Source: Syntrophaceae bacterium (GTDB lineage: Bacteria > Desulfobacterota > Syntrophia > Syntrophales > PHBD01). Taken from it: 64,000 nt of DNA. Made by a program: the position numbers and the translations under genes. The DNA lies in NCBI GenBank assembly GCA_013177825.1, contig JABLXX010000001.1, forward strand, positions 844,936 through 908,935. Reading direction: 5' to 3'. Shown here piece after piece: positions 1 through 64,000 of the stretch. Numbering within the stretch: position 1 is the stretch's first letter; every line of letters begins with the position of its first letter. The notes below the pieces were generated by a model, which did not search any database, had not been told where the DNA came from, and saw nothing but the letters and a program-made list of their open reading frames with translations.

Positions 1-537
1 CGGTTCCTCCTGCCCCGGGCGGAGTCGAGGAACCGGATCATCGTCGCGAAGTTCCTGGTCACGCTTCTTTATACGGCCTTGATGGTGCTTTTTATCGGCG
101 TCCTCACCCTGGGGCTCTCCCTGGCCGTCTTCGGAGGAGGGGATCTCCTGGTTGTGAAGCGGGGGCTTACAGTCATCCCGGAGGCGGTCCTGCCGGCCCA
201 TTTTCTCCTAGCCTGGGGCCTCGCCATCCTGAGCATGTTCGTCGTCTCCGCCATGTGCTTTCTTTTCTCCGCCTTCACGGACAACTCCATCGGCCCCATC
301 GTGGCCACCATGGCCGTCATCATCATCAGTCTCATCATCATCACGCTGCCCTTCGAGCTGTTCCAGGCCATCCGGCCCTGGCTTTTCGTGAACTACTTCG
401 ATACCTGGCAGAAGGTCTTCGCCGATCCCGTCCCCTGGGATGAGATCATGAGAAACGTCTGGATCCTGCTGGGCTTTACGGTCCTCTTCTTTTCCATGAC
501 CCTGGCCTGGTTCAACCGCAAGGACATCCTGTCATGA
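1..537 (+). CDS. ABC-2 type transporter permease, C-terminal part (5' truncated by window)
   Basis: The frame is open from base 1, so the N-terminus lies outside the window; 178 residues are visible. It begins with the cytoplasmic segment typical of ABC-2 permeases (an LLPRAESRNRIIVAKF stretch, matching the family pattern of R-x-LLxxPxSRxxIIxxK). At least four strongly hydrophobic segments follow (about residues 20-45, 60-90, 95-120 and 145-165). The family exports substrates across the inner membrane together with an ATPase subunit, presumably encoded upstream. The stop codon overlaps the ATGATG start of the LolA-like gene, so the two are co-transcribed. Such pairs are common in exporters that also act on lipoproteins, but the substrate cannot be read from the sequence. 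Confidence 0.75.
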   Translation, partial: RFLLPRAESRNRIIVAKFLVTLLYTALMVLFIGVLTLGLSLAVFGGGDLLVVKRGLTVIPEAVLPAHFLLAWGLAILSMFVVSAMCFLFSAFTDNSIGPIVATMAVIIISLIIITLPFELFQAIRPWLFVNYFDTWQKVFADPVPWDEIMRNVWILLGFTVLFFSMTLAWFNRKDILS

Positions 538-1289
538 TGAATCCGAAAAGAATGTCACCCATGCTTCTCGCGGCGCTTGTTCTGGCGGCCGTCCTCGGGT
601 CGGGATGGGTGCCGACGCCTGCGGGGGCCGCCGGGCCGGATCCGGTCAGGACGTTTACGGAGGTTGTCCGTCCCTACGAAGGCATCCGGGATTACACGGT
701 CCGGATCCAGGCGAAGATCCGGATTCCCGATTTCCGGGTTCCCGACTTTGCCGCCAGGGTCTACTTCAAGCAGCCCGACCGCTTCCATCTGGAGACGAAG
801 AACTTCGCTCCCCTGCCGCGGGGGGCCGCCCTCTTCGACCCGGCACGCTTCCGGCCGGAGAAGAACCGCATTGTCTGGCTGGACGCCGAAGCGGCGGACG
901 GTGTTCCGGCGGATGTGTTCCGTGTGGAGCCTCTGGAGGAGAAGGGGCGGATCCGGTCGCACCGGGTCTGGGTCGGCGGGAGTCCGAAACGGATCCTTCA
1001 GGTGGAGAGCCTTTCGGTCCAGGGAGGCAAGGCCCTGGCCAGGATCCGTTATACCCTGGTCCGGCAGGGAGACGAAAGTCTCTGGCTGCCGCAGCGGGTG
1101 GACGTGCAGCTGACCTTCCCGGAGAGAGGCGTCCGTTCGCCTGAAAATCCCTTTTACAGCCAGGACAGCCCTGTCTCCCGGGGCATGGCCCGCCTGGAGA
1201 ACATGCCCGCGGAGGGATCCGTCGCAATCACCTATGCCGGCTGGACCTGGAACACGGGTCTGGACGACGCGCTGTTCAAAAAGAAGTGA
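534..1289 (+). CDS. LolA-like periplasmic lipoprotein-carrier family protein
   Basis: This 251-residue protein has an N-terminal signal peptide (hydrophobic core MLLAALVLAAVLG, probable cleavage after PTPAGAA). The rest is beta-rich with phrases seen in LolA/outer-membrane-lipoprotein-sorting proteins: an early 'YxxxxDYTVRIQAKIRIPD', 'ARVYFKQPDRFHLET' and a late 'SLWLPQRVDVQLTF'. LolA-fold proteins are half-barrels that carry a lipid or lipoprotein through the periplasm. It overlaps the preceding ABC-2 permease gene by 4 bp, so export followed by periplasmic handling of a hydrophobic cargo is a reasonable inference. It is not canonical LolA, and the family assignment rests on pattern only. 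Confidence 0.6.
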   Translation: MMNPKRMSPMLLAALVLAAVLGSGWVPTPAGAAGPDPVRTFTEVVRPYEGIRDYTVRIQAKIRIPDFRVPDFAARVYFKQPDRFHLETKNFAPLPRGAALFDPARFRPEKNRIVWLDAEAADGVPADVFRVEPLEEKGRIRSHRVWVGGSPKRILQVESLSVQGGKALARIRYTLVRQGDESLWLPQRVDVQLTFPERGVRSPENPFYSQDSPVSRGMARLENMPAEGSVAITYAGWTWNTGLDDALFKKK

Positions 1290-1390
1290 CCGCGCCCGGG
1301 TGGCCGGATTGCGCCGGTGATCCCGCGCCCTTCGGATCCGCCTTCGGGAGTCGGTCTTGCGTTCATTAAAAGAATGAAAAGGAGGAACGG

Positions 1391-1882
1391 ATGAAAAGAG
1401 GGTGGCTGGCGATTTCGGTGCTGCTGGTTTTCTGGGCGGGGACGGCCCTGGCAGGGGAACAGATGATCATCACGTTTCAGGACGGGAGGACGCAGAGTTT
1501 CGATACGGGCACGATCCTCCGGATCGAGTTCCAGACGGCCGGCGCATCGTCCGGTTCGATGCCTGCGCTGACGGGTTGCTGGACGGGTCGCTTCCGGGGG
1601 ACCGACACCAGCGGCTATGCCATGGACATCAACCTGAGGGAAACAGACGGCCGGGTCGAAGGGGGATACGCTTACTACCACCGGGGACAGCAGAGACAAG
1701 TGACTGCGGTCATCGCGGATGCCACGATCACGGGTCGAGTCCTCCGGGGGACCTGGAGGCAGGTGTCGGGCATCCCCGCAGAAGGACGTTTCGAATGGAC
1801 ATGGCTGCCGGGATCCGAGTGCCAGGCGTTCGAGGGGAGCTTCGACGGGACCCGGTTCTGGCGGCGGATGACGCGGCAGTAG
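1391..1882 (+). CDS. Secreted protein of unknown function
   Basis: This 163-residue protein is preceded by a clear AAAAGGAGG ribosome site 6 bases before ATG. It has a classical signal peptide (WLAISVLLVFWAGTALAG, cleavage after ALA). The mature part starts with a short 'MIITFQDGRTQSFDTGTIL' segment, like the C-termini of several periplasmic proteins where a strand-turn-strand precedes a helix. It continues as a mainly beta region with 'LTGCWTGRF' and a late 'FDGTRFWRRM'. Two cysteines, in 'TGCWTG' and 'GSECQAF', could form a disulfide. No catalytic motif is visible. It stands between the LolA-like gene and the metal exporter, about 100 bp from the first and 88 bp from the second. Confidence 0.6.
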   Translation: MKRGWLAISVLLVFWAGTALAGEQMIITFQDGRTQSFDTGTILRIEFQTAGASSGSMPALTGCWTGRFRGTDTSGYAMDINLRETDGRVEGGYAYYHRGQQRQVTAVIADATITGRVLRGTWRQVSGIPAEGRFEWTWLPGSECQAFEGSFDGTRFWRRMTRQ

Positions 1883-1969
1883 GCGGGCGATGGTGATCCC
1901 CGGTCCCCGTTTGCCCGGGTTCACCGGCTCGTTCAGCACCTGAAGCGTTTGGAAGAAAGGAAGGCATGA

Positions 1970-2959
1970 ATGGGAGCCGACGGACATTCCCACACCCATT
2001 CCCACTTCGGAGACCTGTCCTCCCGGACGTCCTTCCGCCTGTTTCTCTCCCTGGGCATCACGCTTGTGTTCGTGGCCGTCGAGGCGCTGGCGGGGCTCTG
2101 GGCGAACAGCCTGGCGCTCCTGTCGGATGCCGGGCACAACCTGACGGACGCCGTCGCCCTGGGCCTGAGCTGGTACGCCGTCCAACTCGGCAACCGGCCT
2201 GCCCATGCGGGCAAGACCTTCGGCTACCATCGGGCGGGCATTCTCGTCGCGCTGTTCAATTCCACCACCCTGGCCGTGATCGCGCTCAGCATTTTCTATG
2301 AAGCCTGGCACCGATTCCTGTCGCCGCCGCCGGTACAGGCGGGCATTCTGATCGTCGTCGGAGCAGTGGCTTTCCTGGTGAATGCCGGAACGGCCTGGCT
2401 GGTTCGAGAGGGCAGCGAGCACGACCTGAACCTGAAGAGCGCCTTTCTTCACCTGATGGGCGATGTTTTTTCGACGCTCGGGGCGGTACTGGCGGGCGTC
2501 GTCATCTTCTTTACGGGGCTGAACTGGCTGGATCCCCTGGCGAGCGTACTGATCGGCGCGCTGATCCTGTGGAGTGCCTGGAGCATTCTCCGCGACGTGC
2601 TGGACATCCTCCTGGAGGCCACCCCCCGGGACGTCGATATGGACGGGGTCGTCGCCGATCTGCTGGACGTCTCCGGCGTGCGCGGGGTTCACGACCTGCA
2701 CGTATGGAGCATTACGCAGAGCATGCGGGCCCTCTCGGCGCACATCCTGACGGACGACATTTCCATCAGCGGCGGGGCGCTCATTCAGCGGGCTATCCAG
2801 GAAAGGATCGGCCTCAGGTACGGTATCGCCCATGTGACGCTGCAGTTGGAGTGTGCCGGCTGCGAACCCGACCGGCTCTATTGCGACCTGAACGGATTGA
2901 ATCATGCTTGCCGGGGGGCCGGCGGGGAAGCAGGGGAACTGCCGGGAACCGGGCCTTGA
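1970..2959 (+). CDS. Cation diffusion facilitator (CzcD/ZitB-like) metal exporter
   Basis: This 329-residue inner-membrane protein begins with a His-rich stretch (HSHTHSHF) before TM1. About six TM segments follow, spread over residues 20-200. Both halves of the CDF zinc site are visible: SDAGHNLTD in TM2 and HLMGD in TM5 (an HxxxD pair in each). A C-terminal cytoplasmic domain of CDF type follows ('GVHDLHVWSIT', 'HVTLQLE'). The family exchanges Zn2+, Cd2+ or Co2+ for protons. The C-terminus also carries 'CAGCEPDRLYC', a possible extra metal site. An AAAGGAAGG site precedes the chosen ATG. The gene appears to stand alone. Confidence 0.9.
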   Translation: MGADGHSHTHSHFGDLSSRTSFRLFLSLGITLVFVAVEALAGLWANSLALLSDAGHNLTDAVALGLSWYAVQLGNRPAHAGKTFGYHRAGILVALFNSTTLAVIALSIFYEAWHRFLSPPPVQAGILIVVGAVAFLVNAGTAWLVREGSEHDLNLKSAFLHLMGDVFSTLGAVLAGVVIFFTGLNWLDPLASVLIGALILWSAWSILRDVLDILLEATPRDVDMDGVVADLLDVSGVRGVHDLHVWSITQSMRALSAHILTDDISISGGALIQRAIQERIGLRYGIAHVTLQLECAGCEPDRLYCDLNGLNHACRGAGGEAGELPGTGP

Positions 2960-2989
2960 CGAAGGCTCCGGCGGGACGGCCTGGCGGCG

Positions 2990-4186
2990 TCAGCGGATGC
3001 GGACGGGATGCGGGATGGCGGAAGACGGGCGGCCGGGTCCGGAGAGATAGCGATCATAGATGGAGCGGACGACGTCTTCTCCCAGGGACAACAATTCATT
3101 GGCATGGAAGCCCACGGGATTGCGCTTCCGGTAGTCTCTGACGGGGTAGTCTTCCAGGACCCTCCGGCGGTTCAGCACCAGGATCTCTTTTTCCCCCTGC
3201 CGGCGGATCTCCACCAGGTATCGGTTCCGGGCGCAGTATTTCAGGAACCGGCGGACCTTTTCCAACAGCCGGCGATGATCCAGCAGGTCCGGATCGAGAT
3301 GAGGCAGGACGTGCGCCCTGACCCGCTCGTGGATGTCCCGGACGATCTCCTCCAGCGCCGCCAGGAATCGCTCCTTCTCCACGGCGACCGTTTCGGCGGC
3401 GCCGTCCTGAATCTCCGCCAGGCGCTTCAGGTAGTAGGCCGCGATCTGGCTGAAGGTGATCGTGTGGAGATGCTGGAGGGTATCGAAGAGGAGGAGGTTG
3501 AATTCCTCCTTTGGCTTCCTGGCGAAGAAGGGCCTCCCCACCCGGATGAAAACGTCCTTGGAGCCCCGGACGAGGCGGTCCACCTTCACGTTGATCGGCA
3601 GGATATAAACCTTTTCCCGGGCGTTCTCGAAGGCGCCCTCCACCACCTGGAAGGCGGCGCTCCGGATCTTCTTGAGTCCACCGAACCCCCAGGTCGTTCC
3701 CTCCGGGAAAATCAGCGTGGATAATCCCCCGGCGGCGGCCTCCCGGAATTTCCCGACCTGCTCGTCGATGGCCTGGTGCAGGGCTTGCCGTTTCGTGTCG
3801 AGGTGTTCGATGAAGGGCCGCTCGATGGACGTGAGCTGCATCGTCCGGAAAACGGCCAGGGGCAGTCCCGTCCGGTCCAGGAGCAGGAGGATGGAGCGCA
3901 GAAATCGGTTCCCCTGGGCGAAGTTCATGGAGAGGTAGCGTCCGCCGAGGAAATCGTTCTTGGCCATGATCAGGAAGTCGGGCTTGGGATGCAGGGCGTA
4001 GTACACCCGGGAGAGGGAAGGGATCTCGTAATAGCTGTCGTGGGTGACGGTGATCAGGGCCGGAGTCGGGATCTCCCGGAGGTTTTCCTTCCCTTTCAGG
4101 TGCGGCCTCTGGCGCATGATACGGGAGGCCAGGAAAAATGCGAAGATGACGAAATTGTAGAAAATACCCTTGTGTTTGCTGGACAT
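2990..4186 (-). CDS. PlsC-like 1-acyl-glycerol-phosphate acyltransferase family protein
   Basis: About 398 residues. Acyltransferase blocks are recognisable: a variant of block I reads VTHDSYYEIPS, giving His-x4-Glu where the family has His-x4-Asp, and block III reads IFPEGTTWG. Other PlsC-like landmarks are 'IMAKNDFLGGRYLSMNFAQGNRF' split around residues 70-95, and 'ILPINVKVDRL'. The long C-terminal part (about residues 220-398) is helical and unusual for PlsC. The start is ambiguous: ATG at 4186 gives the sequence SSKHKGIF, while ATG at 4210 has a weak GGAAG upstream. It lies 55 bp downstream of the histone-deacetylase-like gene on the same strand. The likely role is acyl transfer to a lipid acceptor at the inner membrane, with the exact substrate unknown. 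Confidence 0.7.
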   Translation of the reverse strand: MSSKHKGIFYNFVIFAFFLASRIMRQRPHLKGKENLREIPTPALITVTHDSYYEIPSLSRVYYALHPKPDFLIMAKNDFLGGRYLSMNFAQGNRFLRSILLLLDRTGLPLAVFRTMQLTSIERPFIEHLDTKRQALHQAIDEQVGKFREAAAGGLSTLIFPEGTTWGFGGLKKIRSAAFQVVEGAFENAREKVYILPINVKVDRLVRGSKDVFIRVGRPFFARKPKEEFNLLLFDTLQHLHTITFSQIAAYYLKRLAEIQDGAAETVAVEKERFLAALEEIVRDIHERVRAHVLPHLDPDLLDHRRLLEKVRRFLKYCARNRYLVEIRRQGEKEILVLNRRRVLEDYPVRDYRKRNPVGFHANELLSLGEDVVRSIYDRYLSGPGRPSSAIPHPVRIR

Positions 4187-4241
4187 GGTTTCTATTGCCG
4201 GGAGCCTCATGCACTTCCGGTATCGGCAGTCCGGCCCGGCG

Positions 4242-4988
4242 TCAGCCCTCCTCCATCCCCTCGATGAAGGCCAGGACGTTCTGTCCCAGCACACCGTGGT
4301 TGTATCCGCCCTCGAGGATTCCGAAACAGCCGCCCCCGTGCTCCCGGGCCGCCCGGCGGACCATCTTCCCCATGTTCCGGTAGTCTTCCGTGGCCAGCAG
4401 TCCGCCCCAGTCCTCCAGGTGGTTGTCGAACCCGGCGGAGACGCCGATGAGGTCCACTTTCTCGGCGAAGAGCTTCTGTTCGACTTCCCGGAGATACTTC
4501 GTCCGCTCCGCCGCGGACGGATTGTGGATCGTCACGTAGCCGCGGCCGCCCAGGATATTCACCGTTCCGTCGCCGAAGTGGAGGTCGAAATCCAGAACGT
4601 GGGCCTTTTCGATGAGTCCCTCGCGCTTGAGCTTCTCCAGGGCGATGGCCATGTTGTTGAAGTAGCAGAACCCCCAGGCGCTGCCGGAGGAGGCATGGTG
4701 CCCCGGAGGCCGGATGAGGGCGAAACAGGGCTCCGTCAGGCCGGTCATGGCCGCCTGGACGGCGCCGCCGGCGGCCAGGGCGGCAATGTCGTAGAGGCGC
4801 TCGCGGCGCACTTCCTCAATGTGGGACGGGGTGTGAACGGCGGCGATGTCCTCCGGGGACGCCGGGACGGCTTCGACAAGCTCCGCTTTGCCCCGGATCG
4901 CTTTCAGGACGGACTCCACGCGGCCCGTGGCGGCCGCGGGATCTGCAACATAAGATTGATGGAAATCCTTGTGAAAGATAACCTTCAT
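4242..4988 (-). CDS. Histone deacetylase/acetoin-utilization-fold deacetylase, short form
   Basis: This 248-residue protein has the zinc hydrolase signatures of the histone deacetylase superfamily: RPPGHHA (catalytic His pair), GFCYFNN, DFDLHFGDGT (zinc-binding Asp and His) and SAGFDNH, then LEGGYN near the C-terminus. At 248 residues it is shorter than the usual 300-380, mainly at the N-terminus. Bacterial members remove acetyl groups from polyamines, acetoin-related compounds or protein lysines. The substrate here cannot be inferred. It precedes the PlsC-like acyltransferase gene on the minus strand and follows MazG by 91 bp. It is the first of two such proteins in the window. Confidence 0.88.
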   Translation of the reverse strand: MKVIFHKDFHQSYVADPAAATGRVESVLKAIRGKAELVEAVPASPEDIAAVHTPSHIEEVRRERLYDIAALAAGGAVQAAMTGLTEPCFALIRPPGHHASSGSAWGFCYFNNMAIALEKLKREGLIEKAHVLDFDLHFGDGTVNILGGRGYVTIHNPSAAERTKYLREVEQKLFAEKVDLIGVSAGFDNHLEDWGGLLATEDYRNMGKMVRRAAREHGGGCFGILEGGYNHGVLGQNVLAFIEGMEEG

Positions 4989-5079
4989 GACGATGCCTCC
5001 CCGGGGTGAGGCTCAGGAGGAATGCCTCCTGTGCCGAGCTGTCGCCGCCCGTCTTCTCTTCAGACCGGCCCGGCGGGGT

Positions 5080-5901
5080 TCAACGGTCTTTGGATTCCTC
5101 CCACAGAAGGTCCATTTCCTCCATGGATGCCGAGGCCGGAGATTTTCCCCGGCGGCCCAGCTCCCGTTCGATGAACCGGAAACGGTCCCTGAACTTCGCG
5201 GTGGCTGCCTCCAGCGCCTCTTCCGCTTCGACGGAGGCGTGGCGGGCCAGGTTCACCACCGAGAACAGGAGGTCGCCGATCTCTTCGCTCACCCGGTCCG
5301 GGGAGCCGTGGGCAAGAGCCTCCTCCAGTTCCTTTGTTTCCTCACGGACCTTGTCCAGCACGCCGGCGGTATCGGTCCAGTCGAAGCCGACCCGGGCGGC
5401 CCGCCGTCCCGTCTCCTGGGCCTTCCGGAGGGCCGGCATGGAGCGGGGGATTCCGTCGAGGATCCCTCCGGGCTCGCCGTTGACCGCCTTCTCGCCCTTC
5501 TTGATTTCATCCCAGTTGGTCTTCACCTCCGCGGCGTCGCGAACGGTGACGTCCCCGAAGACATGGGGGTGGCGCCGGATCATCTTTTCCCGGATCTCCG
5601 CCGTCACATCCGCCAGCCGGAAAGAGCCGTCCTCTTCGGCGAGAACGACCAGGAAGAGGATCTGGAACAGCAGGTCGCCAAGCTCCTCCCGGAGCGCCGC
5701 CGGCTCTTCTCCGGCCAGGGCGTCCAGGACCTCGTAGGCCTCGTTCAGGAGATAGCGGCCGAGGTCTTTCTTTCCCTGGGCCCGGTCCCAAGGGCATCCA
5801 TCGGGGGAGCGCAGGGTCCGGATCAGGTCAAGGAGCGCATCGATACCGTTTGGGTCAGGCGTTGAAAACGCGCCGCTCCGTCCTCCTCCTGTGCCGGTCA
5901 T
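5080..5901 (-). CDS. mazG: Nucleoside triphosphate pyrophosphohydrolase MazG
   Basis: This 273-residue protein is close to the usual full length of about 260 and consists of two MazG domains. The N-terminal domain has 'LRSPDGCPWDRAQ', the acidic helix 'LLNEAYEVLDAL' and 'ELGDLLFQILFL'. The C-terminal one has the catalytic EExxE...ExxD pattern ('VREETKELEEAL' then 'EEIGDLLFSVVNL'). Between them 'RHPHVFGD' and 'NWDEIKKGEK' are diagnostic of MazG. The enzyme hydrolyses NTPs and dNTPs to monophosphates with release of pyrophosphate and is linked to nucleotide house-cleaning and ppGpp control. It heads the minus-strand group with the deacetylase and the acyltransferase. Confidence 0.93.
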   Translation of the reverse strand: MTGTGGGRSGAFSTPDPNGIDALLDLIRTLRSPDGCPWDRAQGKKDLGRYLLNEAYEVLDALAGEEPAALREELGDLLFQILFLVVLAEEDGSFRLADVTAEIREKMIRRHPHVFGDVTVRDAAEVKTNWDEIKKGEKAVNGEPGGILDGIPRSMPALRKAQETGRRAARVGFDWTDTAGVLDKVREETKELEEALAHGSPDRVSEEIGDLLFSVVNLARHASVEAEEALEAATAKFRDRFRFIERELGRRGKSPASASMEEMDLLWEESKDR

Positions 5902-6252
5902 TGAATGGATTCTCCCCGCAGCGGCCGGGCTTGTTCGTGTTTCCGAATTTCCCAGGCTCCGGGGGGGACCCTAACATATCCGCCCCGGGCTGACAACGGG
6001 TCGTTTCCAGCCGCCGGAGTCCGCTGGGAATGAAGGCGGAAAGCCTGAGAAGGGTCCCCGGGTTCGGTCACGCCCGGTGAAGGGGATGGGTTCGGGGGCA
6101 GTTTCCCTTGACAGTCCCCGGACCGGTCTGTTAACCATGGTATCCATCGGGGCGACGGACGGCCCGGCGCCGTTCTTCCCTTCCGCCCCCTTCCGGAACT
6201 GGAACCTGACCCATAAACCTGTGCGCCAGCGGCCTATCCCGGAGGCTCTTCG
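5902..6252. other. Divergent intergenic region between mazG and the liv operon
   Basis: Both flanking genes read outward from this 351 bp stretch, so it should hold promoters for each. I see one -35-like TTGACA on the plus strand, annotated separately. Nothing convincing is visible for mazG, and I see no coding sequence with a ribosome site. Confidence 0.5.
6108..6136 (+). promoter_or_regulatory. Possible sigma-70 promoter of the liv operon
   Basis: A perfect TTGACA hexamer (6108-6113) is followed 17 bases later by TTAACC, a poor -10 element. It lies about 115 bp upstream of livM. The -35 is strong but the -10 is weak, so this is tentative. Confidence 0.3.
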
Positions 6253-7323
6253 ATGGACATGAAGCGGGATTATTACGAGGATATCCGGCTCTTCGGGAGC
6301 GTCGTGGTCCTCTTCTGGTCTCTCCTTCTGCTGGCTTTCCTCTACACCCTGCCCCTGTATCTGCCCGCATACCGCTTCTATCTGCTGAACCTGATCCTGG
6401 TCCATGTGATCCTGGCTGTGGGGCTCAACATCCTGGTCGGCTACACGGGCCAGATCTCTCTCGGACATGCGGGATTCTTCGCTATCGGCGCCTACGCGAC
6501 GACCCTGCTCATGGCCAGGCTGGAGGTTCCCTTCTTCCCCGCCCTCCTGTCGGCGGCCTTTATCGCCGCGGCCTTCGGCTTCCTGGTGGGACTCCCGGCG
6601 CTTCGCCTGGAGGGCCCCTACCTGTCCATCGCCACGCTTGGGTTCGGTCTCACCATCACGCATGTCATCGGGCACGCGGAGGTCTTCGGCGGGCGAACGG
6701 GGCTCCAGGCGCCGCCCCTGGATCTCGGAATTCCGCAGCTAGGCTGGAGCTTCATCCTGGAGACCGATCTGGGGAAATACTACCTGATCCTGACCATCGC
6801 CGTCCTGATGGTAACCGGCGCCGTCAACCTCATGAAGACCCGGGTGGGCCGCTCGTTCGTGGCCATCCGGGACAGCGACATCGCCGCCGAGGTCATGGGG
6901 GTCAACCTGATGGCCTACAAGACCCTCTCGTTCGCTGTCAGCGCATTCTATGCCGGCGTTGCCGGGGGGCTTTTCGGGTTCATCCTGGGATTCTTCAATC
7001 CCGAGCCCTTCAACCTCATCCTGTCCATCGTGTTCCTCGTGATGGTCGTCGTAGGAGGCCTGGGATCGACCTTTGGATCCATCGTAGGGGCGACGCTCAT
7101 CACCTGGCTGCAATACGATCTCCTGAAGAACATCCGGGAAATGCCGCTGGCGGGCCCGTTCCTGCTGGATCTGTCGGACCGCTGGTTCACCGTCGTCGGC
7201 CTGGAAAATTTCAACAGCATCATCCTCGGTCTCGTCATGATCGCCATTGTCCTCTTCGAGCCCCTGGGGATGTTCGGAGTGTGGCTCCGCGTCAAGAAGT
7301 ATTGGAGAACATGGCCGTTCTGA
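6253..7323 (+). CDS. livM: Branched-chain amino acid-type ABC transporter permease LivM
   Basis: This 356-residue inner-membrane permease has about nine to ten hydrophobic helices and the LivM signatures 'LNILVGYTGQISLGHAGFF', 'GPYLSIATLGFG', 'GRTGLQAPP' and 'MGVNLMAYKTLSFAVSAFYAG', with 'VVVGGLGSTFGSIVGA' near the C-terminus. The start is supported by GGAGG seven bases upstream. It opens an operon with livH, an NTF2-like gene, livK, livG, livF and an acyl-CoA synthetase. Liv-type systems import branched amino acids, amides or aromatic and aliphatic acids. The acyl-CoA synthetase at the end of the operon favours a carboxylic acid substrate here, but that is an inference. Confidence 0.92.
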   Translation: MDMKRDYYEDIRLFGSVVVLFWSLLLLAFLYTLPLYLPAYRFYLLNLILVHVILAVGLNILVGYTGQISLGHAGFFAIGAYATTLLMARLEVPFFPALLSAAFIAAAFGFLVGLPALRLEGPYLSIATLGFGLTITHVIGHAEVFGGRTGLQAPPLDLGIPQLGWSFILETDLGKYYLILTIAVLMVTGAVNLMKTRVGRSFVAIRDSDIAAEVMGVNLMAYKTLSFAVSAFYAGVAGGLFGFILGFFNPEPFNLILSIVFLVMVVVGGLGSTFGSIVGATLITWLQYDLLKNIREMPLAGPFLLDLSDRWFTVVGLENFNSIILGLVMIAIVLFEPLGMFGVWLRVKKYWRTWPF

Positions 7324-7330
7324 GGTGCCT

Positions 7331-8203
7331 ATGATCGGACAGCTGATTGTCGAGGGACTCGCCATCGGGGCCTGCTACGGCCTCTTTGCCGTCGCCGTGG
7401 TGATTATCTACAAGACCTCGGAGGTGATCAACTTCGGCCAGGGCGAAATGGCCATGTTCGCCACGTTCGTGGCGTACCATATGCTCACGTACTACGGCGC
7501 TCCGTTCTGGGCGGCCTTTCTTCTGACCCTGGGGTTCGCAGCGCTCCTGGGGGCGGCCGTGGAATTCCTGTTTCTCCGCCCGGCGAAGAATCCGAGCATC
7601 CTGGGGCTGATCGTCATCACCCTCGGGGCCGAGATGCTGCTCATGGGGCTCGCCAGCTGGAAGTGGGGGGCCGAGCAAAAGTCCTTCTCGCTGCCGTGGT
7701 CCTACATGTCGATTCACGAGCCCGTTCCGGGCATCATCATCAGTGACTGGGCCATCGCCGTCTTCCTGACGGCCGGGACGATCGCGGGCCTCCTGTACGT
7801 CTTCTTCCGTTTCACGAAGCTCGGCATCGCCATGCGGGCGACCCAGCAGAACCAAAACGCCGCCAAGATCATGGGCATCCGGACCGAGCGGGTCTTCGCC
7901 TTTTCCTGGGGGCTCAGCTCCATCATCGGGACCGTTGCGGCGATGTTCTTCGCCGCCAGGGCGACCCTGGACCCGGCCTTCATGATGGAGCCCTTCCTCC
8001 GGGCATTCGCCGCGGCGGTCCTGGGGGGGCTGACGAGCATTCCCGGTGTGCTCGTGGGGGGGGAGATCCTGGGACTGATCGAAAACCTCTTCGGATACAT
8101 GTGGCCCCAGTGGAAGCCCATCGTCGCCTTCGTCATCATCGTGCTCGTCCTGTGCATCCGCCCCAGCGGTCTCTTTGCCCGGCATTTCGTGAAGAAGGTG
8201 TAG
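7331..8203 (+). CDS. livH: Branched-chain amino acid-type ABC transporter permease LivH
   Basis: The chosen ATG lies 8 bp after the livM stop and has GAGGTG just upstream, giving 290 residues, the normal LivH length. LivH hallmarks are visible: 'LAIGACYGLFAVAVVIIYKT', 'EVINFGQGEMAMFATFV', 'MRATQQNQNAAKIMGI' (the cytoplasmic coupling loop) and 'AFAAAVLGGLTSIPGVLVGG'. About eight TM segments. It forms the membrane heterodimer with LivM. The frame runs further upstream, into livM, but that extension is not needed. Confidence 0.92.
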   Translation: MIGQLIVEGLAIGACYGLFAVAVVIIYKTSEVINFGQGEMAMFATFVAYHMLTYYGAPFWAAFLLTLGFAALLGAAVEFLFLRPAKNPSILGLIVITLGAEMLLMGLASWKWGAEQKSFSLPWSYMSIHEPVPGIIISDWAIAVFLTAGTIAGLLYVFFRFTKLGIAMRATQQNQNAAKIMGIRTERVFAFSWGLSSIIGTVAAMFFAARATLDPAFMMEPFLRAFAAAVLGGLTSIPGVLVGGEILGLIENLFGYMWPQWKPIVAFVIIVLVLCIRPSGLFARHFVKKV

Positions 8204-8204
8204 G

Positions 8205-8693
8205 ATGAAGGCGGATCGCAAGAGAATGCGGCGACCAGGTGTACAAAAAAGGGGCCTGGCGGTCCTCGGGGGACTGGTGATTCTGGTTACATTGCTCTGG
8301 ATGACCGCCGCCGCATCGGAATCGGAAGAGGCATCGACCGGTGAAATCAGTGCCGTCGAGCAGGCGGCCCGGGCGTACCTGGAAGCGGAGGCCCGGCGGG
8401 ACTTCGAGGCCGTCTGGGCGTTCCTGGCGCCTTCCTCGGTGTATCGCGACACCCATGATTACCGGTCATATCGGGAGGAGGCCGTCCGGTCCCCGGTCCG
8501 CATCGTGCGCTTCACGATTCTCCGGGTGACCTCTCTCCGGCCGAATCACGACCCGGCCCGGTTTCCGAGAGTCGAGCGATTTGCCGAGGTGGAGGTGGAC
8601 CTGGTGCTTTTCTATACCGATACGGAGACCCGGACGGATGTGAATTACCGCTTCACGTTCATCCGGGAGGGAGGGAGGTGGTACAAGGGGTAG
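8205..8693 (+). CDS. Membrane-anchored NTF2-like protein inside the liv operon
   Basis: This 162-residue protein starts two bases after the livH stop. A basic N-terminus and one hydrophobic segment (about residues 16-36) act as signal or anchor. The remainder resembles SnoaL/NTF2-type alpha+beta cone domains: a helix 'AVEQAARAYLEAEARRDFEAVWAFLAPSS' (two parts), then strands ending in 'YRFTFIREGGRWYKG', the usual closing strand of that fold. No catalytic residue set is evident. Its place between the permease and binding-protein genes is unusual for liv operons. A role in periplasmic ligand handling is only a guess. Confidence 0.6.
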   Translation: MKADRKRMRRPGVQKRGLAVLGGLVILVTLLWMTAAASESEEASTGEISAVEQAARAYLEAEARRDFEAVWAFLAPSSVYRDTHDYRSYREEAVRSPVRIVRFTILRVTSLRPNHDPARFPRVERFAEVEVDLVLFYTDTETRTDVNYRFTFIREGGRWYKG

Positions 8694-8794
8694 TCGTCCG
8701 GGACGGTCCCGCATGACGTCTTCAGGCTCGGGCTCGATGGGGCCCCGGAGGGGCGACAGGGTTCTTCGAACTCTTCATGGAAAAGGAGGGTATC

Positions 8795-9991
8795 ATGGGT
8801 TCGAAACGTTTCTGGATGGTTCTTGGGATGGCGGCCTGCGCGGTACTCCTGGTGTCGGCCCCCGGCCTGGCGGCCAAGCCGGGCTTCGACAACAAGGAGA
8901 TTCGCATCGCCCAGTGGGGTCCCCAGACGGGACCCGCTGCCCCCTGGGGCAATGTGGCACGAGGGAGCCGGCTGCTGTTCGATCTGGTCAACGAAGAGGG
9001 GGGGATCCACGGCCGGAAGATCAAGTACTTCATCCGCGACGACCAGTACAACCCGGCTCAGACGGTCGCCGTGGTCAAGGACGTGGTGGAGCGGGAAGGT
9101 ATCTTCGCCTTTGTCGGAGGCACCTCCGGGGCCAGCGGACTGGCGGTCAAGGACTACCTGGCGGCCAACAAGGTCGTCTGGGTTTCGCCGGCGACGAGCA
9201 TCAAGGAATACGTGATGCCGGTGAATCCTTACATTTTCGCCCTGATGCCCCTTTACGACGACGAGGCGAGCATCCTGACCAGGTACGTGGTGGAGAAGCT
9301 GAAGATCCGGAAGATCGGCGTCCTCTACCAGAACGATCCCTACGGAAAGAACGGCCTGAACGGCGTGAAGCAGCGCCTGGCCCACCTGAAGATCGCCGCG
9401 GTGGCGGAGGTGCCCGTCGAGGCAGGTGAGAAGGACCTGGCTTCCCAGATCATGAGGTTCAAGAATGCCGGGGCCGAGGCGGTCTATCTCCAGGTGAATC
9501 CGACCTCGGCGGTTATCGCCCTCAAGACGGCCGCCGCTGTCGGCTTCAAGCCGCAGTGGGTGGCATCCTCCACCCTGTCCGACTATGCGCTGATGCACAA
9601 GATTTCCGGCGGCCTGTGGGAAGGGGTCATCACCGGCGCCTTTACCGAGCCCGTCGATTCGGCCCTGCCCCTGATGACGAAGTATCGCGAGGCGGCCAGG
9701 AGGCTGGATCCGAAGGAGCGATGGGCCCTTTTCTATCTCGGGGGCATCGTCTTCGCCGAGCCTCTCGTGGATGCCCTGAAACGGACCGGCAAAAACCTCA
9801 GCACCGATGCTTTCGTCCGAGCCCTCAACTCGACGAAGGACTTCAAGGGCGTCGGTCCGACGATCACCTGGACGAAGAGCCAGCACCAGGGGAGCGATTC
9901 CATCCAGATCTGGCAGTGCGGCCCCAAGGGCGCTCTGAAGGTCCTGCAGGGATGGACCGCCAACGATCTGGCACGGTGGAAAAAGAAATAA
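8795..9991 (+). CDS. livK: ABC transporter periplasmic substrate-binding protein, LivK family
   Basis: 398 residues. The start at 8795 is chosen because AAAAGGAGGG lies four bases upstream; an in-frame ATG at 8777 would put that site inside the gene. A signal peptide (VLGMAACAVLLVSAPGLAA) precedes a type I periplasmic binding fold: 'IRIAQWGPQTGP', 'GSRLLFDLVNEEGGIHGRKI', 'DDQYNPAQTVAVVKD', 'VGGTSGASGLAVKDYL', 'IGVLYQNDPYGKNGLNGVKQ'. There is no lipobox, so it is soluble in the periplasm. The ligand cannot be assigned. A long perfect hairpin follows the gene and may raise its transcript level relative to livG and livF. Confidence 0.92.
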   Translation: MGSKRFWMVLGMAACAVLLVSAPGLAAKPGFDNKEIRIAQWGPQTGPAAPWGNVARGSRLLFDLVNEEGGIHGRKIKYFIRDDQYNPAQTVAVVKDVVEREGIFAFVGGTSGASGLAVKDYLAANKVVWVSPATSIKEYVMPVNPYIFALMPLYDDEASILTRYVVEKLKIRKIGVLYQNDPYGKNGLNGVKQRLAHLKIAAVAEVPVEAGEKDLASQIMRFKNAGAEAVYLQVNPTSAVIALKTAAAVGFKPQWVASSTLSDYALMHKISGGLWEGVITGAFTEPVDSALPLMTKYREAARRLDPKERWALFYLGGIVFAEPLVDALKRTGKNLSTDAFVRALNSTKDFKGVGPTITWTKSQHQGSDSIQIWQCGPKGALKVLQGWTANDLARWKKK

Positions 9992-9994
9992 TCC

Positions 9995-10028
9995 CGATGC
10001 GGGGAAGGCTGCGGCCTTCCCCGCATCG
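9995..10028 (+). repeat. 15-bp perfect hairpin between livK and livG
   Basis: Arms at 9995-10009 and 10014-10028 pair perfectly over 15 bp around the 4-nt loop TGCG. There is no T-run, and the operon continues, so a full terminator is unlikely. Such structures after binding-protein genes protect the upstream mRNA from 3' exonucleases and give more binding protein than ATPase. Confidence 0.75.
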
Positions 10029-10069
10029 ATGGTCCGGCCGGCCGGGCTGCGGGTGACGGGAGCATGAGC

Positions 10070-10846
10070 ATGGACCACTTCCGGGTGGAAAACCTCTCCA
10101 TTGCCTTCGGGGGTCTGAAGGCGGTCCACGAAGTGGGCTTTCGGGTCGAGAAGAACCGGATCTTCTCGATCATCGGGCCCAACGGGTCGGGGAAGACCAC
10201 CATCTTCAACCTGATCAGCGGCATCTACCGGCCCGACGGGGGAAAGGTGTTCCTGGAGGGCGAGAAGCTGACGGGGCTGTCGCCGGACCGCGTCGCCCGC
10301 CGGGGTGTCGCCCGGACCTTCCAGAACATCGAACTCTTCTCCAATGCGAGCGTGATGGACAACCTCCTCCTGGGGCGGCACATCCACATGAAGACGGGGG
10401 TCTTCTCCGGGGCCTTTCTCTGGGGGCGGCGGTCCCGGGCGGCCCGGGAGGAGATCAGCAACCGGGAGGTGGTCGAGCGAATCATCGATTTCCTGGACCT
10501 GCAGTCCGTCCGGAACCTGCCGGTGGCGAGCCTACCCTACGGCAAGCGGAAGCTCGTGGAGCTTGGGAGGGCCCTGGCCCTCGAACCGAAGCTGCTTCTG
10601 CTGGACGAGCCCTCGGCGGGCATGAACACGGAAGAGAAGGAGGACCTGAACCTCTGGATCCGGGACATCCGGGAGGACTATGGAGTGACGATCCTGCTGA
10701 TCGAGCACGACATGAACATGATCATGGGGATCTCCGACCGGATTCTGGCCGTCAACCAGGGGCAGGCCATCGTCGAGGGGACCCCGCAGGAGGTGCAGAG
10801 CCACCCGGAAGTGATCCGGGCGTATCTGGGGGAGGCCGATGCTTAG
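10070..10846 (+). CDS. livG: ABC transporter ATP-binding protein LivG
   Basis: 258 residues from ATG 10070, or 260 from ATG 10064. GGGAG at 10058-10062 is 7 bases before the former but only 1 before the latter, so 10070 is preferred. Walker A reads GPNGSGKTT, the signature region is the degenerate 'VASLPYGKRKLVELGRALA', and Walker B is KLLLLDEPSAGM. The His switch lies in 'LLIEHDMNMIMGISDRI'. The LivG-type 'VARTFQNIELF' is present. It energises the LivHM permease in the cytoplasm and overlaps livF by 8 bp. Confidence 0.92.
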   Translation: MDHFRVENLSIAFGGLKAVHEVGFRVEKNRIFSIIGPNGSGKTTIFNLISGIYRPDGGKVFLEGEKLTGLSPDRVARRGVARTFQNIELFSNASVMDNLLLGRHIHMKTGVFSGAFLWGRRSRAAREEISNREVVERIIDFLDLQSVRNLPVASLPYGKRKLVELGRALALEPKLLLLDEPSAGMNTEEKEDLNLWIRDIREDYGVTILLIEHDMNMIMGISDRILAVNQGQAIVEGTPQEVQSHPEVIRAYLGEADA

Positions 10847-11621
10847 ACTCTCCAACGTCGAGACCTGGTACGACCTGATCCGGGCGCTTCACGGGATCTC
10901 CTTCGAGGTCCGGGAAGGGCAGGTCGTGGCGCTCCTGGGATCCAACGGGGCGGGGAAGTCGACGACCCTCAAGACGATCATGCGGCTACTCTACGGCCAG
11001 AGAAAGGAGCAGCCCGAGAAGGGGACCGTCGAGTTCCGGGGAGTGCGCATCGAGCGGAAGAATCCCGACGAGATCGTCCGGATGGGGATCAGCTATGTCC
11101 CCGAGGGACGGGAGGTCTTCCCGGAGCTGACGGTGCGGGAGAACATCCTCATGGGGGCCTACACACGGCGCGACGGCCCGGCGGTCCGGGAGGACATGGA
11201 GCGGGTCCTTCAGCTTTTTCCCGTGCTTCGGGAGCGGCGGGAACAGCAGGCGGGTTACCTGAGCGGCGGAGAGCAGCAGATGCTGGCCATCGGGCGGGCC
11301 CTCATGAGCCGGCCGAAGCTTCTCATGCTGGACGAGCCGTCCCTGGGGCTGTCGCCGCTCCTCACGAAGGAAATCTTTCACATCATCCGGGACATCAATA
11401 CCCGGGAGGGGGTGACGATCCTGCTGGTAGAGCAGAACGTCCACATGGCCCTGCAGTTTTCGCAGTTCGCCTACCTGATGGAAAACGGGCGCATCGTCCG
11501 GGCAGACCGGCCGGAGATTCTCCGGGAAGATGAGGACGTGAAAGAGTTCTATCTCGGCGTGGCCCGGGAAGCGTCGGTGAAGGGATACAAGCGCTACCGG
11601 CGGAAGGTGAGGTTCCGGTGA
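10839..11621 (+). CDS. livF: ABC transporter ATP-binding protein LivF
   Basis: This 260-residue ATPase has Walker A LLGSNGAGKST, the LivF-specific 'GISYVPEGREVFPELTVREN', signature GYLSGGEQQMLAIGRAL, Walker B KLLMLDEPSLGLSP and 'LLVEQNVHMAL'. It pairs with LivG. A C-terminal extension of about 20 residues ('ASVKGYKRYRRKVRFR') is very basic and slightly longer than usual. The gene overlaps livG by 8 bp and the acyl-CoA synthetase by 4 bp, so all three are translationally coupled. Confidence 0.92.
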   Translation: MLRLSNVETWYDLIRALHGISFEVREGQVVALLGSNGAGKSTTLKTIMRLLYGQRKEQPEKGTVEFRGVRIERKNPDEIVRMGISYVPEGREVFPELTVRENILMGAYTRRDGPAVREDMERVLQLFPVLRERREQQAGYLSGGEQQMLAIGRALMSRPKLLMLDEPSLGLSPLLTKEIFHIIRDINTREGVTILLVEQNVHMALQFSQFAYLMENGRIVRADRPEILREDEDVKEFYLGVAREASVKGYKRYRRKVRFR

Positions 11622-13438
11622 CCGGACAGGCGAACAGCATGGTTGATACCCTCCCCAAGGCCCTGGCGTCCGTCGCCGCGAGGCAGCCCGGACGGGCAGC
11701 CATGCGACGCAAGGACATGGGGATCTGGCGCGACATTTCATGGGCCGGATACCTGCGCCAGGTGCGTCTCGCGGCGCTGGGCCTCCACGCCATCGGGGTC
11801 CGCCGGGGAGAGCGCGTGGCGATCATCGGGGAGAACCGGCCGGAGTGGCTTTACAGCGCCCTGGGGACTCTTGCCGCAGGCGGGACCTTTGTGGGGATCT
11901 ATACGACGAATCCCGTTGCCGAGTGCGAGTACGTGGCGGGTCATTCGGAATCCGTCGTCTACATCTGCGAGGACGAGGAGCAGCTCGACAAGGCCCTGGT
12001 CTTCCGGGAGCGGACCCCGAAGCTCCGGAAACTCGTGGTGTGGAACATGGAGGGGCTCCGGCATTTCCGGGATCCCATGCTGATGAGCTTTGACGAGCTG
12101 CTCCGGGAGGGAGAGCGCCTGGACGGGGAACAGCCGGACCTCTTTGACCGGCTTGTCGGGGAAGGCCGCGGCGGGGACGTCGCGGGGATCATCTACACGT
12201 CCGGCACGACGGGGCCTCCGAAAGGGGCCATGCTGTCTCATGAAGGCTATCTGTGGGTGGGAAGGAAGGCCGGCGAGATCTGCCGGGCCGGGAAGGACGA
12301 CGAGACCATCTCCTTTCTCCCGCTCAACCATGTCTACGAGCAGATCTTCGACCTGATGGTTCATCTGACCGTCGGGCACACGGTCAATTTCACGGAGAAC
12401 ACCGATACGGTCATGGCGGACATGCAGGAAGTATCGCCGACCCTCTTCCACGCGGTGCCCCGCATCTGGGAGAAATACTACTCGGGCATCGTCCTCCGGA
12501 TGGCCGATGCCACGCGCCTGAAGCGCGCCGCTTACGGGGCTGCCGTACGGATCGGCTCGCGGCACAACGAGGAATGCCTGGCGGGACGGACTCCGTCCTT
12601 CCTGATGCGACTGGCCTACGGACTGGCCTATTTCGCGGTCTTCCGTAAGCTGAAGGAACGGCTGGGTTTTGACCGCGTCAAGCTGGGATTTTCCGGAGCC
12701 GCCCCCATCTCCCACAACATACTCAAGTACTTTCAGGGCATCGGAATCCCCATCCGGGAAGGATACGGCATGACGGAGACCACGGGGATCACCCACATGT
12801 CCGATGAGCGTCATTTCAAGCTGGGCACGGTGGGAAGGCCTCTCCCGGAAACGGAGGTGAGCATTTCGGAGGACGGCGAGATCCTGGTGCGCCACCCGGG
12901 CATCTTTCTGGGATACTGGCGGGATGAGGAAAATACTCGGGAAGCCCTGCGGGACGGGTGGCTTCACACGGGAGACGTGGGGGAAATCGACGACGAGGGC
13001 TATCTCCGGATCACGGACCGGAAAAAGGACCTGATCATCACGGCCGGGGGGAAGAACGTCGCTCCCCAGTACATCGAGAACCTTCTAAAGTTTTCTCCTT
13101 ACATCAACGATGCCGTCGTTATTGGCGACGGGCGGAAATACCTCACGGCGATCATTGTCATCGATGAGGAGAACGTCGTGAAATTCGCCCAGGACCGGAA
13201 GGTTTCCTACACGACCTTCGCCAGTCTCACGCGAACGGAGGAGGTAACGGCGCTGATCCGGGAGGAGGTCGGCAAGGTGAACGACCAGCTCGCCCGGGTG
13301 GAGAACATCCGGCAGTTCCGGATTCTCGACAAGAAGCTGTACACCGAGGATGGCGAAGTGACCCCGACGATGAAAGTGAAGCGGAAATTCATCAACACGC
13401 AGTATGCCGACCTGATCGAGTCCATGTATACCGATTGA
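11618..13438 (+). CDS. AMP-forming long-chain-type acyl-CoA synthetase
   Basis: 606 residues. Core adenylate-forming motifs: YTSGTTGPPKGAM (P-loop-like A3), 'GYGMTETTGITHMS' (A5), 'GWLHTGDVGEIDDEGYLRITDRKKD' (A7/A8, in two parts) and a late 'PTMKVKRKFI' with the catalytic Lys. The length and 'FLPLNHVYEQIFD' place it with the FadD15-like bacterial long-chain group. It activates a carboxylic acid with ATP and CoA to acyl-CoA, AMP and PPi. Its 4-bp overlap with livF suggests the imported substrate is an acid that is thioesterified on entry. The chain or ring specificity is not readable. Confidence 0.9.
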   Translation: MTGQANSMVDTLPKALASVAARQPGRAAMRRKDMGIWRDISWAGYLRQVRLAALGLHAIGVRRGERVAIIGENRPEWLYSALGTLAAGGTFVGIYTTNPVAECEYVAGHSESVVYICEDEEQLDKALVFRERTPKLRKLVVWNMEGLRHFRDPMLMSFDELLREGERLDGEQPDLFDRLVGEGRGGDVAGIIYTSGTTGPPKGAMLSHEGYLWVGRKAGEICRAGKDDETISFLPLNHVYEQIFDLMVHLTVGHTVNFTENTDTVMADMQEVSPTLFHAVPRIWEKYYSGIVLRMADATRLKRAAYGAAVRIGSRHNEECLAGRTPSFLMRLAYGLAYFAVFRKLKERLGFDRVKLGFSGAAPISHNILKYFQGIGIPIREGYGMTETTGITHMSDERHFKLGTVGRPLPETEVSISEDGEILVRHPGIFLGYWRDEENTREALRDGWLHTGDVGEIDDEGYLRITDRKKDLIITAGGKNVAPQYIENLLKFSPYINDAVVIGDGRKYLTAIIVIDEENVVKFAQDRKVSYTTFASLTRTEEVTALIREEVGKVNDQLARVENIRQFRILDKKLYTEDGEVTPTMKVKRKFINTQYADLIESMYTD

Positions 13439-13800
13439 CGGTGCGTTTTTCCCCCTCCGGGCATGACCTCCATTGCAGGCGATGCGAGCCCGATCCGCAG
13501 TGCATAAATAGTTGTAATCACTAAGCGAAAAAAACTACTCCCGTTTCAAATTAAAGGGTTGAATTTTGATGGCAAATCGGGTACAGGGACACCGTTGTTC
13601 TTCCGCTGTCCGTGACGGTAATTCGATGGATCTCTCCGGAGATCCGCATCCATCCGTTGATTTTTTCAGTGGAATCCAAACCTTGGACAAGAGGTAGCGT
13701 CGTGGTCCGGGTTTTGGAGGAGCGGATCCTTCGGGGAAAATCTTTTCGGTAGCACCGCCTGAAATGCGTCTATTTTTTCACCACGTGAGAGGAGGGTAAC
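13439..13800. other. Non-coding region before the carboxyltransferase operon
   Basis: 362 bp, more AT-rich than its surroundings around 13500-13570. It contains a short perfect hairpin (GGATCTC, 4-nt loop, GAGATCC; 13628-13645). A GAGAGGAGG ribosome site ends it. I see no convincing promoter hexamers and no coding frame with a ribosome site. It presumably holds the promoter of the following operon. Confidence 0.45.
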
Positions 13801-15474
13801 ATGGCAGAAGAGAAAAAAAAATTGACAAGGGCTGAGAGACTCGAGGCCGAAAGGGAGAAGAATCTGCAGCATTGGCTGGCGCAGGATGAGATCCTGTTCA
13901 AGCACCGGGAGGAGGCCTTTGACATCGGCGGCGCCGATCAGGTCGCCCGGCTGGCGAAGCAGAACAAGAAGCCCATGCGCGATCTCATCAAGCTGCTGAT
14001 CGATCCCGGAACGGAATTCTTCGAACTGGGGCTCGACGCCGGTTACGACATCGGCAAGAAGCGCCTCTATGGCGGAGAGATCTACGAATCGGAAAAGCGT
14101 GGTCACATTCCCGGAGGCGGCGTCGTCACGGGCATCGGCACGGTCATGGGAAAGGATTGCATGATCTTTGCCAACGAAAACCGCTACGCCGCAGGCACCT
14201 ATTTCCCCATTACACTGAAGAAGCACATGCGGGCCCAGGCGATTGCCGAGCAGTGCGAGCTGCCCTGCGTCTACCTCACCGATTCAGGCGGCATCAACCT
14301 GCCTCTCCAGGTGGGATGCTTTGCCGACGACGGCCACTTCGGCAGCATGTTCTACAACATGTGCCGCATGTCAGCCAAGGGGATCCGGCAGTATACCCTC
14401 TCCACGGGCGGCAACACCGCGGGCGGCGCCTACATCGTCTACCTGGCCAGCGAGTCCATCATGATCGAGAAGATGGCCTACGCCTTCCTGGCAGGTCCCC
14501 CCATGGTCAAGTCGGCCATCGGCGAGACCGTCTCCATGGAAGACCTGGGCGGCGCATACGTCCACACCCAGCATTCCGGAGGCTGCGATCACTTTGTCCG
14601 GACCCAGGAAGAGGGTGTCGCGAAGCTCCGGGCAATGATGGAGTTCGAACCGACATCGAAGCTCTACATCGACCGCCGGGAGACCCGGGAGCCGAAGTTC
14701 GATTTCAAGGAAATGATGCGGGGGACCCCGACGGACACGTACCAGTACATCAACATCAAAGAGACGATCAAATGCCTCGCCGACGACAGCTACTTCTATG
14801 AGTACAAGCCCACCTACGGCCCCGGCCGCGGTGATTCCATCATCGCCGGCAAGATGTGGATGAAGGGAATCCCGGTCGGTGTCATCGCCTCCAACGCCAG
14901 CGGCGTCATTTACATCGACGCGGCCCGGAAGGCGACGGAGTGGATGATCCGCTGCGGCAATTCCAAGCTCCCCGTTCTCTTCCTCCAGGGCTCCCCCGGC
15001 TACATGGTCGGCAAGGCCGAGGAGTGGGGCGGCATCGGCAAGTATGGTTCCGACATGGTCCGGGCCTGCACCTGCCTCGACACCCCGAAGGTCACCTACG
15101 TCATCGGTCCCGACCACGGCGCCGCCAACTACGGCATGTGCGGCCGGGCGTTCAAGCCCCGATTCGCCTTCACGAACATGCGGGGCCGCACGACCGTCAT
15201 GTCCGGCGAGACGGCGGGCTTCATCGTCGAGACGGTTCGCCGCAAGAACATCGTCGACAAGGGCGGCGCGGTGAACGAGGAAGAAATGGCCGCCTTCCGC
15301 AAGATGATGCGCGACCGGTATGATGCCGAGGGTCATCCCTTCTACACCGGGTCGCTCCTCTTCCACGACGGCGTGATCGCCTTCAGCGAGGCCCGGGACA
15401 AGATCACCCGTGCCTTCGAGGTCTCACTGCGCGTGCCCATCAAGAAGTCCGACTGGGGCGACTTGAAGGTGTAA
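13801..15474 (+). CDS. Biotin-dependent acyl-CoA carboxyltransferase, methylcrotonyl-CoA carboxylase beta-like
   Basis: 557 residues, the usual length of a CT beta subunit of propionyl- or methylcrotonyl-CoA carboxylase. The N-lobe carries 'YLTDSGGINLPLQ', 'GHFGSMFYNMCRMSAKGI', 'GGNTAGGAYIVYLASESI' and 'AFLAGPPMVKSAIGETVS', then 'EDLGGAYVHTQHSG'. The phrase FLAGPPxVKxAxGExVSxEDLGG is characteristic of the methylcrotonyl/geranyl-CoA branch. The C-lobe has 'GVIASNASGVIYIDAA' and 'VLFLQGSPGYMVG'. It transfers CO2 between biotin and an acyl-CoA. It heads an operon with a hydratase, a lyase and a 71-residue biotin carrier; no biotin carboxylase is present. That leaves carboxylase with BC elsewhere, decarboxylase, or transcarboxylase as possibilities. 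Confidence 0.85.
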   Translation: MAEEKKKLTRAERLEAEREKNLQHWLAQDEILFKHREEAFDIGGADQVARLAKQNKKPMRDLIKLLIDPGTEFFELGLDAGYDIGKKRLYGGEIYESEKRGHIPGGGVVTGIGTVMGKDCMIFANENRYAAGTYFPITLKKHMRAQAIAEQCELPCVYLTDSGGINLPLQVGCFADDGHFGSMFYNMCRMSAKGIRQYTLSTGGNTAGGAYIVYLASESIMIEKMAYAFLAGPPMVKSAIGETVSMEDLGGAYVHTQHSGGCDHFVRTQEEGVAKLRAMMEFEPTSKLYIDRRETREPKFDFKEMMRGTPTDTYQYINIKETIKCLADDSYFYEYKPTYGPGRGDSIIAGKMWMKGIPVGVIASNASGVIYIDAARKATEWMIRCGNSKLPVLFLQGSPGYMVGKAEEWGGIGKYGSDMVRACTCLDTPKVTYVIGPDHGAANYGMCGRAFKPRFAFTNMRGRTTVMSGETAGFIVETVRRKNIVDKGGAVNEEEMAAFRKMMRDRYDAEGHPFYTGSLLFHDGVIAFSEARDKITRAFEVSLRVPIKKSDWGDLKV

Positions 15475-15505
15475 TCCCGATCCGGGAAGAAGGGAGGAGG
15501 AAAAC

Positions 15506-16306
15506 ATGTCGGACGTACTGCTGAAAGAAAGAACCGAGGATGGCATCCTGATTCTCACTCTGAATCGGCCCGATGCCATGAACTGCTTCAACTTCGACCT
15601 GCTGGCGGTGCTGGCGGACACGATCCGCGAAGCCAACTTCGATTTGGATCTGCGCTGCATCATCATCACCGGCTCCAAGGCCGGCGACGATCCCAAGAAG
15701 TGGTCCTTTTCCACGGGGGCCGATCTGAAAGAGCGACGGACCCTGACCCAGGACCAGGTGCGACGGTTCATCTTCACGATTCGCAACACCTTCACGGCAG
15801 TGGAGCAGGTCCGCATCCCCGTCATCGCCGCCATCAACGGCTTTGCCTTCGGCGGCGGTACCGAATTGGCGCTGGCGTGCGACATCCGCATCGCATCGTC
15901 CAACGTCCTGATGGGACTGACGGAAACGTCCCTGGCGATCATTCCGGGTGCCGGCGGCACTCAGAGGCTTCCGCGGATCGTCGGGATGGCGAAGGCGAAA
16001 GAGCTGATCTTCACGGCCCGGCGGTTTGGTGCCCAGGCAGCCCTCGATATCGGGCTGGTGAGCAAGGTCGTGGAGCCCGACAAACTGATGGAAGCGGCCC
16101 TGGAACTGGCCAGGGAAATCGCCAAAAACGGCCCCATCGGGGTCGCTCAGGCGAAGTTCGCCATCAACTACGGCATGGAAGCCAGCCTGGGCGTAGCCCT
16201 GCCGCTGGAATCCAAGGCCTACGAAGTGACCATTCCCACGAAGGACCGGCTGGAGGCACTGGCGGCTTTCGCGGAGAAGCGGAAACCCGTTTTCAAGGGC
16301 GAGTAA
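15506..16306 (+). CDS. Enoyl-CoA hydratase family, methylglutaconyl-CoA hydratase-like
   Basis: This 266-residue crotonase-fold protein has the oxyanion segments 'STGADLKER' and 'INGFAFGGGTELALACDIRI' and the catalytic region 'MGLTETSLAIIPGAGGTQRL', holding both candidate glutamates. The C-terminus 'TIPTKDRLEALAAFAEKRKP' closely matches my memory of the AUH/LiuC (3-methylglutaconyl-CoA hydratase) group. It lies 31 bp after the carboxyltransferase with a GGGAGGAGG site. Together with the lyase-like gene downstream this gives the last three steps of leucine catabolism. A general enoyl-CoA hydratase is the alternative. Confidence 0.85.
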   Translation: MSDVLLKERTEDGILILTLNRPDAMNCFNFDLLAVLADTIREANFDLDLRCIIITGSKAGDDPKKWSFSTGADLKERRTLTQDQVRRFIFTIRNTFTAVEQVRIPVIAAINGFAFGGGTELALACDIRIASSNVLMGLTETSLAIIPGAGGTQRLPRIVGMAKAKELIFTARRFGAQAALDIGLVSKVVEPDKLMEAALELAREIAKNGPIGVAQAKFAINYGMEASLGVALPLESKAYEVTIPTKDRLEALAAFAEKRKPVFKGE

Positions 16307-16418
16307 TCCATGACCGGCGTCGTTCCTTTCCTCCGCTGCCGCCAAGGGAGGGACGGCGCCGGTCAGTCGGAACCCGCAAACCAATAACCACCAAATCTGA
16401 GGAGGAGGGTAGTTTTTT

Positions 16419-17609
16419 ATGGCGACAGAGTACGATTACTGGAAGATTTTCCCCCGGATGCCCAAAAAGGTGTCCATCGGGGACATCACGATCCGTGACG
16501 GTTTCCAGCACGAGGAGAAGTTCATCTCCACGCAGGCGAAGATCTTCTACGGACAGGAAATGATTCTGGCGGGCTGCCGGGAACTGGAAGTGACCAACCT
16601 GGCCGCCGCCACGACGCCCCAGTTCGTGGACGCAGCAGAGGTCATGAAGGCCATGCGGAGCGACGAGTTCCGGAAGCGGGCTTCCCGCCAGGGCATCGAC
16701 CTGGACAAGGACGTCTGCCTGACATGCGTCACGATCCGGGAACCCTCGGTGGACATCGCCATCCGGATGAGGAAGGAAGGGTACGGTCCCGACCGGATCC
16801 TCATGATGGTCTCCACGGATCCGGAGCACCACTTCGCGAATTCAGGGACGACCCTGACCCACTACTGGCGTGAGGCAGAGCGTTGCATCCAGAAGGCTCG
16901 GGATGCCGGGATCAAGATGGTCGGCACCGTCAGCACCATCTGGGGGAGCCCCATCAGCGGCGCCACGGAGTTGAAGGACGCCGTGGAGTTCACGAAGCGC
17001 TGGTTCCAGATCGGCGCCCATGACATCGAGCACGCCGACCACGACGGCTCCGCCAACGCGGCCGACGTGTACCGTTATTTCTCCATGGTCCTGGACGCGA
17101 TGCCCAACCCGGAGGCTCATCTGTGCCACCTGCACGAGACGAAGCGCATTGCCTCTTCATCCGTCCTGGCGGCCCTGCAGGCGGGGATCACCCGCTTCGA
17201 GGCCACTTTGGGCGGCCTGGGCGGCCAGCCGGCCAACTTCCTCGATGACTGTCCCATCCGGGGCACCGGAGAGTACTACTACGACGACCCGCGCTTCGTC
17301 GGTTTGGTCACCATGGAGGATCTCCTGGTCCAGATCGATGAGCTGGGCATCGAGCACGGCTATGATGTAGATCGCGTTCTCTGGCTGGGCAGGAAGATGG
17401 AGAAGACGACGGGCCGTCGGCTCCGCTCCGAAGCCATTTACAACGGGCGGACTCAGAAGGCGGGTCATATGAAGTTCGCCCGCCCGGGCCTCAAGAAACT
17501 GATCGATAAACTGGGCGAGAAGCCTGGACAGCGGACACCCCAGGACTGGACGGCCGAAGCCGTTCTGCCGGAACCCTGGGGACCGGCGGATCCGATCTGG
17601 AAGAAATAA
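16419..17609 (+). CDS. HMG-CoA lyase-like TIM-barrel protein
   Basis: 396 residues, longer than typical HMG-CoA lyases (about 300). The DRE-TIM metallolyase features are visible: 'IGDITIRDGFQHEEKF' (the Asp metal ligand and Arg), 'HLCHLHETKRIA' (the HxH pair) and 'LGGLGGQPANFLDD' with the Asn ligand. In HMG-CoA lyase the glycine loop carries a catalytic Cys (GLGGCP); here that position is Gln, so activity may differ. The extra C-terminal 60-80 residues contain 'GRTQKAGHMKFARPGL'. It needs a divalent metal and would cleave HMG-CoA to acetyl-CoA and acetoacetate, or act on a related acyl-CoA. It sits 112 bp after the hydratase, behind a GAGGAGGG site. Confidence 0.75.
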   Translation: MATEYDYWKIFPRMPKKVSIGDITIRDGFQHEEKFISTQAKIFYGQEMILAGCRELEVTNLAAATTPQFVDAAEVMKAMRSDEFRKRASRQGIDLDKDVCLTCVTIREPSVDIAIRMRKEGYGPDRILMMVSTDPEHHFANSGTTLTHYWREAERCIQKARDAGIKMVGTVSTIWGSPISGATELKDAVEFTKRWFQIGAHDIEHADHDGSANAADVYRYFSMVLDAMPNPEAHLCHLHETKRIASSSVLAALQAGITRFEATLGGLGGQPANFLDDCPIRGTGEYYYDDPRFVGLVTMEDLLVQIDELGIEHGYDVDRVLWLGRKMEKTTGRRLRSEAIYNGRTQKAGHMKFARPGLKKLIDKLGEKPGQRTPQDWTAEAVLPEPWGPADPIWKK

Positions 17610-17702
17610 CCATCAACATTGCACTGGGAGAGGGGGAACTTGGCGTTCCCCCTCTCACCATAAGAAATTGGTCCTTATCAAATTCGTTGAGGAGGTAATC
17701 CC

Positions 17703-17918
17703 ATGGCAGTAGAAGTTGTGGCCCCGATGCCGGGGACCATTGCGGAGATTCTGGTGAGTGTCGGTGACGATGTGAAGGCGGATGAGGAGTTGATCATCCT
17801 GGAAGCCATGAAGATGGAAAACCCCATTGTGGCCCCGGCGGACGGAAAGGTCACCGAGATCAAGGTGGAGGAGAAGGACAAGGTCGACACCAATCAGGTC
17901 CTGGTCGTTCTGGGGTAG
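17703..17918 (+). CDS. Biotin carboxyl carrier protein, minimal domain
   Basis: This 71-residue protein is a bare biotinyl domain: 'VVAPMPGTIAEILVSVGDDV', the biotinylation site EAMKMENP with its Lys, and 'IKVEEKDKVDTNQVLVVLG'. There is no Ala-Pro linker or N-terminal domain, unlike AccB or GcdC. GAGGAGG precedes the ATG by seven bases. It is the carrier for the carboxyltransferase four genes upstream. A strong inverted repeat follows. Such minimal carriers occur in transcarboxylase and decarboxylase complexes as well as in split carboxylases. Confidence 0.93.
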   Translation: MAVEVVAPMPGTIAEILVSVGDDVKADEELIILEAMKMENPIVAPADGKVTEIKVEEKDKVDTNQVLVVLG

Positions 17919-17940
17919 CCTATATCCCTGGATTAAAGAT

Positions 17941-17983
17941 AGAAATCCCCCGGTCCGGATATATATGGGCACGGGGGATTTCT
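17941..17983 (+). terminator. Inverted repeat after the biotin carrier gene
   Basis: Perfect 12-bp arms (17941-17952 and 17972-17983) around a 19-nt loop lie 22 bp past the stop codon. There is no long T-run, so termination may depend on Rho or on the second hairpin downstream. Confidence 0.55.
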
Positions 17984-17987
17984 ATTT

Positions 17988-18070
17988 ATGGGCCGCTGAA
18001 AAACGCCCATCTGCTTCGTTCCCCTCATCCTGTGCCGTTCGACGTACTCAAAGTACGCCTCGCGGCCCAT
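17988..18070. repeat. Dispersed-type palindromic repeat element, about 83 bp
   Basis: The unit is bounded by 9-bp inverted ends (ATGGGCCGC at 17988, GCGGCCCAT ending at 18070). It contains an inner hairpin CGTACT-CAA-AGTACG (about 18043-18057) and the phrase AAAAACGCCCATCTGCTTCG. I recall similar elements as frequent intergenic repeats in delta-proteobacterial genomes. Only one copy is visible here, so its repetitive nature is an inference. Confidence 0.5.
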
Positions 18071-18099
18071 GATATCGGGCGCCTCGCATCTGAAATGTG

Positions 18100-18134
18100 A
18101 AAAGGGGAACAGATCTCAAACTTGTCCCCCTTTT
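18100..18134 (+). terminator. Terminator-like hairpin, probably bidirectional
   Basis: AAAAGGGG (18100-18107) pairs with CCCCTTTT (18127-18134), with partly paired inner bases. It lies between the convergent biotin-carrier operon and the minus-strand CMD gene, and the A and T tracts suit both directions. Confidence 0.6.
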
Positions 18135-18165
18135 CCGTGTCATGTTTTTTCCAAGACTCACCGGA

Positions 18166-18558
18166 TCATTTGACGGGCCATTCGCCCCGCTCCTTCAGGA
18201 CGTCCCGGTAAACCTCCAGCGCTTCGTTGACGGCGGGCATGCCGGCGTAGGTCGCCACCTGGAAGAAGATCTCCGCCAGCTTCCGGGGATCGCAGCCCAC
18301 GTTCAGGGCGGCATTGACGTGCAATTTCAACTCGCCCGTAGCCCGGAGGGCTGCCAGCATGGCGCAGGCCGCCATCTGCCGTTCCGGCAGGGTCAGCACC
18401 GTCCTGGAGTAAAGGTTTCCCGTGATAAACCGGGAAAAGTCGTTGGCCAGATCCTTGTCGAACTGGCGCCACATCAGGTACGGGGGATCCATCTTGACCC
18501 CCTTGCCGAACAGCCTGGTCGCTGTCTCCTGGGTTTTCTTGTTGACGTCGTCGCTCAC
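18166..18558 (-). CDS. Carboxymuconolactone decarboxylase (CMD/AhpD) family protein
   Basis: This 130-residue protein has the CMD core pattern 'ERQMAACAMLAALRATGELKLH' (two parts) followed by 'VNAALNVGCDPRKLAEIFFQVATYAG', with the conserved ExxxH spacing of gamma-carboxymuconolactone decarboxylases. The AhpD CxxC redox pair is absent, so a peroxidase role is unlikely. It is the last gene of a minus-strand group behind the hydantoinase-type and deacetylase-type genes. The substrate is unknown. Confidence 0.8.
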   Translation of the reverse strand: MSDDVNKKTQETATRLFGKGVKMDPPYLMWRQFDKDLANDFSRFITGNLYSRTVLTLPERQMAACAMLAALRATGELKLHVNAALNVGCDPRKLAEIFFQVATYAGMPAVNEALEVYRDVLKERGEWPVK

Positions 18559-18697
18559 GCTTCCTCTCCTTTCTCCTTGAATGCAATTCCACCGGGTGCG
18601 GTTCCCGGCTTTTATTCATGCCACTCTCCTGCTCCCGGCATGGGAAAGGCGTTACGCTTCTTTCCGGTACTCCCGGAAACCCGTACCGTGGGAGCTG

Positions 18698-20014
18698 CTA
18701 TCTCGATTTTACCTGGAAATTGTCTTTGTCCCGGTCCTGGAGATAGACATGGGAGTACTGCTGGACGGGAATCTTCCCGAAGAAATCTTCGCCTTCCAGG
18801 CGACACGCAGGACAGGCATGGTGCGGGATGATCACGGCGTAGATCCGCTTCCCCGTGTCCGCCTGTGAATCGATCAGAACGAGACCGCCGCAGTCCTCGC
18901 AGATGCGGACCGTTTCCTCCTGGTGTTCGGAGATGCCGTCCGTATCGTAATAGATACCCTTTCGCCGCCGGGTGTATCGGGAATCACCGACCATCTTCTT
19001 CTTCAGGGAATGCCTGCTTTTCCAGAGCCGGTGGATCTCCGCCACGTCCCGCTCGATTTTCCGCGTCAGTTCGTCCGACTGGCGCAGGGACTCGGCATGG
19101 AAGTCGGGTTCCCGGACGGAATCGTAATCGAGGCCGGCCATGGCCAGGATGATGCCCATGTTCACGTAGGGCAGGGCCTTCTCGATGGAGTACCCGCCTT
19201 CCAGAACAGCGATGTCGGGGGACAGCCGGTCGTTCAGAAGGGCGTATCCGCGGGCGCTGAAGCGCATGTTCGTGATCGGATCGCTGTAGTGATTGTCCTG
19301 GCCCGCAGAGTTGATGATCAATTCGGGCTGGAAATCGTCCAGGATCGGCAGGATGGCGTTTTCCAGCGTGTAGAGAAATCCCTCGTCGGATGTCCGGGGA
19401 GGCAGGGGGATGTTGATCGTGTATCCGAGGGCGTTCGGTCCCCCCATTTCCTCCGGGAAGCCCGTACCCGGGTAGAGCGTCCGGCCGTCCTGGTGGATGG
19501 AGATGCACAGGGTGTCGGGATCGTTCCAGTAAATGTCCTGGGTGCCGTCGCCATGGTGGCAGTCCGTATCGACGATGGCGACTTTCCGGATGCCGTAATG
19601 CTTCCGGATATATTCCACCATGACGGCCTCGATGTTGATGTTGCAGAATCCCCGGGCGCCGTGCACGACCAGCATGGCGTGATGGCCCGGCGGGCGGACG
19701 AGGGCGAAGGCGTTGTCCACCTCTTTCCTCAGCACCTTGTCGGCCGCGGTGATGGCTCCGCCGGCGGAGATCAGGTGGGATTCGGTGATGACGGAGCGGG
19801 CGTCGGGGACGCAGATGTGAGCCCGGTTGATGTCCTCGACGGTTGCCATGCCCGGCTTGAACTCGAGAATGTTCTCGAAATCGAGCAGCCCTTCCTCGAA
19901 CACCTGGTCCTGCGTATAGAGGAGCCGCTCTTCCCGCTCCGGGTGGGTGGGGGAAATGGCCCAGTCGAAGGCGGGGAAAAAGATGAGCCCCGTTTTTCTC
20001 GGTTTCTTCGTCAT
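18698..20014 (-). CDS. Histone deacetylase superfamily protein with C-terminal zinc ribbon
   Basis: 438 residues. The N-terminal 310 residues form the deacetylase domain: 'ALVRPPGHHAMLV', 'GFCNINIEAV', 'VDTDCHHGDGTQD' (zinc ligands), 'IINSAGQDNHYSDP' and 'VLEGGYS'. After a helical linker (about 310-350), the C-terminus has a paired-cysteine module, CEDCGG followed about 25 residues later by HHACPACR, which looks like a zinc ribbon. That fusion is not typical of acetoin-type deacetylases. The gene starts inside the stop region of the upstream hydantoinase-type gene (4-bp overlap), so the two are coupled. Deacetylation of a small amine or amide is possible; the substrate is unknown. Confidence 0.85.
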   Translation of the reverse strand: MTKKPRKTGLIFFPAFDWAISPTHPEREERLLYTQDQVFEEGLLDFENILEFKPGMATVEDINRAHICVPDARSVITESHLISAGGAITAADKVLRKEVDNAFALVRPPGHHAMLVVHGARGFCNINIEAVMVEYIRKHYGIRKVAIVDTDCHHGDGTQDIYWNDPDTLCISIHQDGRTLYPGTGFPEEMGGPNALGYTINIPLPPRTSDEGFLYTLENAILPILDDFQPELIINSAGQDNHYSDPITNMRFSARGYALLNDRLSPDIAVLEGGYSIEKALPYVNMGIILAMAGLDYDSVREPDFHAESLRQSDELTRKIERDVAEIHRLWKSRHSLKKKMVGDSRYTRRRKGIYYDTDGISEHQEETVRICEDCGGLVLIDSQADTGKRIYAVIIPHHACPACRLEGEDFFGKIPVQQYSHVYLQDRDKDNFQVKSR

Positions 20015-21684
20015 GCTTTCCCCCCTTCGGTAAAACCGGCGATCAATCCCGGCTTGACCTGCACCTTGACACGGATGTTCTTCCCGGTCGTATAGAACTG
20101 CTTGACCATGTTGAATTCCATGTCTTCAATCACTTCGATCTCCAGGTCCTCTTCCCGCGCTCCCATGGCCATGACTTTTTTGCGCAGCCGATCCTGCCCG
20201 ATCCGGATGGCATCCGCCCGGGTGAAGCGGGCCGGGATCGCCTCCTGGTAACCGTCTTCCGCGATGGTCAGGAGCTGCTGTTCCGTGTCGGCAAGGAGCG
20301 TCATCTCGGCAGTGGTGCGGGCCAGCGCGGCGCCGATGGCATTGGCCACTTCGGCGTGCTCGGGGATCTGTGCGGGGCAGCCAAGGAGTTCCGCCATTCG
20401 CGGAGCGATTGCTCCGGCGGGACCTCCAACCACGAACAGGGTCTTGGGAATCAGTTTCTTGCCTTCCAGGATTTCGTGGATCGTGTAAACGGGCTTGTTG
20501 TTGACCTCTTCGACCATGGATGTCACCGCCGCCGAGACGATTCGGCAGGTCTCTTCGTAAACGGCCCGGGCCGCATCCTCGATCCCCATATTCAACTGCC
20601 GGCCGATGTCTTCCATGGCCCTTCGGGCCAGTAACGCATCACCGATATCGGTCATTCCCAGGACAATCATGGCGTCCGTCGGCGTCGGGCAGGGGCCTCC
20701 GCAGGCATAGGCCGGTCCTTCCCGTACGGGTCCGATCTGCAGCCGGCCGTCCGTAACGCTGACAAGGCTGTCTCCTCCCACGCCGATGGACTTCGTCTTC
20801 AGCCCGCGAATCAGGGTTTTGTGGCCTTCAATGGTGACGCCGAAGGGTTCCAGAAGGGGTACACCGTCGGCGAAAAGGGCGATGTCGGTTGTCGTTCCGC
20901 CCATATCCAGGGCGACCGCATCCCGGCGGCAGCGGGCCATGCTGAGGATGCCCATGATGCTCGCTGCCGGCCCGGAGAGAATCGTCTGGACGGGAAATTC
21001 GCGCGAATGCTCGATATCGAAGGTCCCTCCGTCCGCCTTGAGGATATAGATGGGAACGGTGATGCCCTGGTCGCGGACGAAGCCTTGGATCTGGGTGATA
21101 AAGGTGTTGTACCGCCGCCAGATCGACTCGTTGAGGTAGGTGGTGGCGATCCTCCGTGGAAAATTCAAATGACCCGACAGCCGGTGTCCCATGGAGATGT
21201 GTCGATAGGATCCATCCAGAAGATCCCGGACCACGGTCTCCTGTTTCGGGTTCCGGGTGGAGAACTTGCCGACCACTCCAAGATGTCTGATCTCTTTTTC
21301 CTGAAACCGCCTCGACGCTTGGGCGACCTCCTCCGGGTCGATGGCCGCCATTTCCGCCCCCCGGTGGTTCGAATAACCGCGAATATGGATACTGTCCTCA
21401 TGAACGGGCAGCAGAGACGGCGGCAGTCCGGGACCGCTGATGAGGATCATTCCGACGCGGTCCGTTTTCTTCTGGACAATGGCGTTTGTGGAGATGGTCG
21501 TGCTCAGGACAACGCGTTCAAGTTTCTCTGGCTGTTCATCCCGGAGGAGGTTGGTCGTGACGGCCAGAAGCGAATTCAGGAGGTTTTTCTCGTCGGTTGG
21601 AACTTTTGTCTTGCGCTTGACAACCAGATTTTCAATCAGGACTGCATCGGTATGCGTTCCCCCAACATCAATGCCCAAGATCAT
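20011..21684 (-). CDS. Hydantoinase/oxoprolinase (HyuA) family ATPase
   Basis: 557 residues from ATG 21684, which has GAGGGGGG seven bases upstream. The frame continues upstream but only through low-complexity sequence opposite another gene. Actin-like ATPase motifs: 'ILGIDVGGTHTDAVLIE' at the N-terminus, 'ALDMGGTTTDIALF' in the middle and 'VVGGPAGAIAPRMAELLG' late. The family couples ATP hydrolysis to ring opening of hydantoins or oxoproline, or to ketone carboxylation. The 557-residue form without a fused HyuB half is common in anaerobes. It leads the operon with the deacetylase-like and CMD genes. Confidence 0.85.
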   Translation of the reverse strand: MILGIDVGGTHTDAVLIENLVVKRKTKVPTDEKNLLNSLLAVTTNLLRDEQPEKLERVVLSTTISTNAIVQKKTDRVGMILISGPGLPPSLLPVHEDSIHIRGYSNHRGAEMAAIDPEEVAQASRRFQEKEIRHLGVVGKFSTRNPKQETVVRDLLDGSYRHISMGHRLSGHLNFPRRIATTYLNESIWRRYNTFITQIQGFVRDQGITVPIYILKADGGTFDIEHSREFPVQTILSGPAASIMGILSMARCRRDAVALDMGGTTTDIALFADGVPLLEPFGVTIEGHKTLIRGLKTKSIGVGGDSLVSVTDGRLQIGPVREGPAYACGGPCPTPTDAMIVLGMTDIGDALLARRAMEDIGRQLNMGIEDAARAVYEETCRIVSAAVTSMVEEVNNKPVYTIHEILEGKKLIPKTLFVVGGPAGAIAPRMAELLGCPAQIPEHAEVANAIGAALARTTAEMTLLADTEQQLLTIAEDGYQEAIPARFTRADAIRIGQDRLRKKVMAMGAREEDLEIEVIEDMEFNMVKQFYTTGKNIRVKVQVKPGLIAGFTEGGKA

Positions 21685-21727
21685 TGGTTCCCCCCTCGGG
21701 GAGTGAGCCCCGCATTTCAGTTTCGGC

Positions 21728-21756
21728 TGTATATACCGATAAAATTGACTTGACAA
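21728..21756 (-). promoter_or_regulatory. Predicted sigma-70 promoter of the hyuA-type operon
   Basis: On the minus strand TTGTCA (21756-21751) and TATACA (21733-21728) are separated by 17 bp, about 45 bp upstream of the start codon. It overlaps the divergent promoter on the plus strand. Confidence 0.45.
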
Positions 21757-21777
21757 GGCAAAAAAAAAGCGTATCGT
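21750..21777 (+). promoter_or_regulatory. Predicted sigma-70 promoter of the Ala-Pro lipoprotein gene
   Basis: A perfect TTGACA (21750-21755) and TATCGT (21772-21777) are 16 bp apart, about 75 bp before the start codon. Confidence 0.5.
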
Positions 21778-21850
21778 TCGTGCCCAATGACCTGTGACGT
21801 CAAGGATCACAGAAAGATTGAAAGTCTCATGAAAGGAGGTGAATAGGTAG

Positions 21851-22096
21851 ATGAAGAGGGTCTTCGCTATCGTTCTTTCCCTGCTATTCTGCGTGTCGTT
21901 ATCCTTCGCAGTGGTTGGCTGCAAGAAGGCAGAAGAGCCGAAACCCGCAGAGGTGAAGCAGGCAGCTCCGGCTCCGGCTCCGGCCCCGGCCCCGGCTCCG
22001 GCCCCTGGTGCGGCTCCCGCAGCCCCCGGCGCGGCTCCCGCAGCCCCCGGCGCAGCCCCGGCAGCCCCGGCAGCCCCGGCAGCTCCGGCAAAGTAG
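21851..22096 (+). CDS. Small Ala-Pro-rich lipoprotein
   Basis: This 81-residue protein starts after an AAAGGAGGTGAATAGGTAG ribosome region. Its signal peptide ends in the lipobox AVVGCKK, so Cys24 should be acylated. Almost all of the mature protein is an Ala-Pro tract with some Gly, which would be an extended, flexible rod on the membrane surface. The tract is encoded by imperfect GC-rich repeats (about 21964-22092), prone to length change. No catalytic domain. A strong terminator follows, so it is a single-gene transcript. Confidence 0.75.
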   Translation: MKRVFAIVLSLLFCVSLSFAVVGCKKAEEPKPAEVKQAAPAPAPAPAPAPAPGAAPAAPGAAPAAPGAAPAAPAAPAAPAK

Positions 22097-22123
22097 TTCC
22101 CTAAGATCAAGAGTGAATGAACG

Positions 22124-22162
22124 AACCGGGTATCCGCCCTGCGGATGCCCGGTTTTGTTTTT
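22124..22162 (+). terminator. Rho-independent terminator
   Basis: AACCGGG-TATCCGC pairs with GCGGATG-CCCGGTT and is followed by TTTTGTTTTT. It lies 28 bp past the lipoprotein stop codon. Confidence 0.85.
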
Positions 22163-22267
22163 CCAGGCAGGAAATCGCGATGATATGACCAAAGCATTCT
22201 GATTGACTCGACATTTCTTTTCTTCCTTGTCTCCCTGCTCTTCCCTGTGGTAGTATTGCTAACCGGC

Positions 22268-22273
22268 TATAAT
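22268..22273 (+). promoter_or_regulatory. Possible -10 element before the YtxH-like gene
   Basis: A perfect TATAAT stands 55 bp upstream of the start codon at 22328. The matching -35 position is poor (CTGTGG at 17 bp), so this is tentative. Confidence 0.35.
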
Positions 22274-22327
22274 GGGTGAGTGGGTCCGGATTCTGACATA
22301 TTGCCAATGAAGAAAGGAGGGAGCATC

Positions 22328-22708
22328 ATGTCCAACAGAACGACGGATTTACTGACGGGACTGCTTATTGGCGGTCTGATTGGCGCCGCGTTGGGCATCC
22401 TCTATGCCCCGAAGAGCGGCAAGGAGACGAGGGAGGATATCGGACGGAAATCGGAAGAATGGATGGCCAAGGCGAAAGAAGAGTATGAAGAAGCCGTTGA
22501 GCGGAGCAAGAAAATTTATGAAGCCACGGTGAGCCGTTTGAAGTCCATTGAGGAAGTGGCGAAGGAAAAGGCCGGCGATGTGGAAGGAAAGGTTTCAGAA
22601 CTGGCGGCACAGGGTAAGGCCAGCCTTCAGGAAAATACCGGCCGATTGAAACGGGCTATCGATGCCGGCGTGGAGGCCTTCAAGGAGGAAAAGGGAAAGA
22701 CCACCTGA
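22328..22708 (+). CDS. YtxH-like (gas vesicle/stress family) membrane-anchored coiled-coil protein
   Basis: 126 residues from ATG 22328, chosen because GAAAGGAGGGAGC lies just upstream; a more distant in-frame start would place that site inside the gene. The N-terminus 'DLLTGLLIGGLIGAALGILY' is a single membrane helix followed by 'APKSGKETREDI', the YtxH signature. The rest is a charged amphipathic helix, probably coiled coil. Members of this family are linked to general stress in Firmicutes; their molecular role is unclear. It is paired with a DUF948-like protein 24 bp downstream, a common arrangement. Confidence 0.85.
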   Translation: MSNRTTDLLTGLLIGGLIGAALGILYAPKSGKETREDIGRKSEEWMAKAKEEYEEAVERSKKIYEATVSRLKSIEEVAKEKAGDVEGKVSELAAQGKASLQENTGRLKRAIDAGVEAFKEEKGKTT

Positions 22709-22732
22709 TTGTAAAAAAGCATCCGGAGTTTC

Positions 22733-23158
22733 ATGAACATGCTGGAAATCAGTCTGATCATCATCAGCGGTGCTTTTCTCCTGTTCGTCCTTTTCCTGAT
22801 TCCCTTCCTGCTTCAGATTTGGAGGGCGGCGAAGAATATTACCCTATCTCTGGAAATCCTCAACCACAGTCTTCCCGGGATTCTGAAGAATCTCGAAGAG
22901 ACGTCCGCGAGTGTCAACCGGTCGACGTTGCTGGTCACTGCGCAAGTGGAAACACTTGCCATCTATATGCAGAAGTTTCATGGGCTCCTGGCCATTCTGG
23001 CGGAAGTGGAATCGATACTTCGCGGACGCCTGAGGCACCCGGTTGTTCGTTCATTGTCGACTCTCGCAGCGGCGGCAAGAGGTGTGCAGGCATTCTGGAG
23101 GGTCCTTCGTGCGCCGGATGGAAGCCGATCCCGTCGTGAATCCGCCTTGCCTGAATAA
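22733..23158 (+). CDS. DUF948-like membrane protein
   Basis: This 141-residue protein has one N-terminal membrane helix (ISLIIISGAFLLFVLFLIPF) followed by an amphipathic helix with regularly spaced hydrophobics ('AAKNITLSLEILNHSLPGIL', 'NLEETSASVNRSTLLVTAQV'), as in DUF948 proteins. The C-terminus is basic. It follows the YtxH-like gene closely and probably works with it at the inner membrane. Function unknown. Confidence 0.65.
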   Translation: MNMLEISLIIISGAFLLFVLFLIPFLLQIWRAAKNITLSLEILNHSLPGILKNLEETSASVNRSTLLVTAQVETLAIYMQKFHGLLAILAEVESILRGRLRHPVVRSLSTLAAAARGVQAFWRVLRAPDGSRSRRESALPE

Positions 23159-23200
23159 AGACGCGAACCAGGCGTCTGATAATCCATTCCGGTTTTTCCC

Positions 23201-23668
23201 ATGGCAAAAGTAACGTATGGTCCAGGAACGGGCCGCTCCAAAAGTCGCATGGCGACGAAAAGCGGCGCGACGACGGGCCGTTCCCCTGAAGATCTCGTCC
23301 GGGAGTTGAAAAGAGATGCAGAACGAGCCCGGGATGAAGGGTATCGGGAACGATCGCTGGCCATCCATGGACTGGTCTGTGCCAAGTGCGGCCGGTCCTT
23401 TGATGCGGCCAACCGACATCTGCTGACGGTTCACCACCGGGACGGAAATCACCACAACAATCCGGCCGATGGAAGCAACTGGGAGAATCTCTGTATTTAC
23501 TGCCATGAAGATGAACACAGCCGCGGGCTCCTTGGCGATTACCTGGAGGGAAATTCCGGCGGTTCCGAGGCCGGACTGGTTTACAGGGATGAAAGGCAAC
23601 CATCCGCCGGGTCCTTCGGCCTCCTCGGGGACCGTCTGAAACAGGCCTTCCAGAAAACGAAAAAGTGA
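23201..23668 (+). CDS. HNH-type putative nuclease, YajD-like
   Basis: 155 residues. The HNH/zinc core runs from 'VCAKCGRSFDAANRHLLTVHH' (two Cys, then the His pair) through 'RDGNHHNNPADGSNWENLCIY' to CHEDEHSRG. This is the beta-beta-alpha metal fold with CxxC zinc ligands on both sides, matching YajD. The N-terminal 60 residues are basic and probably disordered. Members may cut DNA or RNA, and the cellular role of YajD is unknown. It follows the DUF948-like gene by 42 bp. Confidence 0.85.
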   Translation: MAKVTYGPGTGRSKSRMATKSGATTGRSPEDLVRELKRDAERARDEGYRERSLAIHGLVCAKCGRSFDAANRHLLTVHHRDGNHHNNPADGSNWENLCIYCHEDEHSRGLLGDYLEGNSGGSEAGLVYRDERQPSAGSFGLLGDRLKQAFQKTKK

Positions 23669-23869
23669 GTCTCCGAAACTCGTTTTTTCTCCGCAACCGA
23701 TCAACATTCCTGAATAATCATTGATCATATTTCCTTGCTTCTCGAACCGTCTTGTAGTATGTGCATCAACGTTCGGATGGCTTCAAAGCGTCCGGGCTTC
23801 CGCGGTTCTCTACAATGAACGAGTTGTCCGGTACGAGCGAATAAAATCAAGAAAGGGAGGTAGGCTTCA

Positions 23870-24862
23870 GTGGACGTAATTGCACAAGGAAGCGGAAAGA
23901 TCTTCACGGATCCGGATGCGGACAAGGCGCGGTCATTCTTCCGCACCAAAAACCGCAAACTGGAAAGCAAGGTTATGACCGTGAAAGATGCGGTCGAGAA
24001 ATTCGTACATGACGGAGATTACCTGGTTCTCGGCGGTTTCGGCGCGAACAGGATCCCGGCGTCGGTGGCTCACGAGATCCTCCGGCAGGGAAGGAAAAAC
24101 ATGGGGTTTGCCGGTCACACGTCAACCCATGATTTCCAGATTCTGTGCGCAGGCGAGGTGTTCAACAAACTGGACGTGGCGTACATCGTCGGTCTGGAGG
24201 CCCGCGGTCTCTCTCCCAATGCCAGAAAGTACATGGAGAGCGGCAAGGTGGACGTAAGTGAATGGACGAACTATTCGCTGTCCGTCCGCTTCAAGGCCGC
24301 TGCGGCCGGCGTTTCTTTCCATCCGGCCCGGAATGTCATGGGAACGGATACCTTCAAGTTCAGCGGCGGAAAAATCATTGCCTGTCCCTTCACGGGAACG
24401 AAGTACATCGCCCAGCCGGCCATTTACCCGGATATCGCGGCCATTCATGTCCATGAGGCCGACATTTACGGAAACTGCCGCGTCCGGGGCATCACCGTGT
24501 CGGACTTCGACGTGGCACGGGCCGCCAAGCGGCTCATCATTACCTGCGAACGCCTGATCACCAATGATGAAATCCGGCGTGATCCAAGCCTGACGGTGAT
24601 TCCTTACTGGTGCGTCGATGCGGTCTGCGAGGTTCCTTTCGGCAGCTATCCCGGAAACATGTATGGCGAATACTTCTCCGATGAAGACCATCTGCGGGAG
24701 TGGATGAAAGTCGAGCAGGATCCTGACGAGTTCAAGAAGTTCCTCGACAAGAACATTTACAGCTGCAAGGATCACTTCGACTACATCGACCGGAACGGAG
24801 GCATTCGGAAGATGCAGATGCTGCGCCAGAAGGAATTCATGTTCATCGGCGCCAGGTCTTAG
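23870..24862 (+). CDS. Class I CoA-transferase subunit A (glutaconate CoA-transferase-like)
   Basis: 330 residues from a GTG start with GGGAGG nine bases upstream. The N-lobe 'MTVKDAVEKFVHDGDYLVLGGFGANRIP' (in parts) is the classic subunit A opening, followed by 'VAHEILRQGRKNMGFAGHTS' and a core strand 'YPDIAAIHVHEADIYGNCRV'. Length matches GctA (about 320). It forms a heteromer with the next gene to move CoA between an acyl-CoA and a free acid. Glutaconate is the model substrate; here any dicarboxylic, branched or aromatic acid is possible. It lies 200 bp downstream of the HNH gene with no clear promoter seen. Confidence 0.85.
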   Translation: MDVIAQGSGKIFTDPDADKARSFFRTKNRKLESKVMTVKDAVEKFVHDGDYLVLGGFGANRIPASVAHEILRQGRKNMGFAGHTSTHDFQILCAGEVFNKLDVAYIVGLEARGLSPNARKYMESGKVDVSEWTNYSLSVRFKAAAAGVSFHPARNVMGTDTFKFSGGKIIACPFTGTKYIAQPAIYPDIAAIHVHEADIYGNCRVRGITVSDFDVARAAKRLIITCERLITNDEIRRDPSLTVIPYWCVDAVCEVPFGSYPGNMYGEYFSDEDHLREWMKVEQDPDEFKKFLDKNIYSCKDHFDYIDRNGGIRKMQMLRQKEFMFIGARS

Positions 24863-24883
24863 GGAAAGGAGGAAACAGAGCAA

Positions 24884-25654
24884 ATGGCTGATTACAATAC
24901 AATGGAATTGATGATCTGCACCGCCGCCCGTGAGCTGGAAGACGGTGCTTCGGTCGGCGTCGGTACGGGTGCACCCTGTGCGGCGGCGATGCTGTCCCAG
25001 AAAACGGGATCCCCCAACCTCACCATTCTGTTCGAGGCGGGCGGAGCAGCTCCCCTGATTCCCGAGATGCCCATTTCCGTGGGTGATTCCCGGACGACCT
25101 GGAAAGCCCTCATGGCAAGCGGCATGTGCGAGATCATGGAAACGGCCTGCCGTGGAATGCTGGACTACACCTTTCTCGGCGGTGCCCAGATCGACATGTA
25201 CGGAAACCTGAATTCCACGCGCATCGGGCCGGACCACCAGAAGCCCAAGGTCCGCTTCCCCGGGAGCGGCGGCGCCAACGATTTCGCCTCCTTCTGCTGG
25301 CGGATGATGGTCATGACCCCGCAGGATCCCAAGCGTTTCGCCGAGAAATGCTCTTTCATCACCACTCCCGGGTGGCTGGAAGGCGGCGATTCCCGCGCCA
25401 AGTCGGGTCTCCCTCTAGGAGCCGGACCCTATAAGATCATCACCAACATGGCCGTGATGGATTTCGAGCCCGAGTCCAAGCGGATGCGCATTGTTGCCGT
25501 CAATCCCGGCTATTCCGAGAAGGACGTGCAGGACAACTGCGGTTTTGAGCTTCTGAAGGCTCCCAAGATCATCGACAACCCGCCCCCGACGGCGGAGGAA
25601 CTCCACATCCTAAGGGATGTCATCGATCCTTACCGTTACGTCATCGGCCGGTAA
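24884..25654 (+). CDS. Class I CoA-transferase subunit B (glutaconate CoA-transferase-like)
   Basis: 256 residues; a GGAAAGGAGG site lies about 12 bases before the ATG. 'LEDGASVGVGTGAPCAAAML' and 'LTILFEAGGAAPLIPEMP' correspond to the subunit B core, and the Glu in FEAGG is at the position of the catalytic glutamate that forms the CoA thioester. 'TFLGGAQIDMYGNLNSTRIG' is the conserved GxxQxDxxGNxN loop. The A and B genes are 21 bp apart and followed by a terminator, so they form a two-gene transcript. Confidence 0.87.
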   Translation: MADYNTMELMICTAARELEDGASVGVGTGAPCAAAMLSQKTGSPNLTILFEAGGAAPLIPEMPISVGDSRTTWKALMASGMCEIMETACRGMLDYTFLGGAQIDMYGNLNSTRIGPDHQKPKVRFPGSGGANDFASFCWRMMVMTPQDPKRFAEKCSFITTPGWLEGGDSRAKSGLPLGAGPYKIITNMAVMDFEPESKRMRIVAVNPGYSEKDVQDNCGFELLKAPKIIDNPPPTAEELHILRDVIDPYRYVIGR

Positions 25655-25690
25655 GCGAAAGACGGATTCAGTAAGGAAGGAAGAGAATAC

Positions 25691-25728
25691 AAAGGGCCAT
25701 GGCGGCATCAGCCGTCATGGCCCTTTTG
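25691..25728 (+). terminator. Rho-independent terminator
   Basis: AAAGGGCCATGGCGG pairs with CCGTCATGGCCCTTT (one unpaired position) and ends in TTTT. It closes the CoA-transferase transcript. Confidence 0.85.
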
Positions 25729-25831
25729 TCTGACAGAACCGGGAAGGATCGACCATAGGACGTGCGCACCGGGATTCATCATTGTCGATGACACCGGGAG
25801 GAGTTATCCAACTGTTCGAGGGAGGACTCTC

Positions 25832-26032
25832 TCAACGGCTGATGATCCGGTGATTGTTCGCGCTGGTGACGGTTTTGTCCCCGACGGACGTTCCACAGAC
25901 AACGCAGGTGTAATCGTACTTGTCGCCTTCCGACAGAACGAGGAGCAGCCGTTTTCTTACGGGTACGGCCTTCCGGCAGACGGGGCAGAAGAGCTGCGTC
26001 GCATCAAAATCCCTGAACTGTTCACCGGCCAT
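25832..26032 (-). CDS. Small zinc-ribbon protein
   Basis: This 66-residue protein has two CxxC knuckles, FCPVCRK and TCVVCGT, about 28 residues apart, as in zinc ribbons. The linker is basic and hydrophobic ('VRKRLLLVLSEGDKYDY'). It lies 24 bp downstream of nadE on the same strand and is probably the last gene of the queD-folE2-nadE group. Function unknown. Confidence 0.65.
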   Translation of the reverse strand: MAGEQFRDFDATQLFCPVCRKAVPVRKRLLLVLSEGDKYDYTCVVCGTSVGDKTVTSANNHRIISR

Positions 26033-26056
26033 GGAATCAGCATTTCCTCCGGATGG

Positions 26057-28117
26057 TCAGTCTTCGTCCGGTACGAATCGGACATTTTCCAGCCATGCCG
26101 CCGCCTCGCTGTCGCTTGGAGCCCGGTAATCCCCACGGGGGGACAGGGATCCGCCGGAACCGACTTTGGGGCTGTTGGGGATGCAGGATCGCTTGTACTG
26201 GCTCGTCTTGAAGAAGCGCTGCAGGTAGACGGTCAGCCATTTCTTGATCTCGCCGATGGAATAGCCGCGCTGTTTCTCCGGCGGTACATCGGGCCAGAGC
26301 CCCCGGTTCTTGTCCCGCCACGTGCAGTAGGCCATGAAGGCCACTTTGGCCGGCAGATAGCCGTAACGGGTAATGTAGAAATTGTTGAAGTCCTGCAGTT
26401 CGTACGGACCGACGAAATCTTCTGTCTTCTGTGCGGGACCGCCGTTTTCCTCGCCGGGGACAAGCTCCGGGCTGATCTCCGTGTTCAGGATGTCCAGCAG
26501 GATATTGCCGGTTTCCGCGGAGAACGGTCCCGATTGGGCTACCCAGCGGATCAGGTACTGAATCAGCGTCTTGGGAACGCTGGCATTCACGTTGTAATGG
26601 GACATGTGGTCGCCCACGCCGTAGGTGCACCATCCGAGGGCCAGTTCACTCAGGTCTCCTGTTCCCACGACCATGGCCTCCCGCATGTTGGCCAGGCGGA
26701 AAAGATGGGATGTCCGTTCGCCGGCCTGGATGTTCTCGAAGGTGATGTCATAGACTTTTTCCCCTTCCATAAAGGGGTGTCCGATGTCCCGCAGCATTTG
26801 GAGGCAGCTGGGACGGATGTCGATCTCGTTGGATTCGACCCCGAGTGATTCCATCAGCACGTGGGCGTTCCGGTATGTCCTGCCGGTGGTGGCGAAGCCG
26901 GGCATCGTATAGGCCTTGATGTTCGTCCGGGGTAGCTCCAGCAGATCCATCGTCCGGGCGGCCACGATCAGGGCATGGGTGGAGTCCAGCCCGCCGGAGA
27001 TCCCGATGACGACGTTCCGTATGCCCGAGGCCTTCAGGCGCTTGGCCAGTCCCTGGACCTGAATGTTGTAAGCCTCGTAGCACCTCTGATCCCGTTTGCC
27101 CGGGTCCGCCGGGATATAGGGATAGCGGGCGTACTCGCGTTCCAGGAGGATTCGCCCGTCCGGCTCCTCCAAAAGGAAGGGGATGGTGCGGAATTGCTGA
27201 ATGCGGTCCCGGTTGGCCCTCGCATTCTGTCCGAACGTCGTCATGCGCATCCGGTCCTGGACCAGGCGGTCCATGTCCACGTCGGCGAAGATGATCTGTG
27301 GATGCCGTGCGAACCGCTCCGATTCGGCCAGCAGGTTTCCGTTTTCGTGAATCATGGCGTGGCCGTCCCAAGCCAGGTCCGTCGTCGATTCACCGGGTCC
27401 CGCCGCCGCATAGAGGTAAGCGGCGATGCAGCGGGCGGACTGGTTGGCGGCCAGGCTCTGGCGGTATTCGGCCTTCCCGATCGTGATGTTCGAGGCGGAG
27501 AGATTGCAGATAATCGTGGCGCCGGCCATGGCCGCGTAACTGGACGGAGGAACGGGGACCCAGACGTCCTCGCAGAGTTCCGTGAATAGTTGGAACCCGG
27601 GATTGTTGGCGGCCCGGAACAGCAGGTCGGCGCCGAAGGGGATGCCTTCCTGCCCGCAGAGATCCACCGTCCGGGAGAGGGCCGTTTCCGCCGGGGCGAA
27701 CTGTCTGGCCTCGTAGAATTCCCGGTAGTTCGGAAGATAGGATTTGACGGCTACACCCAGGATGCGGCCCCGATGGAGGACGATTCCGCAATTGAACAGG
27801 CGGCAGTCCACTCGCAGGGGCATCCCGACGACGATGACCGGCCGCAGTGCCGCCGTTTCGTCCAGAACCCTCTGGAGGGCTGTCCGGGCACTCACGAGGA
27901 GCGCGTCCTGGTGGAAGAGGTCCTCGTTGGAATACGCCGTCAGACCCAGCTCGGGGAACAGGGCCAGGGCGGCCTTGCCCTCATGGGCCTTGCGGGCCAT
28001 CTCGATGGTTTTCTCCGCGTTGAAGGACGGATCGGCAACCTGAACCTCCGGTATGCAGACCGCCGCGCGAACAAAACCATGCCGATACAGGTTGAAGAAA
28101 CGATCCCGGGTCTCCAT
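26057..28117 (-). CDS. nadE: Glutamine-dependent NAD+ synthetase
   Basis: About 686 residues from ATG 28117; ATG 28135 and GTG 28147 are alternatives, none with a well-spaced ribosome site. The N-terminal nitrilase-fold glutaminase has its triad: Glu in [13 protein letters not shown], Lys in [13 protein letters not shown] and Cys in [11 protein letters not shown]. The C-terminal synthetase has the PP-loop [16 protein letters not shown] and '[16 protein letters not shown]'. The two-domain form matches the long glutamine-dependent type. It amidates deamido-NAD with ATP and glutamine-derived ammonia. It is 35 bp after folE2 in a minus-strand cofactor operon. Confidence 0.93.
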
Positions 28118-28152
28118 GCTTCCCTTTCGATTCATTCCTGGATGCACTTTCC

Positions 28153-28923
28153 TTAAACGTCTTTTTCCAGGTATGCGTAGGCGCTGTGGTTGTGAATGCT
28201 TTCGAAGTTTTCGGCCTCCACACTGTACCAGGTGAAATTGTCGATCCTGTTCAGCTGCATGGCCACATTCCGGACCACGTCCTCCACGAACATAGGGTTT
28301 TCGTAGGCTTTCTCGGTCACGAATTTTTCGTCCGGCCTCTTCAGGAGGGAATATACCTCTCCACTACCCGACTCCTCGACGATCCGGATAAGGTCTTCAA
28401 TCCAGAAGAACTTGCGAAACCGCACCTTGACCGTCACCATGCTTCTCTGGTTGTGGGCGCCCCGATTGCTGATCTCTTTGGAGCATGGACAGACGGTATT
28501 CACGGGCACCACGACGGACACAAGAAAATCGGAGCGACCGCCGCCGTTCTGCCCGCAAAACGTGCAACTGTACTCCATCAGGCTCTTTGCCCCGGTTACC
28601 GGGGCTGTTTTCTCGATGAAGTAGGGAAAGGAGATCTCCATATGGGCCGATTCGGCCCGCAGTTTCTCCCGGACTTTTTCCAGGATGACGTGAAACGTTC
28701 GAATGTTGATCCGTCCGCGGAACTCATTCAGGATCTCCACAAAGCGGCTCATGTGGGTACCCTTGAAATGATGCGGGAGATTCACATACATGCTGATGGT
28801 GGCGTTCACCTGCTGGGTGCCGAGGGCTTTGTCGAGGACGATGATGGGGTACTTGATGCCCTTGACGCCCACCTTCCGGATGTCAATCTTCCGGTGATCG
28901 TGCTGGTTCTGAACGTCGATCAT
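28153..28923 (-). CDS. folE2: GTP cyclohydrolase FolE2 (type IB)
   Basis: 256 residues, the family length. Diagnostic segments: '[16 protein letters not shown]' near the N-terminus, '[18 protein letters not shown]' with the metal-binding Cys, and a late '[11 protein letters not shown]'. It converts GTP to 7,8-dihydroneopterin triphosphate, the first step to queuosine and folate; the IB form can use metals other than zinc. The start codon overlaps the queD stop by 4 bp, pointing to the queuosine branch. Confidence 0.95.
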
Positions 28924-29309
28924 GAATGCCGCCGGTTCGCCCCGTTCTGATATGTGGCCCGGGCGTCTTCCGATTCCCAGACCGTGACCCGGGAGACACG
29001 GACCCGGTCTGAATCGATTCCGCCCGCGAGGCGGTCATGAATCCATTTTGCCAGGTTTTCCGATGAGGGGTTGGTTGCCGCGAAAAAATCCATTTCGTTG
29101 AGATGCTTGTGATCCAGCATCTCCAGCGTCTCGTCCGTCCGGCGTTTGAGAAGCCGAAAGTCGATAAGCAGTCCTTCCCCGTCCAGAGATTCCCCTGCAA
29201 CTGTCACGTCCACACGGAAGTTATGTCCATGAAGTGATTCACACTTTCCTCCGATATTCCGGAGGGTGTGAGCGGCGGAAAACGAACGGGTGATGGTCAC
29301 TTCATACAT
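28920..29309 (-). CDS. queD: 6-carboxytetrahydropterin synthase QueD
   Basis: 129 residues from ATG 29309, with GGAAGGA seven bases upstream. The PTPS/QueD zinc histidines are in 'FSAAHTL' and 'CESLHGHNF', with the catalytic Cys in CESLHGH. 'DFRLLKRR', 'LDHKHLNE' and the terminal 'VWESEDARATY' are typical. It converts dihydroneopterin triphosphate to 6-carboxytetrahydropterin for 7-deazaguanine (queuosine) synthesis. First gene of the queD-folE2-nadE-zinc ribbon operon. Confidence 0.93.
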   Translation of the reverse strand: MYEVTITRSFSAAHTLRNIGGKCESLHGHNFRVDVTVAGESLDGEGLLIDFRLLKRRTDETLEMLDHKHLNEMDFFAATNPSSENLAKWIHDRLAGGIDSDRVRVSRVTVWESEDARATYQNGANRRHS

Positions 29310-29675
29310 GATCGGTCCTTCCCGGGGCGGCATCCCTTTCCTGATCCGGAAGCAGGTTATCTGCCGGAAACCGGTCTTTTGGAAGGGATGTTCGGGATCA
29401 TTACCGTAGATGGAATTTTCTTGTAAAGGAAAAGTTTGGTGATATCTGTAACATCGGTGTATATACAGCGATCCGTGTCGGCAGTTGCCGTCGTGTTGCC
29501 CCGGGGACGGATTTCGCGTGCAAACGTGGATCCGGTGAATTTCCCCGGTGACCCGGAAAAAAGGCGGGTAATTTCCCCCCGGGCCGGCCGCTCCTCAAGG
29601 AATCCGATGAGGCCCTCCGGGGAGAGAGCACGGCATTTCTTGAGCTTTCCGCCGATGCGAGACGGTGTCGTTCCA

Positions 29676-29693
29676 TTGGTATGCCGATTGCAT
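29676..29693 (+). promoter_or_regulatory. Predicted sigma-54 promoter of pilA
   Basis: TTGGTATGCCGATTGCAT carries the -24 GG and -12 GC spaced by 10 bases and matches most of YTGGCACGRNNNTTGCW. It lies about 135 bp upstream of the pilA start in a 518 bp gap (29310-29827) that otherwise shows only a TGTATATACA palindrome near 29458. Sigma-54 control of pilA is well known in Pseudomonas, Geobacter and Myxococcus. Confidence 0.6.
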
Positions 29694-29827
29694 AGCCATT
29701 TGCGACTTTCAAAATGAGAAAAAACAAACAGCATGGATGAAAAGGAGGTGGTAGGGGGGAGCCAGTTTGCAGTCATTCCATTCGGCATCAAACATGAACC
29801 AGAAAATTCAAGAAAAGGAGAAATGAT

Positions 29828-30196
29828 ATGCTGAAAACGTTCCGCAAGAAGAATCAGAAAGGTTTCACCCTGATCGAGCTCATGATCGTCATCGCGATCA
29901 TCGGCATCCTGGCAGCCATCGCCATCCCGCAGTTCACCGCCTACAGGACCAGGGGTTATGAGGCGGCGGCCAAGGCGGATGCGAAGAATGCCTACACGGC
30001 GGCCCAGGCGCTGTTCTCCGACTCTCCGGGTGCCACCGCTGACATCGCGGCCCTGCAGTCCTACGGCTTCAAGTCCACGAACCTCGTCACCACGACGGTC
30101 ACCGCCGGGACCCAGTCCGGCCTGGGCCTCACGTCGGTTCACGCCAGCGGAGGCAGGACCTACACGGTCACCGCAGACGGCGCGATTTCACCCTGA
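29828..30196 (+). CDS. pilA: Type IV major pilin PilA
   Basis: This 122-residue prepilin has a 12-residue basic leader (MLKTFRKKNQKG) cut by PilD before the methylated Phe. The mature N-terminus FTLIELMIVIAIIGILAAIA has the Glu5 of assembled pilins. The mature 110-residue protein contains nine aromatic residues (Phe1, Phe24, Tyr27, Tyr32, Tyr44, Phe51, Tyr67, Phe69, Tyr100), with Tyr27, Tyr32 and Phe51 placed as in Geobacter-type pilins. It has no C-terminal disulfide pair. A GAAAAGGAGAAATGAT site precedes the ATG. It is closed by its own terminator and followed by membrane-TPR genes that may modify it. Confidence 0.95.
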   Translation: MLKTFRKKNQKGFTLIELMIVIAIIGILAAIAIPQFTAYRTRGYEAAAKADAKNAYTAAQALFSDSPGATADIAALQSYGFKSTNLVTTTVTAGTQSGLGLTSVHASGGRTYTVTADGAISP

Positions 30197-30214
30197 TGTA
30201 GCATCCACGATCAT

Positions 30215-30251
30215 AGAAAAGGGGTAGGGCATTCGTCTTACCCCTTTTTTA
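30215..30251 (+). terminator. Rho-independent terminator of pilA
   Basis: AAAAGGGGTA and TACCCCTTTT form a 10-bp stem running into a T-run, 20 bp past the pilA stop. Confidence 0.9.
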
Positions 30252-30278
30252 TTTCCCCATTCCCGGATTTCTTCCATT

Positions 30279-32009
30279 ATGCGAATATCAAACGAGAAAT
30301 CGCTGCCGCTCCTGCTCTGCCTCTTCCTGACGCTGGCCGTTGTGGCCGTCTACAGCCAGGTACAGACCTTCAAGCTTGTCCGATACGACGATATGGTCTA
30401 TGTGGCTGAAAATCAGCATGTTTTGGCCGGGCTGTCACGGGAGGGTGTCCGGTGGGCCTTCTGGAATGACGAAGCGGGTTTCTGGCACCCCCTGACCTGG
30501 CTGTCCCTGATGGCGGATGCCCAGCTCTACGGGCTCTGGTCCGGGGGATATCACCGGACAAGTGCCCTCCTCCATCTGGGAAGCACCCTTCTTTTGTTTC
30601 TGTTTCTGTTCAAGATAACGGGCGCTCCCCGGAGGAGCGCCGCCGTGGCGGTGCTGTTCGCCCTTCATCCCCTCAACGTGGAGCCGGTAGCCTGGGTCGC
30701 CCAGCGAAAGGACGTCCTCTCCATGTTCTTCGCCATGGCGACCTTGCTGGCCTATGGTTTCTATGCGAAACGTCCCCGCGTATCCCTCTATTTCGTGGTC
30801 CTGGTTCTTTATTTCCTGGGGCTGATGGCCAAACCGATGATTGTGACCCTGCCGTGCGTGATGCTCCTTCTCGACGTCTGGCCCCTCCGGAGACTGTGCC
30901 TGTTCCGTCCGTCCGGCCCTTCCGGCGTGGAGGATCAGGGATTCCCGGAGGTCCGGCTCCATAAGGCGATTCTGGAGAAGCTGCCCTTGTTCCTGCTTTC
31001 GGCGGCGGCCTCAATTCTTGTTGTCCTCACGGAGCAGAAAATCGGAGCCCTGTCCTCCCTGGATGCCGTTCCCATGAGCGCCCGGATTGCCAATGCCGTC
31101 GTGTCCTATGCCCTTTACCTCGGGAAGATGCTCTGGCCCGTCAACCTGGCTTTTTTCTATCCCCATCCCGTCACGGTGTCCGCGGGCCCGTTTGTTCTTG
31201 CCCTGGCCGTTCTGGCTGCCGTCACCGCCCTGGTCGTGTTCAGAGGCCGGCGTTTTCTCTATCTCCCGGTGGGGTGGCTGTGGTATCTGGGAGCACTGGT
31301 GCCGATGATCGGACTGATCCAGGTGGGGCCCCATGCCCTTGCCGACCGCTATACATACCTGCCGATGATCGGAGTGTATATGGCGATCGTCTGGGGCGCC
31401 GCGGACGCAGCCGTGGCATGGAACGTACGGAAACCGGTTGTGATCTCAGTCTGCATGGTTGTTCTTGCCGCTCTGGCCGCCGGCTCATGGATGCAGCTCC
31501 GGCACTGGCAGAACAGTTTCACCCTTTTCGAGCACGCCCTGCGCGTGACGGAAGGAAACTACATCGCCGAAAACAATCTCGGCCTGGCCTGGTATCACGA
31601 GGGAAAGATGGATGAGGCGTTGACCCATTTCCGGGCGGCTTTGGCGATGAATCCGGAGTATTCCCTTGTTTACAGCAACATGGGATCCGCGCTGTTTCAA
31701 AAAGGCAAATACGGCGAGGCGGAGACGTACCTCCGCGAGGCGGTCCGCCGTTCCCCTTCCGAGGGCGGTTATCACCACAACCTGGCCAGCACCCTCTTTC
31801 AGCTTGGGTCCTATGAGGAGGCGGCCGGGCAGTACCGGGAGGCCCTTCGGCTGGGTCATGAAAAGGCGGAGACCTACAGCGGGCTTGGGATGGCTCTCCT
31901 GAAAACGGGACATCGGGAGGAAGCGATCCGGATGTTCGGCGAGGCCCTCCGGATCGATCCCAGCCATGGCCGGGCGCTCGAACAGTGGAACCGGCTGAGG
32001 GAGCCATGA
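30279..32009 (+). CDS. TMTC-like polytopic membrane protein with C-terminal TPRs (copy 1)
   Basis: 576 residues. About ten TM helices (residues 10-420) are followed by four TPRs (about 430-570: 'YIAENNLGLAWYHEGKMDEA', 'SLVYSNMGSALFQKGKYGEA', and so on). The N-terminal part has conserved blocks 'RYDDMVYVAENQHV', 'FWHPLTWLSLMADAQLYG', 'LHPLNVEPVAWVAQRKDVLS' and 'GLMAKPMIVTLPCVMLLLDV'. These resemble the GT-C fold TMTC O-mannosyltransferases of animals and their bacterial homologues. The acidic DD in the first loop is where GT-C enzymes keep a metal or catalytic Asp. Transfer of a polyprenyl-linked sugar to a protein outside the membrane is plausible. First of three tandem paralogues behind pilA. 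Confidence 0.75.
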   Translation: MRISNEKSLPLLLCLFLTLAVVAVYSQVQTFKLVRYDDMVYVAENQHVLAGLSREGVRWAFWNDEAGFWHPLTWLSLMADAQLYGLWSGGYHRTSALLHLGSTLLLFLFLFKITGAPRRSAAVAVLFALHPLNVEPVAWVAQRKDVLSMFFAMATLLAYGFYAKRPRVSLYFVVLVLYFLGLMAKPMIVTLPCVMLLLDVWPLRRLCLFRPSGPSGVEDQGFPEVRLHKAILEKLPLFLLSAAASILVVLTEQKIGALSSLDAVPMSARIANAVVSYALYLGKMLWPVNLAFFYPHPVTVSAGPFVLALAVLAAVTALVVFRGRRFLYLPVGWLWYLGALVPMIGLIQVGPHALADRYTYLPMIGVYMAIVWGAADAAVAWNVRKPVVISVCMVVLAALAAGSWMQLRHWQNSFTLFEHALRVTEGNYIAENNLGLAWYHEGKMDEALTHFRAALAMNPEYSLVYSNMGSALFQKGKYGEAETYLREAVRRSPSEGGYHHNLASTLFQLGSYEEAAGQYREALRLGHEKAETYSGLGMALLKTGHREEAIRMFGEALRIDPSHGRALEQWNRLREP

Positions 32010-33655
32010 GCGTTCCCACCCCGCTCCCGCATCTGAAAACCTGGATCCTCATCGGACTGGCGGCGCTGGTCCTGCTGTCCTTCCAAGGTGTATTCCAGAA
32101 CGGATTCATTCATTACGACGATCATGTCTATGTCACCGACAATCCGCACGTGCGGGGCGGGCTGTCCGCAGAGGGGATCCGATGGGCCTTCACGGCGACC
32201 GACGCGGGATTCTGGCACCCCCTGACCTGGCTCTCCCTCATGGCGGATGCCCAGCTGTTCCGGCTCAATCCCGCCGGATACCACGGGACGAGCCTTCTCC
32301 TTCATCTCCTGACGACGGCCCTCCTGTTTCTCGTCTTATCCGGACTCACCGGGCGGGTCTGGCCGAGCGCCTTCGCGGCGGCGCTCTTCGGCGTCCATCC
32401 TCTCCAGGTGGAGCCGGTGGCCTGGGTGGCGGCCCGCAAGGACGTGCTCTGCGCGTTTTTCTGGGTTGCCGCCATGGGGCTTTACGGCTGGTATGCCCTG
32501 CGGCCGGGTATTCTTCGTTATGGGGCCCTGGCGGCGGTCTTTTTCATGGGGCTGATGGCCAAGCCCATGGTCATGACCCTTCCCTTCGTTCTCCTTCTCC
32601 TCGATGTATGGCCGCTGAACCGTCTGGACTTCGGCGGCGGGAAAGGGTTTGCCGACCGGGGGGAGACAAGGCGCTTCCGGCCCGCCACCTGGAAATCCGC
32701 CTTGCTGGAGAAGGTACCCCTGCTGGTGATGGCGGCGGGCGTTGCGTCGGTGACCTTCTTTGCCGAAGCCAAGGTCGGCGCCCTGAAGCCCCTGGAGGCG
32801 TTTCCCCTTTCGGAGCGCCTCGGAAACGCCCTGGTCTCGTACGTGCGCTATCTGGGCAAGACGCTCTGGCCGGCCGATCTGTCCATCCACTATGCCCATC
32901 CCGGCGTCTGGCCGCTGTGGATCATCCTCGGATCGGCCGTTCTCCTGGCGGCGATTACCCTGGCGGTCCTGATGGGATTCCGGAGACGTCCTTATCTGAC
33001 GACGGGCTGGCTCTGGTTTCTGGGCACCCTGATCCCCGTTATCGGGATCGTGCAGATCGGTTCCCATGCCATGGCGGACCGTTACGCCTGTCTCCCCTCC
33101 ATCGGACTGTTTCTGATGGTTGCCTGGGGCGGAGCGGATTGTGTGAAAGCCTGGTTTCCTTCCCGCGCCCGGCTTCTTTCGGCTGCAGCCGTTCTGCTTC
33201 TGCTGCCGGTGCTTGCGGTCATGGACCGAAATCAGGTAACACGCTGGCGGGACGCCGTTTCCATCTTTCGTCATGCCGCCCGGGTAGAGCCGAACAACGC
33301 CCTGGTGCAGAACAACCTGGGGGCCGCCCTGACCCGGGCCGAGAAGAGCGCCGAGGCGATCGGCCCTTTGCGGCAGGCGCTGAGAATCAGGCCGGACTAC
33401 GCAGAAGCGGCCTTCAACCTGGGGGCCGCGCTGGCGGAACAGGGGGACCGGGAAGAGGCGCTTCTGTGGTATGACCGGGCTCTGGAGCTCCATCCCGGTT
33501 TCGCGGAGGCGTATAACAACAAGGGGATTCTGGCCGCGGAAAGCGGTCGCTTCAGCGAAGCGGCCGAACTGTTTCAAAAAGCTCTGACCATCCGGCCGGA
33601 TTACCGGGAGGCCAGATCGAACTGGGCGAGGGTAATGGCGGAGCGCCGGCGTTGA
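32006..33655 (+). CDS. TMTC-like polytopic membrane protein with C-terminal TPRs (copy 2)
   Basis: 549 residues from ATG 32006, which overlaps the stop of copy 1 by 4 bp and has GAGGGA just upstream. It has the same blocks as copy 1: 'HYDDHVYVTDNPHV', 'FWHPLTWLSLMADAQLFR', 'HPLQVEPVAWVAARKDVLC', 'GLMAKPMVMTLPFVLLLLDV', then 'GSHAMADRYACLPSIG'. Three or four TPRs close the protein (from 'NALVQNNLGAALTRAEKSAE'). The clear similarity and direct order indicate tandem duplication with divergence. The role is presumably parallel to copy 1, with a different sugar or target. Confidence 0.75.
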   Translation: MSVPTPLPHLKTWILIGLAALVLLSFQGVFQNGFIHYDDHVYVTDNPHVRGGLSAEGIRWAFTATDAGFWHPLTWLSLMADAQLFRLNPAGYHGTSLLLHLLTTALLFLVLSGLTGRVWPSAFAAALFGVHPLQVEPVAWVAARKDVLCAFFWVAAMGLYGWYALRPGILRYGALAAVFFMGLMAKPMVMTLPFVLLLLDVWPLNRLDFGGGKGFADRGETRRFRPATWKSALLEKVPLLVMAAGVASVTFFAEAKVGALKPLEAFPLSERLGNALVSYVRYLGKTLWPADLSIHYAHPGVWPLWIILGSAVLLAAITLAVLMGFRRRPYLTTGWLWFLGTLIPVIGIVQIGSHAMADRYACLPSIGLFLMVAWGGADCVKAWFPSRARLLSAAAVLLLLPVLAVMDRNQVTRWRDAVSIFRHAARVEPNNALVQNNLGAALTRAEKSAEAIGPLRQALRIRPDYAEAAFNLGAALAEQGDREEALLWYDRALELHPGFAEAYNNKGILAAESGRFSEAAELFQKALTIRPDYREARSNWARVMAERRR

Positions 33656-33689
33656 CCGGTCCGCCTTCTGCTCGGGAGTGGATCCTTGC

Positions 33690-36020
33690 ATGAATGAATC
33701 ACCGGGTCTTCGTGGCGGTCTGTGGGAATCCTTCACCTGGCGCCACGCGCTATTCGTTTATCTTCTTCTGACAGGCGTTCTGTTTGCCGACGTCCTCTTT
33801 ACGGGCGACGACGTCGTTCTCTCGGCAAAATACCTGGACCTGTACGCCGGGGAGATGTCGGGGATGGAATTCCAGCTGCGGGAGCTGGCGCAGGGAAATC
33901 TGCCGCTCTGGAATCCTCACGTTTTTTCGGGGACGCCGAACCTGTCCACGCCTCTGTACCCGTCCAACCTGCTTGGCCTTTTGCTCGCCCCGGCCAAGGC
34001 CGTCAACGGGCAGATCGCGCTCCATGTCTTCCTGATCGGCTTTTTCATGTACCTCTGGGCGTCCCGTCGGGGGTTGCACCCCCTGGCCTCGCTGGCAAGC
34101 GGCGTCATGATCATGTTTTCCGGCTCATTCTATCTGCATGTTTATGCGGGGCACATGGGCAACCTCTTCGCCATGGCTTGGGTACCCCTGCTTTTTCTGG
34201 CCGTGGACGCGATCCTGGATCGCCCGTCCCCCGGCCCGGTTGCGGGCGGCTCCGTGGTTGCGGCCATGCAGATCCTCACGGGCCAATACCAGTATGTCTA
34301 CTACACAGCCCTGGCGGCCTCGGTGTACGTTCTTCTCCATCTCCGGTTCATCACCCCGCCGGGGAGGCGCTGGACGGCCCTGGGCGCCCTTTGCGCGATC
34401 CCGGCGGGAGCGGTTGCCTTGAGCGCGTTCAATCTTTTCCCCAGCCTGTCGGCCAGTACGGAGAGCGTTCGTTCGGCCGGGGTTTCCTACGAATTCGCCT
34501 CCATGTTCAGCCTGCCGCCGGAAAACCTGCTGACGCTGGTGATCCCGTTCTTCTTCGGGGACATGACATCGATCCCTTATTGGGGCCGCTGCTACCTCTG
34601 GGAGATGTGCCTTTTCGCCGGGATCACAGGGCTTGTGTTTGCGGTTTACGGAGCCGTCTGCGGAGAGAAGGACAAGCGCCGCCATATCCCGATCATGGTG
34701 CTGATCATGGCGATCCTGGCCCTCGGGGTTCACACGCCCCTCTTCTCCGTTCTGTTCAACTGGCTGCCCGGATTCAGTTCCTTTCGCGGGACCTCGAAGT
34801 TCGCGTTCCAGGCCGTTGTCTTCGTCGCTCTCCTGGCCGGGATCGGACTGGACGGCCTGATCCGCCGGCGGGCATTCCCCAGGGCGGGGATCCTGCTGGC
34901 GTGCCTGGCGGGCCTCGGTCTCCTGTCGTTCTCCCTCTGGCTGTTCCATGTCTCTTCGGACGGAACGGCGGAAGGGCTCTGGATGCGGCTGGTACTTGGG
35001 ATCACCGGAACGGGGGAATCCTATCTTCCGGCGTCGCTGTTTCAGAACGCGGCGTTCGTGGCGCAGACGGCGGGCTTCGCCGCCCGGGGCGTCCTGATTG
35101 CGGCAACGGTCCTGCTGGCCGCGGCTCTCCTCCTCTGGATCGCCAACAAGGATTCCCGGGCGGTTTATCTCCTGCTGCTCCTGATCCTGCTGGAGGGGTT
35201 TGTCTTTGCCTGGGTCAGTCGTCCCGTGTTTCACTACCGGGAGACGTTCATCCCGGAGTTCCGGAAGTTCTATGCGGCCAGAGCCGGCGATTACCGGGTA
35301 CTCAACCGGGTGTTGCCCAATTCGGCCATGTCGACGGGGAGCCGCGACATATGGGGATACGGGCCGATGGTGCTGAAGCGGTACGCCGAGTTCATGGCCG
35401 TTACCCAGGGGGTGGATCCCGACAGGGCGTCAACCTACCTTCCCCTGCACGCGTACCATCCGCTCTGGGACCTTCTTCGCGTCCGCTTCATCCTGATGCC
35501 GGCCAAGGATGGAATAGCTGTCCGGGAGATGGAATCCGGCATCCCAAGGGTCCAACTGCTGACGGATTGGAAGACGGCGAAGACGAGGAACGAAGTGCTC
35601 GCGCTTTTGACCGATCCGGCCTTCGATCCCAGGAGAACCGTGATCCTGGAGGAATCCCCGGGGATTATCGGGGGATCCCCCTTGCCGGTCGGGACCTGCT
35701 CCATCCGGGATGACGGGGGGGGCCGCATGATCGTCAACGCGAAAACGGATCGGGCGGCGATTCTTCTCATTGCGGAGAATTACAGCAACGGCTGGCGGAT
35801 CGAGTCCATGGGGCAACAACCGCCGGCGCCGTACAGGCTTGTACCCGCCGACCATACCCTGATGGCGGTTTCCCTGTCCCCGGGAGAGCACGCCTTTACG
35901 GTTCGGTACCGGCCGCGCTCGTTTGTCACGGGGACGTGGATATCCGCGACGGCCTGGATTCTTCTGGCCGGGTGGGCGGCGGCAGCGGGAATCCGCCGCC
36001 TCCGCAGGGTGCGGCCATGA
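33690..36020 (+). CDS. YfhO-like polytopic membrane protein
   Basis: 776 residues from ATG 33690 (a GTG at 33678 is an alternative). About 12-13 TM helices occupy residues 15-500, then a soluble C-terminal domain of roughly 230 residues and a final TM helix. The first loop has the GT-C-like 'FQLRELAQGNLPLWNPHVFS', and 'GHMGNLFAMAWVPLLFLAVD' and 'LPGFSSFRGTSKFAFQAVVF' match YfhO-family proteins. YfhO is needed for glycosylation of teichoic acid in Bacillus; in Gram-negatives homologues are thought to be GT-C glycosyltransferases. It lies between TMTC-like copies 2 and 3 and overlaps copy 3 by 4 bp. Confidence 0.75.
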   Translation: MNESPGLRGGLWESFTWRHALFVYLLLTGVLFADVLFTGDDVVLSAKYLDLYAGEMSGMEFQLRELAQGNLPLWNPHVFSGTPNLSTPLYPSNLLGLLLAPAKAVNGQIALHVFLIGFFMYLWASRRGLHPLASLASGVMIMFSGSFYLHVYAGHMGNLFAMAWVPLLFLAVDAILDRPSPGPVAGGSVVAAMQILTGQYQYVYYTALAASVYVLLHLRFITPPGRRWTALGALCAIPAGAVALSAFNLFPSLSASTESVRSAGVSYEFASMFSLPPENLLTLVIPFFFGDMTSIPYWGRCYLWEMCLFAGITGLVFAVYGAVCGEKDKRRHIPIMVLIMAILALGVHTPLFSVLFNWLPGFSSFRGTSKFAFQAVVFVALLAGIGLDGLIRRRAFPRAGILLACLAGLGLLSFSLWLFHVSSDGTAEGLWMRLVLGITGTGESYLPASLFQNAAFVAQTAGFAARGVLIAATVLLAAALLLWIANKDSRAVYLLLLLILLEGFVFAWVSRPVFHYRETFIPEFRKFYAARAGDYRVLNRVLPNSAMSTGSRDIWGYGPMVLKRYAEFMAVTQGVDPDRASTYLPLHAYHPLWDLLRVRFILMPAKDGIAVREMESGIPRVQLLTDWKTAKTRNEVLALLTDPAFDPRRTVILEESPGIIGGSPLPVGTCSIRDDGGGRMIVNAKTDRAAILLIAENYSNGWRIESMGQQPPAPYRLVPADHTLMAVSLSPGEHAFTVRYRPRSFVTGTWISATAWILLAGWAAAAGIRRLRRVRP

Positions 36021-37711
36021 AGAAGGGTGAGACGATTCGCCTCCGGGAAGGCGACGGGCGCTATGGTAAGGGCGGGATCGGGAGACGCGTCGAAACCGTC
36101 CTGGCACTGTCGATTTTCCTTCTGGTCCTGATCGTTTTCGGCCAGACGGGCGGTTTCGACTTCATCCATTTCGACGACAACGTATACGTGACCGGCAACG
36201 CCCATGTCCGTTCCGGTCTGACCGGCCCCTCCGTTGCATGGGCCTTCTCGACCCTCGAGGAAGGGTTCTGGCATCCCCTGACATGGCTTTCGCTGATGCT
36301 GGATGCCCGGCTGTACGGTGCCTGGGCGGGCGGGTTCCACTGGACGAACGTCCTGCTCCACGGGCTGTCCGCGATCATCCTCTTCCTGACGCTGTCCCGC
36401 ATGACAGACGCTCCATGGCGGAGCGCCTTCGTGGCGGGCCTCTTTGCCGTTCACCCACTTCACGTCGAGTCCGTGGCGTGGGTGGCCGAGCGGAAGGATG
36501 TTCTCTGCGGCTTTTTCTGGATGGCCTCCCTGGCGGCCTATGCCTGGTATGCGCTCCGCCCCGGTTTCTGGCGATACGGACTCCTCCTGGCCGTATTCCT
36601 TCTCGGGCTGATGGCCAAGCCGATGATCGTCACCCTGCCGTTTGTCCTTCTTCTCCTCGACGCCTGGCCCCTCCGTCGTGATGCGGCGCTCCTGGGAATT
36701 TTAGGGAAGAGGGAATTCAGCAAGGCATCCTGGTGGTGGCTGATCCTGGAAAAAATCCCGCTGCTGGCGATTTCCGCCGGGTTTTCCGCCTTGGCCTATT
36801 GGGCCGAATTCCGGGCGGGTGCTCTCGGCCCCGGCGACGTCTATCCCATTGCGGATCGGGTGGCGAACGCCCTGGTTTCGTATACTTCCTATCTCCAGCA
36901 CCTGTTCTGGCCGACAGGCCTGGCTCCCTTCTATCCGCATCCGGGCCGATGGCCGGAAGGCGAGGTTCTTCTCTCCGGGATTGTACTGGCGGTCATCAGT
37001 AGCGCTGTTTTCGCCCTGGCGAGACGGCGTCCCTGGCTGGGCGTAGGCTGGCTCTGGTATCTTGGCACCCTGGTGCCGGTAAGCGGGATCGTCCAGATCG
37101 GCAATATCGCCATGGCGGACCGGTTTACCTACATCCCCCTGATCGGTCCGGCCGTCATGCTGGCGTGGGGCGTTTCGGATCTGCCGGGGCGGTCCGGCGC
37201 AGGCAGAAGGGTTGCCGTCCTGGCGGGCATGCTCCTCCTGGCTGTCTGTGCCCTGCTTTCTCGGCATCAGGCGGCGTACTGGGAGAATACGGAGACGCTC
37301 TTCCGGCATACCCTCGCGGTGACGGAGAGGAATTACAAAGCGCACCATGCCCTGGGGCTGGCTCTTCACGAACGGGGTCTCTCCGCCGACGCAATCCGCC
37401 ACCTCGGGCTCTCCCTTGAACTGCGGGAAGATTCCCGTGCCCGCAATGACCTGGGCGTCGCGCTGATGGGCGCGGGCCGGTTCCGGGAGGCGGAAGCACA
37501 GTTCCGGAGGGCGGTCGCCCTTCGTCCCGCCACGGCGAAATACTGGAACAACCTGGGCGCCGCCGTGGCCTCGCAGGATCGACCGTCCGAGGCGGTTCCC
37601 TTGTTCCGGGAGGCTCTCCGGCTTCGGCCCGATTACGGGGAAGCCCGGCGAAACCTGGAGCAGGCCCTGGGTGTGCCGCCGGGAGCTTCTCCCCCAATCC
37701 GTCGGAAATAA
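36017..37711 (+). CDS. TMTC-like polytopic membrane protein with C-terminal TPRs (copy 3)
   Basis: 564 residues from ATG 36017, overlapping the YfhO-like stop. The family blocks recur: 'HFDDNVYVTGNAHV', 'FWHPLTWLSLMLDARLYG', 'HPLHVESVAWVAERKDVLC' and 'GLMAKPMIVTLPFVLLLLDA', then 'GNIAMADRFTYIPLIG'. Three TPRs follow (from 'YKAHHALGLALHERGLSADA'). It is the closest of the three to the consensus I know from other bacteria (VESVAWVAERKDVL). Last gene of the pilin-linked membrane cluster, convergent with a GT9 gene. Confidence 0.75.
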   Translation: MKKGETIRLREGDGRYGKGGIGRRVETVLALSIFLLVLIVFGQTGGFDFIHFDDNVYVTGNAHVRSGLTGPSVAWAFSTLEEGFWHPLTWLSLMLDARLYGAWAGGFHWTNVLLHGLSAIILFLTLSRMTDAPWRSAFVAGLFAVHPLHVESVAWVAERKDVLCGFFWMASLAAYAWYALRPGFWRYGLLLAVFLLGLMAKPMIVTLPFVLLLLDAWPLRRDAALLGILGKREFSKASWWWLILEKIPLLAISAGFSALAYWAEFRAGALGPGDVYPIADRVANALVSYTSYLQHLFWPTGLAPFYPHPGRWPEGEVLLSGIVLAVISSAVFALARRRPWLGVGWLWYLGTLVPVSGIVQIGNIAMADRFTYIPLIGPAVMLAWGVSDLPGRSGAGRRVAVLAGMLLLAVCALLSRHQAAYWENTETLFRHTLAVTERNYKAHHALGLALHERGLSADAIRHLGLSLELREDSRARNDLGVALMGAGRFREAEAQFRRAVALRPATAKYWNNLGAAVASQDRPSEAVPLFREALRLRPDYGEARRNLEQALGVPPGASPPIRRK

Positions 37712-37763
37712 CACCGATTCTTTTCTGTGCGGAGATTGAGAGGCGGTGAAACCGTCCGCTCCT

Positions 37764-39080
37764 TCAGGAAGCGGTTCCGGACGCTTTGTTCCTCTCCGCA
37801 AGGCAGGCGAGGACTGTACGGAGGATCTCCTCGACGGTGATGACCTGCATGCACCGGTTGTCGTTACAGGGAGAGAACCGGTGGTTGAAGGCGTTCACGC
37901 AGGGGCTGCAGGCCAGCTTCGCATATATTGTACGGGGACGTCCCCCGATGGCACCGAAGAGGTGCGGGGTTTCCGGTCCGAAGAGGACGACGTTGTCGAT
38001 GTCCGTCATGGAGGCGAAGTGGCCGGGACCGCTGTCGTTGGTCACCAGGACGTCGGCGAGTGTATACAGGACCAAGAGCTCCCGGAGCGTTGTCCTGCCG
38101 GCCAGCGTTACGGCCCGCCGGGATCCGATCCGGCTGCAGACCGCCTCTGCCGATGCCGCTTCCGACGGGGCGCCGGTTATGATCAGCCGCACATCCGGTC
38201 TCTTCTCGAGAATCTTCCGTCCCAGGGCGATAAAGTTTTCCGTGGACCACTTCCGCAGGGGAAGAAGGTCGCCGGCGTTGGGATTCAGGAGGACCAGCGG
38301 ACCGCTTCCCGCCTCCCCCCAGATGTCCGCCAGTCGCTTCTCCAGCCGCCCGGTTTCCTCCTCGGTCGGCCGGAAACGGGGGGCCGTCACGGCAAGGTCC
38401 CTTTCCGGAATCTTGGATAACGGGATCTCTCCCGGTGACCTTGCCAGCGCCTCCACCAGGAGCAGGTAAGCCTTGGCCGTGTGAAAGTACGGATTGTACT
38501 GAACCCGGTGGGTCATCAGGTCGCCGCGATAGGGGGCCTCGCTGGTGAACCGATGCAGGCCCACCCGGCGTTCCGCGCCGGTGAGGAAGGAAATGATGGC
38601 CGAGGCGCGGGCAAAAAATTCGAGGTCCACCACCGCATCGATCCGAAGCTTTCGGACCCGGATCAGGGCGGAAAGGATGTCCCGGGAAAAGGTGAGAAAA
38701 TCACGGTTCCGGATGATCAGCACGTTTTCCGCTGGCAGGAGGTCCAGGATAAAAAGGATCTCCCGGTTTTCCTCAAACACCATGAAATATACGTTTTCGC
38801 GGCCGGCCTGATCGATGGCCCGTCGAAGGGCGCTGTAGGCCAGCACGGTTGCCCCCTGCTCGATGAGCTTGATGAAAAGGATCTTCCGCACCGGCGGAGG
38901 AGACAAAGGGCGCGGCGCGAAGGCATCCCACAGGCGCCGCAGCATCGTGAGGAAAAAACAGATTCCCTTTCCGGTCCAAACATCAATAATCCGTATCGTT
39001 TCCGCTTTCAAGGCACCTTTCCTGTCCGGGACCGGGGGGTAGGCGGGGTGGAGGTCCCGGAATCTGCTTGCGCCTTTCAT
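37764..39080 (-). CDS. Glycosyltransferase family 9 (heptosyltransferase-like)
   Basis: 438 residues from ATG 39080, preceded by AAGGA eight bases upstream. It has an N-terminal 'KILFIKLIEQGATVLAYSAL' (GT9 opening), and a C-terminal Rossmann domain with 'VLLNPNAGDLLPLRKWSTENF', 'LIITGAPSEAASAEAV' and the nucleotide-sugar region 'LVTNDSGPGHFASMTD'. The end is Cys-rich (CSPCVNAFNHR, CNDNRCM), a feature of some GT9 enzymes. It would add a heptose or similar sugar to lipopolysaccharide or another glycan in the cytoplasm. It stands alone, facing the pilin-linked cluster. Confidence 0.85.
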   Translation of the reverse strand: MKGASRFRDLHPAYPPVPDRKGALKAETIRIIDVWTGKGICFFLTMLRRLWDAFAPRPLSPPPVRKILFIKLIEQGATVLAYSALRRAIDQAGRENVYFMVFEENREILFILDLLPAENVLIIRNRDFLTFSRDILSALIRVRKLRIDAVVDLEFFARASAIISFLTGAERRVGLHRFTSEAPYRGDLMTHRVQYNPYFHTAKAYLLLVEALARSPGEIPLSKIPERDLAVTAPRFRPTEEETGRLEKRLADIWGEAGSGPLVLLNPNAGDLLPLRKWSTENFIALGRKILEKRPDVRLIITGAPSEAASAEAVCSRIGSRRAVTLAGRTTLRELLVLYTLADVLVTNDSGPGHFASMTDIDNVVLFGPETPHLFGAIGGRPRTIYAKLACSPCVNAFNHRFSPCNDNRCMQVITVEEILRTVLACLAERNKASGTAS

Positions 39081-39120
39081 ACGGGAATCCTTGAGGAAAA
39101 GCAATCGGGAACATTTTCTC

Positions 39121-39149
39121 TTGACACCCTTTGGTGAATCGGGTACTTG
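39121..39149 (+). promoter_or_regulatory. Predicted promoter of the TetR gene
   Basis: A perfect TTGACA (39121-39126) is followed 17 bp later by TACTTG. The -10 is weak. Two palindromes lie just downstream. Confidence 0.4.
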
Positions 39150-39156
39150 TTCACCA

Positions 39157-39210
39157 ACTGACCGATGGTCAGTAAATGACCGTCATTCATATTCATGACT
39201 TACGGTCATT
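39157..39210. promoter_or_regulatory. Two palindromes, probable TetR operators
   Basis: ACTGACC-GAT-GGTCAGT (39157-39173) is a perfect 7-bp dyad. Immediately after it AATGACCGT (39175-39183) and ACGGTCATT (39202-39210) form a second dyad with 9-bp arms. Both share the TGACC/GGTCA core and sit between the promoter and the TetR start at 39229, as expected for autorepression. Confidence 0.65.
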
Positions 39211-39228
39211 GATCTCCGGGGAACCAAC

Positions 39229-39915
39229 GTGGGACTTGAAGAGAGAAGAAGACGGGAGAAGGAAAACCGGAGGGCGGCCATCCTCAAGGCGGCCAGAAAG
39301 CTCTTTTTTGAAAAAGGTTTCAAGCCGGTAACGGTAGAGAGCATCGCCCAGAAGGCCGAACTCAGCAAGGGGTCCATCTATCTGTACTTCAACAGCAAGG
39401 AGGAGATCTACACGCAGATCCTCCTGAGCGACATCGACAAGTTTCACAAAGGAATCGCCAATCTGTTCCGCACCGGGGAAACGGCGTCCGATCTTCTCGT
39501 CGAGTTGGCCAAAATCTACATCAATTTCTTCCTGGGCGACAAGGAGCTGTTCCGGATTCTCATGACCTTCATGCTCCATACGGAGCACATGAATCTTCCG
39601 GAAGAACTGAACCGCCACGTTGTCAAGACCACGAACAAAACCATCAGCGTCATCGAGAAAATCTTCCAGTACGGGGTGGACCGGGGAGAATTCCCGCCCA
39701 CGATGAATCTCCGCCTGAACCGTGACGTCATATGGGGTCTTCTCAACGGAATCATTTCCCTTCACCTCTTTACCGGGTTGGAAGGCCGGAGAGAGGAGCG
39801 CATTCGCTCTACTGTCGAGGAAGGGATACGGGAGGTCATCCGCGGTCTGACGACCCCGGAAACAGCAGCGGAAGACCAGATGAAGACGGCTGCAGGCGGA
39901 AGAACGGACCGGTAG
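39229..39915 (+). CDS. TetR family regulator of the beta-oxidation operon
   Basis: 228 residues from a GTG start. The N-terminal HTH is standard: 'RAAILKAARKLFFEKGFKPV', 'TVESIAQKAELSKGSIYLYF' and 'NSKEEIYTQIL'. The C-terminal ligand domain resembles FadR/FatR-type TetR proteins ('GVDRGEFPP', 'VIWGLLNGIISLHLF'). It lies 84 bp upstream of an acyl-CoA dehydrogenase-led operon, so it probably senses an acyl-CoA. A partial match to its operator half site (AACGGACATT, near 39967) lies just before the dehydrogenase gene. Confidence 0.87.
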   Translation: MGLEERRRREKENRRAAILKAARKLFFEKGFKPVTVESIAQKAELSKGSIYLYFNSKEEIYTQILLSDIDKFHKGIANLFRTGETASDLLVELAKIYINFFLGDKELFRILMTFMLHTEHMNLPEELNRHVVKTTNKTISVIEKIFQYGVDRGEFPPTMNLRLNRDVIWGLLNGIISLHLFTGLEGRREERIRSTVEEGIREVIRGLTTPETAAEDQMKTAAGGRTDR

Positions 39916-39999
39916 AAGCAACGCCGGCACCCCGGACGTACAGAAAGGCGGAAACGTCGTTTTCAGTAAACGTAACGGACATTTGGGAAGGAGGTTGTT

Positions 40000-41856
40000 A
40001 TGAGCAAGCTGGTAAACGGGAGAGATCAGCAGTTTGTCCTCTTTGAACAGTTGGGGATTGAAAAACTGTTCGCCACTGAGAAATTTTCCGCTTTCTCCAA
40101 GGATGACATCATGATGATCATCAAGGAAGCGGAGAAGCTTTGTGCCAACGTTATCGAACCCACGTACAAGGAAGGGGATCACGAAGGCTGTACGTTCAAG
40201 GACGGCAAGGTCTACGTACCGAAGTGCTTTCACGAGGCCTACAAAAAATACAACGAGGGTGGCTGGCTCGCCATGATTCGTTCCCCCGAGGTTGGGGGAC
40301 AGGGGCTGCCCCATACGGTGGGCAATGCATGCGCCGAGCTGATCTCGGCGGCCAATTTCGCCTTCTGGATGTATCCAGGCCTTACCAACGGCGCCGCCGC
40401 CCTGATCGATACGTTCGGGACGGAGGAGCAGAAGAACAAGTACATGTACAAGATGTACGAAGGCAAGTGGGGCGGAACGATGTGCCTAACCGAGCCCGGT
40501 GCGGGCAGCGACGTCGGTGCCCTGAAATCGACGGCCAAGCGCCTGCCCGACGGCAAGTACCTCATCACCGGGACAAAGTGCTTCATCTCCTGCGGGGATC
40601 ACGACCTGACGGACAACATCATTCACCCTGTCCTGGCGCGCATCGAAGGAGATCCCCCGGGGACGGCGGGCATTTCCATCTTCATCGTGCCCAAGTACAA
40701 GGTGAACGACGACGGTTCGCTGGGCGAGTTCAATGACGTGAAAACGGGAAACATCGAACACAAGATGGGCATCAAGGGCAGCGCCACCTGTACGCTGAAT
40801 TTCGGTGAAGACGGAAAGTGCATCGGCGAGCTTCTCGGCAAGGAGCGCGAGGGAATGCGGGTCATGTTCCAGATGATGAACGAGGCACGGATGGAAGTGG
40901 GCATGCAGTCCCTGGGGCACGCCACGGCAGCCTTTGAGAGCGCCCTCGCCTACACCCGGGAGCGCATCCAGATGACGCCTGTCTGGGAAATGAAGAACCC
41001 CGATGCCAAGGCCGTTCCGATCATCAAGCATCCCGACATCCGGCGGGACCTGATGTGGATGAAATCCTACGTGGAAGGGCTCCGGGCCCTGAATCTCTAT
41101 GCATCCTTCTGCCTGGACATGTCCCATGTGACGGAGGGGGCGGAGTCCAAAAAGTGGTTTGGCATGCTGGAACTCCTGACCCCGATCTGCAAGGCCTTCT
41201 CCTCCGACATCGCACTGATGGTCTGCTCCAAGGCCGTCGATGCCTACGGCGGATACGGCTACTGCAGCGAATATCCCGTGGAACAGTACATGCGAGACGT
41301 TAAGATCGCGGCTATTTACGAGGGGACCAACGGGATCCAGGCCCTCGACCTGGTGGGCCGCAAGCTGGGCGCCAACAAGGGCGCAAACGTCATGAACCTG
41401 GCCGGTGAGATCATGGCGACCATCGGCAAGGCGAAGGCTTCCAAAGAATTGCAGAAGTACGCCGGCAAGCTGGAAGAGGCGGGGAACGCCCTGATCGACC
41501 TGACCATGGCCTTCGCCGGCTACGGCAAGAGCTCGAGCTTCCTGCTGCCCGTCCTGAACGCGTCCCCCTATCTGGAGATCTTCGGAGACGTGGTCCTGGG
41601 CTGGCTGCTCGTCCAGGCGGCGGTGATCGCGGATGAGAAGCTGAACGCCCTGTACGAGGCTAACGGTGCCGACAGCATCGGAAAGCAGCGCGCGCTGGTT
41701 CATACGAATCCCGAAGTGGCCTTCTACCAGGGCAAGATCGCATCGGCAAAATTCTTCTCCGTGGAAATGCTCTCGACGGTCAAGACCCGCTGCGAACTCA
41801 TCAAGGAAGGGGAGAAGGTGCCCATCGAGATCGCCGACGAGTGCTTCTCGGCGTAA
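40000..41856 (+). CDS. Acyl-CoA dehydrogenase, long (FadE/AidB-like) type
   Basis: 618 residues, longer than the common 380 because of a C-terminal helical extension (about residues 460-618), as in the 600-residue group of beta-proteobacterial and delta-proteobacterial enzymes. Motifs: 'TMCLTEPGAGSDVGALKSTA' (FAD/substrate), 'KCFISCGDHD' and 'IAAIYEGTNGIQALDLVGRK' holding the catalytic Glu. The flavin would pass electrons to ETF. A GGGAAGGAGG site precedes it. First gene of the TetR-linked operon with the HCDH/ECH fusion and thiolase: three proteins that cover a full beta-oxidation turn. Confidence 0.92.
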   Translation: MSKLVNGRDQQFVLFEQLGIEKLFATEKFSAFSKDDIMMIIKEAEKLCANVIEPTYKEGDHEGCTFKDGKVYVPKCFHEAYKKYNEGGWLAMIRSPEVGGQGLPHTVGNACAELISAANFAFWMYPGLTNGAAALIDTFGTEEQKNKYMYKMYEGKWGGTMCLTEPGAGSDVGALKSTAKRLPDGKYLITGTKCFISCGDHDLTDNIIHPVLARIEGDPPGTAGISIFIVPKYKVNDDGSLGEFNDVKTGNIEHKMGIKGSATCTLNFGEDGKCIGELLGKEREGMRVMFQMMNEARMEVGMQSLGHATAAFESALAYTRERIQMTPVWEMKNPDAKAVPIIKHPDIRRDLMWMKSYVEGLRALNLYASFCLDMSHVTEGAESKKWFGMLELLTPICKAFSSDIALMVCSKAVDAYGGYGYCSEYPVEQYMRDVKIAAIYEGTNGIQALDLVGRKLGANKGANVMNLAGEIMATIGKAKASKELQKYAGKLEEAGNALIDLTMAFAGYGKSSSFLLPVLNASPYLEIFGDVVLGWLLVQAAVIADEKLNALYEANGADSIGKQRALVHTNPEVAFYQGKIASAKFFSVEMLSTVKTRCELIKEGEKVPIEIADECFSA

Positions 41857-41892
41857 CGATCCGCTCTACCGATTTTCACAAGGAGGAAAGAC

Positions 41893-44316
41893 ATGTCATA
41901 TCAGATCAAAAAAGCCGCTGTTCTGGGAGCCGGGGTCATGGGGGCCACCATCGCCGCCCACCTGACCAATGCGGGGATCGAGTGCTGTCTGCTCGACATC
42001 GTCCCCTTCGAGCTCACTGAAGCCGATAAAAAAGCCGGTTTGACCGAGAAGAGTCCCGCCTGGCGGAACCGCTTTGCCGCCAGCGGGCTGGCCGGCGTCA
42101 CGAAATCCAAGCCGGCGAGTTTCTATTCCAGGAAAAACGCCGCCATGGTCAAGGTCGGCAACTTCGAGGACAACCTGAAGTGGCTGGCCGATGTCGACTG
42201 GGTCATCGAAGTCGTCATCGAAAACCTGAAGATCAAGCAGGACCTGTTCGCAAAGGTCGAGAAGATCGTGAAGCCCGGCTGCATCGTCACAACCAACACC
42301 TCGGGTCTTCCCATCAAGGACATCACCGCCAACTTCAGCAAAAAGCTGAAAGAGCACTTCCTGGGAACCCACTTCTTCAATCCCCCCCGGTACATGAAGC
42401 TCCTGGAGGTTATCCCCGGCAAGGAGACGAAGAAGGAAGTTGTCGAGTTCATGATCAAATTCTGCGAGGAAGTGCTCGGGAAGGGCGTTGTAGTCTGCAA
42501 GGACGTCCCGAACTTCATCGGCAACCGCATCGGTGTCTTCGACATCTCCAACGCCATCGCGCTGATGGTCCAGAAGGGCCTGAAGATCGAGGAAGTGGAC
42601 GCCGTCATCGGCAAGGCCGTGGGTCGCCCCGGCACAGCCGTCTTCGGAACCCTGGACCTGGTCGGTCTCGACACGGGCTACCACGTCATGAAGAACCTCT
42701 ATGCCGCCGTGCCCGACGATGAGTCCCGCGAGCTCTTCATCCCCGCGGGCTTCATGGACAAGATGATGGAGAAGAAGTGGCTCGGCAACAAGACCAAGCA
42801 GGGCTTCTACAAAAAGACCAAGGACGCCAAGGGCAAGAAAGCCAAGCTGGTGCTGGACTACAGCACCCTCGATTACGTGGCGCCCACGAAACCGAAATTT
42901 GAGTCCGTCAGTGCGGCCAAGAAGGCCTCCGATCTCGGCATTGCCGAATCGATGAAGATCGTCTTCAACGGGAAAGACAAGGCTGCAGACCTGATCCGGG
43001 AATACCTCTGCAACAACTTCATTTACGCCGTGAACCGGATTCCCGAGATCGCCGACCGCGTCGTGGAGATCGACAACGCCATGAAGTGGGGCTACAACCA
43101 CGCCCTCGGACCCTTCGAGACGTGGGATGCCGTAGGCGTCCGCAATGCCGTGGACGTCATGAAGAAACTCGGCAAGAAGGTGCCCAAGAAAATCGAAGAC
43201 ATGCTCAAGGCGGGCTGCGAGTCCTTCTACGACAAGAAGGCCGACGGCCTGTACTACTATGATTTTGCCAAGAAGGGCTACGTCAAGCTGGAGGACAACC
43301 CGAGGGTCATTCTCCTGCCCGCCCTGAAGGAGCAGAACAAGGTCGTCGCGGAGAACGCCTCCGCCAGCCTCATCGACATCGGCGACGGCGTGGCGTGCCT
43401 CGAGCTCCACACGAAGATGAACGCCGTGGACGACGGCGTGATCGAGATGATCAACAAGAGCTGCGACATCGTCGAGAAGGACTTCCTCGGCATGGTCGTC
43501 GGCAACCACGATCCCCGGGCCTTCTCGGCCGGCGCGAACATCTTCAAGGTCCTCCTGGCCATCCAGCAGGGCGACTGGGATGTCCTGGAAGCGCTGGTTG
43601 CGAATTTCCAGAACGCCAACATGAGGATGAAGTACCTCTCCAAGCCTGTTGTGACCGCCCCGGCCGGACTGGCCCTGGGCGGCGGCTGCGAGATTGCCAT
43701 GCACGGCGCCCGCTGTCAGCCCTGCGGTGAGACCTACATGGGCCTCGTCGAAGTCGGCGTGGGCGTAATCCCCGCGGGCGGCGGATGCAAGGAAATCCTG
43801 GTCCGCGTTACCGAAGGTTTGCCCGACGGCGTCGTCGAAGCGGGCCTGAACCTGCAGTTCCACATGGCCAAGGCCTTCGAGAACATCGGGACGGCCAAGG
43901 TCGCCACCAGCGCCATGGAGGCCATGGAGCTGGGGTACATCCGCAAGACCGAGAACATCAGCCTCAACCGTGATCAGCAGATCTGGGATGCCAAGCAGGT
44001 CGTTCTCGGCCTGTCCAAGTTCTACAAGCCGCCGCGGCCTGCACTCATCCCCGTGATGGGCGAGAACTTCCGCGGAATGGCCAACGGCGTCCTGTACAAC
44101 ATGCGCCACGGCAACTACGCCTCGGACTACGACGTCCACGTCGGCCGGAAGGTGGCCTACATCCTCTCCGGCGGCGACTGCAACGAAGGGACCTACGTGA
44201 CGGAGCAGGACATCCTGGATCTCGAAAAGGAAGCCTTCCTCTCCCTCTGCGGCGAGAAAAGGACCCAGGACCGGATCATGCACATGCTCTCCACGGGCAA
44301 GCCGCTCCGGAATTAG
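41893..44316 (+). CDS. 3-hydroxyacyl-CoA dehydrogenase/enoyl-CoA hydratase fusion
   Basis: 807 residues with the dehydrogenase first. The NAD site is AAVLGAGVMGATIAAHLTNA, the catalytic His and Glu are in 'GTHFFNPPRYMKLLEVIPG', and 'KDVPNFIGNRIG' is typical. A second HCDH C-domain spans about 340-450. The crotonase part (about 480-700) has 'FSAGANIF', 'TAPAGLALGGGCEIAMHGAR' and 'MGLVEVGVGVIPAGGGCKE' with the two glutamates. This dehydrogenase-then-hydratase order is opposite to E. coli FadB and matches the type found in many anaerobes and archaea. Both hydration and NAD-dependent oxidation steps are covered. Confidence 0.92.
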   Translation: MSYQIKKAAVLGAGVMGATIAAHLTNAGIECCLLDIVPFELTEADKKAGLTEKSPAWRNRFAASGLAGVTKSKPASFYSRKNAAMVKVGNFEDNLKWLADVDWVIEVVIENLKIKQDLFAKVEKIVKPGCIVTTNTSGLPIKDITANFSKKLKEHFLGTHFFNPPRYMKLLEVIPGKETKKEVVEFMIKFCEEVLGKGVVVCKDVPNFIGNRIGVFDISNAIALMVQKGLKIEEVDAVIGKAVGRPGTAVFGTLDLVGLDTGYHVMKNLYAAVPDDESRELFIPAGFMDKMMEKKWLGNKTKQGFYKKTKDAKGKKAKLVLDYSTLDYVAPTKPKFESVSAAKKASDLGIAESMKIVFNGKDKAADLIREYLCNNFIYAVNRIPEIADRVVEIDNAMKWGYNHALGPFETWDAVGVRNAVDVMKKLGKKVPKKIEDMLKAGCESFYDKKADGLYYYDFAKKGYVKLEDNPRVILLPALKEQNKVVAENASASLIDIGDGVACLELHTKMNAVDDGVIEMINKSCDIVEKDFLGMVVGNHDPRAFSAGANIFKVLLAIQQGDWDVLEALVANFQNANMRMKYLSKPVVTAPAGLALGGGCEIAMHGARCQPCGETYMGLVEVGVGVIPAGGGCKEILVRVTEGLPDGVVEAGLNLQFHMAKAFENIGTAKVATSAMEAMELGYIRKTENISLNRDQQIWDAKQVVLGLSKFYKPPRPALIPVMGENFRGMANGVLYNMRHGNYASDYDVHVGRKVAYILSGGDCNEGTYVTEQDILDLEKEAFLSLCGEKRTQDRIMHMLSTGKPLRN

Positions 44317-44373
44317 AAGCAATTTCAACAAAGACGCGGGCGTACTCGCCCGTGCATCCTAAGGAGGAATATC

Positions 44374-45570
44374 ATGACTGATGCTGTGATTGTTGAAGCG
44401 GTCAGAAGTCCTGGTGGACGTTATAAGAGGGGCGGCCTTGCCGCAACGAGAGGGGATGAAATTGGTTTCCAGGTAATCCGGGGCCTCATGGCCCGGGTCC
44501 CCGCAGTGAAGCCGGAAGACGTGGACGACCTGATCGTCGGCTGCGCCTTTCCGGAGGCCGAGCAGGGCATGAACTACGGCCGGGTGCTCGCCATCGGTGC
44601 CGGACTGCCGATCAGCGTGTCCGGCATGACGATCAACCGCTTCTGCTCCTCGGGCGTGCAGTCCATCGCCGACGCCACGGCGAAGATCCGGGCCGGCTGG
44701 TCCGATATCATCATCGCCGGCGGCTGTGAGACCATGTCCCACATCCCCATGGGCGGCAGCATTTTCCGCCCGAACCCCGACTGGAACTTCGATGGCGGCC
44801 AGCCCAACGTGTATGTTTCCATGGGCATCACCGCGGAGAACGTGGCGGTCAGCTACAATGTCTCCCGGGAAGACATGGACAAGATGGGCGTGGAGAGCAA
44901 CCGCCGGGCTTACGAGGCCATCAAGGCCGGGAAGTTCAAGGAAGAGATCATTCCCATCGAGGCCTTCAAGTACAAGAGGGACAAGAACGGGAAGCGGATC
45001 CGCGACAAGGTCGTCTTCGACACGGACGACGGCGTGAGGTGGCCCGTGAAGCTGGAGGATATGGCCAAGCTGAAGTCGCCCTTCAAGGCAGGCGGTGTCA
45101 TCACGGCGGCCAATGCCTCCCAGATGACCGACGGCGCGGCGTTCTCCCTGCTCATGTCGGCCGAGAAGGCCAAGGAACTGGGGCTGAAGCCCCTGGCCAA
45201 GCTGAGTTACTTTGCCGTCGCGGGCTGCAAGGCCGAGGAGATGGGCATGGGCCCGGCCTACGCGATTCCCAAGGTCCTGAAGATGGCCGGTTTGACCACG
45301 AAGGACATCGATGTCTTCGAGGTCAACGAGGCCTTCGCCTCGCAGGCCATCGCCTGCTGCCGTCTCCTCGGGATCGAAGACCGCTACTGGGCCGGTGACA
45401 TCAACCCGAACGGCGGCGCCATCGCCTTGGGGCACCCCCTGGGAGCGACGGGCGGCAAGCTGACGGCCCAGCTGCTCCACGAGATGAAGCGCCGGAAGGC
45501 GAAGAAGGGCATCGTCTCCATGTGTATCGGCGGCGGCATGGGTGCGGCTGCGATCTACGAGATGCTGTAA
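44374..45570 (+). CDS. Acetyl-CoA acyltransferase (thiolase)
   Basis: 398 residues, standard thiolase length. The acyl-enzyme Cys is in MTINRFCSSGVQSIADAT, the His in 'NGGAIALGHPLGATGGKL' and the second Cys in 'IVSMCIGGGMGAAAIYEML'. It performs the final thiolytic cleavage of beta-oxidation, or condensation in reverse. A TAAGGAGG site precedes it. It ends the operon, which is followed by two strong hairpins. Confidence 0.95.
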   Translation: MTDAVIVEAVRSPGGRYKRGGLAATRGDEIGFQVIRGLMARVPAVKPEDVDDLIVGCAFPEAEQGMNYGRVLAIGAGLPISVSGMTINRFCSSGVQSIADATAKIRAGWSDIIIAGGCETMSHIPMGGSIFRPNPDWNFDGGQPNVYVSMGITAENVAVSYNVSREDMDKMGVESNRRAYEAIKAGKFKEEIIPIEAFKYKRDKNGKRIRDKVVFDTDDGVRWPVKLEDMAKLKSPFKAGGVITAANASQMTDGAAFSLLMSAEKAKELGLKPLAKLSYFAVAGCKAEEMGMGPAYAIPKVLKMAGLTTKDIDVFEVNEAFASQAIACCRLLGIEDRYWAGDINPNGGAIALGHPLGATGGKLTAQLLHEMKRRKAKKGIVSMCIGGGMGAAAIYEML

Positions 45571-45596
45571 CCGTCACCCATCGTGTTTCCAACGGA

Positions 45597-45622
45597 GCGT
45601 CCCCTTCGCGTGAAGGGGACGC
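45597..45622 (+). repeat. 11-bp perfect hairpin after the thiolase gene
   Basis: GCGTCCCCTTC and GAAGGGGACGC pair around the loop GCGT. No T-run. It precedes a stronger terminator. Confidence 0.6.
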
Positions 45623-45640
45623 GACCGGTGGCCTTATAAG

Positions 45641-45675
45641 AAAAGCCGCGGCCCCGTGCCGCGGCTTTTCTGTTT
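45641..45675 (+). terminator. Rho-independent terminator of the beta-oxidation operon
   Basis: AAAAGCCGCGG and CCGCGGCTTTT form an 11-bp stem followed by CTGTTTTG. Confidence 0.88.
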
Positions 45676-45763
45676 TGTCCCGGCGGCCCCTGTGTTATAT
45701 CGCTGTTGTCGTCAGGGGCTGCGGGCCGGCGGCAATTCACGGACGTCCGGGAGGAATCGAATC

Positions 45764-46585
45764 ATGAGAATCGGGTTTGTTCAGACCAAGCCGGTTTTCG
45801 GCCACGTCGAGGGGAACGTCGAGCGGGCCGTGAAGATGATCCGCCGCTGCGACGCGGACCTGATCGTCCTTCCCGAGCTGTTCAACACGGGATACCTCTT
45901 CACCTCCAAGGAGGAGGTCCGGGATCTGTCCGAGACGGTTCCGAAGGGAAGGACAACGGAGGCCCTGCGGGCGGTCGCCGCGGAGCGGAACGTCCACATC
46001 GTGGCGGGGCTGATCGAGCGATACCGGAGGAAATGCTACAACGCGGCCGTCCTGGTGTCTCCCGGCGGCTCCGTGGAGACCTACCGGAAGATCCACCTCT
46101 TCCACGAGGAGAAGCTCTGGTTCGACCCGGGCGACCGGCCCTTCGCGGTTTACGACATCGGTTCCTGCCGGGTCGGGATCATGATCTGCTTCGACTGGTT
46201 CTTTCCCGAGTCCATGCGCATCCTGGCCCTGAAAGGGGCCGACGTGGTGGCCCACTGCGCCAACCTCGTCATGCCCTTCTGCCAGGACGCCATGATCACA
46301 CGCTGCCTGGAAAACCGGCTCTACGCCGTGACGGCGAACCGCGTCGGATCGGAGAAGCGGGGCGGGAAGTTCTGCCTCTACACGGGCCGCAGCCAGATCA
46401 CGGGTCCCCAGGCCAATCTCCTCTATCGGGCCGGAGCCGGCGAGGAAGAGATCGGGACCGCTTCGATCGACGTGTCCGCCGTCCGGGACAAGCGCCTGAA
46501 CGCCCACAACGTGCTCCTGGACGACCGGCGCATAGAGTTCTACAGCGACTTGACGGTCCCGGGCGTCCGCGTCGGAGACGCCTGA
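45764..46585 (+). CDS. Nitrilase-superfamily carbon-nitrogen hydrolase
   Basis: 273 residues from ATG 45764, behind GGGAGGAATCGAATC. The Glu-Lys-Cys triad is visible: Glu in LIVLPELFNTGY, Lys in 'VETYRKIHLFHEEKLWF' and Cys in 'GIMICFDWFFPES'. It would hydrolyse an amide or carbamoyl compound in the cytoplasm; candidates include omega-amidase and N-carbamoylputrescine-type enzymes. The frame extends upstream through a terminator, so the later start is preferred. Its last 46 bp overlap the convergent acyl-CoA synthetase gene. Confidence 0.87.
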   Translation: MRIGFVQTKPVFGHVEGNVERAVKMIRRCDADLIVLPELFNTGYLFTSKEEVRDLSETVPKGRTTEALRAVAAERNVHIVAGLIERYRRKCYNAAVLVSPGGSVETYRKIHLFHEEKLWFDPGDRPFAVYDIGSCRVGIMICFDWFFPESMRILALKGADVVAHCANLVMPFCQDAMITRCLENRLYAVTANRVGSEKRGGKFCLYTGRSQITGPQANLLYRAGAGEEEIGTASIDVSAVRDKRLNAHNVLLDDRRIEFYSDLTVPGVRVGDA

Positions 46586-48624
46586 ATCTTCACGTCCACG
46601 GCGCAGCATCCCCGGCCCTCCCCGTAAACCAGGACCGGGTTCATGTCGAGGTTCCGGATCTCCGGGTGATCCGCCAGGAGGCTGGAGACCGCGGCGATCA
46701 GCTTCCGCAGGGCATCCAGGTCCGCCGGCGGCTCCCCCCGGAATCCCTTCAGCAGCGCCGCTCCCCGGGTTTCCCCGATCAGGACCCCCGCCTCCTCTTC
46801 CGTGAGCGGCGCCACCCGCAGGGCCACATCCCGCAGGACCTCCGTCAGGATCCCGCCGAGGCCGAAGAGGACCAGCGGGCCGAATTCCCGGTCCTGCCTG
46901 CCCCCCACGATGACCTCCCGGCCCGGAGGTGCCATTTTCTGGACCAGCCAGGGGCCGGACATCCGTTCCACGGCCTCTTCCAGGGCCTGTTCATCCTCCA
47001 GGTTCAGCCGCACCCCGCCGGTCTCGGTCTTGTGGAGCACCGCCGGGTCGGCCGTTTTCAGGGCGACGGGGAACCCCATGCTCCGCGCCGCCTCCACGAT
47101 CTCCCGGCGGTTCCCGGTGACGGCGAACGGCGGGTGGGGGATTCCGCAGGAAGCCAGGAGAGGGAAGGCCTCCTCCGGGGGCAGGAAGCGATCCGGGCCT
47201 TCCGCCGGGGAGGAGGGAACACTGAAAAAAACGGTTTCCCGGGGCTGGCGATCGATCTCCTGCCGGCGCAGGTGATCGCGGCGGGAGACTGCCAGGGCCG
47301 AGAGGGCCTGCCGGGCGTCCGAGAAGAGCGGGAGGCTGCAGGTCTGCTTCAGGGTAAAATGAAATTTCCGGCTGGCAATGACGTAGATGACCACGGGCTT
47401 GTTGTAGCGCTCCTGCAGCTCCAGGGCGGAGCGGATGAGCGCCTGCGTCTCGGGGATGTGCGCGCTGTGCAGGTAGGTCAGGCCGAAGACCACGCCGTCC
47501 ACGCCGGGCTCCTGGAGCGCCTTTTCGAGCACCTGGGTGTAGAAGCGGGTATCGAAGACGTCTCCCAGGTCCAGGGGGTTCGTCATCCGGATGACCCCCG
47601 CCCGGGTTTCCCGGCGGATCGCGTCGTACACCGCATCGGAGTATTGCGCCAGGCGGAATCCGGCGCGGTGGACCGCGTCGGCCAGGACCACGCCCTGGCC
47701 GCCGGAGCGGCAGAGGACGCCAATGCGGTCGCCCGCCATGGGAGGCAGGAGAAAGGCCTTGAAGACCTCCATCATCTCGCCCAGGGTCTCCACCCGATGC
47801 ATCCCCGCCTGCCGGAAGGCGGCCTCGGCGACCTCGTCGTCCCCCGCCAGCGCGGTCGTGTGGAATTTGGCGATCTCGCGGCTGGCCGGCGTCCGGTTGG
47901 CCTTGAGGACGACGATGGGCTTCCGGGCGGTCCGGGCGATCTCCAGGAGGCGGCGGCCGTCGGAGACATGCTCCAGGTAGAGGCCGATCATGCGGGTCTC
48001 CGGGTCGTCCAGGAAGAAGGAGAGGTAATCGCACTCGTTCAGGTCCAGCTTGTTGCCGATGCTGAGAACCTTGTTCATGCCGATGTTCTCCAGCGTCAGC
48101 AGGCGCATGCTGTCCATCACGACACCGCCGCTCTGGGCGACGATGGAGGCCGGTCCCTTCATGACGGCCTCCGGTTCGACCGGGAAAAAGGGCAGGATAA
48201 GACCGTTGTCCAGGTTGACCGTGCCGATGCAGTTGGGGCCCATCAGGCGCATCCCGTAGCGGCGGAGGACCTCCCGGATCCGGTCTTCCAGGCCGCTCTT
48301 CTCCTCGTCGTATTCGCTGAAGCCGGCGGCCTGGACGACGGCGAAAGACACGCCCTTCCGTCCGCAGTCCTCCAGGACCTTGAGAACCGATCGTGCCGGG
48401 ATCAGGAGCACCGCCAGGTCGGGGGAGCCGTCGATCTCCTCGATGCTCCCGTGGATCGGCCGGCCGAGGTACGATCCTCCTTCCTTGCCGACCAGGTCCA
48501 TCCGCCCCGGGAATCGGAAGGTCTCGAGGTTCAGCGCCGTGAACTTGGCCAGGTTGCTGGGTGAGTCGGAGACTCCGTAGATGAGGACTCGCTCCGGGTA
48601 AAACAGCCGCGACAGTGGGTGCAT
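46540..48624 (-). CDS. ADP-forming acyl-CoA (acetyl-CoA) synthetase, fused alpha-beta
   Basis: 694 residues. The order is CoA-binding domain (from 'LFYPERVLIYGVSDSPSN'), succinyl-CoA-ligase-like domain with 'MRLMGPNCIGTVN' and 'ASIVAQSGGVVMDSM', a second ligase domain with 'GVLCRSGGQGVVLAD', and a C-terminal ATP-grasp domain ('GFPVALKTADPAVLHKTETG', 'PPGREVIVGGRQDREFGPLV'). The likely phosphohistidine is in KFHTTALAGDDE. The enzyme interconverts acyl-CoA, ADP and Pi with acid, CoA and ATP, giving ATP from acyl-CoA oxidation in fermenters and syntrophs. The 3' end overlaps the convergent nitrilase-type gene. Confidence 0.9.
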   Translation of the reverse strand: MHPLSRLFYPERVLIYGVSDSPSNLAKFTALNLETFRFPGRMDLVGKEGGSYLGRPIHGSIEEIDGSPDLAVLLIPARSVLKVLEDCGRKGVSFAVVQAAGFSEYDEEKSGLEDRIREVLRRYGMRLMGPNCIGTVNLDNGLILPFFPVEPEAVMKGPASIVAQSGGVVMDSMRLLTLENIGMNKVLSIGNKLDLNECDYLSFFLDDPETRMIGLYLEHVSDGRRLLEIARTARKPIVVLKANRTPASREIAKFHTTALAGDDEVAEAAFRQAGMHRVETLGEMMEVFKAFLLPPMAGDRIGVLCRSGGQGVVLADAVHRAGFRLAQYSDAVYDAIRRETRAGVIRMTNPLDLGDVFDTRFYTQVLEKALQEPGVDGVVFGLTYLHSAHIPETQALIRSALELQERYNKPVVIYVIASRKFHFTLKQTCSLPLFSDARQALSALAVSRRDHLRRQEIDRQPRETVFFSVPSSPAEGPDRFLPPEEAFPLLASCGIPHPPFAVTGNRREIVEAARSMGFPVALKTADPAVLHKTETGGVRLNLEDEQALEEAVERMSGPWLVQKMAPPGREVIVGGRQDREFGPLVLFGLGGILTEVLRDVALRVAPLTEEEAGVLIGETRGAALLKGFRGEPPADLDALRKLIAAVSSLLADHPEIRNLDMNPVLVYGEGRGCCAVDVKIQASPTRTPGTVKSL

Positions 48625-48645
48625 CGTCTCCTCCGTTTTTTTTCC

Positions 48646-48674
48646 TTGAAAAAAGAACCTCCTTGGATTACATA
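48646..48674 (+). promoter_or_regulatory. Predicted promoter of tRNA-Val
   Basis: TTGAAA and TACATA are separated by 17 bp and end 12 bp before the tRNA. Confidence 0.45.
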
Positions 48675-48686
48675 CAACGCCCTCAC

Positions 48687-48761
48687 GGGCGGTTAACTCA
48701 GTGGGAGAGTGCTACCTTCACACGGTAGAAGTCACTGGTTCAAATCCAGTACCGCCTACCA
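48687..48761 (+). tRNA. tRNA-Val (anticodon CAC)
   Basis: A complete cloverleaf can be folded by hand: acceptor GGGCGGT/ACCGCCT (G-U at the end pair), D stem ACTC/GAGT, anticodon stem CTACC/GGTAG with loop TTCACAC, and T stem ACTGG/CCAGT around TTCAAAT. CCA is encoded. The anticodon CAC (48719-48721) reads GUG. The 3' half is duplicated at 49879, which marks this gene as the integration site of a small element. Confidence 0.95.
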
Positions 48762-48804
48762 TAAAAATCAAGGGGTTACGGGTCATGCCGGAACCCCTTT
48801 TTTC
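48722..48804 (+). repeat. attL-like direct repeat: tRNA 3' half plus terminator
   Basis: About 80 bp from ACGGT in the anticodon arm through the CCA end and the following AAGGGGTT...AACCCC terminator hairpin recurs at 49879-49961 with roughly seven differences. The two copies bracket 48805-49878. Confidence 0.85.
48771..48804 (+). terminator. Terminator of tRNA-Val
   Basis: AAGGGGTT pairs with AACCCCTT across a partly paired GC loop and ends in TTTTTT. Confidence 0.75.
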
Positions 48805-49124
48805 TTATCTGCTACCATTCGCCATCAATGGGCCATGGAACTGGATCCGGGCGATCGTCACGCCTCTCAACGCCTTGTGGATGTGTAGCCGAACCATGGT
48901 GCTATCGTTCATCTGTCCCCAGCCCCGTCTGCAACATCCGGATAACCGCCGTTCGGAAAGCGTGCCGGCTTCCCAAGCCGAATCGCCTGGACCAGGGCGG
49001 GTGAACCGTAGATGGTCCTGACGCTCTTCTTTGTCTTCGGCGAGAAGGAGCGTCCGTGATTGAAAGTTCGTCTTATGTGAATCTGTTTTCGTTCAAAGTC
49101 AACATCAGACCATCGGTAATGCAC
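48805..49124 (-). pseudogene. Tyrosine recombinase (phage integrase) remnant, frameshifted
   Basis: Read on the minus strand, 49124 to 48909 encodes 'YRWSDVDFERKQIHIRRTF' and 'SFSPKTKKSVRTIYGSPALV', matching the box around 'LRWSDVDF...PKTKSSVRTI' in phage integrases. About 48950-48925 the frame shifts: the other frame continues 'GQMNDSTMVRLHIHKALRG' and 'IARIQFHG', the region just before the HxLRH motif, then stops at 48805. The HxLRH box and catalytic Tyr are missing, and the 5' part is lost too. It reads towards the tRNA attachment site, the usual position of an integrase gene. Confidence 0.8.
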
Positions 49125-49183
49125 ACCTTTTGTACCCGCCGCATATCAACACCGTGTTCGGCAACGATTGGTTAAAATATGTC

Positions 49184-49212
49184 TTGACAGACAGGAGAAG
49201 TATATTTATAGA
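49184..49212 (+). promoter_or_regulatory. Strong sigma-70 promoter of the CxxC-repeat gene
   Basis: TTGACA (49184-49189) and TATAGA (49207-49212) are exactly 17 bp apart, in AT-rich DNA, 44 bp upstream of the start codon. It is the best sigma-70 match I see in the window. Confidence 0.75.
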
Positions 49213-49256
49213 AGCCCGAATTCATTAAAAATTTAGACAGTTTAAGGAGGGGTGGT

Positions 49257-49787
49257 ATGAAGAGATTCGCTGTTTCCGTATTTTTGATCATGTCGCTGTG
49301 TTTTTTGGTGTCATCGGCCTTTGGCGGCAGCGCTACAAGCCCGGGCGTCACGAGCCCCGGCGTTACCAGCCCCGGCGTTACCAGTCCCGGCGTTACCAGC
49401 CCCGGCGTTACCAGCCCGTCTAACAAGACGAACTGCAATACAGCGGCCGGCTTCCGTTTTACGAAATATAACGGAAAAGAAACATGTGTCCGTTGTGATG
49501 AGAAGTCCGGCTTCCGTTATACGACGTACAATGGCAAGGACTCCTGTGTGCGTTGTGATGAGAGGTCCGGCTTCCGTTATACGAAGTTCAACGGCAAGGA
49601 CTCCTGTGTGCGCTGTGATGAGAAGTCCGGCTTCCGTTATACGACGTACAATGGCAAGGACTCCTGTGTGCGTTGTGATGAGAGGTCCGGCTTCCGTTAT
49701 ACGAAGTTCAACGGCAAGGACTCCTGTGTGCGTTGTGATGAGAAGTCCGGTTTCCGTTATGATGGCAATAAAAGCTGTGTAAAATAA
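49257..49787 (+). CDS. Secreted tandem-repeat protein (TSPGV and 20-residue CxxC repeats)
   Basis: 176 residues; TAAGGAGGGG precedes the ATG. A signal peptide (about residues 1-23, ending SSAFG) precedes five perfect TSPGV pentapeptides (27-51), then from residue 65 five 20-residue repeats and a partial sixth. The repeat consensus is GFRYTxxNGKDSCVRCDE(K/R)S, each with one CxxC. Repeats alternate between a TTY/RS form and a TKF/KS form. The pairs of CxxC could bind metal or form disulfides. I do not recognise the family. It is the only intact gene inside the tRNA-bracketed element, with a strong promoter, and its AT content is higher than that of its neighbours. Confidence 0.8.
   Translation: MKRFAVSVFLIMSLCFLVSSAFGGSATSPGVTSPGVTSPGVTSPGVTSPGVTSPSNKTNCNTAAGFRFTKYNGKETCVRCDEKSGFRYTTYNGKDSCVRCDERSGFRYTKFNGKDSCVRCDEKSGFRYTTYNGKDSCVRCDERSGFRYTKFNGKDSCVRCDEKSGFRYDGNKSCVK
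49335..49409 (+). repeat. Five 15-bp tandem repeats encoding TSPGV
   Basis: Near-identical 15-bp units (ACCAGCCCCGGCGTT type) with third-position changes only in the first two. A typical site for slippage. Confidence 0.85.
49449..49787 (+). repeat. Five 60-bp tandem repeats plus a partial sixth
   Basis: Units start at 49449, 49509, 49569, 49629, 49689 and 49749 (partial). Units 2 and 4, and units 3 and 5, are almost identical, so the higher-order unit is 120 bp. The first unit is the most diverged. Confidence 0.92.
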
Positions 49788-49878
49788 ACAGGGAGACGGG
49801 ACGTTTATCCCGGTTCTCCAATGTATTTCCTTTTGTTTCTTGAGGGGTTATACCCTTAACGAATTCGAGAAGAGTTAT

Positions 49879-49961
49879 ACGGTCTAAGTCACTGGTTCAA
49901 ATCCAGTACTGCCTACCATGAAAATCAAGGGGTTACGGGTTATGCCGGACCCCTTCTTTTT
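49879..49961 (+). repeat. attR-like copy of the tRNA-Val 3' half and terminator
   Basis: It repeats 48722-48804 with changes such as CCGCC to CTGCC in the acceptor strand. The hairpin GGGGTTACGGG...CCGGACCCC with CTTTTT is kept and could also end transcripts of the minus-strand regulator gene. The 5' half of the tRNA is absent, so this is not a functional tRNA. Confidence 0.85.
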
Positions 49962-49963
49962 CG

Positions 49964-51337
49964 TCAGGACCCCTTCCTCAGGTTGTACTTGATCATTTTC
50001 AGCTGCAGTCCCTTGCGGCTCATCCCCAGCTCCTGTGCCGCCCGGGTGACGTTGTATCCGCAGGATTCCAGAACCGAGAGAATCATCTGCCGCTCGATCT
50101 CCTCGGAATGCTCCTTGATGAGCTTTTTGATCGGCTCCCGCTGGTCCCCTCGTCCGGATAGCACGGCCTCCTGGACCGCTGCCTTCAGCTCGGGCGGGAG
50201 GTTGTCCGCGGTCAGGCTGTCCTTCGAGGCCATGAGCACGAGCCGCTCCAGGACATTTTCCATTTCCCGCACATTTCCCGGCCAGTCGTAACGGCGGAAG
50301 ATCTCCAGCAGCTCCCGGTCCGCCCCCTGGACGGCCCGCTCGAACTTCCGGTTGAACTTCTGGATGAAGAAGTCGACCAGGGCGGGCATGTCCTCGCGGC
50401 GCTCCCGAAGCGGCGGGATCCAGATCGGAAAGACGTTCAGCCGGTAGTACAGGTCTTCCCGGAAGCGGCCCTCCTTCACCTCCTGCTGGAGGTTGCGGTT
50501 CGTTGCGGCGATCAGGCGGACGTCCACCTTGATCGTCCGGAGCCCTCCCACGCGCTCGAACTCCTGTTCCTGGATGACCCGCAGGATCTTGACCTGCATG
50601 TCCCGCGAGAGCTCGCCGATTTCGTCCAGGAAAAGGGTTCCCTTGTGGGCCAGCTCGAACCGCCCGGGCTTGCTCATCACGGCCCCGGTGAAGGCGCCCT
50701 TTTCATAGCCGAAGAGCTCGCTCTCCATGAGGTTTTCCGGGATGGCGGCGCAGTTGATCTTCAGGAAGGGGTTGGCCTTGCGGGGGCTGTTGAGGTGCAC
50801 GGCCTGGGCGGCAAGCTCCTTTCCCGTCCCGGTTTCACCGGTGATCAGAACCGTCGTCGTCGTCGGGGCGACGCAGCGGATCGTCTCGAACAGCTCCATC
50901 ATGGCCTCCCCTCGGCCGACGATGCCCCCGTGATCCATTTCGCCCGGGCCGGGAACGATCTCGCTGTCGTCGAGGGTCTTGGTCTGGATCGCCTTCCGGA
51001 TGACGTTCTTGATTTCGTCCTGCTCGAAGGGCTTCGTGATGTAATCGAAGGCCCCCTTCTTGAGGGCGTCCACCGCCGTCGCAATCGTGCCGTATGCGGT
51101 GATCATGATGACGGGAAGGGCCGGCTGGTCCTGCCGGATCGCGTCGAGAAGGGCCATCCCGTCCAGCTTCGGCATTTTCAGGTCCGTGATGACCGCCGAG
51201 ACCTCTTCCCTCTTGAGGACTTTCAACGCCTCGAGGCCGTCCGCGGCCAGGAGGACGTCGAGGCCTTCCTTCCGCAGCATGGCCTGCAGGACCAGCCGCA
51301 TGTTCAGCTCGTCGTCTACGATGAGAATTCTGTGCAT
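49964..51337 (-). CDS. NtrC-type sigma-54-dependent response regulator
   Basis: 457 residues. Receiver domain: 'RILIVDDELNMRLVL' with the acidic pair, phosphoacceptor Asp52 in ITDLKMPKLDG, and 'GAFDYITKPFEQDEI'. AAA+ domain: Walker A GETGTGKE, the sigma-54 contact loop GAFTGA in 'FGYEKGAFTGAVM', Walker B GTLFLDEIGEL and 'RLIAATNRNL'. The Fis-type HTH ends the protein ('YNVTRAAQELGMSRKGLQLK'). It activates RNA polymerase-sigma-54. It lies 85 bp after the histidine kinase, and two sigma-54-like promoters are found about 2.3-2.6 kb away, in front of the fab-type operon and its divergent gene. Confidence 0.95.
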   Translation of the reverse strand: MHRILIVDDELNMRLVLQAMLRKEGLDVLLAADGLEALKVLKREEVSAVITDLKMPKLDGMALLDAIRQDQPALPVIMITAYGTIATAVDALKKGAFDYITKPFEQDEIKNVIRKAIQTKTLDDSEIVPGPGEMDHGGIVGRGEAMMELFETIRCVAPTTTTVLITGETGTGKELAAQAVHLNSPRKANPFLKINCAAIPENLMESELFGYEKGAFTGAVMSKPGRFELAHKGTLFLDEIGELSRDMQVKILRVIQEQEFERVGGLRTIKVDVRLIAATNRNLQQEVKEGRFREDLYYRLNVFPIWIPPLRERREDMPALVDFFIQKFNRKFERAVQGADRELLEIFRRYDWPGNVREMENVLERLVLMASKDSLTADNLPPELKAAVQEAVLSGRGDQREPIKKLIKEHSEEIERQMILSVLESCGYNVTRAAQELGMSRKGLQLKMIKYNLRKGS

Positions 51338-51422
51338 TGCAGAACCTTTCTTGTCGGGCGGCCGGCCGGGGAGCGCCCGCCTTCATGCCGCAATCGGAAA
51401 CCGGCGCCCGGGAGTTCCGGAC

Positions 51423-52946
51423 TCACGAAGGGATGCCGACCCGGATGATGAAAATGCTCCCCCTGCCCGGGAGAGACTTGGCCCGGATATGACCGCCGTG
51501 CCCCCGCATGATCCGCTGGCAGATGGCCAGCCCCAGGCCGACCCCCCGCTCCTTTGTCGTGAAGAAGGGCTTGAAGATGTTCTTCATGTCTTCCCGGCGG
51601 ATCCCCGGTCCCGTGTCCCGGATCGCGATGGCCACGGTGTCTCCCTCGTCGCTCTCGATCCTGCGGGTCCGCAGCATCAGCGTGCCGCCTTCCGGCATGG
51701 CCTCGATGGCATTCATGGCGATGTTGAGAATGACCTGGACCAGCTGTTCAGGGTCGGCGTTGACCGCCGGAAGCTCGGAACGGAGGTCCGTCTGGATGGT
51801 GATCTTTTCCGACAGGATGTTGGCCCGGATGATGTCCACGGCCCGCTCTACCACGCGGTTGATGTCCTGGGGTTTCAGGTCGGGCTGGTAGGGACGGGCG
51901 AAGTTCAGGAATTGCGATACGACCCGGTTCAGCCGGTTCACTTCCTCGATGATGACGTCCACCAGCTTCCGGTTTTCGTCGGAGCTGACTTCGGAGCGGA
52001 GATACTGGGCGGCGCCCTTGATGGAGCCGAGGGGATTCCGGATCTCATGGGCGAAGACGGGGGCCATCTCCTCCAGGAGAAGGGACTTTTCCCGCTCGAG
52101 CTTTGCGTCGAAGGCGAAGAGGGACCGGAGAAGCTCCCGGCTGTCCGGGAACAGGAGCATCAAGAGTTTCCTCAGGATCTCCCGGAGTGGTTCGATGGCG
52201 ATGACGATGAGAAAACTGGCCACCATCAGGTGCGTGAAAGGCGGGGTCGTTCCCCCGGCGAAAAGCCGGAGGATCGCCCAGGCCATCAGGGTGGCCGTGA
52301 CTGTGATGATCGCCAGGAACAGGGTCCTGGCCATGATTTCCCTGAGTTCCGCCATCTGGGTATGAGTGACGAACATCAGGACGAAATAGAGCAGGATGGC
52401 GATGAATATGTTGGAGAGGGGCGGGAATGCTCCGTGGAGGTGCTGGAACAGGTCGGCCAGGCTCAGGAGAAATGCGGCCGTGCAGGCCAGCGTGAGGTAG
52501 AGGAACCGCTTCTTCTCCGGTCCCGCCGTGCGGCGGATGGTGAAGAGGATCAGGGCCGCCAGGCACACCAGCAGGATCCCGATGACATAAATCTCCAGGA
52601 CCAGGGCGAACGAGAAGCGCTCCCGGAAGGGCGTGAAGGACGCCGCCCCGAGGGCGATGCTGACGAGCGCCGTCACGGCGGCGTCCCGCCGGCGGAGGAC
52701 ATGGCGGTCTTTCACAAGGTTCTGAAAGAAGGCCACCGCCAGGGGAGGGATTCCCAGAAGCCCCAGGAAAGAGGTCGTTTCCCAGAAATCGGAGGGAACG
52801 ACGCTCCCGAAGAACTGCCCCCACTTGTGGAGGAAAACGGCGAAACAGAGGGCCGCAAAGGACAGAAGGATCGGCCCCCTGTCCCTCCGCAGAAGGATGG
52901 ATACGCTGATGATGAGCGAAACGGCTGCCAGAGTGAATATTTCCAT
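51423..52946 (-). CDS. Membrane sensor histidine kinase (NtrB/AtoS-like output domain)
   Basis: About 507 residues from ATG 52946; upstream in-frame starts exist but none has a good ribosome site. The first 260 residues hold eight to nine hydrophobic helices, so the sensor is a polytopic membrane domain. Output domain: phospho-acceptor His in 'APVFAHEIRNPLGSIKGAAQ', N box 'VILNIAMNAIEAMPEGG', G1 'IAIRDTGPGIRREDM', F box 'NIFKPFFTTKERGVGLGLAI' and 'GRGSIFIIRVGIP'. No PAS domain is obvious. It would phosphorylate the adjacent NtrC-type regulator. A membrane sensor suits a signal from lipid state or envelope stress, which is an inference. Confidence 0.92.
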   Translation of the reverse strand: MEIFTLAAVSLIISVSILLRRDRGPILLSFAALCFAVFLHKWGQFFGSVVPSDFWETTSFLGLLGIPPLAVAFFQNLVKDRHVLRRRDAAVTALVSIALGAASFTPFRERFSFALVLEIYVIGILLVCLAALILFTIRRTAGPEKKRFLYLTLACTAAFLLSLADLFQHLHGAFPPLSNIFIAILLYFVLMFVTHTQMAELREIMARTLFLAIITVTATLMAWAILRLFAGGTTPPFTHLMVASFLIVIAIEPLREILRKLLMLLFPDSRELLRSLFAFDAKLEREKSLLLEEMAPVFAHEIRNPLGSIKGAAQYLRSEVSSDENRKLVDVIIEEVNRLNRVVSQFLNFARPYQPDLKPQDINRVVERAVDIIRANILSEKITIQTDLRSELPAVNADPEQLVQVILNIAMNAIEAMPEGGTLMLRTRRIESDEGDTVAIAIRDTGPGIRREDMKNIFKPFFTTKERGVGLGLAICQRIMRGHGGHIRAKSLPGRGSIFIIRVGIPS

Positions 52947-53027
52947 GGTTGCAGGAGTGCCCGCCGGGGAACCCGGCATGCAGGAGCATGATAGGGGCAA
53001 ATGGGGGAAGACGTCAAGGCGGAGGAC

Positions 53028-53049
53028 AAAAACGCCCGCTTTCGCGGGC
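53028..53049 (-). terminator. Terminator between the 117-residue gene and the kinase
   Basis: On the minus strand GCCCGC-GAAA-GCGGGC is followed by GTTTTTG. It separates the small gene's transcript from the kinase gene. Confidence 0.7.
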
Positions 53050-53085
53050 TGCCGGAACGTCCGGTCCGTGATGATCAGCAACGAT

Positions 53086-53148
53086 ACCCTGCCATTGCCA
53101 TGGGAAGGAGACGCCCGGGAGAGGCGTTTTTATTGGCAATGGCAGGGT
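53086..53148. repeat. 15-bp inverted repeat enclosing a second hairpin
   Basis: ACCCTGCCATTGCCA (53086-53100) and TGGCAATGGCAGGGT (53134-53148) pair perfectly. Between them ACGCC...GGCGT with a T-run resembles a terminator. It lies directly past the stop of the 117-residue gene. Confidence 0.75.
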
Positions 53149-53168
53149 CGTGTATGCGTTCAGGTCCT

Positions 53169-53522
53169 CTAGGCTCCCTCGCCCGGGATGGCGTAGCGGA
53201 AGCAGCGGTCGGCCTGGTAAAACAGGCTGAACCGTCCTATTTTCATGGGTGATACGCTTTTCGGAGCCCGGACCTTCACCTGGATCGGCATCATGCGCAG
53301 CTCCATGTCCCCGAAATAAAGGTTTTCCAGGCTGAACCAGCCATACATGACAGGGCCTTCGCTTTCGTCCGCGCCCGCGGTGTCGGCCCGCCACAGCTGT
53401 TCGAGGCCGGTGTCGACTTCCGCATAATAGAAAACGCCGTCTTTCTCCTGCCGGGACGCGGCCTCCCATTTCTCGGTTGTCATGGCCGCTGCCGCGCTCT
53501 TTGCTGTCCTTCTCTTTTTCAT
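53169..53522 (-). CDS. Conserved-looking protein of unknown function beside the sigma-54 regulator
   Basis: 117 residues; AAGGAGGGTGCC precedes the ATG directly. A basic N-terminus (KKRRTAKSAAAA) is followed by 'DGVFYYAEVDTGLEQLWRAD', 'YGWFSLENLYFGDMELRMMP' and 'IGRFSLFYQADRCFRYAIPG', rich in aromatic residues and probably beta. No signal peptide or known motif. A sigma-54-like promoter lies about 60 bp upstream and strong hairpins follow, so it is a single-gene transcript likely controlled by the neighbouring two-component system. I do not recognise the family. Confidence 0.65.
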   Translation of the reverse strand: MKKRRTAKSAAAAMTTEKWEAASRQEKDGVFYYAEVDTGLEQLWRADTAGADESEGPVMYGWFSLENLYFGDMELRMMPIQVKVRAPKSVSPMKIGRFSLFYQADRCFRYAIPGEGA

Positions 53523-53582
53523 GGCACCCTCCTTGGGATGAATCGTTGATCGTTGAATGAAAAATCCGTTTGTCTTTTCCCG

Positions 53583-53599
53583 TACAGGATCCGTGCCAA
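53583..53599 (-). promoter_or_regulatory. Predicted sigma-54 promoter of the 117-residue gene
   Basis: On the minus strand TTGGCACGGATCCTGTA has a perfect -24 element (TTGGCACGG) and a -12 of CTGTA instead of TTGCA. GG and GT are 10 bases apart. It lies about 60 bp before the start codon. Confidence 0.55.
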
Positions 53600-53694
53600 T
53601 GTCCCCTGCATTCCCGCTGTTTTATAACTGTCCGTATTGCCGGTGTAATCCATGTGGCTGCGTCATGGGGCCGGCCTGTCTGCCCGCCGGTGCT

Positions 53695-53710
53695 GCGTAA
53701 TCCGTTACGC
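53695..53710. promoter_or_regulatory. 16-bp palindrome, candidate activator binding site
   Basis: GCGTAA-TCCG-TTACGC is a perfect dyad in the divergent region, about 100 bp upstream of the minus-strand promoter and 235 bp upstream of the plus-strand one. A second dyad, AGCCGT-N14-ACGGCT (53761-53786), lies nearby. The rest of 53523-53998 holds no convincing gene. Both positions suit enhancer sites of an NtrC-type activator. Confidence 0.45.
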
Positions 53711-53942
53711 GGTGCGTAGCGGTGTGCGCAGGACGCGAACAGCCGCTGCAGGGCCATCGGAGCCGTGAAATCATTCATTTACGGCTGTCCGCTCCGCTGA
53801 AGGAACCGCAGCCGTTGAGCGTCCGGCGGAAGAAGAAAGAAAGACAGGGAGACCCTTTGCTTCCGTCCTGCGGATTTCCTGCCGGATATTTCCATTGTGA
53901 GAACGGTCTGTTCATTGCCCTCGATGGGAGGAGCGAGTCCGA

Positions 53943-53959
53943 CTGGCACGGATGGTGCT
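53943..53959 (+). promoter_or_regulatory. Predicted sigma-54 promoter of the fab-type operon
   Basis: CTGGCACGGATGGTGCT matches YTGGCACGRNNNTTGCW at all but one position, with GG and GC 10 bases apart. The expected start point is near 53970, giving a leader of about 29 nt that contains the GGAGG site for the first gene at 53999. Confidence 0.75.
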
Positions 53960-53998
53960 TTGAGGGCGGTCAAATCCATTCGGATGGAGGTTGCAGAA

Positions 53999-54976
53999 AT
54001 GCGAAAACCGTGCATCGCCGTCGTATTTCCCGGGCAGGGATGCCAGCGGCCCGGAATGGGCCGGGACTTTCATGAGGCCTTTGCCGTCAGCCGCCAGGCT
54101 TACGAAGAGGCGTCGGATACCCTGGGGTGGGATGTGGCGGCCCTGTGCTTTGCCGATGACGAACGGATTCACAGGACGGAGTTCACACAGCCTTGCATCC
54201 TCACAACGGAGATGGCCATGTTCCGGGCCTTCCGGGAGCTGACGGGCCTGGACCCCGCTCTGTTTGCGGGCCACAGCCTGGGCGAATTCACGGCTCTCGT
54301 TGCGGCGGGCGTGCTCTCGCTGTCCGACGCCGTCCGGATCGTCCGGGAGCGGGGGCGGCTGATGCAGGAGGCCGTGCCGGAGGGCGGTGCCATGGTGGCC
54401 GTGATTGCGGGCTCCCTGGATCCCGAAGCCGTCCGCCGGGACCTGGAAGGGCTTCCGGTGGACGTGGCGAACGTGAACTCTCCCCGGCAGATCGTTCTCA
54501 GCGGACTGAGGGAAGGGGTCGAGGAAGCCGTCGCCCGCCTCCGGAACTCGCTGGACGGCGGCGAGGGGTGCCGGTTCGTCCCCCTGACGGTGAGCGCTCC
54601 CTTTCACAGCCGGTTCATGAGATCGGCGGAGGCCCCTCTCGAGGGTACCCTGCGGGAGATAAGGCCCCGGATGGATCCGGAAGCGGCGCCGCGCGTGGCT
54701 TCGAACGTCTGCGGCGGCTTTCACGAGCCCTGCGGTGAAGCCGTGATCCGGAGCCTTGTGCGGCAGGTGAGCGGGACGGTCCGGTGGGTCGAGAACATGC
54801 AGGCGGTGGCGTCTCGTGCGGACTCGATTTTCGAGATCGGGCCGGGGAGGCCGCTGCGCGACTTTTTCCGGGCTCTGGATGTCGACTGCACGTCCGTTCC
54901 CACCCTGTCTGCGGCCCGGAGGCTCTGCAGTGCGGAGGAGGGCGCCTCCCGCCTTCAGCACGTCGCGATGTCATAA
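53999..54976 (+). CDS. fabD: Malonyl-CoA:ACP transacylase, FabD family
   Basis: 325 residues from ATG 53999, chosen because GGAGG (53986-53990) lies eight bases upstream; the frame runs further upstream, across the predicted promoter. Catalytic Ser in FAGHSLGEFTAL, the malonyl-binding Arg expected in 'VRERGRLMQEAVPEGGAMVA', and the catalytic His in 'VSAPFHSRFMRSAE'. 'IAVVFPGQGCQRPGMGRDF' is the usual N-terminus. It loads malonyl groups onto an ACP, presumably the one encoded later in the operon. First gene of a ten-gene, tightly coupled operon. Confidence 0.92.
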   Translation: MRKPCIAVVFPGQGCQRPGMGRDFHEAFAVSRQAYEEASDTLGWDVAALCFADDERIHRTEFTQPCILTTEMAMFRAFRELTGLDPALFAGHSLGEFTALVAAGVLSLSDAVRIVRERGRLMQEAVPEGGAMVAVIAGSLDPEAVRRDLEGLPVDVANVNSPRQIVLSGLREGVEEAVARLRNSLDGGEGCRFVPLTVSAPFHSRFMRSAEAPLEGTLREIRPRMDPEAAPRVASNVCGGFHEPCGEAVIRSLVRQVSGTVRWVENMQAVASRADSIFEIGPGRPLRDFFRALDVDCTSVPTLSAARRLCSAEEGASRLQHVAMS

Positions 54977-55016
54977 AGCCGGGCAACCGGAAGAACAGAA
55001 ATCATGAAGGAGAAAC

Positions 55017-56213
55017 ATGGACTTCAACCTTGACGACCGCCAGCAGATGCTCGTGGAATCCGTCCGCCGCTTCGTCCGGAGCGAGATCCTTCCGGGGATC
55101 CTCGAGAGGGAGCGAAAGGACGCCTTCCCCTGGGACATCATCCGCAAAATCTGGAACATGGGCATCATGAACCTGACCGTTCCCCCGTCCGTCGGGGGAA
55201 ACGGCGTGGACATCCTCACAAGCGCCCTTATCATCCGCGAGCTTGCCTGCGGCGACGCGGGCATCGCAACGTCGGCCATGTGCAATGACCTGGCCAATGC
55301 CGTCATCGCCTTTCACGGGAACCCAGAGCAGCAGGAGTGCTTCCTCGGGCCCTTCGTCGAGGCGCCCCTGCTTGCGTCCTTCTGCCTGACGGAGCCCGGC
55401 GCCGGGTCGGACAACTCGGCCATGACGACATTCATCCGGAAGGAAGAAAGTGGCAACTACCGCCTCAACGGTACCAAGTGCTTCATCACCAACGCCTCCT
55501 TCGCCTCCCAGTTCACGGTCTTCTGCAAACTGGAAAAACCGTCGGGGCGGTTCCTGTCGTGCGTGATCGTTCCGGTCCCGGAGGCGCCGGGGGAAGGGGG
55601 CGGCAAGGCGCCGGAGCAGCGGGTGATCAACCTTCCGGGAGGCGGCCGCCTCACCGTCGGCAAGCCCGAGGACAAGCTGGGGATCCGCCTGTCCAACACC
55701 GCTTCCGTGACCTTCGAGGACGTGATCGTCCGGCCGGACCAGGTCATCGGGGACCGGAGGCTCGGTTTTTCCTATATCGTCGACGTCCTCGACTACGCCC
55801 GGCCGATGGTGGCCGCCATCGCCCTCGGCACGGCGCGTCGCGCCCTCGATCTGACCCTGGTTTACACGCGGGAGCGCAAGCAGTTCGGAAGCCGCATCTG
55901 CGACCTCCCCGTGGCCCGGGAGACCCTGGTGGCCATGTGGAAGAAGACGGAGCTGGCGGAGCTGGCCCTCCTGAAGGCGGCCGCAAAAATCCAGGAGCAG
56001 GCGTCCGACCGGGGTCTCTACGCCTCCCTGGCGAAGAACACGGCGGCGGAGGCAGCCCTGTACTGCTCCGCGGAGGGGCTGCACCTGCACGGAGGATACG
56101 GGTTCACGAACGAGTACGAGATCGCCAAGCTCGCCCGGGACGCCCATATCCTCGACATCTACGAGGGCGTCCGGGAGGTGCAGCACATGATCATGGGCCG
56201 GGAGATCGTCTGA
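55017..56213 (+). CDS. Acyl-CoA dehydrogenase-fold flavoprotein in the fab-type operon
   Basis: 398 residues, standard length. 'ASFCLTEPGAGSDNSAMTTF' and 'KCFITNASFASQFTVFCKL' form the FAD and substrate site, 'YTRERKQFGSRICDLPVARE' is conserved, and the catalytic Glu is in 'IYEGVREVQHMIMGREI'. A short insertion around residues 180-205 is rich in Pro and Gly. Its place between FabD and a KAS III gene suggests a substrate carried on ACP rather than on CoA. It may desaturate an acyl chain, or act as the missing enoyl reductase; both are inferences. The stop overlaps the next start by one base. Confidence 0.9.
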   Translation: MDFNLDDRQQMLVESVRRFVRSEILPGILERERKDAFPWDIIRKIWNMGIMNLTVPPSVGGNGVDILTSALIIRELACGDAGIATSAMCNDLANAVIAFHGNPEQQECFLGPFVEAPLLASFCLTEPGAGSDNSAMTTFIRKEESGNYRLNGTKCFITNASFASQFTVFCKLEKPSGRFLSCVIVPVPEAPGEGGGKAPEQRVINLPGGGRLTVGKPEDKLGIRLSNTASVTFEDVIVRPDQVIGDRRLGFSYIVDVLDYARPMVAAIALGTARRALDLTLVYTRERKQFGSRICDLPVARETLVAMWKKTELAELALLKAAAKIQEQASDRGLYASLAKNTAAEAALYCSAEGLHLHGGYGFTNEYEIAKLARDAHILDIYEGVREVQHMIMGREIV

Positions 56214-57208
56214 TGGCTCTGTATCTGCACGGCCTCGGGCACTATCACCCGGAGAACGAGATCACCAACCGGTTCCTGGAGGAGCTGGACATCGGCACCA
56301 CGGAGGATTGGATCCTGGAGCGGGTAGGGATCCGCTCCAGGCGCACGATCCTGCCGCTGGACTACATCCGCGACACGAAGAACCGGGACATCCGGGAGGC
56401 CTACGATGCCAGCCCGCACGGAAACGCCTGGACGGGGGCCCTGGCGGCCCGGATGGCCATCGAACGGGCCGGGATCGCTCCCGGGGACATCGGTCTGGTC
56501 ATCTCCGGCGGCTCCGCCCCAGACAGCTTGACCCCGGCGGAGGCGGCAACCATTGCCGGCGAGCTGGGGATCGACGCCACCTGCTTCGACCTCAACTCGG
56601 CCTGCACAAGCTTCGGCATGCAGGTGGCCTTTGTCTCCCGCATGAACCCGGAGCATCTTCCCGACTTCATCCTCCTGGTCAACCCGGAGAACCTGACGCG
56701 CTCCATCGACTACTCGGACCGGGCGTCGGCCGTGCTCTTCGGCGACGGGAGCTCCGCTGCCGTGCTTTCTGCCGCTGTTCCGTCAGGGATTGCCATCTCA
56801 AGCTGCGAAGCATCCTCGAAGCCGTCAGCCTGTGAAAAGGTGTCGATTCGCCGCACGGGCTACTTTACGCAGGACGGGAACGCCGTCCAGGGATTCGCCA
56901 TCCGCAGGACCACGGAGTCCCTCCAGGGCCTCCGCCGGGACGGAGCAGATAACGGCGGCCGTCTGCTCTTCATCGGCCACCAGGCCAACCTGGGGATGCT
57001 GCAGACCGTCTGCGCCCGGGCGGGCATCGGGGAAGCCGGTCACTGGCACAACGTCGAGCATTTCGGGAACACCGGCGCCGCCGGGGCACCGTCCGTTCTC
57101 AGCCAGCGCTGGAACGACCTCCGGCCGGGGGACCGGGTGGCCATGGCACTGGTCGGCGCCGGCCTGAGCTGGACCTCCATGGAGCTGAACGTGAGGAAGA
57201 CCGTATGA
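56213..57208 (+). CDS. 3-oxoacyl-ACP synthase III (FabH-like)
   Basis: 331 residues from ATG 56213. The Cys-His-Asn triad of KAS III is intact: Cys in 'DLNSACTSFGMQVAF', His in 'LFIGHQANLGMLQTV' and Asn in 'VEHFGNTGAAGAPSVLSQ'. The N-terminus 'YLHGLGHYHPENEITNRFLE' and 'ILERVGIRSRRTI' are typical. It would start chain building by condensing an acyl-CoA with malonyl-ACP. Its starter cannot be told from sequence; the neighbouring starter-type choices in this organism could include branched or cyclic acyl-CoA. Overlaps fabA by 4 bp. Confidence 0.9.
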   Translation: MALYLHGLGHYHPENEITNRFLEELDIGTTEDWILERVGIRSRRTILPLDYIRDTKNRDIREAYDASPHGNAWTGALAARMAIERAGIAPGDIGLVISGGSAPDSLTPAEAATIAGELGIDATCFDLNSACTSFGMQVAFVSRMNPEHLPDFILLVNPENLTRSIDYSDRASAVLFGDGSSAAVLSAAVPSGIAISSCEASSKPSACEKVSIRRTGYFTQDGNAVQGFAIRRTTESLQGLRRDGADNGGRLLFIGHQANLGMLQTVCARAGIGEAGHWHNVEHFGNTGAAGAPSVLSQRWNDLRPGDRVAMALVGAGLSWTSMELNVRKTV

Positions 57209-57804
57209 CCTACAGGGAATTCATGGAGTGCGGCCGGTTCGATCTGGAGCATCTGCTGGCTTTTTCCCACGGAAACCTGGTGGAGGACCCGCCGGCGGGA
57301 TTCGACGCCCGCCTCCCGGCGCCACCGTTCCTTATGATGGACCGCATTCTTTCCATCACCTCGGGCGGCCGCGGGGGACGCATCGTGGCGGAGCAGGACA
57401 TCCGCCCGGATGCCTGGTACTTCCAGTGCCACTTCCGGAACGACCCGGTACAGCCGGGCTGCCTTGGCGTGGATGCAATCTGGCAGCTCCTGGGATTCTT
57501 CTGCGTCTGGCGGGGCGGTCTGGGGTCCGGCCGGGCCCTGGGTTGCGGGGAGATTGACTTCAGCGGCCAGATCCGTCCTTACAGCCGCCTGGTCCGCTAC
57601 GAGATTGACGTGAAACGCTTCTCCCGGCTCAGGGAGTCGGAGGCGAGCATCGTGATCGGGGACGGCACCGTCTTCGTGGATGGGGAGCCGGTGGCCCGGG
57701 TCGCCGGCGCGCGGACGGGACTGTTCCGGGACATCGCCTATCGGGATTATCCGCACCGTTCCGCCCGCTCGGCGGGAGGCGCAGCCAAAGGAGGCGCATT
57801 ATGA
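57205..57804 (+). CDS. fabA: 3-hydroxydecanoyl-ACP dehydratase/isomerase FabA
   Basis: 199 residues, slightly longer than E. coli FabA (172) owing to a C-terminal tail. 'LPAPPFLMMDRILSITSGG', the catalytic His in 'WYFQCHFRNDPVQPGCLGVD' with the catalytic Asp at its end, and 'AIWQLLGFFCVWRGG' are specific to FabA rather than FabZ. 'SGQIRPYSRLVRYEIDVKR' and 'DGTVFVDGEPV' match as well. FabA makes the cis-3 double bond of unsaturated fatty acids by isomerising the trans-2 product. Finding FabA beside a separate FabZ in one operon implies a deliberate unsaturated product. Confidence 0.92.
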   Translation: MTYREFMECGRFDLEHLLAFSHGNLVEDPPAGFDARLPAPPFLMMDRILSITSGGRGGRIVAEQDIRPDAWYFQCHFRNDPVQPGCLGVDAIWQLLGFFCVWRGGLGSGRALGCGEIDFSGQIRPYSRLVRYEIDVKRFSRLRESEASIVIGDGTVFVDGEPVARVAGARTGLFRDIAYRDYPHRSARSAGGAAKGGAL

Positions 57805-58535
57805 ACATGAACGGCAAGCCGGTGGCCATCGTCACCGGGGGCGGGACGGGCATCGGAGCGGCCTGCTGCCGGGCTCTGGCCGCCGACGGATTCTGCGTGG
57901 GCGTCCACTACCGCAGCAGCATTTCCCCGGCGATGCAGCTCCTCGAGGAGATGGGGGACGGATTTCTCCTCCACGCCGACCTGGCCGACCCGGAGCAGGT
58001 GGAGGCCATGGTCCAGAAAATCAAGGAGATCGCGGGGAAAGTGGACGTCCTGGTGAACAACGCCGGTGTTTCCATCAATGCCCCGATCCACGGGATGAAA
58101 CTCGACCAGTTCGACGCCCAGCGGTCCCTGATGCGGGGGATCTGGTACTTCACCAAGCGGGTGATCCGCCTGTTCATGCTGCGGGGCGGCGGCGGACGCA
58201 TCGTCAACGTCTCCAGCGTCGTCGGCTCCACGGGGAACGCCGGCCAGATCGCCTACTGCATGGAAAAGGCCGCCATGGACGCGTTCACGCGCTCCCTGGC
58301 GAAGGAGTGCTCCGGGAGAAATATCCTGGTCAACTCCGTGGCCCCCGGATTCATCGAGACGGACATGACCGCCGGCCTCCCGGAGGAAATCCGGGCGAAG
58401 ATCCTGGCGGACATCCCCCTGGAACGGATGGGACGTCCCGAGGAGGTCGCCGAGGTCGTCTCGTTTCTGTCCCGGAGGGGGTCCTACGTGACCGGTTCGG
58501 TGATTCACGTCAACGGGGGGCTCTATGGCGGCTGA
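57801..58535 (+). CDS. fabG: 3-oxoacyl-ACP reductase, FabG-type SDR
   Basis: 244 residues. Rossmann motif 'VAIVTGGGTGIGAACCRALA', 'VLVNNAGVSIN' and the catalytic Ser and Tyr-x3-Lys in 'VNVSSVVGSTGNAGQIAYCMEKAAMDAF' (two parts). The C-terminus 'VTGSVIHVNGGLYGG' is classic FabG. It reduces the 3-keto group on ACP with NADPH. It overlaps both neighbours (4 bp with fabA, 11 bp with fabZ). Confidence 0.93.
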   Translation: MNMNGKPVAIVTGGGTGIGAACCRALAADGFCVGVHYRSSISPAMQLLEEMGDGFLLHADLADPEQVEAMVQKIKEIAGKVDVLVNNAGVSINAPIHGMKLDQFDAQRSLMRGIWYFTKRVIRLFMLRGGGGRIVNVSSVVGSTGNAGQIAYCMEKAAMDAFTRSLAKECSGRNILVNSVAPGFIETDMTAGLPEEIRAKILADIPLERMGRPEEVAEVVSFLSRRGSYVTGSVIHVNGGLYGG

Positions 58536-58995
58536 TGCGCTCCTCCGGACGCGGGTGCTGGAGGCGGTGCCGCACCGCCCGCCGTTCCGCTTCATCGACA
58601 ACATCCATGAGCTGGACGAGAACCGGATCGTGGGCTCGTACCGCTTCCGGACCGACGAATCCTTCTACGCGGGGCATTTCCCGGGCCGGCCGGTCACGCC
58701 CGGCGTGATCCTCGTGGAAGCCATGGCCCAGGTGGGAGTGGTCGCCCTCGGGCTCTACCTGGCCATGCTCGACGGCCGGGAGGGCGCCGGGTCTCTGACG
58801 ACCCTCTTCACCCTGGTGGAGGGCGTGGAATTCAAGGGAATGGTACGGCCCGGGGAACGGGTTGTGACGGTGGGACAGAAAATCTACTTCCGCAGGGGGA
58901 CCCTGAAGTCCAGGGTCGCCATGACCCGCGAGGACGGGGAGGAAGTATGCTCCGGCGTGCTGGCCGGAATGGGGGTGGTGCTTCATGAAGCGTAG
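58525..58995 (+). CDS. fabZ: 3-hydroxyacyl-ACP dehydratase, FabZ-like
   Basis: 156 residues. 'LEAVPHRPPFRFIDNIHEL' is the FabZ opening; the catalytic His and Glu are in 'FYAGHFPGRPVTPGVILVEA' followed by MAQVG. The usual basic 'FRRPVxPGD' of FabZ is replaced by 'FKGMVRPGERVVT'. It dehydrates the 3-hydroxyacyl-ACP to trans-2-enoyl-ACP. It overlaps fabG by 11 bp and fabF by 11 bp. Confidence 0.9.
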   Translation: MAADALLRTRVLEAVPHRPPFRFIDNIHELDENRIVGSYRFRTDESFYAGHFPGRPVTPGVILVEAMAQVGVVALGLYLAMLDGREGAGSLTTLFTLVEGVEFKGMVRPGERVVTVGQKIYFRRGTLKSRVAMTREDGEEVCSGVLAGMGVVLHEA

Positions 58996-60277
58996 GGTGG
59001 TTGTTACGGGGATCGGGGTGGCCGCACCCAACGGCCACGGGCTCCCCGCCTTTGAAAAGGCGCTCCGGGACGGAATCTCGGGCATCCGGTTCATCCCGGA
59101 GCTGAAGGAGCTGAACTTCGCCTGCCAGGTGGGCGGGGTCCCGCAGGATTTCGACCGGATCCGGAAGAGTTACTTCGATTTCGAAAAGCTGATGTCGATG
59201 AACGACAACATCGGCTATGCCTCGGTCACGGCCGTGGACGCCTGGCGCGATGCCGGCTTCGAGCTGCCCGAGTCGGGGGACGACCGGGTGGACTGGGACA
59301 CCGGGGCGATCGTGGGCTGCGGGATCGGCGGCATGGACACGATCGCCCGGAGCGTCGTTCCCATGGTCAACGAGGGAAAGGTGCGGCGGCTGGGAAGCCG
59401 GATCGTGGAGCAGGTGATGAACAGCGGCACCAGCGCGCGGATCGCGGGCCTGCTGGCCCTGGGGAACCAGGTGACGTCCAACTCGTCGGCCTGCAGCACG
59501 GGGAACGAGGCGATCATCGAGGCCGTCCAGCGCATCCGTGCGGGGCTCGCGAAGCGGATGCTGGCGGGGGGATCCGAGGGGGCCTCGCCTTACATCTGGG
59601 CGGGCTTCGACGCCATGCGGGTCATCTGCCGGAAGTTTAACGAGACACCCGGGGCGGCGTCCCGGCCCATGAGCGGATCCGCAGCGGGTTTTGTCCCCGG
59701 CTCCGGGGGGGCGATCCTGGTCCTGGAGGATCTGGACACGGCCCGGGAGCGGGGGGTGCGGATCTATGCGGAGATCCTGGGTGGTGCCGTCAACTGCGGG
59801 GGCCAGCGCATGGGGGGCAGCATGACCGCCCCCAATCCCGAGGGCGTCCGGAACTGCATCCGGATGGCCGTCCGGGACGCGGGCATCCACCCGGAGAAGA
59901 TCGACGCCATCAACGGCCACCTGACGGCCACCTACGCGGACCCCGTGGAGGTGGGCAACTGGTCCGAGGCGCTCGGCCGGGGGCCGGGGGACTTCCCCTG
60001 GATCCAGTCCACGAAGTCCATGATCGGCCACTGCCTCGGAGCGGCGGGGGCCATCGAGTGCGCTGCCGTGGCGCTCCAGCTCAAAAACGGGTTTCTGCAC
60101 CCGTCCCTGAATTGCGAGGACGTTCATCCCGGCATCGAGGCCTACGGGCACCGGATTCCCCGGGAGTGTGTCGAAGATGCGGATCTCAAGATCTTCGCCA
60201 AGGCCGGGTTCGGCTTCGGCGATGTGAACAGCTGTCTGATATTCAGAAAATGGGAGGAAAACGGAAGTCATGAGTGA
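58985..60277 (+). CDS. fabF: 3-oxoacyl-ACP synthase II/I (FabF/FabB-like)
   Basis: 430 residues. The KAS triad is intact: Cys in 'TSNSSACSTGNEAIIEAV', His in 'INGHLTATYADPVEVGNW' (the family has THGTST; here the loop reads GHLTAT) and His in 'KSMIGHCLGAAGAIECAA'. 'VVVTGIGVAAPNGHGLPAF' and 'KAGFGFGDVNSCLIF' bracket the protein. Cys is present, so it is a condensing enzyme rather than a chain-length factor. It elongates the acyl-ACP chain. Overlaps the ACP gene by 8 bp. Confidence 0.92.
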   Translation: MKRRVVVTGIGVAAPNGHGLPAFEKALRDGISGIRFIPELKELNFACQVGGVPQDFDRIRKSYFDFEKLMSMNDNIGYASVTAVDAWRDAGFELPESGDDRVDWDTGAIVGCGIGGMDTIARSVVPMVNEGKVRRLGSRIVEQVMNSGTSARIAGLLALGNQVTSNSSACSTGNEAIIEAVQRIRAGLAKRMLAGGSEGASPYIWAGFDAMRVICRKFNETPGAASRPMSGSAAGFVPGSGGAILVLEDLDTARERGVRIYAEILGGAVNCGGQRMGGSMTAPNPEGVRNCIRMAVRDAGIHPEKIDAINGHLTATYADPVEVGNWSEALGRGPGDFPWIQSTKSMIGHCLGAAGAIECAAVALQLKNGFLHPSLNCEDVHPGIEAYGHRIPRECVEDADLKIFAKAGFGFGDVNSCLIFRKWEENGSHE

Positions 60278-60518
60278 ACAGGAAATTTTTGCAAAGATGA
60301 TCGAGATTCTCAGACCCTATGTGAAGGATGCGTCGCTCCTCGACGGTGCGACCGCGGCAACCCATATCCTGGACGATCTTAAGGTCAACTCGGCCCGGCT
60401 CGTGGACGTCATCATCGGCTGCGAGGACGCCTTCGGGATCACCATCGAGGACGACGAGGCGGACGGCATCCGGACCATCGGCGACGCGGTGTCGCTGATC
60501 CTGAAGAAAGCGGAATGA
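60270..60518 (+). CDS. Acyl carrier protein, divergent
   Basis: 82 residues, acidic and helical, the usual ACP size. The phosphopantetheine Ser is expected in 'ILDDLKVNSARLVDVIIGCE', where the common DSL reads NSA. 'FGITIEDDEADGIRTIGDAV' is a normal helix III region. The altered DSL motif suggests a specialised carrier rather than the housekeeping AcpP, perhaps needing the phosphopantetheinyl transferase encoded two genes later. Overlaps the acyltransferase gene by 4 bp. Confidence 0.87.
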   Translation: MSEQEIFAKMIEILRPYVKDASLLDGATAATHILDDLKVNSARLVDVIIGCEDAFGITIEDDEADGIRTIGDAVSLILKKAE

Positions 60519-61372
60519 AAGGCGGCACACATACTTTCGAGGTGTGCCTGGAGAGGCAGGAGACCCGGGGCCGTCTGGCTTCCGTCGTCATGGTTCCCCT
60601 GTTTTTCCTCGGCATGCGTCTTCTCCGCTACCGGATCCGGGGTCTGCGGGAGATCCGGCGACGCTGGTCCGAGCTGCGGGGGGAGCATCCGGGGCCGTGG
60701 CTCCTCTGCGCCAATCACCTGACCCTCATCGACTCCCTGGTCGTGTCGTACGCCCTGTTCTCCCTGGCCGACCATGTCGGCCGGTTTCGGGCCATTCCCT
60801 GGAATCTGCCCGAAGAGCGGAATTTCGGGCATTCGCGGCTCCTGGCGGTTCTCTGCTATCTCGCCAAGTGCATCCCCGTGCAGCGCGGCGGCGACCGGGG
60901 AGATGTGCGGGCCGTGCTGGAGAAGTGCCTCTGTCTTCTTCGGGGAGGACGGAGCATCCTGATCTTTCCGGAGGGCGGACGGTCCAGGAGCGGCCGGGTG
61001 GAGCCGGCCCGGGTTTCCTACGGGGTCGGCAGGCTCCTCGCGGAGTCCGCGGAAACCCGCGTTCTCTGCCTGTATGTCCGGGGCGATGGGCAGGATTCCT
61101 GGAGCGATTATCCCCGCTTCGGGGAGCGCTTCACGGTGCGCATGGAAGTCCTGAGTCCCCGGGTGGAGGGGGAGGGGCTGCGCCGCCAGCGGGCCTTTGC
61201 CCGGCAGATCATCGAAACCCTTGCCCGGATGGAGGAGGACGCGCTTGGGGTACGTGGGGAACGACATCGTCGATATGAGGGATCCGGCGAATCGGGGAAA
61301 GAGCCGGGATGTGCGCTTCCAGGAGAAGGTCTTCCATCGGGAAGAACAGGAATTCGTTCGTTCGTCCGCTGA
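60515..61372 (+). CDS. PlsC-like lysophospholipid acyltransferase
   Basis: 285 residues. The HX4D block is present as CANHLTLIDSLV, and block III as 'ILIFPEGGRSRSGRVEPAR'. A hydrophobic segment near the N-terminus (SVVMVPLFFLGMRLLRY) anchors it to the inner membrane. The last 43 residues are read from DNA that also encodes the start of the next gene (128-bp overlap), so this tail may be dispensable. It probably transfers the operon's acyl-ACP product to a lipid or glycan acceptor. Confidence 0.85.
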   Translation: MKGGTHTFEVCLERQETRGRLASVVMVPLFFLGMRLLRYRIRGLREIRRRWSELRGEHPGPWLLCANHLTLIDSLVVSYALFSLADHVGRFRAIPWNLPEERNFGHSRLLAVLCYLAKCIPVQRGGDRGDVRAVLEKCLCLLRGGRSILIFPEGGRSRSGRVEPARVSYGVGRLLAESAETRVLCLYVRGDGQDSWSDYPRFGERFTVRMEVLSPRVEGEGLRRQRAFARQIIETLARMEEDALGVRGERHRRYEGSGESGKEPGCALPGEGLPSGRTGIRSFVR

Positions 61373-61991
61373 TCCCGACGGCGCCCTGTGGGCGCTCTGG
61401 GCGGTGAAGGAAGCCGCCTGGAAGGCCGCGGTGAAGGCGGCCCCGGAAGATCGTCGGGGATGGAAGGGGATCCGGATCCGGCCGGATCGGGAAAGCCTGC
61501 AGTCCGTTGGAGGGGGGACGGATTGCCGGATGCTTCCGGAAGAGGACGGATCGCACGGCTCTCCCTGGGAAATCGCAATTGCCGGCGTTGCGGAAACCTT
61601 CGCCGGGCCGGTGTCTTTTGAAGTCAGACATCTGGGCGACTGCATTCATGCCATCGGTTTCCTCGGGCCGTCCGGCCCGTCCGAAAGGATCATCTGGCAG
61701 GCCGGGTCCGTCCCGGAAAGCAGGCCGGATTCATGTTCCGCCCGCAGCGGTATCTTTCGCTACCTGAATACTATACAGGACCAGAAAGACGGCGAGGCGG
61801 TCATCCGCCGGGACAAGGGTCCGCGGGGACTTCTACCGCCTCGCCTGTTCATCCGGGGCAAGCCATCCCACATCGATATCAGCTTGAGCCATGATGGGAG
61901 ATTTACGGCCTGGGCGCTTCTGACGGTCCCCGCGCACGGTTTGCGGGTTGAAGGATCGTCGGGCAGCGGACTGCCGTTCGCTTCACGATGA
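61245..61991 (+). CDS. 4'-phosphopantetheinyl transferase, AcpS-like
   Basis: 248 residues from TTG 61245, which has GGAGGAGG six bases upstream; the reading frame has an earlier ATG but it starts far inside the acyltransferase gene with no site. The Mg-binding motif is GYVGNDIVDMRDP, and the second signature is WALWAVKEAAWKAAVKA. A 'HIDISLSHDGRFTAWALL' strand ends the core. An insertion of about 90 residues between the signatures makes it twice AcpS size. It would attach phosphopantetheine to the operon's ACP. Last gene of the operon. Confidence 0.87.
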   Translation: MGYVGNDIVDMRDPANRGKSRDVRFQEKVFHREEQEFVRSSADPDGALWALWAVKEAAWKAAVKAAPEDRRGWKGIRIRPDRESLQSVGGGTDCRMLPEEDGSHGSPWEIAIAGVAETFAGPVSFEVRHLGDCIHAIGFLGPSGPSERIIWQAGSVPESRPDSCSARSGIFRYLNTIQDQKDGEAVIRRDKGPRGLLPPRLFIRGKPSHIDISLSHDGRFTAWALLTVPAHGLRVEGSSGSGLPFASR

Positions 61992-62042
61992 CCTCTTCCC
62001 CGTCGCCGCCGGTCGTGCTATAGAGGCCGCGGAGGTTCAGCC

Positions 62043-62609
62043 ATGGTCCTTAAAAGTCAGATATCCCGCATCAGCATCGCCCTGGCGATCCTGATGCTCA
62101 TTCCTTCTCTCATCGTGACGTCCCCGTCACTGCGATTCGTTTTGTCCGCTCTTGTTGCCGTGCTGTCGGTCCTGCCGGTGATCTGCGGGCCCATGCGCTA
62201 CCGGCTGGTGGGAATCATAGCCGTCGCGGCGGGGATCGGGTTGGCGTTGCCGCTCTATCCCGCCTTCAAGGGCGACCCCTACTACGTCAAGGCAAAGGTC
62301 GTCCAGGCGGCCGCTTTCGGCATGGAAGTGGCGCGGGCGGCGGACAAGGTGGCCGTGGAGTACAACCGTACCCCCCTGAGTCTCCGCGAACTGGGCCTCG
62401 ATCTGCCCAAAGGCGCAGTGGCGGACGTGAGTTTTCCGAAGGATGGCACCATTCTGCTTGTCCTGGAGGTGCCGACTCTGTCGGGCTCGATTCTGCAGTA
62501 CACTCCCACCGGAACACCCGGTGCGAGACAGTGGCGCTGCTCGAGCCAGGCGATCCCCCCTGCGCTCCTTCCGGTACAATGCCGGGAAAGCGTGAATGCC
62601 CGTCCCTGA
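62043..62609 (+). CDS. Membrane protein with pilin-like C-terminal domain
   Basis: 188 residues. Two or three membrane helices fill residues 10-75 ('ISIALAILMLIPSLIV', 'FVLSALVAVLSVLPVICG', 'LVGIIAVAAGIGLALPLY'). The rest (80-188) resembles the globular part of type IV pilins: a helix 'AAFGMEVARAADKVAVEYNR', strands, then 'QWRCSSQAIPPALLPVQCRE', the W-x-C...LPxxC ending of many pilins. There is no prepilin peptidase site, so it is not a normal pilin. It lies 51 bp after the fab-type operon and may belong to it. Function unknown. Confidence 0.55.
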   Translation: MVLKSQISRISIALAILMLIPSLIVTSPSLRFVLSALVAVLSVLPVICGPMRYRLVGIIAVAAGIGLALPLYPAFKGDPYYVKAKVVQAAAFGMEVARAADKVAVEYNRTPLSLRELGLDLPKGAVADVSFPKDGTILLVLEVPTLSGSILQYTPTGTPGARQWRCSSQAIPPALLPVQCRESVNARP

Positions 62610-62834
62610 CCGGCTGCCCGCAGTCCCTCTGCCGTTCATACGAAATTCATGAAATCGAGGCGGCTTTTTCTTCCGGTCTCTCCGGTGAAGGTCGCCTTTG
62701 CGGCACCCCGACGGTTCTGTCAGCATAAAAGCAAAAGTCCGCATTCTGACACGCCCGGTCGGTCCAATTTCGATCGATTCGTCGATATCCAAGCATTATC
62801 TATCGTTTACTAATACGAGACGGTGCCGGATCCC

Positions 62835-62851
62835 TTGGCACCAATCATGCA
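62835..62851 (+). promoter_or_regulatory. Predicted sigma-54 promoter of the dehydratase-like gene
   Basis: TTGGCACCAATCATGCA matches YTGGCACGRNNNTTGCW except at two positions, with GG and GC 10 bases apart. It lies 72 bp upstream of the ATG at 62924, inside a 314 bp gap (62610-62923) that shows no other signal. Confidence 0.65.
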
Positions 62852-62923
62852 ACATTGCCGGTCGTACCGCTTTCGGAGGACGGATCTCCCGCGGCAGAAC
62901 GAGCCTGGAAAGGGACGAATGCC

Positions 62924-64000
62924 ATGATGAACGGAACCGCCTATGAAAAGTCTCTCGAGGCCATGAACTCGACGGTATTCATCTATGGCAAGCGAGTCGA
63001 GCGCTTCTGGGAGCATCCGGTCCTCAAACCCGCCTTTCACTGTCTGCGGGAGACCTACGATCTGGCCTCCGATCCGTCCAGGGATCCCGAGCTGCATTCC
63101 CTGCTGGTGACGGAGAGCCCCCTCACGGGCAGAACGATCAGCCGGTTTCTCCAGATTATCGAATCCCGGGAGGATCTGCTGGCCAGGATGAAAATGCAGC
63201 GCGCCCTGATGCGCCATACGGGGGGGTGCTTCGGCGGCCGCTGTGTCTCCGGTGCGGTGATCAATGCCCTCTGGTCCGTCACCTGGGACGTGGACCGCGA
63301 ATCCGGGGGGAAAACGTCCTATCACGACCGTTTCCGGGCCTTCATGAAGGAGGCGCAGGAAAAGGACCTGGTCATCATGGGGAACATCACCGACGCCAAG
63401 GGCGACCGCTCCCTGCCTCCACACCGCCAGGCCGATCCGGACCTTTACCTGCGGATCGTCGAACGATACCCCGACGGGATCGTCGTCAACGGCGCAAAAC
63501 TCCAGCAGTCCGGTGCCCCGCTGGCCCACGAGCGACTCGTGGTGCCGACCACGGCCCTGGGACCCAACGACGAGGCCTACGCCGTAGCCTTCGCCGTCCC
63601 AGGCGACGCCAAAGGGATCATTCACGTGAACGACTCGGCCTGCGCCAACGCCAAATTCATGGCCATGCGGCCCGACGACATCGGCAATGTCACGTTCGGC
63701 ATGCACCAGAGCGCCCATGTCCTGTTCGACCACGTCTTCATCCCGAACGAGCGGGTTTTTCTGTGCGGCGAGGTCAAGGCCACCCGCGACCTGGTCCATC
63801 GATTTTCCGACTTCCAGCGGTTCGCCTCGGCGACCTGCCGCGCAGGGTACATCGACCTCTGCATCGGCGCCGGAATGGCCCTGGCAGACTACAACGGCGC
63901 GGGTGGATTCAGTCACATCCGGGACAAGCTGATCGACATGAGCGTGGACAGCGAGACCCTCTACGGGCTTGTGGCCGGATCGGCGGCCCTGGCGACGGAG
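62924..64000 (+). CDS. 4-hydroxybutyryl-CoA dehydratase (AbfD) family protein, 3' truncated by window
   Basis: 359 residues are visible, with no stop before the window end; the full protein is about 480-500. It reads 'TVFIYGKRVERFWEHPVLKP', 'MTxxxGDRxLPP'-like 'ITDAKGDRSLPPHRQADPDL', 'IVVNGAKLQQSGAPLAHE' and 'ALADYNGAGGFSHIRDKLID', all family hallmarks. In the clostridial enzyme the [4Fe-4S] cluster is held by Cys99, Cys103, His292 and Cys299. Here the first pair reads CFGGRC (Cys102 and Cys107, one residue further apart), the His position aligns with Gln298, and the last Cys aligns with Cys305. A radical dehydratase role is therefore uncertain; a flavoprotein of the 4-hydroxyphenylacetate hydroxylase type is an alternative. 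A second ATG at 62927 is possible. Confidence 0.85.
   Translation, partial: MMNGTAYEKSLEAMNSTVFIYGKRVERFWEHPVLKPAFHCLRETYDLASDPSRDPELHSLLVTESPLTGRTISRFLQIIESREDLLARMKMQRALMRHTGGCFGGRCVSGAVINALWSVTWDVDRESGGKTSYHDRFRAFMKEAQEKDLVIMGNITDAKGDRSLPPHRQADPDLYLRIVERYPDGIVVNGAKLQQSGAPLAHERLVVPTTALGPNDEAYAVAFAVPGDAKGIIHVNDSACANAKFMAMRPDDIGNVTFGMHQSAHVLFDHVFIPNERVFLCGEVKATRDLVHRFSDFQRFASATCRAGYIDLCIGAGMALADYNGAGGFSHIRDKLIDMSVDSETLYGLVAGSAALATE

Follow-up and report, generated by a model that had tools for sequence, protein, structure and literature searches.

Exported cysteine-rich repeat proteins are, as a broad kind, already known; what is new here is a family and its architecture. Choline- and glucan-binding repeats, which are 20-residue beta-hairpins, resemble the protein described below in that both have 20-residue one-hairpin units, are exported and vary in unit number, but it carries two cysteines per unit and the choline-binding repeats have none; neither type was among its Pfam matches at E ≤ 10. 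Closer in cysteine pattern are the TNF-receptor, furin-like and NCD3G modules (PF00020, PF07562 and the Fu repeats of R-spondin), exported tandem modules with a CxxCxxGY/F-type spacing like that of the window protein (the window being the whole 64,000-nucleotide stretch of Syntrophaceae DNA analysed here), and disulphide-braced rods are expected in both. Unlike these eukaryotic modules, the repeat protein is bacterial, has strictly uniform units of 17 or 20 residues, shorter than theirs and with one hairpin each, and bears a stalk of pentamers. The pentamer region scores 18.8 bits against the GLTT repeat (PF01744), below the cut-off of 21, a likeness of simple-repeat composition to a family that has no cysteine-loop part. 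The pentapeptide-repeat family, with its A(D/N)LXX beta-helix, was rejected: TSPGV, QSPSA, THAPS and HTPHG do not fit its consensus, and there is no Pfam match to it. Among animals, SCREPs are secreted cysteine-rich repeat proteins, likewise chains of repeated cysteine-rich domains (PMC6262176); they differ in having multi-disulphide domains, and no homology with them is claimed.

The gene for the window protein occurs once in the 4.24-Mb host genome (Table 1). A first-pass annotation, made from the sequence alone, had described five TSPGV units followed by five 20-residue repeats with CVRC and a partial sixth, and the open reading frame and TRF confirm this layout and its positions. The pentamers form an array of period 15 (49330–49417) and the longer repeats one of period 60 (49447–49760, 5.2 copies, score 495); the five complete repeats, each with CVRC, span residues 65–164 (49449–49748), and the partial sixth (49749–49784) reads GFRYDGNKSCVK. 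Read by its cysteines, the same region consists of C-x16-C units, the last one C-x13-C, with VR dipeptides as joints, giving a spacing of 17,3,17,3,17,3,17,3,17,3,14 and five CxxC pairs. Units 2-3 barely differ from units 4-5, the product of a recent 120-bp duplication, and unit 1 is separated from the others by a dS of 0.8–1.1 and a dN of 0.09–0.11. As the differences between units are mostly synonymous and homologues preserve the pattern, it is not due to chance. The n-, h- and c-regions of the predicted signal peptide are clear and conserved across family members, and the protein is very probably exported, as first proposed; no anchor or secretion signal was seen in it beyond the signal peptide.

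Table 1. Features of the repeat gene and the surrounding tRNA-Val locus (positions in the window)
Feature	Position	Strand	Basis or remark
tRNA-Val (cac), integration target	48687..48761	+	ARAGORN
Left att-like direct repeat: tRNA 3' half plus 42 nt downstream	48722..48803	+	repeat search
Decayed tyrosine-recombinase (integrase) fragment	48912..49145	-	PHROGs phrog_1
Sigma-70-like promoter (predicted), TTGACA-N17-TATAGA	49184..49212	+	
Shine-Dalgarno sequence AGGAGG	49245..49250	+	just 5' of ATG
Two-tier repeat protein, 176 aa, very probably exported	49257..49787	+	stop codon 49785-49787
Signal peptide (predicted), residues 1-23	49257..49325	+	from sequence; position conserved among homologues
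TSPGV x5, residues 27-51, then TSP remnant	49335..49409	+	
Cysteine-loop region: six closed units	49434..49784	+	Cys spacing; AF2 beta-hairpins
Hairpin past stop codon, possible terminator	49788..49824	+	-15.9 kcal/mol; T tract interrupted
Right att-like direct repeat, partial tRNA-Val	49879..49960	+	repeat search

With the window protein as sole query, two relatives were found in the same order, in a Smithella sp. and a Syntrophaceae bacterium (56% and 49% identity). A first scan of contigs with this protein alone gave no match, and a later profile gave two loci there. Profile searches for the repeat recovered homologues in several genomes of the phylum, adding genomes G350 and G499, which belong to a second and a third bacterial family, the latter genome with three tandem paralogues; members occur in nine of the 39 genomes of G350's family, and some of these carry two or three. 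Among 395 genomes drawn across the phylum there were only three matches at E ≤ 1e-5, that of the window genome included, so the protein family is patchy. That the family is real is virtually certain. Nearly all its members share one order of parts: a signal peptide, proline-containing tandem pentamers (TSPGV, QSPSA, QTPSA, QSPYV, QSPFV, QAPYV, HTPHG, QNPYA, THAPS or THGPY), and after these C-x14..16-C units with a dipeptide between one and the next, and 2n cysteines in all. The units have 17 or 20 residues, are of the type C-N-P-G-Y-x-Y-T-x-Y-x-G-x-x-x-C with VR, IK or LK as joints, and the region ends in C-VK or similar. In the two Smithella-type members the stalk is proline-rich but non-repetitive, and there are three units. 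The first annotator knew of no such family, and, homologues notwithstanding, none of the curated ones covers it: with no member did a convincing Pfam or NCBIfam family reach its curated cut-off, and literature searches found no description. The family with this signal peptide–pentamer–Cys-loop architecture has not been previously described.

Several candidates were set aside in the searches. Multiheme cytochromes (L018, L019, L022) among the phylum matches are CxxCH proteins and were dropped; the window family itself is not of this kind, since CVRCD, CIKCN and CLKCA stand where a c-type heme site would need His, and His never follows CxxC in any member, in keeping with the exclusion of c-type heme made at the outset. 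A match to phrog_19470 (E 1.3e-5) was discarded because it involves a stretch of 14 residues, and one to a Staphylococcus phage protein (26% identity, E 3e-3) was judged to be chance. As viral contigs, phages and plasmids held no convincing relative, a phage or plasmid origin is without support. Genome G564 carries two distant exported Cys-repeat paralogues that have no pentamers (L063:7837-12876), followed by exported-looking proteins of 195 and 1093 residues with no confident domains. An exported-looking protein of genome G487 (L017:1444-1854), with irregular CIRC...GWIYDGKSKC...CVK units, is possibly a distant relative in another family of the phylum.

All 14 complete members of the family have a strict spacing of 15,3,15,...,15 or 17,3,17,...,14, an even number of mature cysteines equal to 2n (6, 8, 10 or 12 for n = 3–6 units), and a cysteine run that opens and closes on a full loop. 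Because every run begins and ends on a long loop, the natural unit is the loop, and CxxC is the point where two loops meet. This closure fits a prediction of one disulphide per loop; as the 14 members are related, the parity is a matter of consistency and not 14 independent tests. The protein is under selection, as had been suggested from its retention beside a decayed integrase: homologues keep the architecture, and dN/dS (Nei-Gojobori, for pairs where it could be estimated, some with dS near saturation) is 0.08, 0.14, 0.16, 0.21 and 0.25, with 0.38 for tandem paralogues. Between syntenic copies of related species (L053/L058/L059 and L050/L052) the pentamers differ from one protein to the next and are nearly uniform within each, so that they show concerted change.

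Two AF2 models, one made from a single sequence with no relatives and one from three sequences (two of them relatives), both give one beta-hairpin per repeat at a pLDDT of 70–82, and leave the signal peptide and pentamer stalk disordered, mostly below 60. The top Foldseek neighbours of the first model, whose confidence is moderate, are TNFR1, RANK, osteoprotegerin and R-spondin (E 0.025–0.5 for TNFR1 and RANK); no match reached E ≤ 0.001, the second model gave nothing firm, and VIA-align returned none at Z ≥ 2. Fungal antifungal proteins are also among the very weak neighbours. By sequence, the neighbours are NCD3G (21.5–23.4 against a cut-off of 38.9), TNFR_c6 (11.1 against 29.4), the TNFR-like part of ELAPOR and R-spondin-1, all below thresholds. 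These weak neighbours, mostly disulphide-rich rods, support only a working like that of a disulphide-braced rod, and not membership in any of their families.

The setting of the gene in the window differs from that of its relatives. The att-like direct repeat is 82 nt long with 90% identity between its copies, which flank 1.16 kb holding only the repeat gene and a stop-ridden integrase fragment; the latter matches phrog_1 over about 47 residues (E 8.7e-7, about 48975–49115) and nothing in Pfam, so that the decayed integrase noted in the first-pass annotation is real but short. In the sister species (G001), the tRNA-Val is intact at the same position, the direct repeat occurs in a single copy, and the flanks, which align at 95% and 90%, are separated by about 14.8 kb of different DNA. 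As in tRNA-targeted integrative elements, a repeat of the tRNA 3' end is found at both sides together with an integrase, here decayed. Given the direct repeat, the integrase fragment and the single copy with other DNA in the sister genome, the region is an integration site, of which the window carries a small remnant element, and the repeat gene likely came in with it. The site appears to be a hot spot at which foreign DNA enters. By inspection, the segment in the sister species (L074:850-15635, G001:C34) encodes an ImmA/XRE-like protein, a methylase/restriction-like protein of 1128 residues, a SEC-C protein and acyl-CoA enzymes.

The proposal that the protein is the sole cargo of the element thus holds within the remnant, where it is the only intact gene, but not in general. 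The relatives are ordinary chromosomal genes at unrelated sites, and for this reason the cargo status is peculiar to the window genome; where their flanks are readable, no tRNA gene lies within about 5 kb. Nor are there conserved neighbour genes, except for synteny among close species and a GNAT acetyltransferase gene (L006:976-1464 and L007:964-1452) that follows the repeat gene after about 45 bp at both Smithella-type loci, where the two perhaps form an operon. An AbiV-type HEPN gene (L050:16417-17121) lies about 1.2 kb from one family member and has a counterpart near the syntenic L052 copy.

The gene is probably well expressed, to judge from its promoter-like and Shine-Dalgarno sites, as the first reading had supposed. 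Its promoter had been called the best sigma-70 site in the window; with 10 of 12 consensus matches it is joint best, three other sites scoring the same, and is the only one of the four that combines a perfect -35 box with 17-nt spacing. A promoter-scanning program omits it because its -10 box has no T at position 6. The perfect TTGACA with 17-nt spacing is shared by both Smithella-type genes and that of G350. Across 12 upstream regions of the family the summed promoter score is 112, against ≤99 in 300 dinucleotide shuffles, and five contain a promoter-like site reached by ≤2% of shuffles. Other members have GGGAGG- or AGGAG-type sites before the start, and the ribosome binding site is strong in nearly all.

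Whether hosts of the family could form disulphides was addressed in their genomes. DsbB was not found in nine genomes, and the Pfam VKOR model gave only two weak matches there, none over the cut-off; both belong to VKOR-like proteins whose genes adjoin a DsbA-like gene. With one of these as query, related proteins came up in 12 of the 14 genomes searched, among them the window host (E 5e-27), which overturned the picture of a host without an oxidant that Pfam VKOR had suggested. No match was seen in G499 or in G552, whose genome is 88% complete. The host protein (L094:379-1623, G000:C3) is a VKOR-like/DsbA-like fusion with CDTDC, CPFC and a thioredoxin-like domain containing FCPPC; Thioredoxin_4 is over its cut-off, and the closest PDB relatives are BdbD and DsbA. 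The Pfam VKOR model misses this fusion at E ≤ 0.001, and a divergent VKOR branch is present in most genomes searched. E. coli dsb mutants regain the ability to form disulphides when they are given natural VKOR-DsbA fusions (PMC12453122).

The best explanation, at roughly even odds, is that the protein is an exported disulphide-ladder rod on a proline-rich stalk, with a structural or adhesive role in the envelope or extracellular matrix. The predicted signal peptide would carry it across the inner membrane, where a periplasmic VKOR-like/DsbA-like oxidant would link both cysteines of each unit, turning the C-terminal half into a row of disulphide-closed beta-hairpins with dipeptide links; CxxC would then be a junction of two loops, and neither a redox nor a metal site. 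A stiff, basic rod would result (pI is 9.0–9.8 in 13 of the 14 complete members), mounted on a flexible N-terminal stalk of pentamers that would lengthen or shorten by whole units, and acting outside the cytoplasm. Disulphides are probably present, in a pairing that we infer from the loops; the rod shape and a location beyond the periplasm are suggested by the same anatomy. Since no neighbour is conserved beyond close-species synteny and the Smithella-type GNAT, function too is read from anatomy, and a structural or adhesive role is a tentative proposal, somewhat short of even odds. Against the rod stand the lack of any Pfam disulphide-module match over cut-off and of a significant fold match, AF2 models built from one and three sequences, the missing DsbB in nine genomes and VKOR-like match in two hosts, the want of an anchor or further secretion signal, and CxxC pairs that are also compatible with metal binding.

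Metal binding had been offered from the start beside a disulphide-linked surface fibre. In such a protein the CxxC of neighbouring repeats (CVRC, CIKC, CLKC) would be ligands of Zn(II), Cu(I) or some other soft metal, perhaps to buffer or scavenge it in the periplasm of cells living in sulphidic sediments poor in metal. The five CxxC pairs of the window protein, the hosts' want of DsbB and, in two, of the VKOR-like gene, and weak zinc-ribbon-like matches (one of them, Ribosomal_S27, over its cut-off at 25.2 bits against 22.3, in one homologue and summed over repeats) speak for it. Nevertheless it is unlikely: the cysteine number, 2n with n = 3, 4, 5 or 6, is often indivisible by four, so that four-cysteine sites would leave cysteines over at n = 3 or 5 (6 or 10 cysteines); the cysteines at either end lack a CxxC partner, no His is conserved, and most hosts have a VKOR-like oxidant. 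The disulphide option fits both the parity and that oxidant, and the surface fibre is an inference. Less probable still is an antimicrobial or competition peptide, secreted, cationic and stabilised by disulphides, in the form of a multi-repeat chain, despite the high pI, small size, export, cysteine richness and strong promoter and Shine-Dalgarno sites, a unit number that differs between species, and the antifungal proteins among the faint fold neighbours; no immunity or export gene was recognised adjoining a family member at any locus, selection is purifying and not diversifying, and a long stalked rod would be unusual for such peptides.

The near-identical units, homogenised within each protein, the K/R adjoining each CxxC and the GNAT gene directly 3' of both Smithella-type genes would suit a peptide precursor that undergoes processing or modification, with every repeat a core to be excised or cross-linked. 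This is quite improbable, as the signal peptide is of Sec type and not a RiPP leader, no modifying enzyme adjoins the gene at other loci, and the GNAT is not beside the window gene. A decaying or selfish passenger with no function, its reading frame grown by replication slippage, would account for a gene of mostly tandem repeats inside a decayed integration remnant and for the recent duplication, but is very improbable and already largely refuted by homologues with this architecture in further families of the phylum, a dN/dS well below 1, an intact frame and the presence of Shine-Dalgarno and promoter sites.

In its most far-reaching and improbable form, the disulphide-ladder rod would be a new type of extracellular rod in bacteria, a cell-surface or matrix protein of syntrophic and related anaerobes, with stalk and loop rod evolving in concert and a homogenised pentamer peculiar to each lineage, perhaps as a means of contact between partners or of recognising self in aggregates. 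Quite apart from this, what looked like a one-off repeat reading frame has turned out to be part of a defined family of proteins in anaerobic bacteria, one that offers a clear, testable structural prediction of one disulphide per loop. Such cysteine-rich exported proteins bear on whether these anaerobes make disulphides, with the VKOR-like/DsbA-like fusion of the host as the matching enzyme, and the homogenised pentamers of the stalk offer a natural example, on a small scale, of concerted evolution.
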